The position numbers and the translations under genes are program-made. The notes beneath the pieces were generated by a model. The model was not told the origin of the DNA and made no database searches. It saw only the letters and a list, made by a program, of their open reading frames with translations. This document shows positions 1 to 48,003 of a stretch of DNA of 48,003 nucleotides, piece after piece. Positions within the stretch are counted from its first letter, which is position 1; every line of letters begins with the position of its first letter. The DNA is from an uncultured Rubritalea sp. (GTDB lineage Bacteria; Verrucomicrobiota; Verrucomicrobiia; Verrucomicrobiales; Akkermansiaceae): positions 1-48,003 of the forward strand of contig CAKZNV010000048.1 of NCBI GenBank assembly GCA_937132085.1, given 5' to 3'.

Positions 1-14
1 TAACAACCTATATT

Positions 15-902
15 ATGAAACATATTATCGCATCTAGCCTAGTAGCTAGCTCATTCTTATTCACCTCATGTGGTGACAAAAAAGTCGTTGAATCCAAAGC
101 CGACGCAGCAGTAGCAGAGTCAGTAGCAGAGACTACTCCAGTAGAAGCAGCTCAAAACTGGCAAAAAGATCTCACTGGTGGCCAAGTTTCTAACCTCTGG
201 AGCTCACTTTCAGCAGATTACCAAAGCGATCTCAACAAGCTAGCGAACAACCTTGGTGATAAAGTAGACAGTGAAGTTTACAATGAAGCAATGACCACTC
301 TTGGTTCTGTTTCTAACTTGCTCAAAAGCAAGAAGACAATGATCCTCGAAATCTTAAAAGACAATGCACCAGAAGGCAAAGAAGATGACCTTGCTAAAAT
401 TGAGCAAAGCTATGATTCAATCGTTGGTATCATCAACACTATCGCTACTTCAGATGCAAAAACTACTGAAGGCTTGAAAAGCATGGACCTCGGCAAACTC
501 CTCGGAGACCTACAGGGACACACTAAGGAACTATCTAAGCTATCATCACTTGCTGGTGACAAATTTAAGAAGTTTCAGGAAGTTAAATTCAGCCTCGTTT
601 CTGAGTCTGGTGACTCTGCAGCAATCAACGTAACATCTGAAGGCAACGATAAGGAAGTCAAACTCATCAAAAAAGATGGTAACTGGCTTCCAGAAGACAT
701 GGTCAACAAATGGCCTGAGATGATGGTAGAAGCGAATAAAGCGATCGCTGAAATCGGCGATATGAAGCCAGAACAAAAACAACAAGCACTCATGGGACTC
801 ATGATGCTGAAGTCTACTGTTCAGAGTCTTGAAAAAGCTAAAACTAAAGAAGACATGATGCAAACCGTTCAAGGTCTCATGGGTATGTTCGGAATGAAAT
901 AA
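15..902 (+). CDS. Putative lipoprotein of unknown function
   Basis: A 295-residue protein with a lipoprotein signal peptide: a hydrophobic stretch at residues 4-17 followed by a lipobox ending in Cys19 (FTSC), so it is probably lipid-anchored in the envelope. The mature part is mostly helical and rich in Lys, Asp, Glu and Ala. Residues of about 195-235 read like a compact beta-rich module (alternating hydrophobic strands ending in KKDGNWLPEDM), reminiscent of the small folds found in secreted DUF-type proteins, but I do not recognise the family. A clear intrinsic terminator follows, so it is the end of its transcription unit. The ATG follows an A/C-rich leader without a Shine-Dalgarno site. 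The start is inside the window, but any upstream gene is not visible. Confidence 0.8.
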   Translation: MKHIIASSLVASSFLFTSCGDKKVVESKADAAVAESVAETTPVEAAQNWQKDLTGGQVSNLWSSLSADYQSDLNKLANNLGDKVDSEVYNEAMTTLGSVSNLLKSKKTMILEILKDNAPEGKEDDLAKIEQSYDSIVGIINTIATSDAKTTEGLKSMDLGKLLGDLQGHTKELSKLSSLAGDKFKKFQEVKFSLVSESGDSAAINVTSEGNDKEVKLIKKDGNWLPEDMVNKWPEMMVEANKAIAEIGDMKPEQKQQALMGLMMLKSTVQSLEKAKTKEDMMQTVQGLMGMFGMK

Positions 903-931
903 TCCCTGCATCAAACATCTTTAAACAATCT

Positions 932-959
932 AAAAGCCAGAGCTTGCTCTGGCTTTTTT
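932..959 (+). terminator. Intrinsic terminator after the lipoprotein gene
   Basis: A near-perfect hairpin (AAAAGCCAGA pairing with TCTGGCTTTT around a GCTTGC loop) runs directly into a T tract about 30 bases after the stop codon of the lipoprotein gene. Confidence 0.9.
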
Positions 960-1026
960 CGTTATCAATCGACCTGCCCTTTTTATCCTAGCTCCTGCGA
1001 GCTTAAATTGTTAGGTATGTATCAAT

Positions 1027-1506
1027 ATGAAAAAGTTACTTATTATACTGATCCTTGTTGGAGCTTGGGTCTTTTATTATACGCGTCCTGTAGAGGATCT
1101 TGGGAAGTTGAAGGAGCCTATTGTTGAGGCATTGATCGAAGAAAATGAGGATCTTCGATTTCGTAGTGTTCTTGAGCTAAAAGATACCGCACCTATTTCA
1201 GAAAACGAGATTTGGCTGAGAAGTAGAACCGTTTCAGATCTCGACGCTACCTTGAGTGAGATTAGTGAATCGATTAATAAGGTCCTTACTGAGAAAGGCT
1301 TTAAGAAGGTCACCGAGGCTGAAGCGAAAGCATGGAAGCTGGATTTCTTTAAGTATACAGCAAAGAACAAGGAGAATAAGAAGCTACTGATGGCGAATGA
1401 TAAAATTCTAGGCCTCTATGATATCACTGTGAATAATCAGACTGGTGGAGGATCTATTATTAAGATCAAGTTTCACTCCAAAAAGATCAGTGAGATAGGA
1501 AAGTGA
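1027..1506 (+). CDS. Hypothetical protein with an N-terminal membrane anchor
   Basis: A 159-residue protein. Residues 3-19 form a single hydrophobic segment followed by a positively charged turn (YYTRP), which fits an uncleaved anchor or a signal peptide. The rest is a charged soluble domain with strongly amphipathic helices (residues 25-100) and a C-terminal strand region (residues 120-155) rich in Lys and Gly. I do not recognise the family. It lies 28 bases before the next gene on the same strand and may be co-transcribed with it. No Shine-Dalgarno site is visible before the ATG. Confidence 0.7.
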   Translation: MKKLLIILILVGAWVFYYTRPVEDLGKLKEPIVEALIEENEDLRFRSVLELKDTAPISENEIWLRSRTVSDLDATLSEISESINKVLTEKGFKKVTEAEAKAWKLDFFKYTAKNKENKKLLMANDKILGLYDITVNNQTGGGSIIKIKFHSKKISEIGK

Positions 1507-1533
1507 ATTGTTTAGATTGAGTTCTGATTCGAG

Positions 1534-2148
1534 ATGGGTTTTAGTTCCTATAGACAACTAATGAAGACTATGGTGAATGGAAAATTAATGCAGTTTTTGA
1601 AGAATAGATATGTAATCTCTGGAACGAATTCTGCCGCAGAATCTGCAGAATCAGTAGGATCAAAAGAAGCAGCAGTTGAAGCGCCAGAAGCTATCGTTGA
1701 AACTGCTATCGCTGCAGAAGTAAATGTAGAGCCTAACCTAGAGCCAGAGCCTAAAGTAATTGCCAAACAAGCTGAGCCATGTGATACCTGCGGCTATAGC
1801 TATGGCTGGTGGGTCATGCTCGGTGATAACCGTGTTGCGTCTTTAGAGTTCCGCTGTGTTCTAGAGGACTCAGTGCATTTGTATGCTGTGATTGTGCTCG
1901 ATAAAAAATTCTTCGACATCAATCTCGATCCAGCAAAGTGGGCTAAGCCCGAAGTGATTCTACAGAGTCGATATTCGAAAGACTACAAAAAGGCAGGATT
2001 AGAAATGGCACCTGTAGGCAAAGATATGATTGTTGTTCAGAACTTAGTAGTGCCTAAAGAAAATCTAAAAAGACAAGCCGATAGAATCACCGCATTCCAC
2101 GATGAACTTCTACAGAAAGCTTCCAAGACTGAAGTCGTTCATAATTAG
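1534..2148 (+). CDS. Hypothetical protein with acidic linker and CxxC motif
   Basis: A 204-residue protein of unknown family. The first 30 residues are basic. Residues about 33-77 form a low-complexity linker rich in Ala, Glu, Val and Pro. A compact C-terminal domain then begins with a Cys pair (CDTC, residues 83-86) followed by an aromatic run (YSYGWW) and several predicted strands (DSVHLYAVIVLDKKFFDI). In-frame ATG codons at 1561 and 1588 could be the true start, and no Shine-Dalgarno site decides between them. It lies 24 bases upstream of the JetD-like gene, so the two are probably co-transcribed. It does not look like JetA, JetB or JetC. Confidence 0.65.
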   Translation: MGFSSYRQLMKTMVNGKLMQFLKNRYVISGTNSAAESAESVGSKEAAVEAPEAIVETAIAAEVNVEPNLEPEPKVIAKQAEPCDTCGYSYGWWVMLGDNRVASLEFRCVLEDSVHLYAVIVLDKKFFDINLDPAKWAKPEVILQSRYSKDYKKAGLEMAPVGKDMIVVQNLVVPKENLKRQADRITAFHDELLQKASKTEVVHN

Positions 2149-2172
2149 TCAAATTCACTAAACTCCACCCCA

Positions 2173-3459
2173 ATGTCTCGAATTACTCAAGCTGTTGTCC
2201 GTGTTGCCAATGTCCTTGTAGATAAGTTAGAGCGGACTGCTGGGTTTGTGAATCATTGCTGGAAGCGAAACCCTAGCTGGGGCTATGAGCTTATTTTACA
2301 GCTGGCGAATGCACATGAAGGTGAGGATCGCGTTTTAGCTGAACGATTTCTCAATGAAGCTGAGGTAGCTGGTTGGCTTTTGATTAAAAGGCATCGTTAC
2401 AGTGCTGTCCCTGAGAAACTGGCGTTAGTTTGTAGTGATGAGGCCATTCTGTATGAGTCACTTTATTCTCTCACAAATCGACGATCTCCTAGAGACAGAA
2501 GAACTGAATTAGCCCAGATTTTCACTGAGTATGCAGGACTGAAAACTACTCGATGTGAGACAGAACATAATCGCCACTCGATCTACGGAGAGCTGTGGGT
2601 GAACTTTTGTCAACGTTATGCAGATCAATTGACTACACTAGATGAATCAAAGTTACTTTGTCGTGGACTTAAGTTAGTGCAGCTAGAAGAGCTATTGAAC
2701 GATGTCTTTCAGCTACTGCATGCAGATCAAGCATCCCATTTGAGAGAGGCCAGCACATTATATTTAGGCGACTCTAAGAAGCTGGAAACAAATCAAACAG
2801 TCTATCTGAAGTGGCTAGCTGAGATTACAGGAGGAAGGATTACAAGCTTCGATGACTTAGGGATTCAAGATAAGCACCGGACTATTACTTTGTGGGGAAA
2901 CTGGACTTTGAAGTTTGATTCAAAAGAGAACAAACTTTGTGAGCTAGGAAACTTTGAATTACCACTGCGTATTAGTCAGCGAGATATTTCTACAGCTACT
3001 CTCAGACACCCTGACATCCCAGTAATTACTGTGGAGAATAAAGAATCTCTGGAGAGCTGGGCGCTGGCTAAACCTAATGCATTATTGATATCAAGTGGTG
3101 AACTTGGTGGGTTTTCACATAGTGCAGTGATCGATTTTATAAAGTCATTACCAAGTTCTCTTAGACTATTCCACTGGGGCGATACTGACCCCGCTGGTTT
3201 TTCTATTCTAGCCTCACTCCGAGAGAGATCTGGACGAATGATTGAATCGATAGGAATGGAGTATGTAGCTGAAATATCAAATAATTCGGTAAACCCAGAA
3301 ACCTTATCAAATTTGGAACGTCAAGAAATAACGAGGCTGTTAGAGTCGAGATTCATTACGGAATCTGAGCGTAACTCTCTAAGTGAAATGCTTGAAGCTG
3401 ATAGTAAAGGTAGTTTCGAACAAGAAGGACGATCAATCCCCCAGTTACCGAACTCTTAA
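2173..3459 (+). CDS. Solitary JetD-like (DUF2220) Toprim-fold protein
   Basis: A 428-residue protein whose C-terminal part (about residues 275-420) matches the DUF2220 domain of JetD, the nuclease subunit of Wadjet plasmid-defence systems. Visible motifs are VENK with Glu288, a GGF segment near residue 312, FHWGDTDPAGF with Asp337 and Asp339 (the Toprim Glu...AspxAsp metal site shared with Spo11/TopoVI-A), and a C-terminal LL...E...FEQEG tail (around 415-420). The N-terminal 250 residues are helical and charged and may be the DNA- or partner-binding half. In known Wadjet operons JetD sits with JetA, JetB and the SMC-like JetC; none of these is present here. A terminator-like hairpin follows. 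The family call is from recalled motifs; nuclease activity and a defence role are inferred. Confidence 0.7.
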   Translation: MSRITQAVVRVANVLVDKLERTAGFVNHCWKRNPSWGYELILQLANAHEGEDRVLAERFLNEAEVAGWLLIKRHRYSAVPEKLALVCSDEAILYESLYSLTNRRSPRDRRTELAQIFTEYAGLKTTRCETEHNRHSIYGELWVNFCQRYADQLTTLDESKLLCRGLKLVQLEELLNDVFQLLHADQASHLREASTLYLGDSKKLETNQTVYLKWLAEITGGRITSFDDLGIQDKHRTITLWGNWTLKFDSKENKLCELGNFELPLRISQRDISTATLRHPDIPVITVENKESLESWALAKPNALLISSGELGGFSHSAVIDFIKSLPSSLRLFHWGDTDPAGFSILASLRERSGRMIESIGMEYVAEISNNSVNPETLSNLERQEITRLLESRFITESERNSLSEMLEADSKGSFEQEGRSIPQLPNS

Positions 3460-3496
3460 GGTTGCTGATAAATAAATTCATGATTAACCCCTCAAT

Positions 3497-3523
3497 GCCG
3501 AGCCTTCAGCACGGTGTTTTTTT
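3497..3523 (+). terminator. Probable intrinsic terminator after the JetD-like gene
   Basis: An imperfect GC-rich hairpin (CCGAGC / GCACGG, one mismatch, loop CTTCA) followed by a short spacer and a run of seven T, about 40 bases after the stop codon. Confidence 0.6.
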
Positions 3524-3529
3524 GTGGGA

Positions 3530-3720
3530 CGGATCCTAGGGGGCAAACCCTAGGCTTTGCACATCAGATCCCTTCAGGATCGCCAGCATGATGAATATTA
3601 GAGACGAGGAATATAACATCCATCCATTTAGATCGCCCATTCAGAGCTTACTCTATTCTATGAATTCATTTCCTAGGGCGTTGCCCTAGGCTATCATAGA
3701 TCACACCGTTGGTGTCACCA
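3530..3720. repeat. Cluster of small perfect hairpins in a gene-free stretch
   Basis: Most of the gene-free 3460-3781 interval is made of short inverted repeats with tiny loops: CCTAGGG/CCCTAGG at 3535-3554, GATCC-CTTCA-GGATC at 3567-3581, CCTAGGGC-GTT-GCCCTAGG at 3672-3690 and ACACC-GTT-GGTGT at 3703-3715. The CCTAGGG stem occurs twice. No coding potential is evident. The pattern suggests decayed REP-like or miniature mobile elements. Confidence 0.7.
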
Positions 3721-3723
3721 TCC

Positions 3724-3779
3724 AACCTAACAACCTAACAACCTAACAACCTAACAACCTAACAACCTAACAACCTAAC
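3724..3779. repeat. Tandem repeat, seven perfect copies of AACCTAAC
   Basis: Seven uninterrupted copies of the 8-bp unit AACCTAAC. The array ends two bases from the stop codon of the minus-strand chitinase-like gene, so on that strand it reads GTTAGGTT directly after the stop. Uninterrupted 8-mers suggest recent slippage. Confidence 0.95.
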
Positions 3780-3781
3780 AC

Positions 3782-4696
3782 CTATTTAACCACCTCATCA
3801 ATGGCCTTAAGTAGCGAATGCTTTGCATTGAGTTGATTCGCGTCTTGCGAGAGTTCCCAGATCATTACTCCACCACAGGAGATCAAGGCTAGCTTGGTTT
3901 TCTTTTGGATCATTGCAGTGCCGTTGTAGTGGATTTCTCCTACTAGGTCTTTGCTATGTGCTGCAGGGTCTTTTGCTAAAAGAGCTTTGTAACTCATGTA
4001 GGGGCTGCGTCCGTAGAATGGCAGGCCTAGGATTACTTTCTCTGCTGGGCAGCCGCGTTGTTTCCAGTAGTGGATGGATTTTACAGCTTGTTCATAGCTG
4101 CCGTGGTCTTTCCCATCGTAGGCCATGATATTTAGCATGTCGATGTGAGCGAAGACTTCTTTGCTTATCCCCTCGCCTGTCTTGCCATACGAGACTACCG
4201 CGGTGGAGAGGAACTTTTTCTCCTTCTTCAGCTCTACCGATAATTCAGTCATCAAGGCTGCAAAATGTATCGCTGACTTACCTTGGTCTGGGTATTCCCA
4301 ATCCATGTCTACCCCGTCTAGCTTGTAGGTTTTCACTAGCTTCATGACCTCTTTGATAAATTTAGCTCTACCCTCTACAGTGCTGGCGAATTTCTCAAAT
4401 GCGCTGTCATCACCTTTATTCCAGCCACCAACTGCAATACCTACCTTAACTTTGTGTTGATGGGCTTGCTTGACGATCTGTTTGAGCTTCTCAGGATTCG
4501 GTAATGGCTTGAGTGATCCGTCTGGGTGTGGCTGGGCGAAGCTATAGTTGATGTGAGTGAGTTTGGCGTAGTCGAGATGTTCGATACTTCCCCAGGCTGC
4601 TTGATAGCCGATGACTTTGAATTTTTTCTTAGCGTGACTAGTAGCGCTAAGCAGAAAGAAGCAGCTGAAAATGGAGGCTATAAGGAATTTCATCAT
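3782..4696 (-). CDS. Secreted GH18 chitinase-like glycoside hydrolase
   Basis: A single-domain glycoside hydrolase family 18 protein of 304 residues, from the ATG at 4696 or, one codon later, 4693. A cleavable signal peptide (hydrophobic residues 3-18, cleavage near SHA) points to export. The catalytic DxxDxDxE motif is complete, with Glu134 as the expected acid/base. The beta-barrel landmarks follow: INYSFA, GGW, the strand LNIMAYD with its Met/Tyr/Asp, and a late IWELSQD Trp. The likely substrate is chitin or another N-acetylglucosamine polymer, but GH18 also includes non-chitin enzymes. A longer reading from 4732 would put 12 residues before the signal peptide and is less likely. It is transcribed away from the rluA-type gene, and its stop codon abuts the 8-bp tandem repeat. 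Confidence 0.88.
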   Translation of the reverse strand: MMKFLIASIFSCFFLLSATSHAKKKFKVIGYQAAWGSIEHLDYAKLTHINYSFAQPHPDGSLKPLPNPEKLKQIVKQAHQHKVKVGIAVGGWNKGDDSAFEKFASTVEGRAKFIKEVMKLVKTYKLDGVDMDWEYPDQGKSAIHFAALMTELSVELKKEKKFLSTAVVSYGKTGEGISKEVFAHIDMLNIMAYDGKDHGSYEQAVKSIHYWKQRGCPAEKVILGLPFYGRSPYMSYKALLAKDPAAHSKDLVGEIHYNGTAMIQKKTKLALISCGGVMIWELSQDANQLNAKHSLLKAIDEVVK

Positions 4697-4809
4697 GATG
4701 AATACTGATAGCACAAATTCAGCTAAACACACATTCTTAAAGCACCAGAGATAAGTCTCGTAATTTACCAGTAATATGAGCAGGCTTCTCTAAAGAAAGA
4801 AGCAACACT

Positions 4810-5544
4810 ATGTCACACCAAAATAAACAATTCAAACGTCCGCCAAAGAAGTATGCACCGAAAGGTCTAACCATCGTCTATGAGGACAGAGACATTATTT
4901 TCGTGGATAAGGAAGCTGGACTTCTGACGATGGGAAATGAGAAAGAGGCTATCCGCACTGCTCATAATAACCTCACAGGCTACGTGTCTAAGGGAAACCC
5001 TAAATCACCGCACCGTGTATTCATCGTGCACAGACTGGATCGTGAAACTTCTGGTATTCTGGTGTTTGCTAAATCAACTGAGACAAAGACGTATTTGCAG
5101 TCTGAGTGGTCTAATTTCCAAAAAACCTATTATGCCGTCGTGCATGGTAAGTTGCCTAAACAAGAAGGAACAATCAGTTCTTACCTAGTAGAGAAAGGCG
5201 TTCACAAGATGTATTCTGCCAGTAATGCAGAACAACGCAAAGAAGGTAAACTCTCCGAGACAGCCTACAAAGTCATCCAACAAAATGATGAGTATAGCTT
5301 AGTAGAACTCAACATTCTCACTGGAAGAAAGCACCAAATCCGTGTCCATATGGCCGATCTAGGCTGCCCAGTGCTAGGCGACAAAAAGTATGGTAACGAC
5401 GGCAAAGGAGAAAAAGGAGTCAAACGCCTAGCCCTCCATGCTGCTAAACTAAGCATCAAGCACCCATTCTCAAAAGCTGATCTAGTCGTAGAGGCGCCTG
5501 TTCCTGGATACTTCTACAAAGTGACGAAGGAACTTAGATCTTAA
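4810..5544 (+). CDS. RluA-family RNA pseudouridine synthase
   Basis: A 244-residue enzyme that isomerises uridine to pseudouridine in rRNA or tRNA. The family's catalytic motif HRLDRETSG lies at residues 74-82, with Asp77 as the nucleophile, and the second conserved element TGRKHQIRVH is at 172-181, followed by GCPVLGDKKYG. There is no S4 domain: the N-terminal 20 residues are basic and short, so it is a compact single-domain member (RluA/RluC/RluD/TruC group). The target uridine cannot be inferred. It is divergent from the chitinase-like gene, with no obvious Shine-Dalgarno site. Simple TAGTTAG repeats begin just after the stop. Confidence 0.9.
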   Translation: MSHQNKQFKRPPKKYAPKGLTIVYEDRDIIFVDKEAGLLTMGNEKEAIRTAHNNLTGYVSKGNPKSPHRVFIVHRLDRETSGILVFAKSTETKTYLQSEWSNFQKTYYAVVHGKLPKQEGTISSYLVEKGVHKMYSASNAEQRKEGKLSETAYKVIQQNDEYSLVELNILTGRKHQIRVHMADLGCPVLGDKKYGNDGKGEKGVKRLALHAAKLSIKHPFSKADLVVEAPVPGYFYKVTKELRS

Positions 5545-5582
5545 TTCAGTAGTTAGTATAAAGTAGTTAGTAGTTAGCTGCT

Positions 5583-5633
5583 CCAGCATGCTGGTTCCGT
5601 GCTATTTCGTGCTATTCCGCTAGCGAAAGCTAG
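5583..5633. repeat. Dispersed intergenic repeat, copy 1
   Basis: About 50 bases starting with the palindrome CCAGCATGCTGG, then two CGTGCTATT units, then a GCTAGC-GAAA-GCTAG hairpin. A close match lies in inverted orientation at 7393-7442. Immediately before it (about 5549-5577) are heptamers TAGTTAG, and after it more small hairpins (for example TGGAGC-AAC-GCTCCA at 5707-5721). No gene is seen between 5545 and 5786. Confidence 0.85.
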
Positions 5634-5720
5634 TCCCGCAACCGCGGCGATGGTTCAAAACCAAATCACAAGCCACCATGGTGCACCCAACCCTTGCCCA
5701 TTGACTTGGAGCAACGCTCC

Positions 5721-5754
5721 AAAAAAAACTCCCACAGCGAACTGTGAGAGTTTT
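5721..5754 (-). terminator. Intrinsic terminator of the aldolase gene
   Basis: On the minus strand, AAAACTCTCACAG pairs with CTGTGGGAGTTTT around a TTCG loop and runs into a long T tract, about 30 bases after the fba stop codon. Confidence 0.9.
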
Positions 5755-5786
5755 GAAAATTTGACTTGTTAGAGTCTGTAAGAATC

Positions 5787-6815
5787 TTACTTCTTGAAGA
5801 TCGTCTGACCTGTTGAACGTAGGTCGTCACAAGCTTCCTTAAGACGATCACAAACACCTTGCTCACCGAGCTTGATGTATGAACGTGGGTCATACTTGCC
5901 TTTAACACCGACTTCTCCGTCGATCTTAAGAACTGACTCAATGTTCTCACAGATGTGAGTAACGATAGGACGAGTGAATGCATACTGAGTGTCAGTATCG
6001 ATGTTCATTTTCACTACACCGTAGTCGAGTGTCTCGCGGATGTCTGAAAGCTCAGATCCTGATCCACCGTGGAATACGAAGTCCATCTCACCTGCTGCAC
6101 CGTGCTTCTCAGTCACTGCTGCTTGACCGTCACGAAGGATAGTCGGCTTTAGCTTAACTGAACCTGGCTTGTATGCACCGTGAACGTTTCCGAATGTAGC
6201 TGCAAACATGAATCTGCCGATAGGAGCGAGTGTCTCGTATACCTGAATCATATCTTCAGTAGTAGTGTAGAGCTTCTCTGCTGGGAGATCTGAAGTGTCG
6301 TGTCCGTCTTCTTCACCACCTACGCAGCCTGCTTCTACTTCGAGAATGATACCGAGTTCAGCACACTCTTTAAGAAGACCTTTTGAGATCTCCATGTTAG
6401 CGTCGAGGTCGATGACTGATCCGTCGAACATGTGTGACTGGAAGAGTGGTCCTTTGCCTTCAGCGATGCGCTCGCGTGAAGCTTCGAGAAGTGGGCGGAG
6501 GAATCCGTCTACTTTCTCTGGGTGACAGTGATCTGTGTGGAGAGCTACGAGGATATCGTATTTCTCAGCGAGTCTGTAGGTAGCCTCTGCGAGAATGATC
6601 GCTCCGTATGCTTCGTCACCTACTGCTAGGCCTGAAGCGAATTTACCACCACCAGTAGATACCTGGATGATACCGTCTGATCCAGCTTCAGCGAATGCCT
6701 TGAGAGCTCCGTTAATAGTTGCTAGTGATGTGATGTTAACTGCTGGGTATGCGTATCCGCCTTTTTGTGCGGCGTCTAACATTTCTGCGTATTGTTGTGG
6801 TGTTGCTACTGGCAT
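5787..6815 (-). CDS. fba: Class II fructose-bisphosphate aldolase
   Basis: A 342-residue zinc-dependent aldolase that splits fructose 1,6-bisphosphate into dihydroxyacetone phosphate and glyceraldehyde 3-phosphate in glycolysis, and joins them in gluconeogenesis. Visible signatures are HTDHC (residues 93-97, catalytic Asp95 and zinc ligand His96), the EAGCVGGEEDG loop (162-171), zinc ligands in FGNVHG (His212) and FHGGSGS (His249), and the NIDTDTQ phosphate-binding segment (271-277). The EEDG loop and overall length fit the type IIA group that includes E. coli FbaA. It is followed by a strong terminator. The upstream DUF3127 gene is about 45 bases away on the same strand, and the two may share a transcript. 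Confidence 0.96.
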   Translation of the reverse strand: MPVATPQQYAEMLDAAQKGGYAYPAVNITSLATINGALKAFAEAGSDGIIQVSTGGGKFASGLAVGDEAYGAIILAEATYRLAEKYDILVALHTDHCHPEKVDGFLRPLLEASRERIAEGKGPLFQSHMFDGSVIDLDANMEISKGLLKECAELGIILEVEAGCVGGEEDGHDTSDLPAEKLYTTTEDMIQVYETLAPIGRFMFAATFGNVHGAYKPGSVKLKPTILRDGQAAVTEKHGAAGEMDFVFHGGSGSELSDIRETLDYGVVKMNIDTDTQYAFTRPIVTHICENIESVLKIDGEVGVKGKYDPRSYIKLGEQGVCDRLKEACDDLRSTGQTIFKK

Positions 6816-6859
6816 AAGTTTGGTTGGTTAATTGTTTGCTTAGTTATTGTTACTACTGA

Positions 6860-7255
6860 TTAAAATGGGATATCGTCGCCACGGAGGTCGTCCATGGATG
6901 GTTCTGGAGATGAGCTATTGCTGAAATCTGGCATATCGTTGCCACTAGCAGCTTGTCCGCCACCGTTGTTGTTTCCGCCGTTGCCACCACCTGCGCCTGC
7001 TTGGATCTTCCAGCAGTTGAGATTGACATAGTATTTGCCATTGTATTCGTTTCCACGGATGTCGAAACTCACTGCAACTTGCTGACCAATAGCATACTGG
7101 TCGAGCTGAGCGCACTTGTCTTTTACTATCTCAAATTTAATGTCTTGTGGGTATTTAGAATCGCCAGTTGTGATGACGAATTCACGCTTAGTAAACCCAC
7201 TACCGAAGGTCTGGGTATCGTTAATGACCTTTATCGTTCCTTGTGCTTCATACAT
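6860..7255 (-). CDS. DUF3127 SSB-like OB-fold protein
   Basis: A 131-residue protein. Residues 1-90 form a compact beta-rich domain (TKREFVI, KFEIVKDKC, VSFDIRGNEYNGKYYVNLNCWKI) that matches the DUF3127 family, which resembles single-stranded DNA-binding OB folds. Residues about 92-115 are a Gly/Asn-rich flexible linker, and the protein ends in an acidic tip DDIPF (127-131) nearly identical to the C-terminal tip by which SSB recruits repair and replication proteins. This supports a role in binding single-stranded nucleic acid and partner proteins, but neither has been shown from the sequence. It lies upstream of fba on the same strand. Confidence 0.85.
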   Translation of the reverse strand: MYEAQGTIKVINDTQTFGSGFTKREFVITTGDSKYPQDIKFEIVKDKCAQLDQYAIGQQVAVSFDIRGNEYNGKYYVNLNCWKIQAGAGGGNGGNNNGGGQAASGNDMPDFSNSSSPEPSMDDLRGDDIPF

Positions 7256-7392
7256 GATGCGAGGGAGTGTGTCGGATAATTATTTGATGTCAATAATGAT
7301 GTGACTGGCTCTTGTCATGATGGGCGCTGCGCTGTGGAAAATGGGAAAGAGAAATTGGAACTTGGAAATGGGTTAGATGGTGATGGTCGATG

Positions 7393-7442
7393 GGCTAGCT
7401 TCGCTAGCGGAATAGCACGGAAAGCACGGAACCAGCATGATG
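7393..7442. repeat. Dispersed intergenic repeat, copy 2 (inverted)
   Basis: The reverse complement of 5583-5633 with few differences: a GCTAGC-TTC-GCTAGC hairpin, two GCACGGAA-type units and CCAGCATGATGG. The two copies face each other and enclose the fba and DUF3127 genes. The sequence just before it (7335-7380) is a degenerate run of GGAAAT/TTGGAA units. Confidence 0.85.
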
Positions 7443-7513
7443 GAACTGAAAATTGAAAACTCCAACCACAGGTGCGGGGGTTGCTTTTGGGTGATCTTCT
7501 GTTAGGGTTTGGC

Positions 7514-7846
7514 ATGGTTGAAATTTATAGGGATCGTGACACAGTGAAGGTAGGATATTTAAAGTCTCTGCTAGAGTCGGAGGGGATTCCTTGCTTCATC
7601 AAAAATGATAATCTCTCCATCGTCGAAGTCCCTATTCCGGCATTCTACCCAGCCTTGAATATAGTGAATGTGGAGGATATTCCTAAGGCTAGGAAGATTC
7701 TAAGCGAGCTACAAGAAGGAGATTCTATCTTGAACACTGATCCAAATAAAGCCCCGGTTACTGAGGAAGATATCCCCTGCCCTCATTGCACTGAGGAGAA
7801 TCCGGCTAACTTTGGCAACTGCTGGTCTTGCTGTGGAGAGCTATAA
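7514..7846 (+). CDS. DUF2007 protein with C-terminal zinc-ribbon-like cysteines
   Basis: A 110-residue protein from the ATG at 7514; a GTG at 7472 would add 14 residues overlapping repeat DNA and is unlikely. The first 70 residues (MVEIYRDRDTVKVGYLKSLL, ...VEDIPKARKILSEL) match DUF2007, a small ferredoxin-like fold sometimes called a putative signal-transducing protein, with the typical NIVNVEDIPKA ending. A Cys-rich tail follows: CPHC and, 13 residues later, CWSCC, giving a likely zinc-binding knuckle. It is presumably a cytoplasmic regulator or adaptor. Its partner is not apparent from the neighbours. Confidence 0.8.
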   Translation: MVEIYRDRDTVKVGYLKSLLESEGIPCFIKNDNLSIVEVPIPAFYPALNIVNVEDIPKARKILSELQEGDSILNTDPNKAPVTEEDIPCPHCTEENPANFGNCWSCCGEL

Positions 7847-7956
7847 TAGGAGCTAATTCTACATCCACTATTCCACATTCACCATTATCCCTAGGATCTG
7901 TTGACTTTTAAACTGGCAAGTGTGCGCTATCTGTAGAGACTCTGGGCAACAAAATT

Positions 7957-9327
7957 ATGATCTTCCAAAACTTAGCAAGAAACAACGAAATCGGTTCTAG
8001 CTCATACCTCCTCGATACTGGCGATTGCCGTGTGGTCATGGATGCAGGTATGCACCCTAGCGCAGAGAGCACTGAAGCTATCCCTAATTACCAAGAACTA
8101 GAGAAAAATAGCGTCGATGCTATTTTCCTAACTCACTCACACCTCGACCACGCAGGAACTCTGCCAGTGCTGATGCGTGACCAGCCAGAGGCTCCTGTCT
8201 ATATGACTGCAGCAACTGCGGCTCTAACAGATGCTCTTCTGCACAACTCTGTAAACGTGATGTCCAGTAAGCGATTAGAACTCGGTATCACAGAATACCC
8301 TCTCTACGGACACCGTGAGTTGGATCGTTTAGAGACCAGCTGGAAACATTTAGAATATAAGAAACCTCTTGATCTCACTCTTGAGACCTCTGCCACACTT
8401 CACGATGCTGGGCATATTCTCGGATCATCAGGCATCATGATCGAGAAGAACAACACTCGTGTTTTCTACACTGGTGATATTAACTTTGAAGACCAGACTC
8501 TGATTACTGGTGCGGATTTCCCTACTGAGGATATTGATGCGCTGATTATTGAGACAACTCGTGGAGCATCTCCTCGTGACCCAGCTTATGAGCGTGAGAA
8601 AGAAGAAGATCGTCTGTTAGCAGCGATTCAAGCTACTATAGATCGTGGTGGCGCAGTTCTGATTCCGGTCTTCGCTATGGGCAAGACTCAGGAAGTGCTA
8701 ACGATGTTACATAAATTTAAGACATCAGGCAGACTGTCTGATAAGACACCTGTATTCATTGGTGGTCTGAGCACGAAGATGACGATTCTGTTTGATGAGT
8801 TCGCAGACAGCACTCCGAGAAAGCTACCCGGTTTCGAAATCTTTAGAGATATGGATGTGCGTGCTGGTTCTAAGAAGGGATCACGCAAGCCGATCGTTTA
8901 CCAAAAAGGAGCTATCTACGCCCTTTCTAGTGGCATGATGACTGAGAAAACGACTTCTAACGGATTCGCTCAGACATTTATCTCTAACCCTAAAAATGGT
9001 CTACTCTTCGTAGGCTATGCGGCACCTGATACACCAGCCGGAAAGATCCGTGCTATGAATCGAGGTGATATCATTGAGCTAAATCCAGAGATGCCACCAG
9101 TCGTATTTGATTGTGAAATGGAAGAATTTGATTTCTCTGGTCACTCTGAGCGTGAGGCACTGTTAGACTATATGCTCAAGGTCGCTCCTAAACAAATCTT
9201 CCTAGTGCATGGCGACATCGAAGCCAGCCGATGGTTTGAAACTCAGCTACATGAAAAGCTACCTGACTGCGATGTAGTCATTCCTCTCCCTAAGAAACAT
9301 TATACCATCCCTGAAAATCCAGCTTAG
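7957..9327 (+). CDS. Beta-CASP metallo-beta-lactamase-fold nuclease
   Basis: A 456-residue protein of the beta-CASP family (CPSF-73/YSH1-like RNA-processing nucleases). The metal site HSHLDH is at residues 60-65 after the strand AIFLT, followed by a second His region (HDAGHILGSSG, about 149-159) and the Asp motif YTGDIN. The beta-CASP insertion contains PVFAMGKTQEVL, a classic motif of the family, and the C-terminal half has SGHSER and VHGDIEA, which supply the late histidines. It probably cleaves RNA endo- or exonucleolytically in the cytoplasm. It lacks the N-terminal KH domains of archaeal homologues and the extension of RNase J. It stands alone with A/C-rich flanks. Confidence 0.88.
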   Translation: MIFQNLARNNEIGSSSYLLDTGDCRVVMDAGMHPSAESTEAIPNYQELEKNSVDAIFLTHSHLDHAGTLPVLMRDQPEAPVYMTAATAALTDALLHNSVNVMSSKRLELGITEYPLYGHRELDRLETSWKHLEYKKPLDLTLETSATLHDAGHILGSSGIMIEKNNTRVFYTGDINFEDQTLITGADFPTEDIDALIIETTRGASPRDPAYEREKEEDRLLAAIQATIDRGGAVLIPVFAMGKTQEVLTMLHKFKTSGRLSDKTPVFIGGLSTKMTILFDEFADSTPRKLPGFEIFRDMDVRAGSKKGSRKPIVYQKGAIYALSSGMMTEKTTSNGFAQTFISNPKNGLLFVGYAAPDTPAGKIRAMNRGDIIELNPEMPPVVFDCEMEEFDFSGHSEREALLDYMLKVAPKQIFLVHGDIEASRWFETQLHEKLPDCDVVIPLPKKHYTIPENPA

Positions 9328-9395
9328 CCCTCAATCTAGGCTAGACACAGCCCCTCCCCATATTTAAAACTTTATCACTAACTAAAACCACCCAC

Positions 9396-10214
9396 ATGAG
9401 ACCTACATTCCTAACAACAGCTGTCTTGGCAGCATTCGCAAGCATATCGACCATCGCTAACGCACAGAAAATCACTCCTCCTACCACTGTCCCTACTGAG
9501 CCTAAGGTCGATAGAGAAGAATTGAAGAAAGTGATGAGCTATGGGCTGGGCTTTCAGAAAGGTGAAGAATTCGCATCTTTCGGCTTCAATTCTCAAGACT
9601 TTGATAAAGCAACATTCATCAAGGCATTTTTAGCAGCGCTAAACCAAGAAGACATGGATGTCGATCCAGCTAAATATGATCAAGCTATGAAGATGATTGA
9701 TTCCATCATTAGCAATCGTGAACTAGAGCTGGCGAAGAAGAACCAAAAGGCTGAGCTAGCTTTCATGGCGAAGAATGCGGAGCGCAAGGAAGTGAAGACT
9801 ACTGCTAGCGGTTTACAATATGAGATTCTTAAAAAAGGCACAGGAAAAACCTACACTCCCCCTGCTGGATCGATCAATGGCAACGACAGAGCTACTGAGT
9901 TCTACATCGAGTGCACTGGCACCACTCTCAGCGGAACAGAATTTATCAAAACACCAAAGGGCGAGCCTATTGCGTTTAACCTTCAGGTGATTCATGGATT
10001 TGCAGAAGCTCTCAAGATGATGCCTATTGGCTCAAAATGGAAAATCTATGTTCCCGCTAAATTAGCATTCGGTCTGCAGCGTCAAGGTTCAAAAATCGAG
10101 CCTAACTCAATGCTCACCTACGAAATAGAGCTTCATGATATCAAGCTGAGAAAACCTGATCCAGCACGAGGCGGTCAGCACCCTCAACACCCAATCATGC
10201 CATCTAGACCTTAA
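9396..10214 (+). CDS. Exported FKBP-type peptidyl-prolyl isomerase, divergent
   Basis: A 272-residue protein with a signal peptide (residues 1-23, cleavage after ANA). Residues 45-130 form a helical Mip/FkpA-like dimerisation region (SYGLGFQKGEEF). Residues 135-250 form an FKBP domain that catalyses cis-trans proline isomerisation and assists folding of exported proteins. Conserved pieces are SGLQYEILKKGTG, VIHGFAEALKMMPIGSKW and IYVPAKLAFG. The usual Trp of VIPGW is Phe, the usual Tyr of AYG is Phe, and the canonical DG..FD pocket Asp is absent (SGTEFI), so catalytic activity may be low. The C-terminal tail is rich in Pro, His and Gly. It is first in a tight four-gene run. Confidence 0.85.
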   Translation: MRPTFLTTAVLAAFASISTIANAQKITPPTTVPTEPKVDREELKKVMSYGLGFQKGEEFASFGFNSQDFDKATFIKAFLAALNQEDMDVDPAKYDQAMKMIDSIISNRELELAKKNQKAELAFMAKNAERKEVKTTASGLQYEILKKGTGKTYTPPAGSINGNDRATEFYIECTGTTLSGTEFIKTPKGEPIAFNLQVIHGFAEALKMMPIGSKWKIYVPAKLAFGLQRQGSKIEPNSMLTYEIELHDIKLRKPDPARGGQHPQHPIMPSRP

Positions 10215-10232
10215 TTAATAAGACCACACACA

Positions 10233-10934
10233 ATGCAAGTCACCTTCTACGGACACTCATGTTTCTCAGTCACTATTGCTGGGAGCACGCTACTTTTCGA
10301 TCCTTTCATAACTCCTAACCCTAAGGGACAGGAGCTGAAACAGCCGATCGATATAGAGAAAATAGAAGCTGACTACGTGTTCATCTCGCATGGTCATGAG
10401 GATCATGTCGCAGATGCTGAGGCGATTCTGAAACGCACTGGTGCGATGCTGATTGCTAACTTCGAGATTGTATCTTGGTTCCAAGACAAAGGCATCGAGA
10501 ATGCACACCCTGTCAATCACGGCGGAACGGTCAAACTACCATTCGGCACAGCGAAATTCGTCAATGCTATTCATTCTTCTGTGCTTCCTGACGGTAGCTA
10601 CGGAGGTAATCCTGGCGGATTTGTCATCGAGTCTGATGAAACCAACTTTTACTTCTCAGGCGACACGGCTCTGACCTACGACATGAAGTTGTTAGGTGAA
10701 TTCCATAAGCTAGACTGGGCAGTGCTCTGTGTGGGCGATAATTTCACCATGGGCTACAAGGACGCAGCTATTTGCGCTGAATGGATCGGCGTAAAGAGAG
10801 TGCTCGGCACCCACTTCGATACCTTCCAGATGATCGAGATCGATCATGATGCCGCTCGTGCTGCCTTTGCAGAAAATGAAGCAACACTCTATTTGCCACA
10901 AATCGGCGAAACCATCAACATCACACCACTTTAA
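10233..10934 (+). CDS. UPF0173 metal-dependent hydrolase
   Basis: A 233-residue metallo-beta-lactamase-fold protein of the UPF0173 (YtkL-like) group. The metal-binding motif HGHEDH is at residues 53-58, with the N-terminal YGHSCF, the TPNPKG element and the late FSGDTAL and GTHFDTF strands supplying the remaining ligands. The length fits the family. The substrate is unknown for most members. It lies 18 bases after the FKBP gene and 12 before ispF, so it is probably in the same operon. No Shine-Dalgarno site is evident. Confidence 0.88.
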   Translation: MQVTFYGHSCFSVTIAGSTLLFDPFITPNPKGQELKQPIDIEKIEADYVFISHGHEDHVADAEAILKRTGAMLIANFEIVSWFQDKGIENAHPVNHGGTVKLPFGTAKFVNAIHSSVLPDGSYGGNPGGFVIESDETNFYFSGDTALTYDMKLLGEFHKLDWAVLCVGDNFTMGYKDAAICAEWIGVKRVLGTHFDTFQMIEIDHDAARAAFAENEATLYLPQIGETINITPL

Positions 10935-10946
10935 CTAACACTAAGC

Positions 10947-11426
10947 ATGAAAATACGCACCGGCATAGGCTACGACGTCCACCAATTCTCACCTGACAGA
11001 AAATGTATTCTCGGAGGTGTAGAAATCCCCTCTGAACTCGGACTCATGGGCCACTCTGATGCGGATGTTCTCTGTCATGCTATCGCCGACTCGCTCTTAG
11101 GAGCGCTCGGACTTGCTGATATTGGCTATTATTTTCCACCTACTGACATGTCTATCGAGGGCATCTGCTCACTAGATATCCTCAAGAAATGTAAGTCTCT
11201 CGCTGATGAACATGGCGCAGAGATTCAGAACGTGGATTCACAGCTCATCGCTGAGGCTCCTAGAGTCATGCCACACATTGTGCCGATGAAAGCAAACATC
11301 GCAGCAGCGCTAGGCATCACACCTCAACAGGTGGGAATCAAAGCGACTACTAACGAAACGATGGGATTCGTAGGCAGAAAAGAAGGCATTGCCGCCATGG
11401 CGACTTGCTGTATGATCCTAGAATGA
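10947..11426 (+). CDS. ispF: 2-C-methyl-D-erythritol 2,4-cyclodiphosphate synthase
   Basis: A 159-residue MEP-pathway enzyme that cyclises 4-diphosphocytidyl-methylerythritol 2-phosphate for isoprenoid synthesis. The first metal ligands Asp10 and His12 are in GIGYDVHQF, and the third, His44, follows GHSDADVLCH. The phosphate-binding and active-site segments GLADIGYYFPPTD and the C-terminal NETMGFVGRKEGIAAMA are intact, and the length equals the family norm. Its stop codon overlaps the radC start as ATGA, so radC is probably translationally coupled. The upstream UPF0173 gene is 12 bases away. Confidence 0.96.
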   Translation: MKIRTGIGYDVHQFSPDRKCILGGVEIPSELGLMGHSDADVLCHAIADSLLGALGLADIGYYFPPTDMSIEGICSLDILKKCKSLADEHGAEIQNVDSQLIAEAPRVMPHIVPMKANIAAALGITPQQVGIKATTNETMGFVGRKEGIAAMATCCMILE

Positions 11427-12118
11427 TTATCAATGACCTACCTGAGGATGAACGACCTAGAGAAAAACTAGCTCGTCTCGGCGCTGGCGCTCTATCTGAT
11501 GCAGAGCTGCTAGCTATTTTCCTCAGAGTCGGTGTCGTAGGTGAAAGTGCTATTGAAGTCGGTCAGCGACTCATGCGCACTTATGGGAGCCTGAGTCAGC
11601 TCAGCAGACTCAACATCAAAGAACTGGTCAAAGAACACGGGATAGGCCCAGCAAAGGCAGCCCAGCTTGGAGCATCATTTGAGATAGCTTCTCGTGTCGC
11701 CAAGGAGTCCCTTACCTCCACATCACTCAGCAAACCTCGCTTGATTTATAATGCTATGGCTCCACAGCTAAGGCACCAATCTGTGGAAAGCCTCCACGTG
11801 ATGCTGACTGACACTCAGCTAAACCACATCCGCACCTTTTGTATTTCTCAAGGCACAGTGAATCAGACTGTTTGCCACCCTAGAGACATTCTACATCCAG
11901 CGATTCAGCACCAAGCCTACGGGTTTGTGCTCATTCACAATCACCCGTCTGGAAACCCCTCTCCTAGCTACGCTGACGATAGCATGACGAAGAATGTCAT
12001 CAAAGCTGCTGAGATCATGCAGATCAGATTCGTAGATCACATCATCATCGGCCAGTCTATCGATGGTAGAGATCCGTATTACTCATATAGGGAATCGTCT
12101 GATATTTTTAACGGATAG
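11423..12118 (+). CDS. radC: RadC/JAB-domain DNA repair protein
   Basis: A 231-residue RadC family protein. The start at 11423 overlaps the ispF stop (ATGA) and gives the typical N-terminus (INDLPEDERPREKL); an earlier ATG at 11405 is less likely. A helix-hairpin-helix (EHGIGPAKAAQLGA) precedes the JAB/MPN+ domain, whose metalloprotease-like motif is HNHPSGNPSPSYAD. The family has been linked to recombinational repair, but its biochemical role is not settled. The domains look complete. Confidence 0.92.
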   Translation: MIINDLPEDERPREKLARLGAGALSDAELLAIFLRVGVVGESAIEVGQRLMRTYGSLSQLSRLNIKELVKEHGIGPAKAAQLGASFEIASRVAKESLTSTSLSKPRLIYNAMAPQLRHQSVESLHVMLTDTQLNHIRTFCISQGTVNQTVCHPRDILHPAIQHQAYGFVLIHNHPSGNPSPSYADDSMTKNVIKAAEIMQIRFVDHIIIGQSIDGRDPYYSYRESSDIFNG

Positions 12119-12140
12119 TTAACTCCGGTTGATGCCTGAA

Positions 12141-12175
12141 GCGCTTACCACCAATCTACTCGAATTTACACGAAT
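12141..12175. repeat. Dispersed 35-bp repeat, copy A
   Basis: This stretch matches the reverse complement of 47234-47268 at about 31 of 35 positions (GCGCTTACCAC, AATCTACTCG and CACGAAT are identical). It lies between radC and rpsU with no gene in it. Confidence 0.75.
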
Positions 12176-12230
12176 AGGTGCAAGTTGGATCCATTGAGCC
12201 ACATAACTTACAACTCCAAAACCTAGACAC

Positions 12231-12260
12231 AAAAAAAGAGCATCCAGTTAAGGATGCTCT
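12231..12260 (-). terminator. Intrinsic terminator of rpsU
   Basis: On the minus strand GAGCATCC pairs with GGATGCTC around a TTAACT loop and is followed by a run of seven T, about 40 bases after the rpsU stop. Confidence 0.92.
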
Positions 12261-12297
12261 CATTAAAAAGTCTTTAAGACCTGAAAACTAGGTGAAC

Positions 12298-12558
12298 CTA
12301 GGATTGAGTTGATTTCTCAGCTGCTTTTTCAGCTGCTTTAGCTGCTGCTGCGGCGTCTTGGCCTGGGCTAGTGTAGCGGAAGCGCTGCTTATTGCGCTTA
12401 GAAGCAGAACGGCTCTTACGTTTAGCGCGCTCTACTGGTGTTTCGAATGAACGACGGCGACGCATTTCTTCTAGAATGCCTTCGTTGTCGAGCATAGTTT
12501 TCATGCGCTTTAGTGCGCGATCTACTGGTTCTCCTTTATTGATAGTTACTCCTCGCAT
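12298..12558 (-). CDS. rpsU: 30S ribosomal protein S21
   Basis: An 86-residue ribosomal protein S21, starting at the ATG at 12558; extending upstream to 12648 would add a nonsense leader. The core VTINKGEPVDRALKRMK, ...EMRRRRSFETPVERAKRK matches the family, and a basic segment is followed by an Ala/Lys-rich C-terminal tail (about residues 60-86) longer than in E. coli S21. S21 binds near the 16S rRNA 3' end and affects start selection. It is divergent from the kinase gene, with a strong downstream terminator. No Shine-Dalgarno sequence precedes its start. Confidence 0.95.
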   Translation of the reverse strand: MRGVTINKGEPVDRALKRMKTMLDNEGILEEMRRRRSFETPVERAKRKSRSASKRNKQRFRYTSPGQDAAAAAKAAEKAAEKSTQS

Positions 12559-12753
12559 AATCTTTATAGTATTTGTTGTTTTCAGGTCGGGGCGGAAGCT
12601 AATCAGATTGCGCCGTGAAGTCAAGCGGTAGAAACGATAAAAACACACTTTTTTATATTTACGGCAAATTCAGCAGAAATATAGCCAGATCTCAATTTCA
12701 ACATTGCAACAATAAAGGATTTAAGCAGAATACGCAGTGATAATCATTAGATC

Positions 12754-14976
12754 ATGACAGAAGAACGCTACGAAATTAAAGGGAAAATAGGCCAGGGTGG
12801 TGTCGGTGCAGTTTATAAAGCATACGATACTCAACTAAGAAGAGATGTAGCTATCAAGCGAGTGCTTGCTGATGACGAGCTAGCAGGCAGCTCAGACAAT
12901 GCGACTGCAAGCTTACTAAAAGAAGCAACAGCACTCTCATCTGTCCAACACCCTCATATCTGCACCGTTTATGATGCTGGCATCGATGAAGACGGCCCTT
13001 TCGTCGTCATGGAGCTGATCAATGGTAAAACTCTCGACAAGATGGTGGAGAAAGGAACGCTAACTTATGAAGATTTCCGTGAAGTAGCAATCCAGTGTCA
13101 GGAAGCAATGATCGCTGCTCAGGACCTCAACCTCGTGCACCGTGACCTCAAGCCTAGTAACGTCATGGTCAGCTGGCTCCCATCAGGTAGATTCCAGATT
13201 AAGCTAGTAGACTTCGGCCTCGCTAAATTCTCAGCAAAACCATCCCTACAAACGATCGATCATGGTGACGCCGTGTTTGGCTCCATCTTTTTCATGGCTC
13301 CTGAGCAGTTTGAGCGCACACCGCTAGATCAGCGCACAGACATGTATTCACTAGGCGCTATGTTCTATTATGCTCTGACAGGAAATTACCCATTCGATGG
13401 AGACTCAGCTCCTCAGGTAATGGCTAGTCACCTGCAGAACTCAGTCGTGCCTCTTCACCAAGTAAGACCCGACCTCCCAGTATGGCTTTCAGAGTGGGTC
13501 ATGTGGCATATCCAGAGAGATATGAACCATCGCCCAGTTTCAGCACAGATCGCTCTAGAAAAATTCTTAGCAGACGAGACTCTAGCCGCGGACGGTGGAC
13601 TAGGAGTAACTCAACAGCTAATCACTCCAGCTGCACCTGCTGCACCAGGCTCCACAGGACCTATCTTCGTGAGTCCACAAACTGGCAGCCAAATCATCAC
13701 CCCAGCAACTGCTGGTCAAGCAGTCACTCCAAGCGGAACTCAATATCCACATGGATCTTCTCCAGTAGGCGTCCAGCCACAAGAACCAGTTCAGCAGATG
13801 TCCGCAGCAGAGGAAGCCGCTTATCTAGCAGCGCAAAAGTCTGGAATGGGCAACAAGCAGAAAACCATCATCTTCTCAATACTTGGGGCAGCAATCGTCC
13901 TTGCAGTGATTGCTTTCCTAGTATTCAAAGACGATAAAGACAAAAATGAGCTATTCAACAATGTCGTTAATCAAAAAAATCATGATGCTCCAGGTCAGGT
14001 AAGAATTACTCGTCCGGAGTTTGACGCTATGCTCAATTCACTAGAAGGAAAAATCTCTAGCGATCGACCTACGACTGCAAATAGAAACTCAGCCATGCTG
14101 ATCCTAATGAAATCCGTCTCAAATGACGGCTCATTTAAAGTTCCTGATGAAGTTACAAATAAAGCAGTAAATAAGTCTGCAGACTATGAAGAAGACGTCA
14201 GAGCTAATATGTTCAAAGTAGGTCTAGCACACCCTAACACGACCCCTACGATCGATAGCGCTATTCTAAAGTATATCCAAGACAACCCAGACAGCGAATC
14301 TTCTGCAAGAGCTGTAACCATGCTATCTAGTAATGCGGAGGTAGCGAAAGCAGGTGCAATCATAAACCTCATCGCTGTTACCCAAAATCCAGGAATGAGA
14401 TCCAGCTCTGAGAATTACATCAAAACGCTCCTCTTCAGCGATAAATTAGATAAGTCTCAGAAGGCTCCGGTTTTACAACAGATTTTAGCTGCATACAAAA
14501 GCGCAACAGGCACAAAGGAAAGTAAGAACACATTCCTCAAACTCCTAGGTAACGATGACTCTGACGAAGCTCTCTCCATCATCATGGATTCGCTACTAAG
14601 TGACAACCCAGGCAGCGTTAACATGGCACTAAAAGCACTAGGCAGCTGGTCAGACCTTAGACCGTTTGAGCCATTGCTAAAACTCATCAACTCAGAAACC
14701 AAAAACAAAAAGAAATTCACTACAACAGTGGTTTCCATCCTCAAGAACCAGCCAGCGCCAGAAGATGCTAAATACTCCGTTAACTGGCAACAATTAGCTG
14801 AGTCTATCGACGATGTAGATCTTAAATTCATGGTCATCAGAGCTCGAGTCAAACAGGTAAAGGAACCCTGGGCTAAAGCAGCAATTCAAGCGCTAATTAC
14901 TGACGGTATGCTCAAGACTAACTTCATCCGCGAAGCTGGTGACATCATCGACACCTGGGCCGAAGAAACTGAATAA
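12754..14976 (+). CDS. Membrane Ser/Thr protein kinase with C-terminal helical repeats
   Basis: A 740-residue Hanks-type kinase. The N-terminal catalytic domain (about residues 6-270) has a complete set of motifs: GQGGVG loop (13-18), Lys35, Glu57, HRDLKPSN (129-136), DFG (153-155) and APE (182-184). A Pro/Ala/Thr-rich linker (285-345) follows, then one membrane helix (371-391) next to charged residues. The C-terminal 340 residues are helical and repeat-like, consistent with HEAT-type repeats outside the membrane, and may be a sensor. Members regulate cell division, envelope and metabolism in other phyla, but the target here is unknown. It is divergent from rpsU. Confidence 0.92.
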   Translation: MTEERYEIKGKIGQGGVGAVYKAYDTQLRRDVAIKRVLADDELAGSSDNATASLLKEATALSSVQHPHICTVYDAGIDEDGPFVVMELINGKTLDKMVEKGTLTYEDFREVAIQCQEAMIAAQDLNLVHRDLKPSNVMVSWLPSGRFQIKLVDFGLAKFSAKPSLQTIDHGDAVFGSIFFMAPEQFERTPLDQRTDMYSLGAMFYYALTGNYPFDGDSAPQVMASHLQNSVVPLHQVRPDLPVWLSEWVMWHIQRDMNHRPVSAQIALEKFLADETLAADGGLGVTQQLITPAAPAAPGSTGPIFVSPQTGSQIITPATAGQAVTPSGTQYPHGSSPVGVQPQEPVQQMSAAEEAAYLAAQKSGMGNKQKTIIFSILGAAIVLAVIAFLVFKDDKDKNELFNNVVNQKNHDAPGQVRITRPEFDAMLNSLEGKISSDRPTTANRNSAMLILMKSVSNDGSFKVPDEVTNKAVNKSADYEEDVRANMFKVGLAHPNTTPTIDSAILKYIQDNPDSESSARAVTMLSSNAEVAKAGAIINLIAVTQNPGMRSSSENYIKTLLFSDKLDKSQKAPVLQQILAAYKSATGTKESKNTFLKLLGNDDSDEALSIIMDSLLSDNPGSVNMALKALGSWSDLRPFEPLLKLINSETKNKKKFTTTVVSILKNQPAPEDAKYSVNWQQLAESIDDVDLKFMVIRARVKQVKEPWAKAAIQALITDGMLKTNFIREAGDIIDTWAEETE

Positions 14977-15070
14977 TCCCCTGCTCAAACAACCTATTGT
15001 AAATTTAATTTCAATTTATCGCATTTTACCATTGTCAACCGCACGATCAATAGTGCAAAGTATTAGAAGT

Positions 15071-15502
15071 ATGAGAAAAATCTTAATCACTGCAATCGCA
15101 CTTATCACTACATGCACTGGTGTAATGGCTGACATTCAGTCACCTCCAGGGTCACACTACACCTCTACTCGTAAGCTAGGCAGAGCTATCAGCAACATCC
15201 TTTACGGCATTGTTGAGATTCCTGAGCAAATCGTTCGCAAGACCGATAAATACGGATCAAAAGCTGGCTGGTCATACGGCGCAGTAGACGGAACACAAAG
15301 AGCATTCCGCAGAATGGGATACGGCTTTTACGAGCTTTTCACATTCCGTTGCCCTACATACCACGGCACATTTAAGCCACCGTATGAAAAGTGTGGAGCT
15401 GATAACCGCATCGAAATGGATGTGCAAGCTGGCCTCTCAGAGTTCCCACCAGAACTAGGAGCAGAAAGCTATTACAGCCACAGCAGAACTCAGAAATACT
15501 AA
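15071..15502 (+). CDS. Exosortase-system-associated protein, TIGR04073 family
   Basis: A 143-residue secreted protein starting at the ATG at 15071 (an earlier in-frame start at 14939 overlaps the kinase gene). A signal peptide (residues 1-20, cleavage after VMA) is followed by a domain matching TIGR04073: SSTRKLGRA-like segment, LYGIVEIPEQIVRKTDKYG, then GAVDGTQRAFRRMGYGFYELFT and FKPPYEKC. This family occurs in genomes with the PEP-CTERM/exosortase system, in line with the two PEP-CTERM genes in this window. Its biochemical role is unknown. A strong terminator follows. Confidence 0.85.
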   Translation: MRKILITAIALITTCTGVMADIQSPPGSHYTSTRKLGRAISNILYGIVEIPEQIVRKTDKYGSKAGWSYGAVDGTQRAFRRMGYGFYELFTFRCPTYHGTFKPPYEKCGADNRIEMDVQAGLSEFPPELGAESYYSHSRTQKY

Positions 15503-15531
15503 TTTATTAGTTACTAGTTCAAATCAATTTC

Positions 15532-15559
15532 AAAGCACTCAGCAATGAGTGCTTTTTTT
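15532..15559 (+). terminator. Intrinsic terminator after the TIGR04073 gene
   Basis: A perfect 10-bp stem (AAAGCACTCA/TGAGTGCTTT) with a GCAA loop, followed by a run of T, about 30 bases after the stop codon. Confidence 0.93.
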
Positions 15560-15711
15560 GTGCCTAAGATTTGGCCTGTTTAAATTATAAATGACAAAAA
15601 ATCAGAGTTCGGGAATAACTCTTCACTAGACATCTCTCATTAATGCTACAAAGTGATTGCGACAAAGCTGTAATTCACACGGCTAACAAAACATATTAAT
15701 AAATACACACA

Positions 15712-16626
15712 ATGAACACCAAACAACTACTCATGTCAGCTGCCATCGGCACAGCATCTATCTTTGGTCTATCCTCATGCGGAGAGAAAACTGAAGAAAA
15801 CACAACATCCTCAAACGAGAAGAAGGTGTTAGTAATCACAGCAATCCCTGATGAAAAGATCTCTGACCAAGAGCTCAAGTATCAAGCTCTAGCTGACTAC
15901 CTCTCTAAGAAACTAGATATTACTGTAGAGCTCAGCGTCTCTAAAGACTACTCTGCCGCAGTAAACCGTTTTGCAAACAACGAAGTGCAGCTAGTATGGT
16001 TTGGCGGCCTAACAGGCGTTCAAGCTAGAAACAAAGTCGAAGGCGCAGTTGCGATCGCTCAAGGTAAAGCAGACCCTAACTACAAATCTTACTTCATCGC
16101 CCACAAAGACACCGGGCTTGAAAAGTCTAACGAATTTCCAAAAGAAATCGCTGACATGACATTCACATTTGGTAGCACCAAATCTACATCAGGAAGACTC
16201 ATGCCAACTTGGTTTATCAAACAAGCAACTGGACAAACTCCTGATGAGTTCTTCAAGAAAGGCGTTCAATTCCGCAAGTCTGGTGGACACGTTGCAACTG
16301 CTGAAGTAGTCCAATCTGGAACAGTTCAAGTAGGAGCTCTTAGCTATAAGACCTACGATAAACTCGTAGCTGATGGCAAGATCGACCCAACAGTCGCTAA
16401 AATCATCTGGGAAACACCTTCATACGCAGACTATAACTTCACCGCTCACCCATCACTCGATAAAACTTTCGGTGAAGGCTTTGTAGACAAACTACAACAA
16501 GCACTCGTCGAATGTGATGACGAGAAGGCACTCGGTGCAATTAACCGTAAGTCTATTATCAAAGCTAAAAACTCTGACTTTGACGGCATCGTTAAAGTAG
16601 CTAAAGAGCTAGGCTTCATTAAGTAA
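15712..16626 (+). CDS. phnD: PhnD-family ABC transporter substrate-binding lipoprotein
   Basis: A 304-residue periplasmic binding protein of the PhnD group, lipid-anchored through Cys23 (SSCGEK). The mature sequence carries the family hallmarks: VITAIPDEKISDQELKYQA, KDYSAAVNRFANNEVQLVWFGG, LTGVQARNKVEGAVAIAQ, FTFGSTKSTSGRLMP and VGALSYKTYDKL. PhnD relatives bind phosphonate, phosphite or phosphate. Some sequences with the same LTGVQARNKV element are annotated as putative selenate binders. The ligand cannot be told from sequence. It is the first gene of a phnD-phnC-phnE type cluster. Confidence 0.85.
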   Translation: MNTKQLLMSAAIGTASIFGLSSCGEKTEENTTSSNEKKVLVITAIPDEKISDQELKYQALADYLSKKLDITVELSVSKDYSAAVNRFANNEVQLVWFGGLTGVQARNKVEGAVAIAQGKADPNYKSYFIAHKDTGLEKSNEFPKEIADMTFTFGSTKSTSGRLMPTWFIKQATGQTPDEFFKKGVQFRKSGGHVATAEVVQSGTVQVGALSYKTYDKLVADGKIDPTVAKIIWETPSYADYNFTAHPSLDKTFGEGFVDKLQQALVECDDEKALGAINRKSIIKAKNSDFDGIVKVAKELGFIK

Positions 16627-16639
16627 TTAATTCATCTCC

Positions 16640-16675
16640 AGACATCCTTCGCTACAATGCGAGGGATGTCTTTTT
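16640..16675 (+). terminator. Intercistronic hairpin with T tract after the binding-protein gene
   Basis: AGACATCCTTCGC pairs with GCGAGGGATGTCT, with a single G.T wobble and a short loop, and runs into five T three bases before the next ATG. It acts either as a partial terminator that raises binding-protein expression or as an mRNA-stabilising element. Confidence 0.8.
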
Positions 16676-16678
16676 CCT

Positions 16679-17440
16679 ATGGCTAGCTTATTTCACATCT
16701 CTTCACTTACTAAGCGTTTTGGCTCAGTTATAGCACTCAGTAAAGTCAGCTTAGACATCAAGCAAGGTGAAATCATTGCGCTGATAGGCTCTTCAGGTAG
16801 CGGCAAGACAACTCTCCTTAAACTTCTCAATGCACAACACAAAGCTGAAGAAGGAATCATTAAGCTTTCCGGCCAAAGCTTTGACTCTCTCAGTCAGAGC
16901 CAACTTCGAAAAGCGAGAAGTAAAATAGCATTTATCCCACAAGACCTAGGGCTGGTTAAGAACCTTAAAGTCTTTCAAAACATCTTTCTTGGGAAGGTCG
17001 GACACGTCGGCACACTAAGAATGCTCTGGAGATTCATTTTGCCACCAAAGAAAGAAATCCAACAAGTCCACCAACTACTCGAAAGGACAGGAATTCCAGA
17101 GAAACTATACTTTGAAACTAGTCAGCTCTCTGGAGGCCAACAACAACGTGTTGCTGTCGCTAGATCCTTATATCAAGGTGCTCATACGATTCTAGCGGAC
17201 GAACCTATTTCCGCTGTTGATCCCGCAAGAGCTCGTAGCTTGATCAAGTTATTGATAGCTATTAGCAAGGAGAACAACCTCACCTTGATCATGTCGATCC
17301 ACAACATCAAGCTTGCTCAAGAGTTTTTCCCACGATTAATAGGCTTAAAAAACGGCGTTATCTTGTTTGACGGCAGTGCGGTGGACGAATCTAAGTTGGC
17401 AGAGTTATACCAACTAAGCGAAGACCAACTCAACGAATAG
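16679..17440 (+). CDS. phnC: PhnC-type ABC transporter ATPase
   Basis: A 253-residue ATP-binding subunit. Walker A GSSGSGKTT (37-45), the Q-loop (FIPQDLG, 86-92), signature LSGGQQQR (150-157) and Walker B ILADEP (171-176) are all visible. Strong similarity to PhnC is seen in IGSSGSGKTTLLKLLN and SVAVDPARA-like segments. It energises import of the ligand captured by the upstream lipoprotein and docks on the permease whose start lies one base after its stop. The ATG directly follows the hairpin terminator. Confidence 0.9.
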   Translation: MASLFHISSLTKRFGSVIALSKVSLDIKQGEIIALIGSSGSGKTTLLKLLNAQHKAEEGIIKLSGQSFDSLSQSQLRKARSKIAFIPQDLGLVKNLKVFQNIFLGKVGHVGTLRMLWRFILPPKKEIQQVHQLLERTGIPEKLYFETSQLSGGQQQRVAVARSLYQGAHTILADEPISAVDPARARSLIKLLIAISKENNLTLIMSIHNIKLAQEFFPRLIGLKNGVILFDGSAVDESKLAELYQLSEDQLNE

Positions 17441-17441
17441 C

Positions 17442-19274
17442 ATGAGTAAAAAGGCAGCCATTAGAGAAAGTGTAAGCGAAGCTAAATCGAATTCTTCTTG
17501 GTTTGGCAAGAAGCGCACATTCATCTTGGCTATTACTCTATTGCTAATTTATAGCCTGCATACACTCGGCTTAAAATGGAGTGATTTCATTCCAACTGAG
17601 AATAGCTTTAAGCTCTTAAAGAAATTTCTATCTGCTGGCCTTACTCCAGCTCTCGATTACCAGAGCACCGGCATACCAGATAATGCCCCACCCTACTACA
17701 TGAAGGTGCTGACCTCTCTATGGCTCACCTTGCAATACGCAGTCTGCGCCATGAGTTTAGCCATACCAATAGGTATCACATTAGGCTTTTTCTGCTCTAA
17801 ATCTTGGTGGCCACAATCAGGTAGCTCAAGATTCCAACATATACTTCTCGTTATATTCCACAGGCTCGCTCGCACAGTGATAACATTTGGCAGATCAATT
17901 CATGAAATCCTATGGGCAATACTATTTATCACCGCTCTCGGCACTTCACCATTTGCTGCCATCATGGCTTTGGCCATCCCATTCGGTTGCACATTAGCCA
18001 AAGTCTTCTCCGAAATCATTGATGAACAAGATCGCTCAAACAGCAACATTATCCGCGCTCATGGTGCCAATTCTTTAAGCACATGGCTTTTTGGCATCCT
18101 ACCCAGTGCTCTTCCAGACCTCATAAGTTATGCATTATATCGTTTCGAATGCGCTATCCGCTCTGCAGCTATTCTTGGCTTTGTTGGAATCACCACCGTT
18201 GGTTACCACATCGAGACTGCATTTGCAGATGGTCACTACAATGAGATCTGGACTCTACTCTACAGCTTACTAGCCTTGCTCATTATTGTCGAAACTCTCA
18301 GCAGTTACATCCGAGCTAAAATCAACACACCAGCAGAGCCTAGGAAAATCAAGACCATCGCAGAAATCGGCTCAGCTCTTACTATTAATCGACTTAAGAG
18401 ACAATCTGGCAAAAAAGTATCACTCTATGCCACCAGCTTACTCTTCGTCCTACTTACTCTCGTTGCCTGGAATACTGGCGAACCAATATTCTCTGATTTA
18501 AGTAGTGCTCAGCGAGCTATAAACCTAGACCGTTTTATCCACGATGAAATTATACCCTACCCAGTTAGGCAATCCGGAGACTGGGCTGATACTCTACCAT
18601 GGGCTAAAGAACTACTAATGACAAAAGGCTTAGAAGCGACCCTGCAGACCTTCTACATCGCCACATCAGCAATCATTATCGCATTCTTACTCGGTCTCAT
18701 CAGCATCCCACGTGGCTCAAAAAAGCTTAACATCAGTAGCTATGAAAACATCTCTCTAGGTCTCTCGGGCTTTCAGAAAGTCAAAAGAAGAACGACCTAC
18801 TACATCACCAAATCAGTCCTCATGGTAACTCGCTCCATGCCTGAATACCTAATGGCTTACTTACTTTTACAGATTCTTGGCCCTACAGCTTGGCCACTTA
18901 TCCTAGGACTAGCACTTCACAACTACGGCATCATCGGCAGACTAGGTGGGGAAATTATCGACAACGCTGACGGCAACAACGCAAAAGTAGTCATAGCCCA
19001 AGGAGGAAACACTAACCAACTCTATCTCTTCACGCTACTACCTAGAGTATTTAATAGATTCATACTCTACTTCTTCTACCGCTGGGAGACATGCATCAGA
19101 GACGCAACAGTCATGGGCATGCTTGGAATTAGCTCTCTAGGTTTTCTCATTGTTGATTCTTCGGCTAGAGACAACGGAGATGAAATGTTCTTTTATATTC
19201 TGTTAGGTGCATGTTTAGTCATGATTGGAGATATTGTTTCTGACATAATACGAGCAAAACTCAGAGCAGCTTAA
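17442..19274 (+). CDS. phnE: ABC transporter permease, fusion of two PhnE domains
   Basis: A 610-residue membrane protein with two PhnE-like permease halves, each with its own EAA-type loop. The first half (about residues 20-290) ends in the coupling segment RAHGANSLSTWLFGILPSALP; the second (about 325-605) has IAQGGNTNQLYLFTLLPRVF. Each has five or six predicted membrane helices and a characteristic ...GIHYN/DGDEMFFY-like C-terminus. Usual phn operons have one or two separate PhnE proteins, so a fused double permease is a variant that probably forms the whole channel from one polypeptide. It follows phnC by one base. Confidence 0.85.
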   Translation: MSKKAAIRESVSEAKSNSSWFGKKRTFILAITLLLIYSLHTLGLKWSDFIPTENSFKLLKKFLSAGLTPALDYQSTGIPDNAPPYYMKVLTSLWLTLQYAVCAMSLAIPIGITLGFFCSKSWWPQSGSSRFQHILLVIFHRLARTVITFGRSIHEILWAILFITALGTSPFAAIMALAIPFGCTLAKVFSEIIDEQDRSNSNIIRAHGANSLSTWLFGILPSALPDLISYALYRFECAIRSAAILGFVGITTVGYHIETAFADGHYNEIWTLLYSLLALLIIVETLSSYIRAKINTPAEPRKIKTIAEIGSALTINRLKRQSGKKVSLYATSLLFVLLTLVAWNTGEPIFSDLSSAQRAINLDRFIHDEIIPYPVRQSGDWADTLPWAKELLMTKGLEATLQTFYIATSAIIIAFLLGLISIPRGSKKLNISSYENISLGLSGFQKVKRRTTYYITKSVLMVTRSMPEYLMAYLLLQILGPTAWPLILGLALHNYGIIGRLGGEIIDNADGNNAKVVIAQGGNTNQLYLFTLLPRVFNRFILYFFYRWETCIRDATVMGMLGISSLGFLIVDSSARDNGDEMFFYILLGACLVMIGDIVSDIIRAKLRAA

Positions 19275-19371
19275 TTCAGCCTTTAATCAGATTAGCCCAC
19301 TACACAACTTAAGTTTAAAAGATTCATAAAATAAGCTTAACATTTTTCCTCAAGCTCACTAATCTCGCATC

Positions 19372-21945
19372 ATGCGCATTCCATTATTCATACTAGCTCT
19401 CACCCTGACATGGACTGGAGCTCTATCAGCGCAGAACCTTAAGGCTAATAAGGAGTATGACCTCGGGGTCTCAGCCCTAAACGACCACCTCTACCCGCTA
19501 GCTATATCTAAGCTAGATAAAGCTCTAACAGCAGAAAAACTCAGTGCTCAAGATAAGGTCAAAATTCTACTCACCAAGACAGAAGCTCAGATCCGAGCGA
19601 TCTTGCCTGCAGCCGCTCTCGCTACTTTAGAAAACCCCTTACTAGAAAAACATCCAGAAAAAACCTATTGGCAAGGCGTAGCCTTAGTCGTAGCAGGAAG
19701 ATTTTCCGAGGCTGAGAAGACGCTAAAAAAAGTCACTTCTAAAAGCCCCTACTATGAACAGTCCCGTTTAACACTAGCAAACCTCATGCTCACTCTCGGC
19801 AATGATACAGAAGCCGAGAAACTACTCACTTCAATTAGCAAATCCAAGAATGTGAAACTCTCCGATGATGCCAGCATCAAACTCACCGAGCTACTTCTCA
19901 CCACCAGCCAATTTGATAAAGCGTCTAAGGTGATGAATGCTATCAAAGGTAAGTCTCCGATCACTCAGAAAACCAAACGCATTCTCTCAGCTCGCATACT
20001 TTTCTATAAAAAAGACTACGCCACATCAGCCAGCCAGCTTAAAGAATTACTCCAATCCCAAGAGCATGTATCCCAGCGTATTTATAACAATGCTGTGCTC
20101 ACCCTCATCGATGGCCTACATAAAAGTGATGACACTGAAGGAGCACTAGCCGAAGTCATCCAACAGCTGGAAAAATCACCTGACTCCCCTATTATCCATC
20201 TTTTATTCAACAGACTATCGACCTGGTTAACACTGAAGAACCTCACGACAACCACCATCGGAGCCACGAATATCTCACTAGTAGATAAACTCAAGCAATG
20301 GGCAAACAGAGCGACTCCAGAACCTAACAACTCAAGCCTCAAAATAGCAGCAACCACTGAAGAGAGCACCGACCTACAAGCCTACGCTCACTACTATTAC
20401 GCTCGTTATTTCTCACTAAGCGACCAACCGGCAGACCTTAAACAAGCACTGTTCGAGTTTAGCTTATTCCGCCTCCGACACCCTACGCACCTTCTAGCAG
20501 GAGTCTCACTCATCGACACAGCCAAGACTCAGCTAGCGCTTGGACAAAAGGCTGAAGCCATCGATACTTTAAATTTAGTAGAAAACATCAAACTAAACAT
20601 TTCCCCTATCGCTAGACAGCAAGCATCCTTCCTTCATGGTGAATTGTTAGCTGAGCAACTGGACTACGCTCAGGCAGCCGAGGCATTTAAAAAGGCCACT
20701 GATGCTAATGACGAAACTCTCGCACAAGCCGCCACTATCAACACAGGCATTGCTTATCTCGCTGCGGCAAACCAGACCGAGTTTGAACAACTGATCAAGA
20801 CAGTAGAAAATCCAAATCTGAAAACGCAACTAACTCTAGAGAGAGCACTCTGGCTGGCAGAAAATAATTCACCTGAAGCCAGACCTCTTCTACAGCAATT
20901 TATTAATTCCAATCTTCAACACCCTAGAACAAATGAGATCCGCCTCACTCTAGCGAAACACGCACTCACCACTCAGCCGATTAACACCAACATCAGCGCT
21001 GAACACATCAATATCCTCAGCGCCATTTCAGAACTACCTGAAGGAACAGTCAATGGACTAAACAAGCAGCAGCTGGCTGAACTATACACTGTAAAGTATC
21101 AATATGCCATCATGACTGCTAACTACCCATTAGCGATAGATGCGGCCAGTGCATTTATCGATGCATTTCCTCAGAACGAGCGTGTGGATAAATTCACTTT
21201 ATTAAAAGGCCAAGCGCTTTTCCGTAATGGACAGCAAAACCAGGCTCGCAGGATCTTGACTAAATTCGCCGATGACAAGCCAGACAGCCCACTCAGCGCA
21301 TTCGCCCTCTACTACGCATCACTCGCTGCCAGACTAGAAGGCACCCCACAGTCTCAACAAGAAGCTATCGCCCTCTTCGAGAGAGTCATCAAAGCTAAAT
21401 CACCGATCCAGAAAGAAGCCTCACTCCAACTCGCTGACCTCTACAGCTCACTCAATCAGCTAGACAAAGCCAAAGAAATACTTACCAAGATATACAAACC
21501 AAAACCAAGAACTTCACTAGACAGAGACATCGCTATCACCCTAGCCAGCACCTACCATAATCTAGGAACAGCCGACCCTCTAAATTACCAGAAAGCCATT
21601 GATATTTATGACGCTATTCTCAGCGACAAAGACCTACAAGATTTCTGGAAGAACCGAGTAAACTATCGCAAAGCAGACACATTCCAACATATGGGAGAGA
21701 ACCTACAAGCGGAAGAAACCTATTACTCAGTAGTCAACGTAGATACCAAAAAGAACCCTATCACAGAATGGACTTGGTATTATCGATGTGGCTTCAATGC
21801 CATTGCCATGCTCGAAGAGCAAGGCAACCAAAAAGGAGCCATCGCTATCGCTAAGAAACTCGCTAAATCTGGCGGTCCTCGCTCAGCCGAAGCTGCGGAA
21901 AGAGCTCGTCAGCTTGAGATGAAATATATGATTTGGGAAGAGTAG
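19372..21945 (+). CDS. Secreted tetratricopeptide-repeat protein
   Basis: An 857-residue protein with a signal peptide (hydrophobic 4-18, cleavage near LSA). Nearly the whole mature part is alpha-helical with TPR-like units (for example YDLGVSALNDHLYPLAISKLDKAL, and later ...NQLDKAKEILTKIY, LGTADPLNYQKAIDIYDAI). It probably scaffolds other envelope proteins or complexes. A C25-type peptidase gene begins about 80 bases after its stop, which suggests a functional link, for example an exported protease and a partner, but that is inference. No catalytic motif is seen. Confidence 0.8.
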   Translation: MRIPLFILALTLTWTGALSAQNLKANKEYDLGVSALNDHLYPLAISKLDKALTAEKLSAQDKVKILLTKTEAQIRAILPAAALATLENPLLEKHPEKTYWQGVALVVAGRFSEAEKTLKKVTSKSPYYEQSRLTLANLMLTLGNDTEAEKLLTSISKSKNVKLSDDASIKLTELLLTTSQFDKASKVMNAIKGKSPITQKTKRILSARILFYKKDYATSASQLKELLQSQEHVSQRIYNNAVLTLIDGLHKSDDTEGALAEVIQQLEKSPDSPIIHLLFNRLSTWLTLKNLTTTTIGATNISLVDKLKQWANRATPEPNNSSLKIAATTEESTDLQAYAHYYYARYFSLSDQPADLKQALFEFSLFRLRHPTHLLAGVSLIDTAKTQLALGQKAEAIDTLNLVENIKLNISPIARQQASFLHGELLAEQLDYAQAAEAFKKATDANDETLAQAATINTGIAYLAAANQTEFEQLIKTVENPNLKTQLTLERALWLAENNSPEARPLLQQFINSNLQHPRTNEIRLTLAKHALTTQPINTNISAEHINILSAISELPEGTVNGLNKQQLAELYTVKYQYAIMTANYPLAIDAASAFIDAFPQNERVDKFTLLKGQALFRNGQQNQARRILTKFADDKPDSPLSAFALYYASLAARLEGTPQSQQEAIALFERVIKAKSPIQKEASLQLADLYSSLNQLDKAKEILTKIYKPKPRTSLDRDIAITLASTYHNLGTADPLNYQKAIDIYDAILSDKDLQDFWKNRVNYRKADTFQHMGENLQAEETYYSVVNVDTKKNPITEWTWYYRCGFNAIAMLEEQGNQKGAIAIAKKLAKSGGPRSAEAAERARQLEMKYMIWEE

Positions 21946-22025
21946 TAAGCGATGCGGCTCTATGTTTTTCCAACAATTTTCACTCCTATGGTTGTCATTC
22001 TACGAGAATGGGTCTAGCTTCCGAA

Positions 22026-23282
22026 ATGATCAAATCAAGACTACTGTTTTCCACGCTTGTCCTATCACTCGGAACTCTATTACCCAGCTCCGCAGCAGAT
22101 GATATTTTACTCATCACTTCCAAAGAGCTCAAAGAAGCTTGGCTGCCATATGCAGACTGGAAAAAGAAGTCTGGAAAATCTGTTAAAATCATCACTACAG
22201 ACAAAATTGCGCAAGGCTACAAAGGTCCAGACATTCAAGAAAAAATCCGCCTCTGTGTGCGTGAACACATCGACAGCAACGGCACTCGCTGGGTAGTTCT
22301 CGGCGGTGATAGCCTTCCCGGAGGCAAAGGCATAGTGCCTGACAGAGACACAGTGCATGTAAACATGTGGGGCAAGGAAAACGATATCCCTACCGATATT
22401 TATTACCTATCACCAACTAACTGGGATGCCGATGGTGATGGTATTTACGGTGAATTCAAAGACGACGCAAAAGCAATTTCCTACCCAGATGGAAAGACTG
22501 GGCTTGGCCGTATACCAGTCCGCACAGCTGAAGATATAGCGGCTTACACAGACAAGGTTATCAGCTACGAAAGCAAGTATCCAAAAGGAGTCTTCGCTAA
22601 CAGCATCACCTACACCTGCGCTGTCCCAGGAGCTTATGGCAAAGTTCGCCGTAGCTGGGATGACCATGTTTCTAAAGTAATGAAAGACGGCAAGCTCTCA
22701 CGCTACTTTATCCACGAAACACCTTGGGACAAAGACAAGCCAGGAGATTTCCCACTCAATCCTACAAACTTAGTTGACCTCATGAACGCTAAAAAAGTCG
22801 GCAAATTTCACATCCATGGCCACGGACTCATCCAAGGCTGGGCGCTTGAGAACCACACCATGTTTACCAAAAAAGACATCGCTAAACTCACCAACAAAGA
22901 CGCTTACCCTATCATCACCACAGTCTCATGCTTCACAGGTCACTACGATGCAGCAAAAGACCCTGCCATCACTGAGTCCATGCTCAGAGCAAAAGATGCG
23001 GGAGCTATCGCAATCGTAGCACCTTGTCGTGAAGGCAAGCCACACTTCGTCACTCCTAAAACCGACTTCCCACTCATGATGAAAGAAGGCAAGATGGATG
23101 GCACCACTGAGACTATGACCCTCTTCTGGGAAAAAGGTATCGGCGAAAAACTCACCACAGGAGAAGCTCTGATGCAGGCAAAAACCACACTTACCGAGCG
23201 AGCAAAGCGATCCGCTAACTTCCACATGTGCCTCTGCGAACTAAACCTACTAGGCGACCCTACTATCCAGGTCAGCCCATAA
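22026..23282 (+). CDS. C25 (gingipain-like) cysteine peptidase
   Basis: A 418-residue exported peptidase from the ATG at 22026, which gives a clean signal peptide (residues 1-23, cleavage after SSAA); earlier in-frame starts at 21933 and 22008 are less likely. The caspase-like C25 catalytic dyad is visible: HGHG with the His codon at 22821-22823, and the Cys of TVSCFTGH at 22929-22931. The nearby elements ITTVSCFTGHYDAA and AGAIAIVAP match the gingipain R pattern. Unlike gingipains it lacks long haemagglutinin or sorting domains, so it appears to be a small, single-domain member. It sits between a secreted TPR protein and a small secreted protein. Confidence 0.83.
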   Translation: MIKSRLLFSTLVLSLGTLLPSSAADDILLITSKELKEAWLPYADWKKKSGKSVKIITTDKIAQGYKGPDIQEKIRLCVREHIDSNGTRWVVLGGDSLPGGKGIVPDRDTVHVNMWGKENDIPTDIYYLSPTNWDADGDGIYGEFKDDAKAISYPDGKTGLGRIPVRTAEDIAAYTDKVISYESKYPKGVFANSITYTCAVPGAYGKVRRSWDDHVSKVMKDGKLSRYFIHETPWDKDKPGDFPLNPTNLVDLMNAKKVGKFHIHGHGLIQGWALENHTMFTKKDIAKLTNKDAYPIITTVSCFTGHYDAAKDPAITESMLRAKDAGAIAIVAPCREGKPHFVTPKTDFPLMMKEGKMDGTTETMTLFWEKGIGEKLTTGEALMQAKTTLTERAKRSANFHMCLCELNLLGDPTIQVSP

Positions 23283-23319
23283 TGATCACCAGCCTTCCCA
23301 ATAACCCCAAAATACTAAC

Positions 23320-23871
23320 ATGAAAACCACCCTAGCATTTACCATTCAATTCCTTTTACTCTCCGCATCCCTATTTGCTGCTGAAAAACCTACTGGTCAT
23401 GAAACGCCAGAAGGGATCGCCTGTGATGCTGTTCAGGCTTATGCAGACTGTGACTCTAAGGCTTGGCTGAAAACTCTCATCAGACCTATCTATGGAGACG
23501 ATTCAAATAAGGAATACGAGTTATTCAAAAAGAAAATGGCGACCTTTACTGACGCAAACAAGGACAAAGAAGACTTCGTCGCTCCGAAAATAGTCAAAGT
23601 ATTTAAAGCAAGAAATTTCACAAAGAATGGCCCTGGTTCACTAGCCTACGCTATGTTCGAGATGACTGGTAACAAGTTTGTAGATATAGTCATCGATACT
23701 GGAGGAGGTAATCTACAGAATATCCGTTATCACATACTTCTAGACACAGATAAGAAATGGTATTTCGAACCTCGCCCAGATCTAGCCCAACTCTTGTCAA
23801 TGGGCCTCAATAATGAGACTCCTTCAGAAGAAGTGCTATGGGAAGTGAAGAAAAACGCAGATCCAAAGTAG
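23320..23871 (+). CDS. Small secreted protein of unknown function
   Basis: A 183-residue protein with a signal peptide (residues 1-20, cleavage after LFA). The mature part starts with helices (PEGIACDAVQAYADCDSKAWLKTL) and continues with strands (IRYHILLDTDKKWYFEPRP). Cys29 and Cys38 may form a disulphide. This shape recalls NTF2-like/DUF4878-type domains of the periplasm, but I cannot assign it firmly. It follows the C25 peptidase by 37 bases and precedes the sdhC region by about 130. Confidence 0.65.
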   Translation: MKTTLAFTIQFLLLSASLFAAEKPTGHETPEGIACDAVQAYADCDSKAWLKTLIRPIYGDDSNKEYELFKKKMATFTDANKDKEDFVAPKIVKVFKARNFTKNGPGSLAYAMFEMTGNKFVDIVIDTGGGNLQNIRYHILLDTDKKWYFEPRPDLAQLLSMGLNNETPSEEVLWEVKKNADPK

Positions 23872-24003
23872 ATTTAATAAGTATCCGCTGACACTAACAC
23901 ACCCAAATACGTTGTCAGAAAATAAGGTAGAATCATCCTTGTAAAAGTCTTTCTTTGCCGATAGAAACGCCTAAGTCCAACACACACATTCACAACTAAA
24001 CTA

Positions 24004-24708
24004 ATGAGCAAATCTACCTGTTCTCTTTGCCAATTTTGGCAATCATCCATCGGAAAAAAAATCGTCGTCGCCCTCACTGGAATCGTTCTAGTCGGCTTCT
24101 TAGCTGGTCACTTGACTGGAAACTTACTCATCTTTATAGGCGCTGAGGCGTTTAACGAATATGCAGACTTCCTTCACAACATGCTCCACGGAGCTGGTGT
24201 CTGGGTCGCTCGTATCGTCCTCCTCACCTGCTTAGTCCTACACGTAGCTGCTACTATCGGACTCGTCCGTGCGAATAAAGTCGCTAAAGGTAAGACCTAT
24301 GAAAAGGATGAGACTAGCGTCGCTTCTGGCTCATCACGCATCATGATCTGGTCAGGACTTACTATCCTAGCATTCATCATCTTCCACCTTCTTCACTATA
24401 CAGTAAGAGTTGATTCTGAGCTTTCAGAGCTAGCTAATACTCCTGACGCCTTCGGTAATGCTAATAACGCATACGCAATGGTGATCCGCGGATTTGAAAC
24501 TTGGTATGTCAGCATCTTCTACATCATCGCTATCTCACTCCTCTGCTCACACCTCAGTCATGGTGTTGCTTCTATCTTCCAGACTCTGGGACTCAGAACT
24601 CGCAAGAACTCAGGTATGATCAACTGCATCGCTAAAGGCTACACAGCACTCATCTGGATCGGCTTCGTGTCAATCCCAGTCGCAGTCATGGCCGGCCTCA
24701 TCAAGTAA
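24004..24708 (+). CDS. sdhC: Succinate dehydrogenase cytochrome b subunit
   Basis: A 234-residue membrane subunit with five predicted helices, of the Bacteroidetes/B. subtilis-type single-anchor cytochrome b. Candidate haem-ligating histidines are in [25 protein letters not shown] and CSHLSHGV. It anchors succinate dehydrogenase to the membrane and passes electrons to quinone. sdhA starts about 30 bases after its stop. No sdhD is needed in this type. Confidence 0.9.
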
Positions 24709-24739
24709 GCACTTAAAAAATTCTAACCACTCAAAAACA

Positions 24740-26707
24740 ATGATAAATTCAAACGTTCCAGAAGGTAAGCTTGAGGAGAAATGGACCAAGCACAAGATGA
24801 ACTCTAAGCTCATCAACCCTGCTAACAAGCGTAAGTTCACAGTCATCATGGTAGGCTCAGGTCTCGCTGGTGGAGCTGCGGCTGCCACTCTCTCTGAGCT
24901 AGGCTATCAGGTAAAATGCTTTTGCTACCAAGACTCACCACGTAGAGCGCACTCAATCGCAGCTCAGGGCGGCATCAATGCTGCTAAGAACTACCAGAAC
25001 GATGGTGACTCAGTTTACCGTCTCTTCTACGACACCGTCAAAGGTGGTGACTTCCGCTCACGTGAGTCAAATGTTTACAGACTCGCTGAAGTTTCTACTA
25101 ACATCATCGACCAAGCTACTGCGCAAGGTGTTCCTTTCGCACGTGAATACGGTGGCCTACTAGACAACCGTTCATTCGGTGGTGCTCAGGTTTCCAGAAC
25201 ATTCTACGCTCGTGGCCAAACTGGTCAGCAGCTACTCATCGGCTGCTACCAAGCTCTCGAAAAAGAAATCTCTAAAGGTGGCGTAGAAATGCACACTAGA
25301 ACTGAGATGATGGATCTTGTAACTGTAGACGGCCATGCTAAAGGCATCGTTGTTAGAGACATGAAGACTGGTGAAATCAGCACTCATGCTGCGGATGCAG
25401 TCTGTATCGCTTCTGGCGGTTACGGTAATGTTTTCTTCCTCTCTACTAACGCAATGGGATGTAATGTGATGGCAGCCTATAAGGCTCACAAGAAAGGCGC
25501 TTACTTCGCTAACCCTTGTTACACACAGATTCACCCTACTTGTATCCCTGTTTCAGGTGATTACCAATCTAAGCTGACTCTCATGTCTGAGTCACTCCGA
25601 AATGACGGACGTATCTGGGTTCCTAAATCTAAAGAAGACGCTAAAGCTATCCGTGAAGGTCGCAAGACTCCTCTCGACATCGCTGAAGACGACAGAGATT
25701 ACTACCTAGAGCGTAAGTATCCATCATTCGGTAACCTCTGCCCACGTGACATTGCGTCTCGTGCTGCTAAAGAAGCCTGTGATGACGATCGCGGAGTCGC
25801 TCCTACTGGACTCGGTGTTTATCTTGATTTCAAGGACGCGATCGCTCGTCTCGGTGAAGACGCTATCCGTGCTCGCTATGGTAACCTCTTCCAGATGTAT
25901 GAAAAAATCTCTGGTCAGAATCCATACGCTACACCGATGCAGATCTTCCCTGCTGTTCACTACACAATGGGCGGACTCTGGGTGGACTACAACCTCATGA
26001 GCAATCTCCCAGGACTACACGTTCTAGGCGAAGCTAACTTCTCAGACCACGGTGCGAACCGCCTCGGAGCTTCTGCTCTCATGCAGGGACTTGCTGACGG
26101 ATACTTCGTGCTTCCAGCTACTATCGCTAACTACCTCGGCACTCAGAAGCCAGGTTCAGTGAATACAGATCTGCCAGAATTTAAAGCATCTCAGAAAGAA
26201 GTCGAAGACCGTCTTCAGAAGATGATGGACATCAAAGGAACTAAATCAGTCGATTCATTCCACCGTGAGCTAGGTCAGGTAATGTGGGATAACTGCGGAA
26301 TGGAGCGCACCAAAGAAGGTCTTGAAAAGGCCCTCAAGCGTATCCCTGAAATCCGTGAAGAATTCTGGAACAACGTTCGTATCCCGGGAACAGCTGAAGG
26401 CATGAATACTGAACTAGAGAAAGCGTCACGTGTGGCTGACTTCCTCGAGTTCGGCGAACTCATGTGTCACGATGCACTCAACCGTGAAGAATCATGCGGT
26501 GGTCACTTCAGAGGTGAGCACCAGTTCACAGTTGATTCCCCAGAAGTTCTCGACGGAACTACACAACCAGGCGAAGCAGAGCGTAACGATGACGAGTTCA
26601 CCTACGTAGCAGCATGGGAACACACTGGTGTAGGTAATGCTCCTACGCTTCACAAAGAGCAGCTCGAATACGAAAGCGTTAAGCTCTCTATCCGAAGCTA
26701 CAAGTAA
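24740..26707 (+). CDS. sdhA: Succinate dehydrogenase/fumarate reductase flavoprotein
   Basis: A 655-residue FAD-binding catalytic subunit of complex II, which oxidises succinate to fumarate. An N-terminal FAD fold is evident ([19 protein letters not shown]), followed by the [15 protein letters not shown] stretch that carries the covalent-FAD His and the conserved active-site segments ([31 protein letters not shown]). The size matches Bacteroidetes-type SdhA. A hairpin terminator follows. The expected partner sdhB (iron-sulphur subunit) is not found between this gene and the MoxR gene. Confidence 0.95.
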
Positions 26708-26735
26708 GCGATCTAGACTTTAACAAGATTTCACC

Positions 26736-26782
26736 AACCAGAGCACCGTGTTTGAAAGATAACACAGTCCTCTGGTTTTTTG
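26736..26782 (+). terminator. Terminator after sdhA
   Basis: AACCAGAG pairs with CTCTGGTT at the base, GTGTT with AACAC inside, followed by a run of six T. It lies about 30 bases after the sdhA stop and supports the end of the operon there. Confidence 0.8.
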
Positions 26783-26965
26783 TTTTCTGAAAGATCACCA
26801 CACAATCATCGTAAGTTACTAAGCCGAGTCTATATTTAGGTCTTTTAAATTTACCAAATGAAATAAAACTGTATTTTATCAATTAGCGTAGATAAATAGT
26901 TCATTCGGCTCCGCTAAAATTATATCACGCATAGAAATTTAGAGATTCAAACAAACCAACAAAGC

Positions 26966-27994
26966 ATGGAAACAGCCACTATACCTACAAGTCCGACCAA
27001 CAACTCTAGCCTCCCGGCAGACGACGTTGCAGCAATCGATGCCCTAGGAGCATCATATAAAGCATTCAAAGAAGAGATCGCTAAGGTCATCATCGGTCAG
27101 GAAGATGTGGTAGAACAGCTCGCTGTTGCACTTTTCGCTAAAGGTCACGCTCTCCTCATGGGTGTGCCAGGACTAGCTAAGACTCTTCTCGTTTCTTCAG
27201 TAGCTCAGACTCTAGAGCTGAACTTCAACAGAATTCAGTTCACTCCTGACCTCATGCCATCTGACATCACAGGAACGGACATTATTCAGGAAGATGAGCA
27301 CGGACACAGACAGTTCCAGTTCATCAAGGGTCCAATTTTCTCAAACCTACTACTAGCGGACGAGATTAACCGTGCACCAGCGAAGACTCAGGCAGCGATG
27401 CTCGAGGCGATGCAGGAACGTCACGTGACTGCTCTCGGCCATAAGTATGACCTTAAGCCACCGTTCTTCGTTCTTGCTACTCAGAACCCTGTTGAGCAAG
27501 AAGGAACTTACCCACTCCCAGAAGCACAGCTTGACCGCTTCATGTTCCTCATCAACGTGGACTACCCTACTGCTGCTGAAGAAAAGCGTATCGCTCGTGA
27601 AACAACTGGTGCAGCTAAAAAAGCTCTTAATACAGTTCTAACAGGTGACCAAGTCATCGAATACCAAGACCTCGTGCGCAGAGTGCCAGTTCCAGATCAT
27701 ATCTATGACTATGCTGTAGAGATCGTCCGCAAGACTCGTCCAGATCTCGACACCACACCAGATTGGGTAAAGCAGAATGTAAGCTGGGGCGCAGGTCCTC
27801 GTGCTGTTCAGTATCTTATCCTCGGTGCTAAATCTCGTGCTGCTCTTCACGGTTCTTACATGGCTCGCATGGAAGACATCGAAGCTGTCGCTAAGCCAGT
27901 GCTCGGGCACCGTGTCCTCACTAACTTCGCTGCTGAATCTCAAGGCATGAACTCAAATAAAGTAGTGGATCGCTTGATCCAGGAAATGAGATAA
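26966..27994 (+). CDS. MoxR-family AAA+ ATPase
   Basis: A 342-residue MoxR ATPase. Walker A GVPGLAKT (66-73), Walker B LLLADE (128-133), sensor 1 and the NPVEQEGTYPLPEAQ motif are all present. MoxR ATPases act as chaperones for complex assembly, often with VWA proteins encoded next to them, which is exactly the context here. It is the first gene of a cluster with the DUF58, BatA-type and VWA genes. The start is preceded by an A/C-rich leader without a Shine-Dalgarno site. Confidence 0.93.
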   Translation: METATIPTSPTNNSSLPADDVAAIDALGASYKAFKEEIAKVIIGQEDVVEQLAVALFAKGHALLMGVPGLAKTLLVSSVAQTLELNFNRIQFTPDLMPSDITGTDIIQEDEHGHRQFQFIKGPIFSNLLLADEINRAPAKTQAAMLEAMQERHVTALGHKYDLKPPFFVLATQNPVEQEGTYPLPEAQLDRFMFLINVDYPTAAEEKRIARETTGAAKKALNTVLTGDQVIEYQDLVRRVPVPDHIYDYAVEIVRKTRPDLDTTPDWVKQNVSWGAGPRAVQYLILGAKSRAALHGSYMARMEDIEAVAKPVLGHRVLTNFAAESQGMNSNKVVDRLIQEMR

Positions 27995-28006
27995 CTTTTG
28001 ATCTAA

Positions 28007-28035
28007 CAGGCTCACTTTCATCAAAGTGAGTCCTG
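28007..28035 (+). other. Intercistronic hairpin between moxR and DUF58
   Basis: CTCACTTT pairs with AAAGTGAG around CATC, and outside it CAGG pairs with CCTG across one unpaired base. No T run follows immediately, so it is more likely to be an mRNA-stability or processing site than a terminator. Confidence 0.55.
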
Positions 28036-28057
28036 TGACTAATCATCTAATTTTTTA

Positions 28058-28954
28058 ATGGATTATTCTTTTTTAGACTATGAGGTCATTGCTCGACTAG
28101 GGGCAATACCGATTGAAGCACGACAGCCGATGCTGGGAAATGCTGCTGGACGCCACCGCTCACCGCTGCGTGGTTCTTCAGTAGAATTCGCCGAGTATCG
28201 TAAATACGTGCAGGGCGATGACACCAGACGACTAGACTGGAAGGCATACGCTCGCTCAGATAGATACTATATTAAAGAATACGAAGCCGACACTAACCTA
28301 CGTGCCTACATGTTTGTGGACACCAGTGGGTCTATGGAATTCAGCTTCGACTCCACTACCAAAGTAGAGTTCGCAAGAAAACTAGCAGCCACCCTCGCCT
28401 ACCTCACCGTAGACCAAGGTGACGCTACTGGACTCTCGCTCTGCAATGAAAAAACACATCTAGAAATACCACCTAGGCGTAAAGCTTCTCACCTGCAGAA
28501 AATTTTCAAATCTCTGAATGACATCAAGCCAAAGGGCGAAACTGGTCTAGTTCAGGGACTGCATGACATCGCTGAGAAAATTGGTTCTCGTGCGATGATC
28601 GTCGTTTTCTCTGATTTCTTCTGCGATATCGATGAACTCACTGATGCTCTTCAGCATCTCAGACATAAAAAACATGACGTGACTCTATTCCACCTCATGG
28701 ATCCACAGGAAATTGATTTCAAATTCGAGCGACCACACCGCTTTGTAGACATGGAAGATAATTCTTCTGTAGTCGCGGAGCCAACTATCATCGCTGACGA
28801 ATACCGTGAGGCAGTGCAAGAGTTCTTAGAAGAAGTGAAAACTTCTGCTCACGATGCCAATGTGGCATACAGACTCATCCGCACGGATGAAAACTACGAA
28901 GATATTCTCTCTGAATTTCTTTTAGACCGCGTCCCAAAAGGAGGTAAAGGGTAA
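28058..28954 (+). CDS. DUF58 protein with VWA-type MIDAS motif
   Basis: A 298-residue protein with the DUF58 signature at the N-terminus (residues 38-75, SVEFAEYRKYVQGDDTRRLDWKAYARS) and a VWA-like domain whose metal-binding motif is DTSGS at 88-92. It is the usual partner of MoxR ATPases. Its stop and the start of the next gene overlap as TAATG (28952-28956), so translation is probably coupled. A strong AGGAGG lies 9 bases before the next start, one of the few Shine-Dalgarno-like sites here. Confidence 0.92.
   Translation: MDYSFLDYEVIARLGAIPIEARQPMLGNAAGRHRSPLRGSSVEFAEYRKYVQGDDTRRLDWKAYARSDRYYIKEYEADTNLRAYMFVDTSGSMEFSFDSTTKVEFARKLAATLAYLTVDQGDATGLSLCNEKTHLEIPPRRKASHLQKIFKSLNDIKPKGETGLVQGLHDIAEKIGSRAMIVVFSDFFCDIDELTDALQHLRHKKHDVTLFHLMDPQEIDFKFERPHRFVDMEDNSSVVAEPTIIADEYREAVQEFLEEVKTSAHDANVAYRLIRTDENYEDILSEFLLDRVPKGGKG
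28939..28944 (+). promoter_or_regulatory. Strong Shine-Dalgarno site for the BatA-type gene
   Basis: AGGAGG lies 9 bases upstream of the ATG at 28954, inside the end of the DUF58 gene. It may help re-initiation at the overlapping TAATG junction, though it also encodes Lys-Gly-Gly residues and may be fortuitous. Other genes in the window lack such a site. Confidence 0.45.
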
Positions 28955-30978
28955 TGTCATTTCTAAACCAACCAATACTCTGGCTGCTATTCGCAGCAGC
29001 ACTCCCGATCATCATCCACCTGCTAAACAGACGTAGGCACCGCACGGTGAAATGGGCAGCCATGTCCTTTATTCTCAAAGCAACGAGAGAATCTAGAGGT
29101 AAGAAGAAGCTCAAACACCTCATCATTCTAACAGCAAGAACACTTGCGCTAGCAGCACTTGTATTTGCGATAGCACAACCATTGATCGGTGGATTCCTCG
29201 GTTGGGGTGCTAGTAAGCTCGATACTGTCGTAGTCGTGCTAGACCGCTCACTTTCTATGGAATCTGAGACTGGCTTAGACGGAATTTCTAAACGTGAAGA
29301 AGCAATTTCACAAATCCAGAGCACACTCAAGGAACTGGGTAATCCTAATTTAATACTAATCGACTCAGCAACTGGTAACATTCAGGAAATCCAAGATCCT
29401 GAAACTCTCAGCATTATCTCAGAAGCAGCTGCATCTGATACTAAAGCAGATATTCCTAGCCTAGTAGACACCGCAGTGAATCACGTCCTAGCCAACAACA
29501 CTGGCAAAACCGAGATCTGGATAGCCTCTGACTTACAAAGCTCAAACTGGCAGTATGATTCATCTCGCTGGGAAATGGTTCAGTCAGGAATCCAAAACAG
29601 CAAGCAGAAGCCGAAAATCAGAGTCTTAGCTCTAACTGCTAAACAAACTGACAACAAATCTATCAGCATCAATGAAGTTAAACGTAGAGGAAACACCATC
29701 CTTCTAGATTTCAACATCTCACGAATTGACGCTACTAAAGAAGCTCTCATCGATGCTAGTATCTTCCTCAATGGTAAAGAATACAAGGTCGATAAGTATT
29801 CACTCAATGGCCAAACCGTCACGCTCCAAGAATCACTAGACCTCAGTAATGAACCAATCTCTGGATTCGGCTACATTTCCATCTCACCAGATGGAAATAA
29901 CCGTGATAACAATGCCTTCTTCGCCTATGGTGAAGCTACTCCTTCAAACACTCTGGTAGTCACAGAAGGCGGAGAGTCTGTCGAATCACTACTAAAAGCA
30001 TCCGCTCTACCAGGCTTTGACCATCAAAGCGCAGACAGCATCGAAGCTCATCAGCTAGACAGCGGAAGACTCCAGAAAACCTCCATGGTCATCTGGCAAG
30101 CTCCACTACCTAGTGACAAAAATGCAACTCTTATCGATCGCTTTATCGAACAAGGTGGATCAGTCATCTTCTTCCCACCGAGCGAAGACTCAGACACCCA
30201 ATTCTTAGGAATCAACTGGGGTGAACTAGAAGCATCACCACGAGGACAGTATTTCATCATCGCAGACTGGAACGAAGAAGAAGGCCCTCAGAGAAATTAC
30301 AATAACGGAGAGACTGTTCCTCTAGAGCAACTTCACTCGATCCAACGCAGAAAGATACAAGGCGACATCTCTCACCTAGCTAGCTGGGACGACAGCTCTA
30401 CATCGATGGGCAGAGTCATCCACGGACAAGGCACTGCTTACTTCATGAGCACGCTCCCAGACAGACGTTGGTCAGACCTAGACACTGGCGGAATCATCGT
30501 CCCTGTATTCCAGAACATGCTCGAAATGGGTAACAAGCGATTTGGCTCATCCTACTTTTCAGAGACTGGTAAAAATTCACCGCTCGCAAATGACGCATCA
30601 GATATCGTGTCAGTCATCGATAACAGTAAAGTCAACGAGCGCTACTCTATCGAAAAAGACGGAGTAAATAGCCAGCCACTCTACTTAGCAGGTGTCAAAC
30701 GCATCGGCGAAAGAATCGTAGCGACTAATCGCCCAGATTCAGAAGACGACTGGTCAGTGATCCAAGAAAAAGACCTCGATACTATCTTCAAAGACACTGA
30801 ATACAGCTTCTTCAGCAACTCTGGTGATGAAAGCGCATCTACAACTGAGCGTATCTGGCAGCTATTCCTTATTGCTGCACTCGCATTCCTCATCATCGAA
30901 GCCCTACTCTGCCTTAACAAGAAACCTAAGGCAAAAAATGACCAAGCCAAAACTCTAAAGAGAGCCAACGCTCAATAG
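28954..30978 (+). CDS. BatA-type membrane protein with VWA domain
   Basis: A 674-residue protein. Residues 1-80 match the BatA N-terminal domain: a membrane helix at 6-22, LLNRRRHRTVKWAAMSF, a second helix at about 56-76, followed by a VWA-like region with MIDAS motif DRSLS at 97-101 and a long periplasmic part. A C-terminal membrane helix (about 645-665) closes the protein. In Bacteroidetes, Bat proteins support aerotolerance and envelope function; here the role is inferred from the context. Its start overlaps the DUF58 stop. Confidence 0.87.
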   Translation: MSFLNQPILWLLFAAALPIIIHLLNRRRHRTVKWAAMSFILKATRESRGKKKLKHLIILTARTLALAALVFAIAQPLIGGFLGWGASKLDTVVVVLDRSLSMESETGLDGISKREEAISQIQSTLKELGNPNLILIDSATGNIQEIQDPETLSIISEAAASDTKADIPSLVDTAVNHVLANNTGKTEIWIASDLQSSNWQYDSSRWEMVQSGIQNSKQKPKIRVLALTAKQTDNKSISINEVKRRGNTILLDFNISRIDATKEALIDASIFLNGKEYKVDKYSLNGQTVTLQESLDLSNEPISGFGYISISPDGNNRDNNAFFAYGEATPSNTLVVTEGGESVESLLKASALPGFDHQSADSIEAHQLDSGRLQKTSMVIWQAPLPSDKNATLIDRFIEQGGSVIFFPPSEDSDTQFLGINWGELEASPRGQYFIIADWNEEEGPQRNYNNGETVPLEQLHSIQRRKIQGDISHLASWDDSSTSMGRVIHGQGTAYFMSTLPDRRWSDLDTGGIIVPVFQNMLEMGNKRFGSSYFSETGKNSPLANDASDIVSVIDNSKVNERYSIEKDGVNSQPLYLAGVKRIGERIVATNRPDSEDDWSVIQEKDLDTIFKDTEYSFFSNSGDESASTTERIWQLFLIAALAFLIIEALLCLNKKPKAKNDQAKTLKRANAQ

Positions 30979-31024
30979 TTTAACTAGTCAACAAGCCCAC
31001 TAACCAATTCATCACACCAACTTC

Positions 31025-33286
31025 ATGTCATTCAGTTTTTCAAATCTTGTATTTTCTCCTAGCACTGGCCTCTTCTACACTGGGGTCATCGCTTTGCTGA
31101 TCATAGGGACACTCTGCTTTATCGCTTGGAGAAGAGCGGGAACGAGACCACTCAGAACTGGACTATTAGAACTCCTTCGTTTCCTCATCGCTACCGTCAT
31201 CGTCCTGATGCTCTGGAAGCCAGAGTGGCGCACCGTCATTCACCCTGAAGACAACCCAGAAATCGCTATTCTCTGGGACGGATCAGGCTCCATGACGACT
31301 CAAGACGTCCAGCTCCCTGCTTGGTTAGATTCAGAAAAATCACTCACCACTAGAGCGGACTACGCTAAGAGACTAGTAGAAGCACCATTCTGGAAACCTC
31401 TTGAAGACAATGGCAATGTGAAACTATTCTTCAGTGACTTCAGCTCCATTCCAGGAGACGTGACACCGGAAGACAAAGCTAAATTAGGCTCCGATCTACG
31501 TAGCCCAATCGAAAAGCTAGTTGAGAACCATGATAACCTCAGAGCAGTCATTTTACTCTCAGACGGTAGCCACAACATCGCTTCAGACAATGACAAGCAG
31601 TCATCCTCACCAACAGCAGCTGCACAGCAACTCCTTCTTAAGAACACCCCCCTCTTCACTGTCCCTATCGGTGCTGAGACCAGTCTTCCTGATCTAGATC
31701 TCATCGACTACTCCGCACCCGACTTCGGGATCGTCGGGGAATTTGTCCAGATCCCCTACTCTATCCAGTCATCACTCGATAAAGATGTCCGCACTACAAT
31801 CACACTAAGAGACGAAGCTGGCGCACCTAAGACAGAAACCATTACTATTCCAGCAAACAAGACCTTCCACAGCTCCATACTATGGCAGCTCAACAAAGAA
31901 GGATCTACTAAACTCACCCTCTCTGTCCCTGTTGCCAGAGGTGAACTGAACGCTAGAAATAATAGCCAATCATTCATCATCGGAGCGAAAAAAGAAGCTA
32001 TTCGTGCTCTAGTTATCGAAACTAAGCCACGTTGGGAGTATCGCTTTATTCGTAACGCCCTCTCTAGAGACCCAGGTGTAAAGGTTGACTGCCTACTCCT
32101 ACACCCAAGCCTAGGTAAAGGTGATGGCCCAGACTACATCCAAGAATTTCCTAACAAGCTAGAAGACCTTCAGAAGTATGATGTTATTTTCTTTGGCGAT
32201 GTAGGAATTGGTAAAGGTCAACTTACCGAAGAACAAACCGATCTACTTGCAGGACTAGTCAAGGAACAAGCCAGTGGAATCGTATTCATCCCTGGGCCAC
32301 AAGGCAACCAAGCCTCTTTGAAAGGAACCAAACTAGAGGAACTCATCCCAGTAATCATCGACCCTAAGCACCCTAAAGGACTCACTGACTCTACCCCATC
32401 ACCACTTAACCTCACTAAGAGCGGTAAGTCATCGCTACTCACTCTCCTCGGTGACAACGAAACTGAAAACCCTAAGATCTGGCGCAATCTACCAGGCTTC
32501 CATTGGTTCGCAGCTGTAGACAAGATCAAAGCAGACGCTACCGTCCTAGCCACTCACTCTAACCGAAAAAACTCATACGGATCAATCCCTCTCCTCGTCA
32601 CTAAGCAGGCAGGTAGCGGAAAGGCACTATTCCTTGGTCACGACTCAGCCTGGAGATGGCGCCGTGGTGTAGAAGATCTCTACCACTTCAGATTCTGGAA
32701 GAACGTCGCTAGATGGATGTCTTACCAGAGAAATATGGCTGCAGGTGAGAGAATCAGACTCTACCGCACACCAGATAGACCTAAGCCAGGTGACACAGTC
32801 ACTCTCAGCGCTAACGCATTTAACGCAAATGGAGTCCCTCTCCGTGACGGAAACGTCGAAATTGAAATCACTGACCCAAATGGAGTCAAATCCACTAAGA
32901 TCATGGAGCGCACCAACGGAACATGGGGAGCATTCACCGGAAGATTCATCATCAAACAACCCGGTGAGTGGAAAATTACTGCCAAAATCGAAGGCGACCC
33001 TGCCGCTAAGTCAGTATCTACTTCAGTTATCTCTATAGGTCAGGAGCTAGAGAAGATCGGTAAGCCTACCAATCCTAACTTATTGAAAGAAATGGCAAAG
33101 ATCACTAAAGGTCAAATGATTCAGCCAGATCAACTCAATAAGATATCCGATATCATCAGCGCTCTACCTATAAAAAAATCGATCGAAACTAGATATCCTA
33201 TCTGGGCTCACATCGCTCTTCTTATTACGCTAATCATACTACTGGCAATGTTCTGGACAGGAAGAAAGCTCAATGGAACATTCTAA
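31025..33286 (+). CDS. VWA/amidotransferase-like membrane protein
   Basis: A 753-residue membrane protein with N-terminal helices (residues 14-34 and about 49-64), a VWA-like region with MIDAS motif DGSGS at 85-89 (ILWDGSGSM), a segment resembling a glutamine-amidotransferase fold (around 340-470; YDVIFFGDVG, SGIVFIPGPQG), beta-rich periplasmic domains, and a C-terminal membrane helix (about 725-745). It resembles the large VWA proteins found beside MoxR/DUF58/BatA in Planctomycetes and Verrucomicrobia. It is the last gene of the cluster. A catalytic Cys of an amidotransferase is not evident. Confidence 0.8.
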   Translation: MSFSFSNLVFSPSTGLFYTGVIALLIIGTLCFIAWRRAGTRPLRTGLLELLRFLIATVIVLMLWKPEWRTVIHPEDNPEIAILWDGSGSMTTQDVQLPAWLDSEKSLTTRADYAKRLVEAPFWKPLEDNGNVKLFFSDFSSIPGDVTPEDKAKLGSDLRSPIEKLVENHDNLRAVILLSDGSHNIASDNDKQSSSPTAAAQQLLLKNTPLFTVPIGAETSLPDLDLIDYSAPDFGIVGEFVQIPYSIQSSLDKDVRTTITLRDEAGAPKTETITIPANKTFHSSILWQLNKEGSTKLTLSVPVARGELNARNNSQSFIIGAKKEAIRALVIETKPRWEYRFIRNALSRDPGVKVDCLLLHPSLGKGDGPDYIQEFPNKLEDLQKYDVIFFGDVGIGKGQLTEEQTDLLAGLVKEQASGIVFIPGPQGNQASLKGTKLEELIPVIIDPKHPKGLTDSTPSPLNLTKSGKSSLLTLLGDNETENPKIWRNLPGFHWFAAVDKIKADATVLATHSNRKNSYGSIPLLVTKQAGSGKALFLGHDSAWRWRRGVEDLYHFRFWKNVARWMSYQRNMAAGERIRLYRTPDRPKPGDTVTLSANAFNANGVPLRDGNVEIEITDPNGVKSTKIMERTNGTWGAFTGRFIIKQPGEWKITAKIEGDPAAKSVSTSVISIGQELEKIGKPTNPNLLKEMAKITKGQMIQPDQLNKISDIISALPIKKSIETRYPIWAHIALLITLIILLAMFWTGRKLNGTF

Positions 33287-33369
33287 GAGAACATAATGTT
33301 TTTATAAAAACACCACTTTTAAGGTAAAATTTTATTGATAACTTTAGATACATAGACTATTAATCGTCC

Positions 33370-34239
33370 ATGATTTTTAAATTAGCATCCCCCCTTTGCT
33401 TGTTTTTATTAACTTTCAACACTCAAGCTATAGTAATCTCGGATTTCACTGCCGAGACTAATGAAAGATTTAAGAATGACGCTACATTTATCGGTAATGG
33501 TATCAATATGTCTGGCATGGGCCGCGACGCTACCGGCAAATGGTTAACACTGATAGCCCCGGACATCTTCATCAGCTCCGACCACGAAGCTCCTAGCGGA
33601 ACTGCGTATTTCTATAGTGATAACAACATCACTACCACAGCAGAGCAGAGAACTATCATGGGAGGTCAACAAATAGCAAATAGTGACCTCTATGTAGGAT
33701 ATCTTAACGCACCTGTGTCCCCCAATATTAGCCACTATAACTTTTCCACTTCGCTGACAGGCCTAACTACCAGCACGGTGACCTACATGACTGGACAAGC
33801 TGGTTCAACAAACCCCACCCCAGATAGTAACTTCCCCAATACACAGAACATGTTAGTAGGACAAAACATCCTAGATGCCTATATACCCTCATCAACGTCC
33901 TTCGGGAGAACGGGTGCAACATTATCATTAGGCAGACACGAAAAAGGCGGCCCCAAGTATCAAGACTACGAAGCCTTTTTCCACGGCGGAGACTCAGGAT
34001 CACCTCTCTTTACATACGACCTAGCAAATGGAGTCACCCTGCTTGGAACGGCTTGGTATACAAGCACTGTTTTCCAAGACAAATCCTACCCCGCTTCCGT
34101 ATATACCTATACAGGAGCATATACTAAAGAACTTACAGACTATGTTACACTAAATAGCCAATCTCAAGTTCCTGAACCATCTGCGACCTTGCTACTCATG
34201 CTATCTTCTGGGCTATTTATGATACGCCGACACAGATAA
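33370..34239 (+). CDS. PEP-CTERM-anchored trypsin-like serine protease
   Basis: A 289-residue exported protein. A signal peptide (residues 3-19, cleavage near TQA) is followed by a trypsin-like fold: ...LTLIAPDIFISSDHE supplies a candidate His, NSDLYVGYLNAP a candidate Asp, and HGGDSGSPLF the catalytic Ser (GDSG). The C-terminus is a PEP-CTERM sorting signal, VPEPS, then a hydrophobic segment and a short Arg-rich end (MIRRHR), predicted to be cut by an exosortase. The triad is inferred from short motifs, so the protease call is less certain than the sorting signal. Confidence 0.78.
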   Translation: MIFKLASPLCLFLLTFNTQAIVISDFTAETNERFKNDATFIGNGINMSGMGRDATGKWLTLIAPDIFISSDHEAPSGTAYFYSDNNITTTAEQRTIMGGQQIANSDLYVGYLNAPVSPNISHYNFSTSLTGLTTSTVTYMTGQAGSTNPTPDSNFPNTQNMLVGQNILDAYIPSSTSFGRTGATLSLGRHEKGGPKYQDYEAFFHGGDSGSPLFTYDLANGVTLLGTAWYTSTVFQDKSYPASVYTYTGAYTKELTDYVTLNSQSQVPEPSATLLLMLSSGLFMIRRHR

Positions 34240-34346
34240 TCCATAACATATTTAGTGTAACTAATTAGAAGCCAATAATTTAACTTTAGTTAAATTTTAA
34301 AAAGTCCTAACTAACTCTAAAAAAACAGCTTAAAAGTTTAAAAAAG

Positions 34347-34374
34347 TTGACTAACATAAAAAATTTAGTATACA
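34347..34374 (+). promoter_or_regulatory. Likely sigma70-type promoter of the second PEP-CTERM gene
   Basis: TTGACT at 34347-34352 and TATACA at 34369-34374 are separated by 16 bases in an AT-rich region, about 68 bases before the ATG at 34443. Confidence 0.6.
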
Positions 34375-34442
34375 TATATCAATGCTACTGAACATTAATA
34401 ATCAGTAGATAACTCCCACCCCTCACCCCTAACAACAAAGAA

Positions 34443-35254
34443 ATGAAAAACATACTACTAACATCCCTAACAGTAGCTTCCCTAGCTACTTTTGCGAATG
34501 CGCAAATAACCCCATCCCAGACAACTGTCGACAATGGAGACGGAACAGCAACTACAACTACAATTGATTGTTTCAAATTTGACGTAACTAGCGGAAGCCC
34601 TACAGGAACAGCTATTACAATGGTTCTAACTTCACATTCACAGGTGCGCTAAGTGGCGGAACTTACCTTGCTGATATTGATCCATTCTCAATTACTTCTC
34701 AGGTGTTTAGTTCATCTGGTTCTACTACTGCCACTATTTCAGCTGGTGTTGTTACCTTCACTGGTAACGTAGGATTCATCGATGATCTTAGCTCAGCTAC
34801 TGGTCTACCAAATGAGAAGAACATTGATTGTCGTGTTCTCGACTTCTCTTACACTAAATGCACAGTGGTAGATGAAGGCTCTACACTATTTGCATCTATT
34901 AAAGCAGTTACTGATTCTAAAGCTACTGCTTATTACGGTGTTGTAGGAGATACTAGAAACTCAAAGAGCTTTGTTGAGGTGTTCAAGCAAAATAGAGAAA
35001 CAGGAGATTACGAATACGACTCATCAGCAGTAGAAACAGCTGAAGGCAGAGAAGCTACACTCTGGTTTGTCGACGAAAAAGACAAAACAGCTAAGGCTTT
35101 TGACTCTAACGCTATCGCTACTGGAACTAAAACTGTCCTCAAAGACTTTACAGCATGTGTAGAGTGTAGAGAAGTTAATCAGGTTCCTGAGCCTTCTTCT
35201 ACTTTACTTGTAGGTCTTGCTGGACTCGCTGGTCTTATCAGACGTAAGCGATAG
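34443..35254 (+). pseudogene. PEP-CTERM protein gene broken by a frameshift
   Basis: The signal peptide and N-terminus (from 34443) and the C-terminus (ending 35254 in VPEPSSTLLVGLAGLAGL then RRKR) are in different frames. The first frame ends at 34652; the second frame is open and protein-like from about 34600. Inserting one T near 34613 (GCTATTAC to GCTTATTAC) joins them into a continuous 270-residue protein, with the junction reading GTAYYNGSNFTFTGALSGG. It is therefore a real PEP-CTERM surface or exported protein gene that has lost a base, or a sequencing or assembly error. Internal Cys residues (KCTVV, TACVEC) are present. A promoter lies upstream and a strong terminator downstream. Confidence 0.8.
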
Positions 35255-35285
35255 TCTAACGAACTACATAGTTTAATAATAATTT

Positions 35286-35318
35286 AACCTTACCTCTTCA
35301 TTGAGGTAAGGTTTTTTT
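35286..35318 (+). terminator. Intrinsic terminator after the PEP-CTERM pseudogene
   Basis: A perfect 11-bp stem (AACCTTACCTC/GAGGTAAGGTT) with a 6-base loop, followed by a run of T, between the converging PEP-CTERM gene and recQ. Confidence 0.93.
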
Positions 35319-35337
35319 GTGCTCTAAAATAACGTCC

Positions 35338-37458
35338 TTAAGACTGATGAGCCTCGATCACCTTGATAAAGCCAGCTAGATATTGAGCAGCTTTTGCTTC
35401 GCCCACCCCTTTGATACGCATTCCTGCCTCAATGGAACTCGGACGCAATCGAGTAAAATACTCAAGAGTCTTATTAGAAAACACCACATACGGAGGCACA
35501 TTCTGAGCTTTGGCTAGCTTTGCTCTATGATCTTTAAGCGCTGAAAATAACTTAGGATCAAAACCTAGATCCTCTATTTCAATATCTAAGCCATTCTTGA
35601 TAGGCGATTCTTCTCGGATTGTATTAGGCCATGCTAGGACAAAACCTATCTTGCCCAACATCACCTTCTCCCCGAGAGGCGTAATCGTTACCAATGGAAA
35701 CTCACCTCTTTGAGTAAATATGAGCCCGCCATCATGCAAGTATTTAAAGAGCTCATTGAGATAAGCTGTGCCGGAGTCTTTTAGAATCCCATAAGTAGTC
35801 AGCTGATCAAGTCGGGACCTGAGAATATCTTGCGATCGACTACCCATAAGCATCTGCACCACCTTACCTCTACCAAATTTCCCTTCCCATTTACCATCTC
35901 GGCCTTTCCTACTCATTCTAGCAACTCCACTGAGAGCTTTTCTCACTACTAGAATTTCAGATTCAGTTCCTTTACGTGAGTCTCCACCAAATTGGCTCTG
36001 ACAAACATCACAGCTACCGCAAGCTTCCGGATTCTCTTCTCCAAAATACTCCATGATCCACTGCTGCCTGCACTGACGTGAGTAGCACATCTCAATCATA
36101 GCATTGAGCTTCTCTTTATCGCGGCTCTCCTTCTCCTCCAGAGCAGCTTGATCTATCGGTAATTTCGAGGTTAAAATATCTGGCCTTAGCAACCTAGTCC
36201 CCTTCATTCGCGAGCCTGGGATATCAAAGCGTTCAAGAAGTCGATTCTTAGCGAGCACACCTATTGCGCTACCCACAGCGATACCATTTTTAACATCAGC
36301 TCCCTCTTTGATCTGATCCATCGTCATACGCACCTCAAAGTCGTTATTCGCCTGGTTCAGAAGATACTGATAAATACTGCAAATATCCTTATAACTAGGA
36401 TTCACTCCTTCAATAAAAAATTCTTGAGTCCTCGTGTCTGCATAATTGAAAAATAGCTCACACACTGACGCCTCACCATCTCGTCCAGCACGGCCAGCTT
36501 CCTGATAATACGCTTCCACAGATCCAGGCACCTCGAAGTGCACCACAAACCTAACGTCAGATCGATCAATCCCCATTCCAAAAGCATTGGTTGCCACTGC
36601 TACATCTGCTCGCTTGGATATAAACTCGTTCTGCGTCCTATCTCGGTCTTGGTCACTCATCCCACCATGATAAGCCACACAGTTGATTCCCCAATCATGC
36701 AGCATCTCAGCAACTTCTTCTACTCGCTTCCTGGTAGCACAGTAAACAATACCAGTTTTCTGCTCCGCCACTATCTCTCGGATACGCTTATATTTTAAAC
36801 TATGTTTCTCAGTCGCCGTGATAGCTAATGATAAGTTTGGCCTAGCAAATCCACTAACCATCTCGAACGGATTACGTAGGCGCAATACCGAAAGTATATC
36901 CTTCCGAACCACAGCCGTTGCAGTCGCTGTTAGAGCGATACATTGTGGGCTACCAGCTCTCTCCAATGCTGCGCCTAGGCGCATATAGTCAGGTCTGAAA
37001 TCATGCCCCCATTGACTAAGGCAGTGCGCTTCATCCACCGCAAACAGTGAAATTTCTACCTGCTCCAGAGACCTCATGAAACCTTCACTTTTAAATCGTT
37101 CAGGAGCAATATAAACTAACTTATACTCCCCCGCCCTCATCCTAGAAAGCCTCTCATTCTGCTCAGCATGGCTCAGCATCGAATTAATCATCGTTGCTGC
37201 GATGCCTTTACTGACTAGAGCATCCACCTGATCCTTCATCAGTGCTATCAATGGGCTCACGACAAGAGTCACGCCTCTAAGACACATAGCTGGAAGCTGG
37301 TAGCACAGCGACTTACCACCACCAGTTGGCATCACTACTAATCCATCTGAACCACTGAGTATTTGCTCAACAACCTCATCCTGACTATTCAGAAAGCCAT
37401 CAAAACCAAAGTGCTCCTTAAGGGCATCCAGTGGCTGTTTAATTAATCTATCACTCAT
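35338..37458 (-). CDS. recQ: RecQ-family ATP-dependent DNA helicase
   Basis: A 706-residue superfamily 2 helicase that unwinds DNA 3' to 5' in repair and recombination. Walker A GGGKS at 46-50 and the DEAH box at 142-145 ([18 protein letters not shown]) are intact. The RecQ zinc-binding Cys cluster is visible ([23 protein letters not shown]), followed by a winged-helix region, and a C-terminal HRDC domain of about 70 residues ([20 protein letters not shown], ...[11 protein letters not shown]). The length is somewhat above E. coli RecQ. It lies five bases after the dGTPase gene on the same strand. Confidence 0.95.
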
Positions 37459-37463
37459 GAGGA

Positions 37464-38726
37464 CTATCCTGCTAAGTCTCCAATTGACCCAAAATCTGGA
37501 ACGATTAATCGTTTGTATAGACGAGTCGCAGAACCATCAGTATGGCTAGCAAAGTAATCGCAAAGCAAACGCTTTCTAGCGACCTTATCATCTGTTGACT
37601 TCAGCTCCTTAGCCACATCTTCAGGCATGAGATGATATGGACTGCTTTCATCACCTAGAATATCCCACAACTTACTAAGAAGATGATCTCCTTTGTATTC
37701 TAGCTGGTTGAGTTCTGGAGATTTGAAGACCAGATCGTAGGCTAGTTTCTTAAATTCCTGCGTCTCAAGCTGCACACCTTTATCCACGATGAGCTTATAC
37801 TTATAGCGGTTTGAGACTCCGCTCATGAAATTATTATCTTCCTCGATGCGAACACTCTGGATGTATCTGCCAATTCTGTTTCCAGCCATCAGCTCAACTC
37901 TATTACCACGGATCGAACGCAGTAGGTCACCCACAGGCGTCCCTTTCTCCATTCCACAGTCATGCTCCTCAGCCCAGCGCTCCACTCTCTCTACCGTCAG
38001 AAATCCAGCTCGCACACTATCTGCTAAATCATTCAGCGAATAAGCCGTATCATCTGCCCAGTCCATGATTTGACACTCTATACTGCTAAACTTATCTCTC
38101 GCCTTACCCGGAATATATTCAGCAGGAAAATCTCTATCGCCCATCACCCAGTCCAGATACTTCGACTGTTCATCGTAGATGAAATGGTTCTTTGGTGGCT
38201 TCTCGTCTGTATTCAGTTCCGACCACAGCGTCTTGTATTTCAACACAGAATCCACAAAGGCTCTAGTAGGGTTCATCCCACTCTTACTAGCCGAGAAAAT
38301 CCGCTCTGTTAGAAGCCTCAATGTCTGAGCATTCCCTTCAAAGCCTCCATGCTCACGCATCAACACATTAAGCGTCCTTTCACCTGCATGCCCAAATGGC
38401 GGATGCCCAAGATCATGAGACAAACAAGCAGCCTCTACTAAATCCGAATCAATATAGTAATCCTCACTTAAAAGCGGAGAACGAGTATTGAGGAAGTTAC
38501 AAATAGATCTTCCAATCTGAGCTACCTCAAGCGAATGAGTCAGCCGAGTTCTATAAAAATCATACTCACCACTCCAGAATACCTGCGTCTTACTCTGCAG
38601 AGATCTAAATGACGGCGTATGTAGAATACGGTCACGATCCACTTGGAATTCCGTGCGATATGTCTCCTGTGCCTTCTCTTCAGAAACACGTTCCAGATCA
38701 AAACTGTTATAAAACCTATTTTTCAT
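37464..38726 (-). CDS. dgt: dGTPase (deoxyguanosinetriphosphate triphosphohydrolase)
   Basis: A 420-residue HD-domain enzyme that hydrolyses dNTPs, typically dGTP to deoxyguanosine and triphosphate. Starting at the ATG at 38726, the HD metal ligands are His64 ([14 protein letters not shown]) and His104/Asp105 ([16 protein letters not shown]), the expected signature. Later HD elements ([16 protein letters not shown], ...GFLTVE) also match. An upstream in-frame ATG at 38765 lies inside a terminator hairpin, so the start at 38726 is preferred. recQ begins five bases after its stop. Confidence 0.92.
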
Positions 38727-38727
38727 A

Positions 38728-38760
38728 GAAAAAAAATCGGGTTCAACATGTGAACCCGAT
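38728..38760 (-). terminator. Terminator of the TPR gene, abutting the dgt start
   Basis: A perfect 10-bp hairpin (ATCGGGTTCA / TGAACCCGAT) followed, on the minus strand, by a run of eight T that ends just two bases before the dgt ATG at 38726. It ends the TPR transcript but may also attenuate dgt. Confidence 0.85.
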
Positions 38761-38780
38761 GTCATTACTTTGTCATCAAA

Positions 38781-40181
38781 TTAGTATGACTCTTCTACAC
38801 GCTTGGCAACATCTCTGTAACCATAGTCCACTTCGTAGATTTCTTTGAAGCTCTGAAGAGCGTCAGACTTATTATCCATCTTAGTATGAATAAGTCCCAT
38901 TTCGTAGAGAACTTCCTTCTTAGTCCCATCCATAGCATGAAGGTCTGCTAGCGCATCAGTAAGCTGGTTTAGAGCTAAATCGTGCATCCCTTTTGCATCA
39001 AATGCTCTACCTAGAGTGAGTAGCACTCTAGTGCGGATATGCGGATTACGCTTTGCCTGCTGAAGGTGCGGTATCGCATCATTAAAGTTGCCAGCAGTAA
39101 AGAGTGCGAAACCTAGCTCGAATCTTAGCTGTGGGTCAGTAGGGTTTTGATCCACTCGCTTCTGAGCATCATCGATAGCCTCTGCTGAGCGTTCTTGCTT
39201 CACAGCTAGTAACTGTGACTGAAGCTCAGCATTATCAGGATCAGTCTCAAGCTGAGCTGTTAAAGTTGCTATATTCTCATCGGCCGCCTTCTGCTTCATC
39301 ATGTCTGACTTGCTCTTCAGCGTCATGTCCTTATTACTGATCTGATACGCCCAGTTATAGAACACGTAGGAATCTGGCCAGTATTCGAGATTCTCATAGA
39401 TCTTAGCGATCTCTTTTACTACCGAGAGATTATTCTGATCTTCTTGATACTTCTCCATCAACTTAGCCAGCTTATCCTTCATCTGGTCACGCGTCATGGC
39501 AGCTCTATCAGAGTCTTCCATTTCAGCGATTTCGCCTTGATCTTTCTGCACATCACCCATGCTAGCATTCTCAGACCATTTGTCTTTCTTCATGGAAGCA
39601 CGTGCTGTGGAGTCTTTGTAGCCTTTCACAGCATCGATGTCTGTTTCATCCTGCTTAGTGATGTCTTGATAAACACCAGCAGCATCACTAGGCATATCTC
39701 TAGCTAGATAATGTTCAGCCAGCTTGTGAAGTAGCTTAGTGTTCTCAGGATCTCCCTTACGCACTGTCTCTAGCGCAAATGCTGCAGTATCTAGTAAGTT
39801 CATACGGATTGCAGTATCAAAAAGAATGTCGTTGAGCTGGCTATTGTAAGGATCTTTCTCGAGTTCCTTTTCCAGAGAAACTAATGCTCCAGCTGGATCT
39901 TTTTTCGACTGGCTTTGAAGTTTCGATGAGGAAAAACCTCCACCGAACATCTGAGTCACAGCATTCCCCTTCTTTTTAGCTCCTCCACTTAAAATAACAG
40001 CACATCTTCTTGCGAGTTTTCTGCCCTCTAGATATCCTGGCTGATCCTTCAAAATTGCCTGACACAGACTAATTGCATAGCTGTGGTTCTGCAGTTCTAA
40101 TGCGCTCAAAGCCTTTAACCATAGAGTTCTAAGATTCTGTGGCAATTGCGCCTCTTTTATTTCAACTATTTCTTCACTCAT
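38781..40181 (-). CDS. Cytosolic tetratricopeptide-repeat protein
   Basis: A 466-residue protein with no signal peptide. TPR-like helical pairs occur through most of it (SYAISLCQAILKDQPGYLEG; EALVSLEKELEKDPYNSQLN-like; AGVYQDITKQDETDIDAVKG; LRFELGFALFTAGNFNDAIPHL and following). A charged, coiled-coil-prone section lies around residues 205-245. It presumably works as a protein-protein scaffold. No catalytic domain is seen. It is transcribed in the same direction as dgt, separated from it by a terminator. Confidence 0.8.
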   Translation of the reverse strand: MSEEIVEIKEAQLPQNLRTLWLKALSALELQNHSYAISLCQAILKDQPGYLEGRKLARRCAVILSGGAKKKGNAVTQMFGGGFSSSKLQSQSKKDPAGALVSLEKELEKDPYNSQLNDILFDTAIRMNLLDTAAFALETVRKGDPENTKLLHKLAEHYLARDMPSDAAGVYQDITKQDETDIDAVKGYKDSTARASMKKDKWSENASMGDVQKDQGEIAEMEDSDRAAMTRDQMKDKLAKLMEKYQEDQNNLSVVKEIAKIYENLEYWPDSYVFYNWAYQISNKDMTLKSKSDMMKQKAADENIATLTAQLETDPDNAELQSQLLAVKQERSAEAIDDAQKRVDQNPTDPQLRFELGFALFTAGNFNDAIPHLQQAKRNPHIRTRVLLTLGRAFDAKGMHDLALNQLTDALADLHAMDGTKKEVLYEMGLIHTKMDNKSDALQSFKEIYEVDYGYRDVAKRVEESY

Positions 40182-40327
40182 AAATTACTTATCTTTATAC
40201 CTTTTGATTTTTCTGAACATTAGCATAGATCAATTTCTCTATACTATATATTGAACTACTTCATTTGCTCTAACATGACATTTTCATGCTTCATGGCAAG
40301 CACCCTCTGAAATATCAGTGATTTTTT

Positions 40328-40930
40328 TTATACTCTCTCAATATCACCCTCTGCGTATAGCTCTTCTAGCGCATCTGCTAACATTTCCTCGTAGAGATCT
40401 CTAGGCACCTCATGCCCGCCAAACTGCCTCAAATGAGCAGTCATCCACTGAGTGTCTAGCAACACCACTCCTTCTTCTCGTAGCCAATCCACTAAATGCA
40501 CCAAGGCGATTTTACTAGCATCAGTTTTACGACTAAACATACTTTCTCCAAAAAATGCATTCCCAAGCTTCACTCCATATAAGCCACCTTGTAGCCCATC
40601 ATCGTCCCAGCATTCCACCGAGTGAGCAAACCCCAGCTCATGCAGCTCATGATAGCTCTCCAGAATAGTCCCATCTATCCACGTGCTCTCCCTATCAGCA
40701 CAGCCTAACATCACCTCCTTGAAAGCTTCGTCCATGGTAATTCTAAATGGAGTTTTCCTAATAGACTTCTTGAGTCCACGCGGAATCTTAAATTGGTCAT
40801 CTAGCGGAATCACACCTCTATTTACAGGAGAGAACCAAAGCAACTCGCCCTCCTCTGCCATCGGGAATACTCCCTCAGCGTAGGCTCCTAGTAAAATATG
40901 CGGTGCGATCTTCTCCATGCTCTCTAACAT
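40328..40930 (-). CDS. aat: Leucyl/phenylalanyl-tRNA-protein transferase
   Basis: A 200-residue enzyme that adds Leu or Phe to the N-terminus of proteins ending in Lys or Arg, marking them for ClpAP (the N-degron pathway). Starts at 40930 or 40918; a longer extension to 41080 would overlap the divergent apt gene. Family features are HILLGAYAEGVFPMAE, LWFSPVNRGVIPL, EVMLGCADRESTWI, GLYGVKLGNAFFGESMFSR and LVDWLREEGVVLLDTQW. The length is a little short of E. coli Aat (about 234 residues) mainly at the N-terminus. Confidence 0.92.
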   Translation of the reverse strand: MLESMEKIAPHILLGAYAEGVFPMAEEGELLWFSPVNRGVIPLDDQFKIPRGLKKSIRKTPFRITMDEAFKEVMLGCADRESTWIDGTILESYHELHELGFAHSVECWDDDGLQGGLYGVKLGNAFFGESMFSRKTDASKIALVHLVDWLREEGVVLLDTQWMTAHLRQFGGHEVPRDLYEEMLADALEELYAEGDIERV

Positions 40931-41003
40931 AATAGATGGCATGACAGATGAAAAGTCCCATTTTTTTCGTGCATTCCTCATCGATAAAGGTTGTATTTTA
41001 ATT

Positions 41004-41522
41004 ATGCCAACCGCCTTAGCTGATGCCATAAGAGATGTCCCTGATTTCCCTAAACCAGGAATCATCTTCAAAGACATCACACCTATCCTCGCTAACCCCG
41101 CTCTACTTCAGCGCTCTATAGATCTCCTCGTGGAGACAGCTAAAGACCAGAAGATTGATAAAGTCGTGGGTATCGACGCGAGAGGATTTATCTTCGCCAG
41201 CCCTATAGCTCTAGCTCTCGGAGCAGGATTCGTCCCTGTTCGAAAAGCAGGTAAACTCCCATGGAAAACTCACTCAGCCTCCTACACTCTTGAGTATGGT
41301 GAGAACATAGTTGAAATCCATCAAGACGCCATTCAGCCTGGTGAAAAAGTTTTACTCGTTGATGACTTACTTGCCACTGGAGGCACCGCAGCTGCAGCCG
41401 TAAGCTTACTTGAAAAATTAGGTGCAGATATTGTCAGCGTCTCATTTTTAATAGAACTTTCGTTTCTGGATGGACGAAATAAAATCAATCATTCTAACAT
41501 AAACTCAATTATAACCTACTAA
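41004..41522 (+). CDS. apt: Adenine phosphoribosyltransferase
   Basis: A 172-residue purine-salvage enzyme that makes AMP from adenine and PRPP. The start is the ATG at 41004; an upstream reading to 40917 overlaps the divergent aat gene. Conserved segments are [42 protein letters not shown] and the PRPP-binding loop [14 protein letters not shown] (about 116-129). The length is normal for the family. pgi begins 5 bases after its stop, so the two are probably co-transcribed. Confidence 0.95.
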
Positions 41523-41527
41523 ACAAC

Positions 41528-43078
41528 ATGTCTAACTGGACCGACTACAATAACCTCCTAAGATACACTGACCTCAGAACCACTCTAGATCTATCTCGCA
41601 TGGACATCCCTCATGACTTCATTCAGAACCTACAACCTAAGATCGACAAGGCATATGAGGACATGAAAGCCGTAGAAGCAGGAGAAATCGCCAACCCTGA
41701 TGAAGGCCGCATGGTAGGTCACTACTGGCTCCGTAAGCCAGAGCTCGCTCCGACTGAGGAACTTCGCAAGCAAATCACGGAACCAATAGAGCAGCTAGAA
41801 CAGATCGCAGAAGACGTTCATTCTGGAAAAATTGCTCCTGCGTCAGGCGGCTTATTTGAGAACCTCTTGATCATCGGAATCGGCGGATCTGCTTTAGGAC
41901 CACAGCTTGTCTACGAAGCACTAGGCACACATTCTAAAGTCAAAACTTACTTCTTTGATAACACTGACCCTCAAGGAATCGACAACACTCTAACACAAAT
42001 CGGTCATGGACTTAGCAAGACACTATCGCTTGTAGTTTCTAAATCAGGCGGAACAGCTGAGACTAGAAACTCCATGTTAGAAGCTCAAAATGCTTACGAA
42101 AATGCTAATCTATGTTTCGCTGCACACGCTATCGCCATCACTGGTGTAGACTCTCAACTCGACAACTTCGCAGCATCTAACAACTGGATCGCACGCATCC
42201 CGATGGAAGACTGGGTAGGCGGAAGAACTTCTGTCATGTCCACTGTAGGACTCGTCCCTGCCGCACTTCAAGGCATCGACACTAACCAGTTTCTCGCTGG
42301 CGCAGCAGCCATGGATGAGAAGACTAGAAACACGGATACTTCTAAGAATGCAGCCATGCAGCTAGCGCTCGCTTGGCATCATGCAGGTAACGGTAAAGGT
42401 GAGAAAGACATGGTCGTCCTCCCTTACAAAGACTCTCTCGTGCTATTCTCAAAATACCTCCAGCAACTCGTCATGGAGTCACTAGGTAAAGAACATGATC
42501 TCGATGGTAACGTCGTTAATCAAGGCATCGCAGTCTACGGAAACAAAGGATCCACAGACCAACACGCATACGTTCAGCAGCTTCGTGACGGAGTGCATAA
42601 CTTCTTCGCCACCTTTATCGAAGTCCGCGAAGGCCGTAAAGGTCAGAGCATCGAAGTAGATCCTGGTAACACCAGTGCAGACTACCTCCAAGGCTTCCTC
42701 CGTGGAACTCGCAAGGCGCTTTACGAGTCAGGTAGAAAATCTATCACTATCTCTATCTCAGAGGTAACACCATTCACCTTAGGAATGCTCATCGGACTCT
42801 TCGAAAGAGCAGTGAGCTTCTACGCTTCTCTAGTAAACATCAATGCTTACCACCAGCCAGGTGTTGAAGCAGGTAAGAAAGCTGCTGGCGACTTCCTCGA
42901 TACTCTAAATCAAGTTCGTGGAGCTATCACAGCTTGGGAGAAAACTGCTGACGACATCGCAGAAGCGATTAGTCACGACCCTGAAGACGTTTACCACGCT
43001 CTCACTCACCTCGCTGCCAACGGCGAAGTCATCAAGAGCGAAGGCAAGACACCAGCAGAAGATTCCTTCATGCTGTAA
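41528..43078 (+). CDS. pgi: Glucose-6-phosphate isomerase
   Basis: A 516-residue glycolytic enzyme interconverting glucose 6-phosphate and fructose 6-phosphate. The PGI signatures are recognisable: [32 protein letters not shown] (usually GGR[FY]S), and [13 protein letters not shown] near the C-terminus. The length is close to that of compact PGI members. It follows apt by five bases. Confidence 0.94.
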
Positions 43079-43096
43079 CTCACGACTAATCCTGCA

Positions 43097-44197
43097 GTGC
43101 AAAAATTCGACCGCTACATAGCAAAGAACATCATTACTACGACTCTGTTCGCAGTAATGATTCTTAGCGGCGTTTTCATGCTCGGCAATATTTTCAAGGA
43201 AGCTCGCCCTCTCTTTGTGGGCAAGCATCCTTCACCTCTACTCGTCATAGAGTTCATCCTCAGCGTGCTTCCATTCTCGCTGATGTTTACCATCCCGTTT
43301 AGCTTCCTAGCTGCTGTAATGCTGGTCTTTGGAAGACTCTCTGGTGATAATGAAATCCAATCCATGCGCATGGCTGGACACTCACTCCAGCGCATCGCTA
43401 TACCTGTCTTTGTTATTGCTGCAGCTCTCTCAGCATTCTGCCTCTGGCTCAATGTCGAAGTCGCTCCAAGAGCGAAGAGCAGAGTCAAAACTCTACTGTT
43501 CGAAGCTGTTAGGGAAGACCCTAACAAGTTTCTCGATCCTGGTGTTGTGCAAACTCAGCTTAAGGACAAACGCATCTATGTTAGAGAACGAAAAGGCGAT
43601 ATACTCTACGGTCTACACATTCATGATGTCGGTGATGAACAGAATGGCTATCACTCTAAAACCTATACCTATGCAGAGTCAGCACGTATCTACGTAGACA
43701 TGGAGAACAACCAGATCCAGCTACATCTAGAGAATGCATTCATGATGGTTCCTGATAACAATGGAGCAATGATCCCACCTAAAATAGGTGATGTTGACCC
43801 TGTCCTATTTGACTTCGATATGAACAAGAAGAGACGCTTCAAAGCATCTTCTATGACAAACAGCGAGATACGAGCATATCTAGCCACCGAGCCAGAACTC
43901 ACTTCAAAGCAGAAAGCCAAATTCACTCAAGCCATCACGTCTAGACAATCATTCTCACTCGCATGCATGGCATTCGCTCTGATCGGAGTCCCTCTAGGCA
44001 TGGGCTCTCGACGTAAAGAAAGCTCTACTGGTTTCGTTGTCAGTATGGCAATTGGTATTGGTTACTTCCTCTTCCACATCTTCGCAGGCCAAGTTAAAGA
44101 TGATACCAGCAGCGTCGCTACCATCTTATTCTGGCTACCTAACATCTTATCTGTCATACTTGCAGTCTGGCTATTCAGAAGAGCCAGATTTAAATAG
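43097..44197 (+). CDS. LptF/LptG-family permease
   Basis: A 366-residue membrane protein of the YjgP/YjgQ family, which together with LptB extracts lipopolysaccharide from the inner membrane. It has membrane helices at about residues 12-32, 50-80 and 100-120, a periplasmic beta-rich domain in the middle (residues 135-265), and a helical C-terminal part with three helices (about 285-360). The start is GTG at 43097, 18 bases after the pgi stop. The paired subunit is not in the window. Whether it is LptF or LptG is not clear. Confidence 0.87.
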   Translation: MQKFDRYIAKNIITTTLFAVMILSGVFMLGNIFKEARPLFVGKHPSPLLVIEFILSVLPFSLMFTIPFSFLAAVMLVFGRLSGDNEIQSMRMAGHSLQRIAIPVFVIAAALSAFCLWLNVEVAPRAKSRVKTLLFEAVREDPNKFLDPGVVQTQLKDKRIYVRERKGDILYGLHIHDVGDEQNGYHSKTYTYAESARIYVDMENNQIQLHLENAFMMVPDNNGAMIPPKIGDVDPVLFDFDMNKKRRFKASSMTNSEIRAYLATEPELTSKQKAKFTQAITSRQSFSLACMAFALIGVPLGMGSRRKESSTGFVVSMAIGIGYFLFHIFAGQVKDDTSSVATILFWLPNILSVILAVWLFRRARFK

Positions 44198-44216
44198 ATC
44201 CTCCCCATATTTCTAG

Positions 44217-46058
44217 ATGAATAGAATAAAAAAAAGACTGCGTAAATCAGCACAAGCCGTAAAGAGCTTCTTCGCCGAGAATAGTATCGAACTCTTCCCT
44301 GCTAGACATGCTGTAAAACTCTACAACAAGAATGCCGCCGGCGCTGACCTTAAAGCAGCTCTCAGCGTTGCCCTGCTTGCTTTACCACAAGGCATGGCCT
44401 ACGCAGCTATCGCTGGCTTGCCTATCTATTATGGAATTGTAGCCGCAGCTATCGCAGCCATCGTAGGACCTCTGTTTGCCAGCTCTAAACACACGATCCA
44501 AGGCCCTAGTAACTCCACAGCCTTCATGGTCTTCAGCTTCTTCGCAGTCGCTGACCCAGCCATCTCGTCAAACATCATTTACTACATGCCCCTACTCATC
44601 TTCATGGTAGGACTCATCCTTTTATTAGGCGCCTTATTTAAGCTAGCCGACCTATTGCAATTCGTTTCCCGGAGTGTCCTTGTCGGATACATCACTGGCG
44701 CCGCACTGCTCATTATGAATGGTCAATTCAAGCACATCTTCGGTGTTGCTGATGAGATCAACGCCAAAACATTCTTCTCCAGCCTCGGCGAACTATTCGG
44801 TGCCTACAACCACTTTGAAATCACCCCCATTCTCATCGGCGTCTCCACACTCGCTCTCTACTTATTACTCATCAAGAAACTCCCCGCTTTACCTAATTTC
44901 GCACTCTGCTTAGCCCTATCCACACTCGTCTCATGGCTCCTCAGTATCAACATCCCTGGATATCATGTGGAAACCTTTGCCAAGCTCCAGTTAGAAAATT
45001 TTGCCCCGTCACTACCAGATTTTAGCTACGAGCACATCTCCTTCCTCTTCGGACTAGCCTTCGCCATCGCCTTCCTAGCCTCGCTAGAAAACACAGTCAT
45101 GGGCAAATCTCTCGGCAGCCTAACTGGTGAACGCCCAGACCAAAACCAAGACATGTTCTCACTCGGCATGTCAAATATTGCCTGCTCACTCATAGCCCCG
45201 ATGCCTAGCTCGGGCTCACTGACTCGCTCCGCACTAAACTATGAAGCTGGCGCTAAAACTCGCTTTGCCTCCATCTACTCAGGACTACTCTGTCTTGGTG
45301 GTTTCTTCTTACTCGTCTCCCTCCCTATCGTCGAAAATATGCCGAAAGCATCACTTGCTGCTCTCGTTATTGGTATCGCGATTTCACTCATCAACTGGCA
45401 CAATATCCGTATCTGCCTCCACTCCACCACAGACGATGCCATCGTAGTTATTGCTACCTTCGCTGCCACTCTGCTCACTCGTCTCGACAACGCCATCTTC
45501 ATCGGCGTAGCCATCTCCATCTCACTCTTCTTGAGGAAAGCCTCTCGCCCACACCTAGTCGAATACGAAGTAAATGACGAAGGAGACCTCCGTGAGTTAG
45601 ACCAGAAAAAAACTCGACCTAACCCAGCTATCTCCATCGTTCACGTAGAAGGAAATCTATACTTCGGAGCAGCGGACCTATTCCGCACACAGGTTCAGAT
45701 CACCGCAGCAGACCCTAACCTCAAGGTCATCATTCTCCGTATGAAAAATGCTCGTCACCTAGATGCCACATCAGTCATGGCTCTCGACGACCTCATCAAA
45801 CACATGCGCAAGCAAGACTGCCACGTCATCATCTCTGGCGCCACCAGAAATGTATACAAGGTCCTCAAGCAGTCAGGTGTTCTAGAAACAATCCTCGATG
45901 GCTGTAATCGCCAAGAAGGTGAAACCAATCTCTTCTTCTCTTCACCTAGTAACCCTAATCTCTCCACGCGAGATGCTCTACTCCGAGCTCAAGAACTGCT
46001 AGGAACCACCAAAGCTGAAATCAAAATTTTCTACGATTCCAGCCAAGAAACAAAATAG
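44217..46058 (+). CDS. SulP-family anion transporter with STAS domain
   Basis: A 613-residue transporter. The N-terminal part matches the sulphate-transporter core (DLKAALSVALLALPQGMAYA, PIYYGIVAAAIAAIVGPLF, and the GPSNSTAFMVF motif) with around ten membrane helices. The C-terminal 130 residues (about 475-580) form a STAS domain (AISIVHVEGNLYFGAADLFR, HLDATSVMALDDLIKHM). Substrates of this family include sulphate, bicarbonate and C4-dicarboxylates. It lies 19 bases after the LptF/LptG-type gene and 49 before the GAPDH gene. Confidence 0.9.
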   Translation: MNRIKKRLRKSAQAVKSFFAENSIELFPARHAVKLYNKNAAGADLKAALSVALLALPQGMAYAAIAGLPIYYGIVAAAIAAIVGPLFASSKHTIQGPSNSTAFMVFSFFAVADPAISSNIIYYMPLLIFMVGLILLLGALFKLADLLQFVSRSVLVGYITGAALLIMNGQFKHIFGVADEINAKTFFSSLGELFGAYNHFEITPILIGVSTLALYLLLIKKLPALPNFALCLALSTLVSWLLSINIPGYHVETFAKLQLENFAPSLPDFSYEHISFLFGLAFAIAFLASLENTVMGKSLGSLTGERPDQNQDMFSLGMSNIACSLIAPMPSSGSLTRSALNYEAGAKTRFASIYSGLLCLGGFFLLVSLPIVENMPKASLAALVIGIAISLINWHNIRICLHSTTDDAIVVIATFAATLLTRLDNAIFIGVAISISLFLRKASRPHLVEYEVNDEGDLRELDQKKTRPNPAISIVHVEGNLYFGAADLFRTQVQITAADPNLKVIILRMKNARHLDATSVMALDDLIKHMRKQDCHVIISGATRNVYKVLKQSGVLETILDGCNRQEGETNLFFSSPSNPNLSTRDALLRAQELLGTTKAEIKIFYDSSQETK

Positions 46059-46107
46059 TCACACAATTTTCCTCCCAAATCACAGCTCAATCAGATAAAC
46101 AAACAAC

Positions 46108-47112
46108 ATGATCAAAGTAGGTATTAACGGCTTCGGAAGAATGGGCAGACTCGGATTCAGAGAAGGATTCGATCACCCAGAATATCAAATTTCTCAAATC
46201 AACGAACACAAAGGCACCGCTGAGACTGCGGCTCACCTACTAGAGTTCGACTCAGTCCACGGCCGCTGGCAAAGAGACATTTCATTCTGTGATGACTCCA
46301 TCTCAGTGGGAGGAAACACCATCCCTATCACCTTCGAAAACACCATCGGAGCAGTCGATTGGTCAGACTGTGATATAGTTATCGAGTCCTCAGGCGCATT
46401 CCGCACCGAGGCCACGCTCAGCGAGTATTTCCGCCAAGGAGTCAAAAAAGTAATCGTGGCAGCCCCAGTAAAAGAAGGTGGAGCACTCAATGTAGTTATG
46501 GGTTGCAATGACCACCTCTACGATCCTGCTGTGAACCACCTGCTCACCGCTGCATCTTGCACGACTAACTGCATTGCACCAGCGATCAAAGTCATCCAAG
46601 AAAATCTCGGCATCAAACACGGCACCATCACCACGCTACACGACATCACCAACACCCAAGTCCTCGTAGACGCACCGCACAAAGACCTGCGCCGTGCCCG
46701 CTCAGCGATCAACTCACTTATTCCCACCTCTACAGGATCAGCCACCGCCATCACCATGATCTACCCAGAGCTAAAGGGTAAACTCAATGGCCTAGCAGTC
46801 CGCATCCCACTCTTAAACGCATCCCTAACAGATTGCGTATTCGAGCTAAATCGTGAAACTACCGAAGAAGAAGTAAACGCACTCCTCAAAACAGCCTCAG
46901 AAGGCGAACTTAAAGGCATCCTCGGCTACGAAGAAAAACCTCTCGTCTCAGCAGACTACACCAACGACAGAAGAAGCGGAATCATCGATGCCCAATCCAC
47001 CATGGTCATCGACGGCACCATGCTAAAACTATTCGTCTGGTATGACAACGAAATGGGCTACGCAGCCAGAATGATGGATCTCTGCCAAAAAGTAGTAAAA
47101 ATGGGAGTATAG
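46108..47112 (+). CDS. gapdh (ars): ArsJ-associated glyceraldehyde-3-phosphate dehydrogenase
   Basis: A 334-residue GAPDH. NAD fold [15 protein letters not shown], the [20 protein letters not shown] element typical of the ArsJ-associated subfamily, catalytic Cys151 in [11 protein letters not shown] and the C-terminal [13 protein letters not shown] are present. In the ArsJ pathway, this enzyme adds arsenate to glyceraldehyde 3-phosphate to make 1-arseno-3-phosphoglycerate, which ArsJ exports. That the following gene is arsJ supports this over an ordinary glycolytic role. A regulatory repeat-rich gap separates the two. Confidence 0.93.
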
Positions 47113-47362
47113 GAAAGTTACCAATTACCAGTTACCAGTCCTAGCACGATAGACTCCACAACTCTAAGCTTCATCGTCCACAAAAATTCTGTTAATCATG
47201 TAAACTCTGTCAAAAGAAGCTTCATCGTCCATCATTCGTGAACATACGAGTAGATTCGTGGTAAGCGCCCCATAACTAAGGGCAACCACCCAAGAGAAAA
47301 TTCTGTAAATTCTCCCCCATTCTGTAAATTCTGTATAAAATAGAATCACCAAGTAATCTCTA
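47113..47362. repeat. Repeat-rich gap between the GAPDH and arsJ genes
   Basis: No gene is seen. The gap holds TTACCAA/TTACCAG heptamers (47117-47137), a 15-bp direct repeat AAGCTTCATCGTCCA at 47166-47180 and 47217-47231, ATTCTGTAAATTCT at 47300-47313 and 47319-47332, and the copy of the 35-bp dispersed repeat at 47234-47268. A short minus-strand reading here is probably spurious. Confidence 0.8.
47234..47268. repeat. Dispersed 35-bp repeat, copy B (inverted)
   Basis: The reverse complement of 12141-12175, with about 31 of 35 positions identical. It sits in the gap before arsJ. Confidence 0.75.
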
Positions 47363-48003
47363 ATGACAAAAAACAGCTACATCATCGTCACGCTAGCCTA
47401 TTGGTTCTTCATGCTGACAGATGGTGCGTTGCGCATGTTAGTGTTGCTGCATTTTCATCAGCTAGGATTTACCCCTGACAAGCTAGCCTTCCTCTTCCTA
47501 CTCTACGAATGCGCAGGCATCGCCACCAACCTCCTCGGCGGCTGGATAGGCTCTCGACTCGGACTAAAGATCACACTCTACGCTGGCCTAGCATTACAAA
47601 TAATAGCCCTATTCACCTTAACGCTATTTGATCCTAGCTGGGCCATAGCCCTCTCAGTAAGCTTCGTCATGCTAGTCCAGTGTCTAGCAGGCATCGCCAA
47701 AGACCTCACCAAAATGAGCTCCAAAAGCGCTGTCAAACTACTCGTCAAAGAAGAAAATCAAGGCGGACTTTTCAAACTAGTCGCCATCCTAACAGGCTCT
47801 AAAAACGCCATCAAAGGCATCGGATTCTTCCTCGGCGGCTACCTTCTAGCGAACTACGGATTCAACTCCGCACTCCACTCACTAGCCACCCTACTCATCA
47901 TCACCCTAGCTCTCTCCCTACTCTTAGTCCGTGGCGACTACGGTAAAATGAAGCAAAAGGTGAAATTCACCCAGCTATTCTCGAAAAGCCAAGCCATCAA
48001 CCG
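47363..48003 (+). CDS. arsJ: ArsJ organoarsenical efflux MFS transporter, partial
   Basis: The 5' 213 codons of a membrane transporter, truncated by the window edge. The open frame begins with MTKNSYIIVTLAYWFFMLTD, continues with DGALRMLVLLHFHQLGFTP, LYECAGIATNLLGGWIGSRL and CLAGIAKDLTKMSSKSAVK, and has repeated hydrophobic segments matching ArsJ, the MFS exporter of 1-arseno-3-phosphoglycerate. With the preceding GAPDH it forms the arsenate detoxification pair. The stop codon and C-terminus lie outside the window. Confidence 0.9.
   Translation, partial: MTKNSYIIVTLAYWFFMLTDGALRMLVLLHFHQLGFTPDKLAFLFLLYECAGIATNLLGGWIGSRLGLKITLYAGLALQIIALFTLTLFDPSWAIALSVSFVMLVQCLAGIAKDLTKMSSKSAVKLLVKEENQGGLFKLVAILTGSKNAIKGIGFFLGGYLLANYGFNSALHSLATLLIITLALSLLLVRGDYGKMKQKVKFTQLFSKSQAIN

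Follow-up and report, generated by a model that had tools for sequence, protein, structure and literature searches.

The DNA analysed here, which we call the window, is the entire contig CAKZNV010000048.1 (C48; 48,003 nt) of assembly GCA_937132085.1, a draft genome of an uncultured Rubritalea sp. (4.46 Mb in 254 contigs, 98.71% complete with 2.58% contamination). Close to its start is a single open frame on the plus strand that runs from an ATG at 2173 to a stop at 3459 and encodes a protein of 428 residues; Pfam and PADLOC profiles, alignments and a structure model identify it as JetD, the nuclease subunit of type I Wadjet. Two small plus-strand genes precede it in the list of open reading frames, one of 159 residues with a hydrophobic N-terminus (1027-1506) and another of 204 residues (1534-2148), neither belonging to a known family. 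Considering that the first ends 27 bp ahead of the second and the second 24 bp ahead of jetD, it is likely that the three genes form one transcription unit. Further upstream, on the same strand, lies a lipoprotein gene (15-902), and the first 77 nt of the window (1-77) are an assembly overlap that exactly matches two other contigs, C73 and C102. A terminator-like hairpin of 11 pairs followed by a T-rich run (932-957, plus strand), found by pattern scan, would end the lipoprotein transcript and keep it apart from the jetD unit, but it is a weak candidate because the stretch contains three such sites where 2.1 are expected by chance; no promoter-like site was found between this hairpin and the 159-residue ORF.

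The sequence-only reading of this locus had described a lipoprotein and two small proteins of unknown type upstream of jetD, and this description stands: none of the three ORFs scored above the curated cut-offs of Pfam or NCBIfam, and their PADLOC matches were weak. For the 204-residue ORF there was no match in Pfam, NCBIfam or PHROG, none above weak in PADLOC and none in the plasmids or viral contigs searched; a search of the plasmids and viral contigs with JetD likewise gave no lead. Among the 11 other genus members, three (G003, G006 and G011) have homologues of the lipoprotein, but in different surroundings, so that lipoprotein synteny was discarded as a pointer to an empty site. Downstream of jetD the same reading had noted a repeat-filled gap, and there is indeed an 8-bp tandem repeat (CAACCTAA) at 3723-3780 (plus strand). 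This repeat was considered, and rejected, as the cause of a contig break at the end of contig C65, described below, since its 24-mer occurs only at 3729-3776 in the whole 4.46-Mb genome and the jetC continuation differs from it.

The assignment of the jetD product rests on Pfam JetD_C (PF09983; 49.3 bits against a cut-off of 22, E 4.8e-13) and on the PADLOC model JetD1, which it matches over residues 59-418 (89.2 bits, E 7e-26). The NCBIfam profiles gave no match to it, and the best hit of a phmmer search of PDB sequences was an unrelated ATPase (E 0.22). A contig scan with JetD matched three distant loci, and the same-genome search returned the window gene as the single JetD. The JetD-like DUF2220 motifs that had been recognised from the letters alone are as described: VENK with E288, WGDTDPAGF with D337 and D339, and an FEQE tail with E416 and E418. 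In an alignment of the window JetD with 12 relatives (24-30% identity to it), from which the JetDs of G017 and G350 were left out, E288, D337, D339, E416, Q417 and E418 are all invariant. When the comparison is made with 14 other JetDs, the window protein retains 24 of the 30 positions that are invariant in them, the catalytic acids included, and has six altered. The FEQE tail is not among these 30 positions, because the JetD of G017 has no FEQE in its frame; that protein lies within a 1135-residue open frame (L023:6901-10308), possibly the product of a frameshift or a fusion. In MksG, the glutamates E349 and E351 are conserved and have been put forward as possible nucleophiles (PMC10123090); the spacing of E416 and E418 is the same, and the two pairs may be equivalent.

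The structure prediction that had been proposed for this protein, with JetD and Spo11/topoisomerase VI A as the comparison, was made with AlphaFold2 from the 13-sequence alignment (mean pLDDT 81.9, pTM 0.56). Foldseek placed MksG of Corynebacterium glutamicum first (8b7f, E 1.5e-9, TM-score 0.29-0.32), followed by topoisomerase VI A. With VIA-align, the model matches over residues 10-428 both JetD of P. aeruginosa PA14 (7til; Z 14.3, rmsd 8.1, 337 residues) and MksG 8b7f (Z 13.5, rmsd 10.1), two proteins with which the window JetD shows 13-18% identity. As the rmsd to these two structures is 8-10 Å, the placement of the domains in the model, that of the N-terminal CAP domain included, is not fixed; together with the low TM-score, it would mean that the relative domain placement either differs or is badly predicted. 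The Toprim part alone fits far more closely, with an rmsd near 3: residues of about 280-428 superpose on Toprim domains such as 2fcj (Z 10.5, rmsd 2.8). Topoisomerase VI A (9o0g, Z 17.4; 1d3y, Z 17.1) and Spo11 (8urq, Z 15.0), which match in the Toprim and the neighbouring domain, score above JetD 7til; the sequence models PF09983 and JetD1, however, put the window protein with JetD. The CAP domain of JetD/MksG is described as lacking the 5Y-CAP catalytic tyrosine (PMC10586767, PMC10123090). The earlier assignment was to fall if the Toprim fold were missing or the motifs were not conserved among homologues, and neither is the case: on sequence and model together, this is a JetD with an intact-looking active site and a Toprim fold.

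Within the window no JetA, JetB or JetC was seen near jetD, and the sequence-only reading had concluded that the gene was an orphan without JetABC. The rest of the genome tells otherwise. A profile search for DUF4194 (JetB) located contig C65, whose minus strand carries jetA (489 aa), jetB (235 aa) and a jetC that is truncated by the contig start. JetA matches PF18982 (1.4e-38) and PADLOC JetA1 (1.1e-34), JetB matches PF13835 (2.8e-15) and JetB1 (3e-16), and JetC is an SMC protein that matches AAA_29, SbcC Walker B and JetC1 (1.9e-164). All four proteins, JetD1 included, thus fall in PADLOC subtype 1, and a type I JetA kleisin, JetB KITE and JetC SMC are present in the same genome. A search of the genome with PF11855 (DUF3375) matched nothing, but the absence of JetA that this null result might suggest was dismissed, the JetA of this genome being a member of PF18982. 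When continued through either C73 or C102, JetC is complete at 1118 aa, with identical last 45 residues. Its Walker A, SGGE and Walker B motifs are found in all 20 aligned JetCs, with G007 deviating at the residue that follows SGGE.

C65 begins with exactly the 77 bases that end C73 and C102, and each of these two contigs, when reverse-complemented, terminates in the 77 bases with which C48 starts. A 26-mer from the C65 end and a 30-mer from the C48 start each occur at three places, solely at these contigs. Given the exact overlaps and the unique end k-mers, reverse-complemented C65, then reverse-complemented C73 or C102, and then C48 form a closed bubble, which from its sequence is best read as two strain haplotypes. 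The two paths are 79% alike over their first ~880 nt and 90% over their last 214 nt and have otherwise no long match, and both run into the one jetD contig. Consequently, jetD is no orphan and JetABC is not missing: the locus order is jetA-jetB-jetC, a spacer of 8.4 or 9.4 kb and jetD, all on the same strand, the distance between the stop of jetC and the start codon of jetD being 9429 bp through C73 and 8401 bp through C102.

The spacer differs between the two paths in its cargo. On C73 an AbiEi/AbiEii pair accompanies a 1514-residue STAND-like ATPase (Pfam matches under the cut-off; PADLOC PDC-M54A, 3.8e-22). On C102 there are a DUF6119 protein, a YhcG/DUF1016 nuclease (PADLOC PDC-S02) and an HSP90-like ATPase that matches HATPase_c_3 (4.7e-26), PADLOC REase_II (8e-19) and, weakly, the Shedu C-terminal domain; close to the end of this contig there is a short open stretch that we take to be an HsdM relic. 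Both cargo contigs have a G+C content of 41%. They represent alternative defence cargoes of 6.5-7.5 kb (L036 on C73, L037 on C102) with like flanks that occupy a single site, bounded by jetC and the lipoprotein gene, and this site seems to be a defence hotspot that is polymorphic between strains.

For jetD, the search across the phylum that the sequence-only reading had proposed was run. With the window JetD as query (P0001), 14 of 58 relatives and 18 of 387 phylum genomes were matched, the window genome being counted in both, and PF09983 matched 13 of the 58. Together these searches gave 22 distinct genomes; G386 and G397, with weak N-terminal matches, are outside the context count, which therefore covers 20. 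In 17 of these 20 jetC is beside jetD (13 with a clear type I JetC and four with a weakly matching one), including G057 (L032:146-4683), where jetC adjoins jetD and jetA and jetB were unmatched in the 12 kb examined. The three in which it is not are the window genome and two further members of its order, G043 and G052. In G052 the 127-kb contig C134 bears jetD at 53 kb (L024:9070-10488), and jetC is found at 57-60 kb of a 119-kb contig, this genome's own C65 (jetABC, L085). G043 has jetD on C137 (L025:8976-10190) and jetC on C43 (jetABC, L084), with 17 kb of contig beyond jetC.

JetC was found in 21 of the 31 genomes chosen, and within the genus in six of 12, the G002 copy being cut by a contig end. 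By contrast with the window genome, the 11 other genus members gave no JetD with either P0001 or PF09983, although five of them have JetC. These five genomes are 82% (G002) or 92-95% complete (the others), so that jetD could have been missed in one or another of them, though this is unlikely for all five. In G004, G007 and G010 jetA-jetB-jetC are all present. G011 has a full-length JetC (L089:9331-12687) that is 83% identical to that of the window genome; neither jetA nor jetB was found in the 19 kb around it, and it is perhaps a lone SMC subunit. A search of the 4 kb after jetC with a JetD profile and tblastn gave chance scores only, in seven other genomes (the five genus members, G043 and G052) and in both of the window genome's own haplotypes, and the idea of a jetD relic straight after jetC was discarded; the two positive controls scored 515 and 558 bits, their JetDs being themselves in the profile.

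The JetC and JetD trees place the proteins of the window genome differently. The genus JetCs, that of the window genome included, form one clade that is sister to the G023 group (support 99/100), in a tree that leaves out G002 and two outsiders. The JetD tree, which leaves out L002 and G039 (whose JetD is cut by a contig end), has the window JetD branching outside both JetD clades (support 88/89), on a branch of 1.6-1.9 changes per site (tree value 1.62). Placing it at the position that would match JetC was neither rejected nor supported by the AU test (p = 0.078). For a quantitative comparison, JetC distances were used as a yardstick in 14 further genomes whose JetC and JetD are both near-complete, among which the two sets of distances are well correlated (r 0.934). 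The window JetD is too distant given its JetC, with a mean z of 3.5 against the 14 others; the mean z of each of these is between -0.54 and 0.61, values that are somewhat shrunk since their spread includes the window genome. The JetD distances of G043 (-0.54) and G052 (-0.33) fit their JetC distances, and these two therefore look like true jetD-jetABC pairs that have moved apart. Base composition is also uneven in the window genome, where jetD has 42% G+C and jetABC 51-55%, a difference that exceeds those of the eight contiguous loci for which it was determined. The excess divergence fits fast change and a foreign source equally, and the window JetD may have been acquired late or have a relaxed function.

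We consider it fairly probable that the window jetD and the jetABC of C65 constitute a type I Wadjet that has been split, its nuclease acting in trans. Since 8401 or 9429 bp and other genes separate jetC from jetD, the four genes are not contiguous, and we therefore speak of a split arrangement resembling Wadjet rather than of a canonical operon. With type I Wadjet (JetABCD / MksBEFG / EptABCD) it shares the four subtype 1 subunits, the ATPase motifs and nuclease site, the gene order and the strand; it differs in that jetD is 8.4-9.4 kb from jetC, past the defence cargo and the lipoprotein gene, whereas the two are adjacent in 17 of the 20 genomes. The separation would result from the spot between jetC and the lipoprotein gene taking up exchangeable defence genes. 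In published accounts, JetABC extrudes circular DNA and stalls, upon which JetD cuts (PMC10586767, PMC12287153, PMC10123090). Here, jetABC would encode a MukBEF-like SMC motor that extrudes small circular DNA until it stalls, and JetD, made separately from what is probably its own transcription unit, in which the 159- and 204-residue ORFs may be co-transcribed, would dock on JetABC in trans and cleave the DNA through its Toprim site. This proposal builds on the gene identities, the intact catalytic and ATPase motifs, the Toprim fold, the overlap linkage and the two alternative cargoes; from these we infer that this JetD binds this JetABC, that it is separately transcribed and that the pair restricts plasmids. 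It is not the only case of a split jetD, as G043 and G052 show. Weighing against the proposal are the excess divergence and the deviating tree position of this JetD, its low G+C beside that of jetABC, its six altered invariant positions and the 11 other genus genomes in which no JetD was detected, five of them with JetC. The earlier reading holds only in part: the gene is a JetD outside a contiguous jetABCD operon, but jetABC is present in the genome, and unknown partners are not needed.

A bolder version of the split system, to which we would give only tentative credence, is that JetD is a detachable module: the JetABC of the genus would be a nuclease-free SMC complex, armed in trans by a distant jetD that was either gained or kept. 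If so, one SMC machine could alternate, within short spans of evolution, between working on the chromosome and destroying plasmids, and G043 and G052, with jetD on other contigs and a divergence matched to JetC, would be stable trans versions of it.

Alternatively, and in our judgement rather doubtfully, the JetABC of the genus organises the chromosome without any JetD, in the manner of MksBEF of P. aeruginosa, and the window jetD is a defence-island nuclease that was acquired apart, lies nearby by coincidence and acts on its own or together with different partners. The relatives are in keeping with this: like MksBEF and the JetD-less Wadjet I of Stenotrophomonas maltophilia, five of them have JetC and no detected JetD, three with jetA and jetB beside jetC, and the 4 kb after jetC holds no trace of jetD. 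So are the deviating G+C and excess divergence of jetD and the abundance of defence genes at the spot, as well as the published accounts that MksBEF of P. aeruginosa likely arose through JetD loss (PMC10586767) and that MksG cuts DNA independently of MksBEF (PMC10123090). However, a genome with an MksBEF-like complex would encode no JetD, and this one encodes one nearby, of the same PADLOC subtype and on the same strand, 8-9 kb apart in 4.46 Mb. Moreover, its catalytic residues are retained despite strong divergence, and a lone JetD reportedly cleaves DNA only when its concentration is artificially high (PMC10586767).

That the window jetD is in decay, a leftover of a former jetABCD operon that the insertion of cargo disrupted, and has ceased to work appears improbable to us. 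Its long branch and the 11 other genus genomes without JetD could be so explained, and the JetD-less Wadjet I of S. maltophilia has been called probably inactive (PMC11680222), yet the frame is open over its full length, the catalytic acids are kept along with 24 of the 30 invariant positions, the model has a mean pLDDT of 81.9, and both haplotypes lead to the same jetD contig. Finally, it is very improbable that the linkage is an artefact of mixed-metagenome assembly, with C65, C73 and C102 misjoined to C48 or foreign to it: although the genome is a draft in many contigs with some contamination, and probably binned, the 77-nt overlaps are exact at all four junctions, the tested end k-mers occur nowhere else, the two paths are alike beside the overlaps and JetC groups with the JetCs of its genus.

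JetD-free relatives of Wadjet are already known, from MksBEF of P. aeruginosa (PMC10586767) and Wadjet I of S. maltophilia (PMC11680222). In the open-licence literature on orphan, split or JetD-less Wadjet, to the extent that its text was available, there was no report of jetD in trans, nor a precedent for jetD beyond exchangeable defence cargo or, as in two of the relatives, on another contig; the available part of PMC7251935 adds nothing on such systems. The PADLOC authors do warn that a system may be divided by the end of a contig or by genes lying in between (PMC9252829). Split defence systems would escape co-localisation rules, and "orphan" defence genes at contig ends can belong to whole systems that were cut by assembly bubbles. 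How an SMC motor holds a self-harming nuclease in check is a question of current interest, and natural split systems, together with a genus that has the motor but no detected nuclease, offer pairs for probing what JetD needs and what JetABC does alone.

Two neighbourhood observations may be added. The neighbours of jetD in G043 include a protein with a Fic-like C-terminal domain and a restriction-type helicase. On C65 of the window genome, a phage-type integrase (PF00589; L020:18173-19366) lies about 12 kb upstream of jetA and may mark a mobile island.
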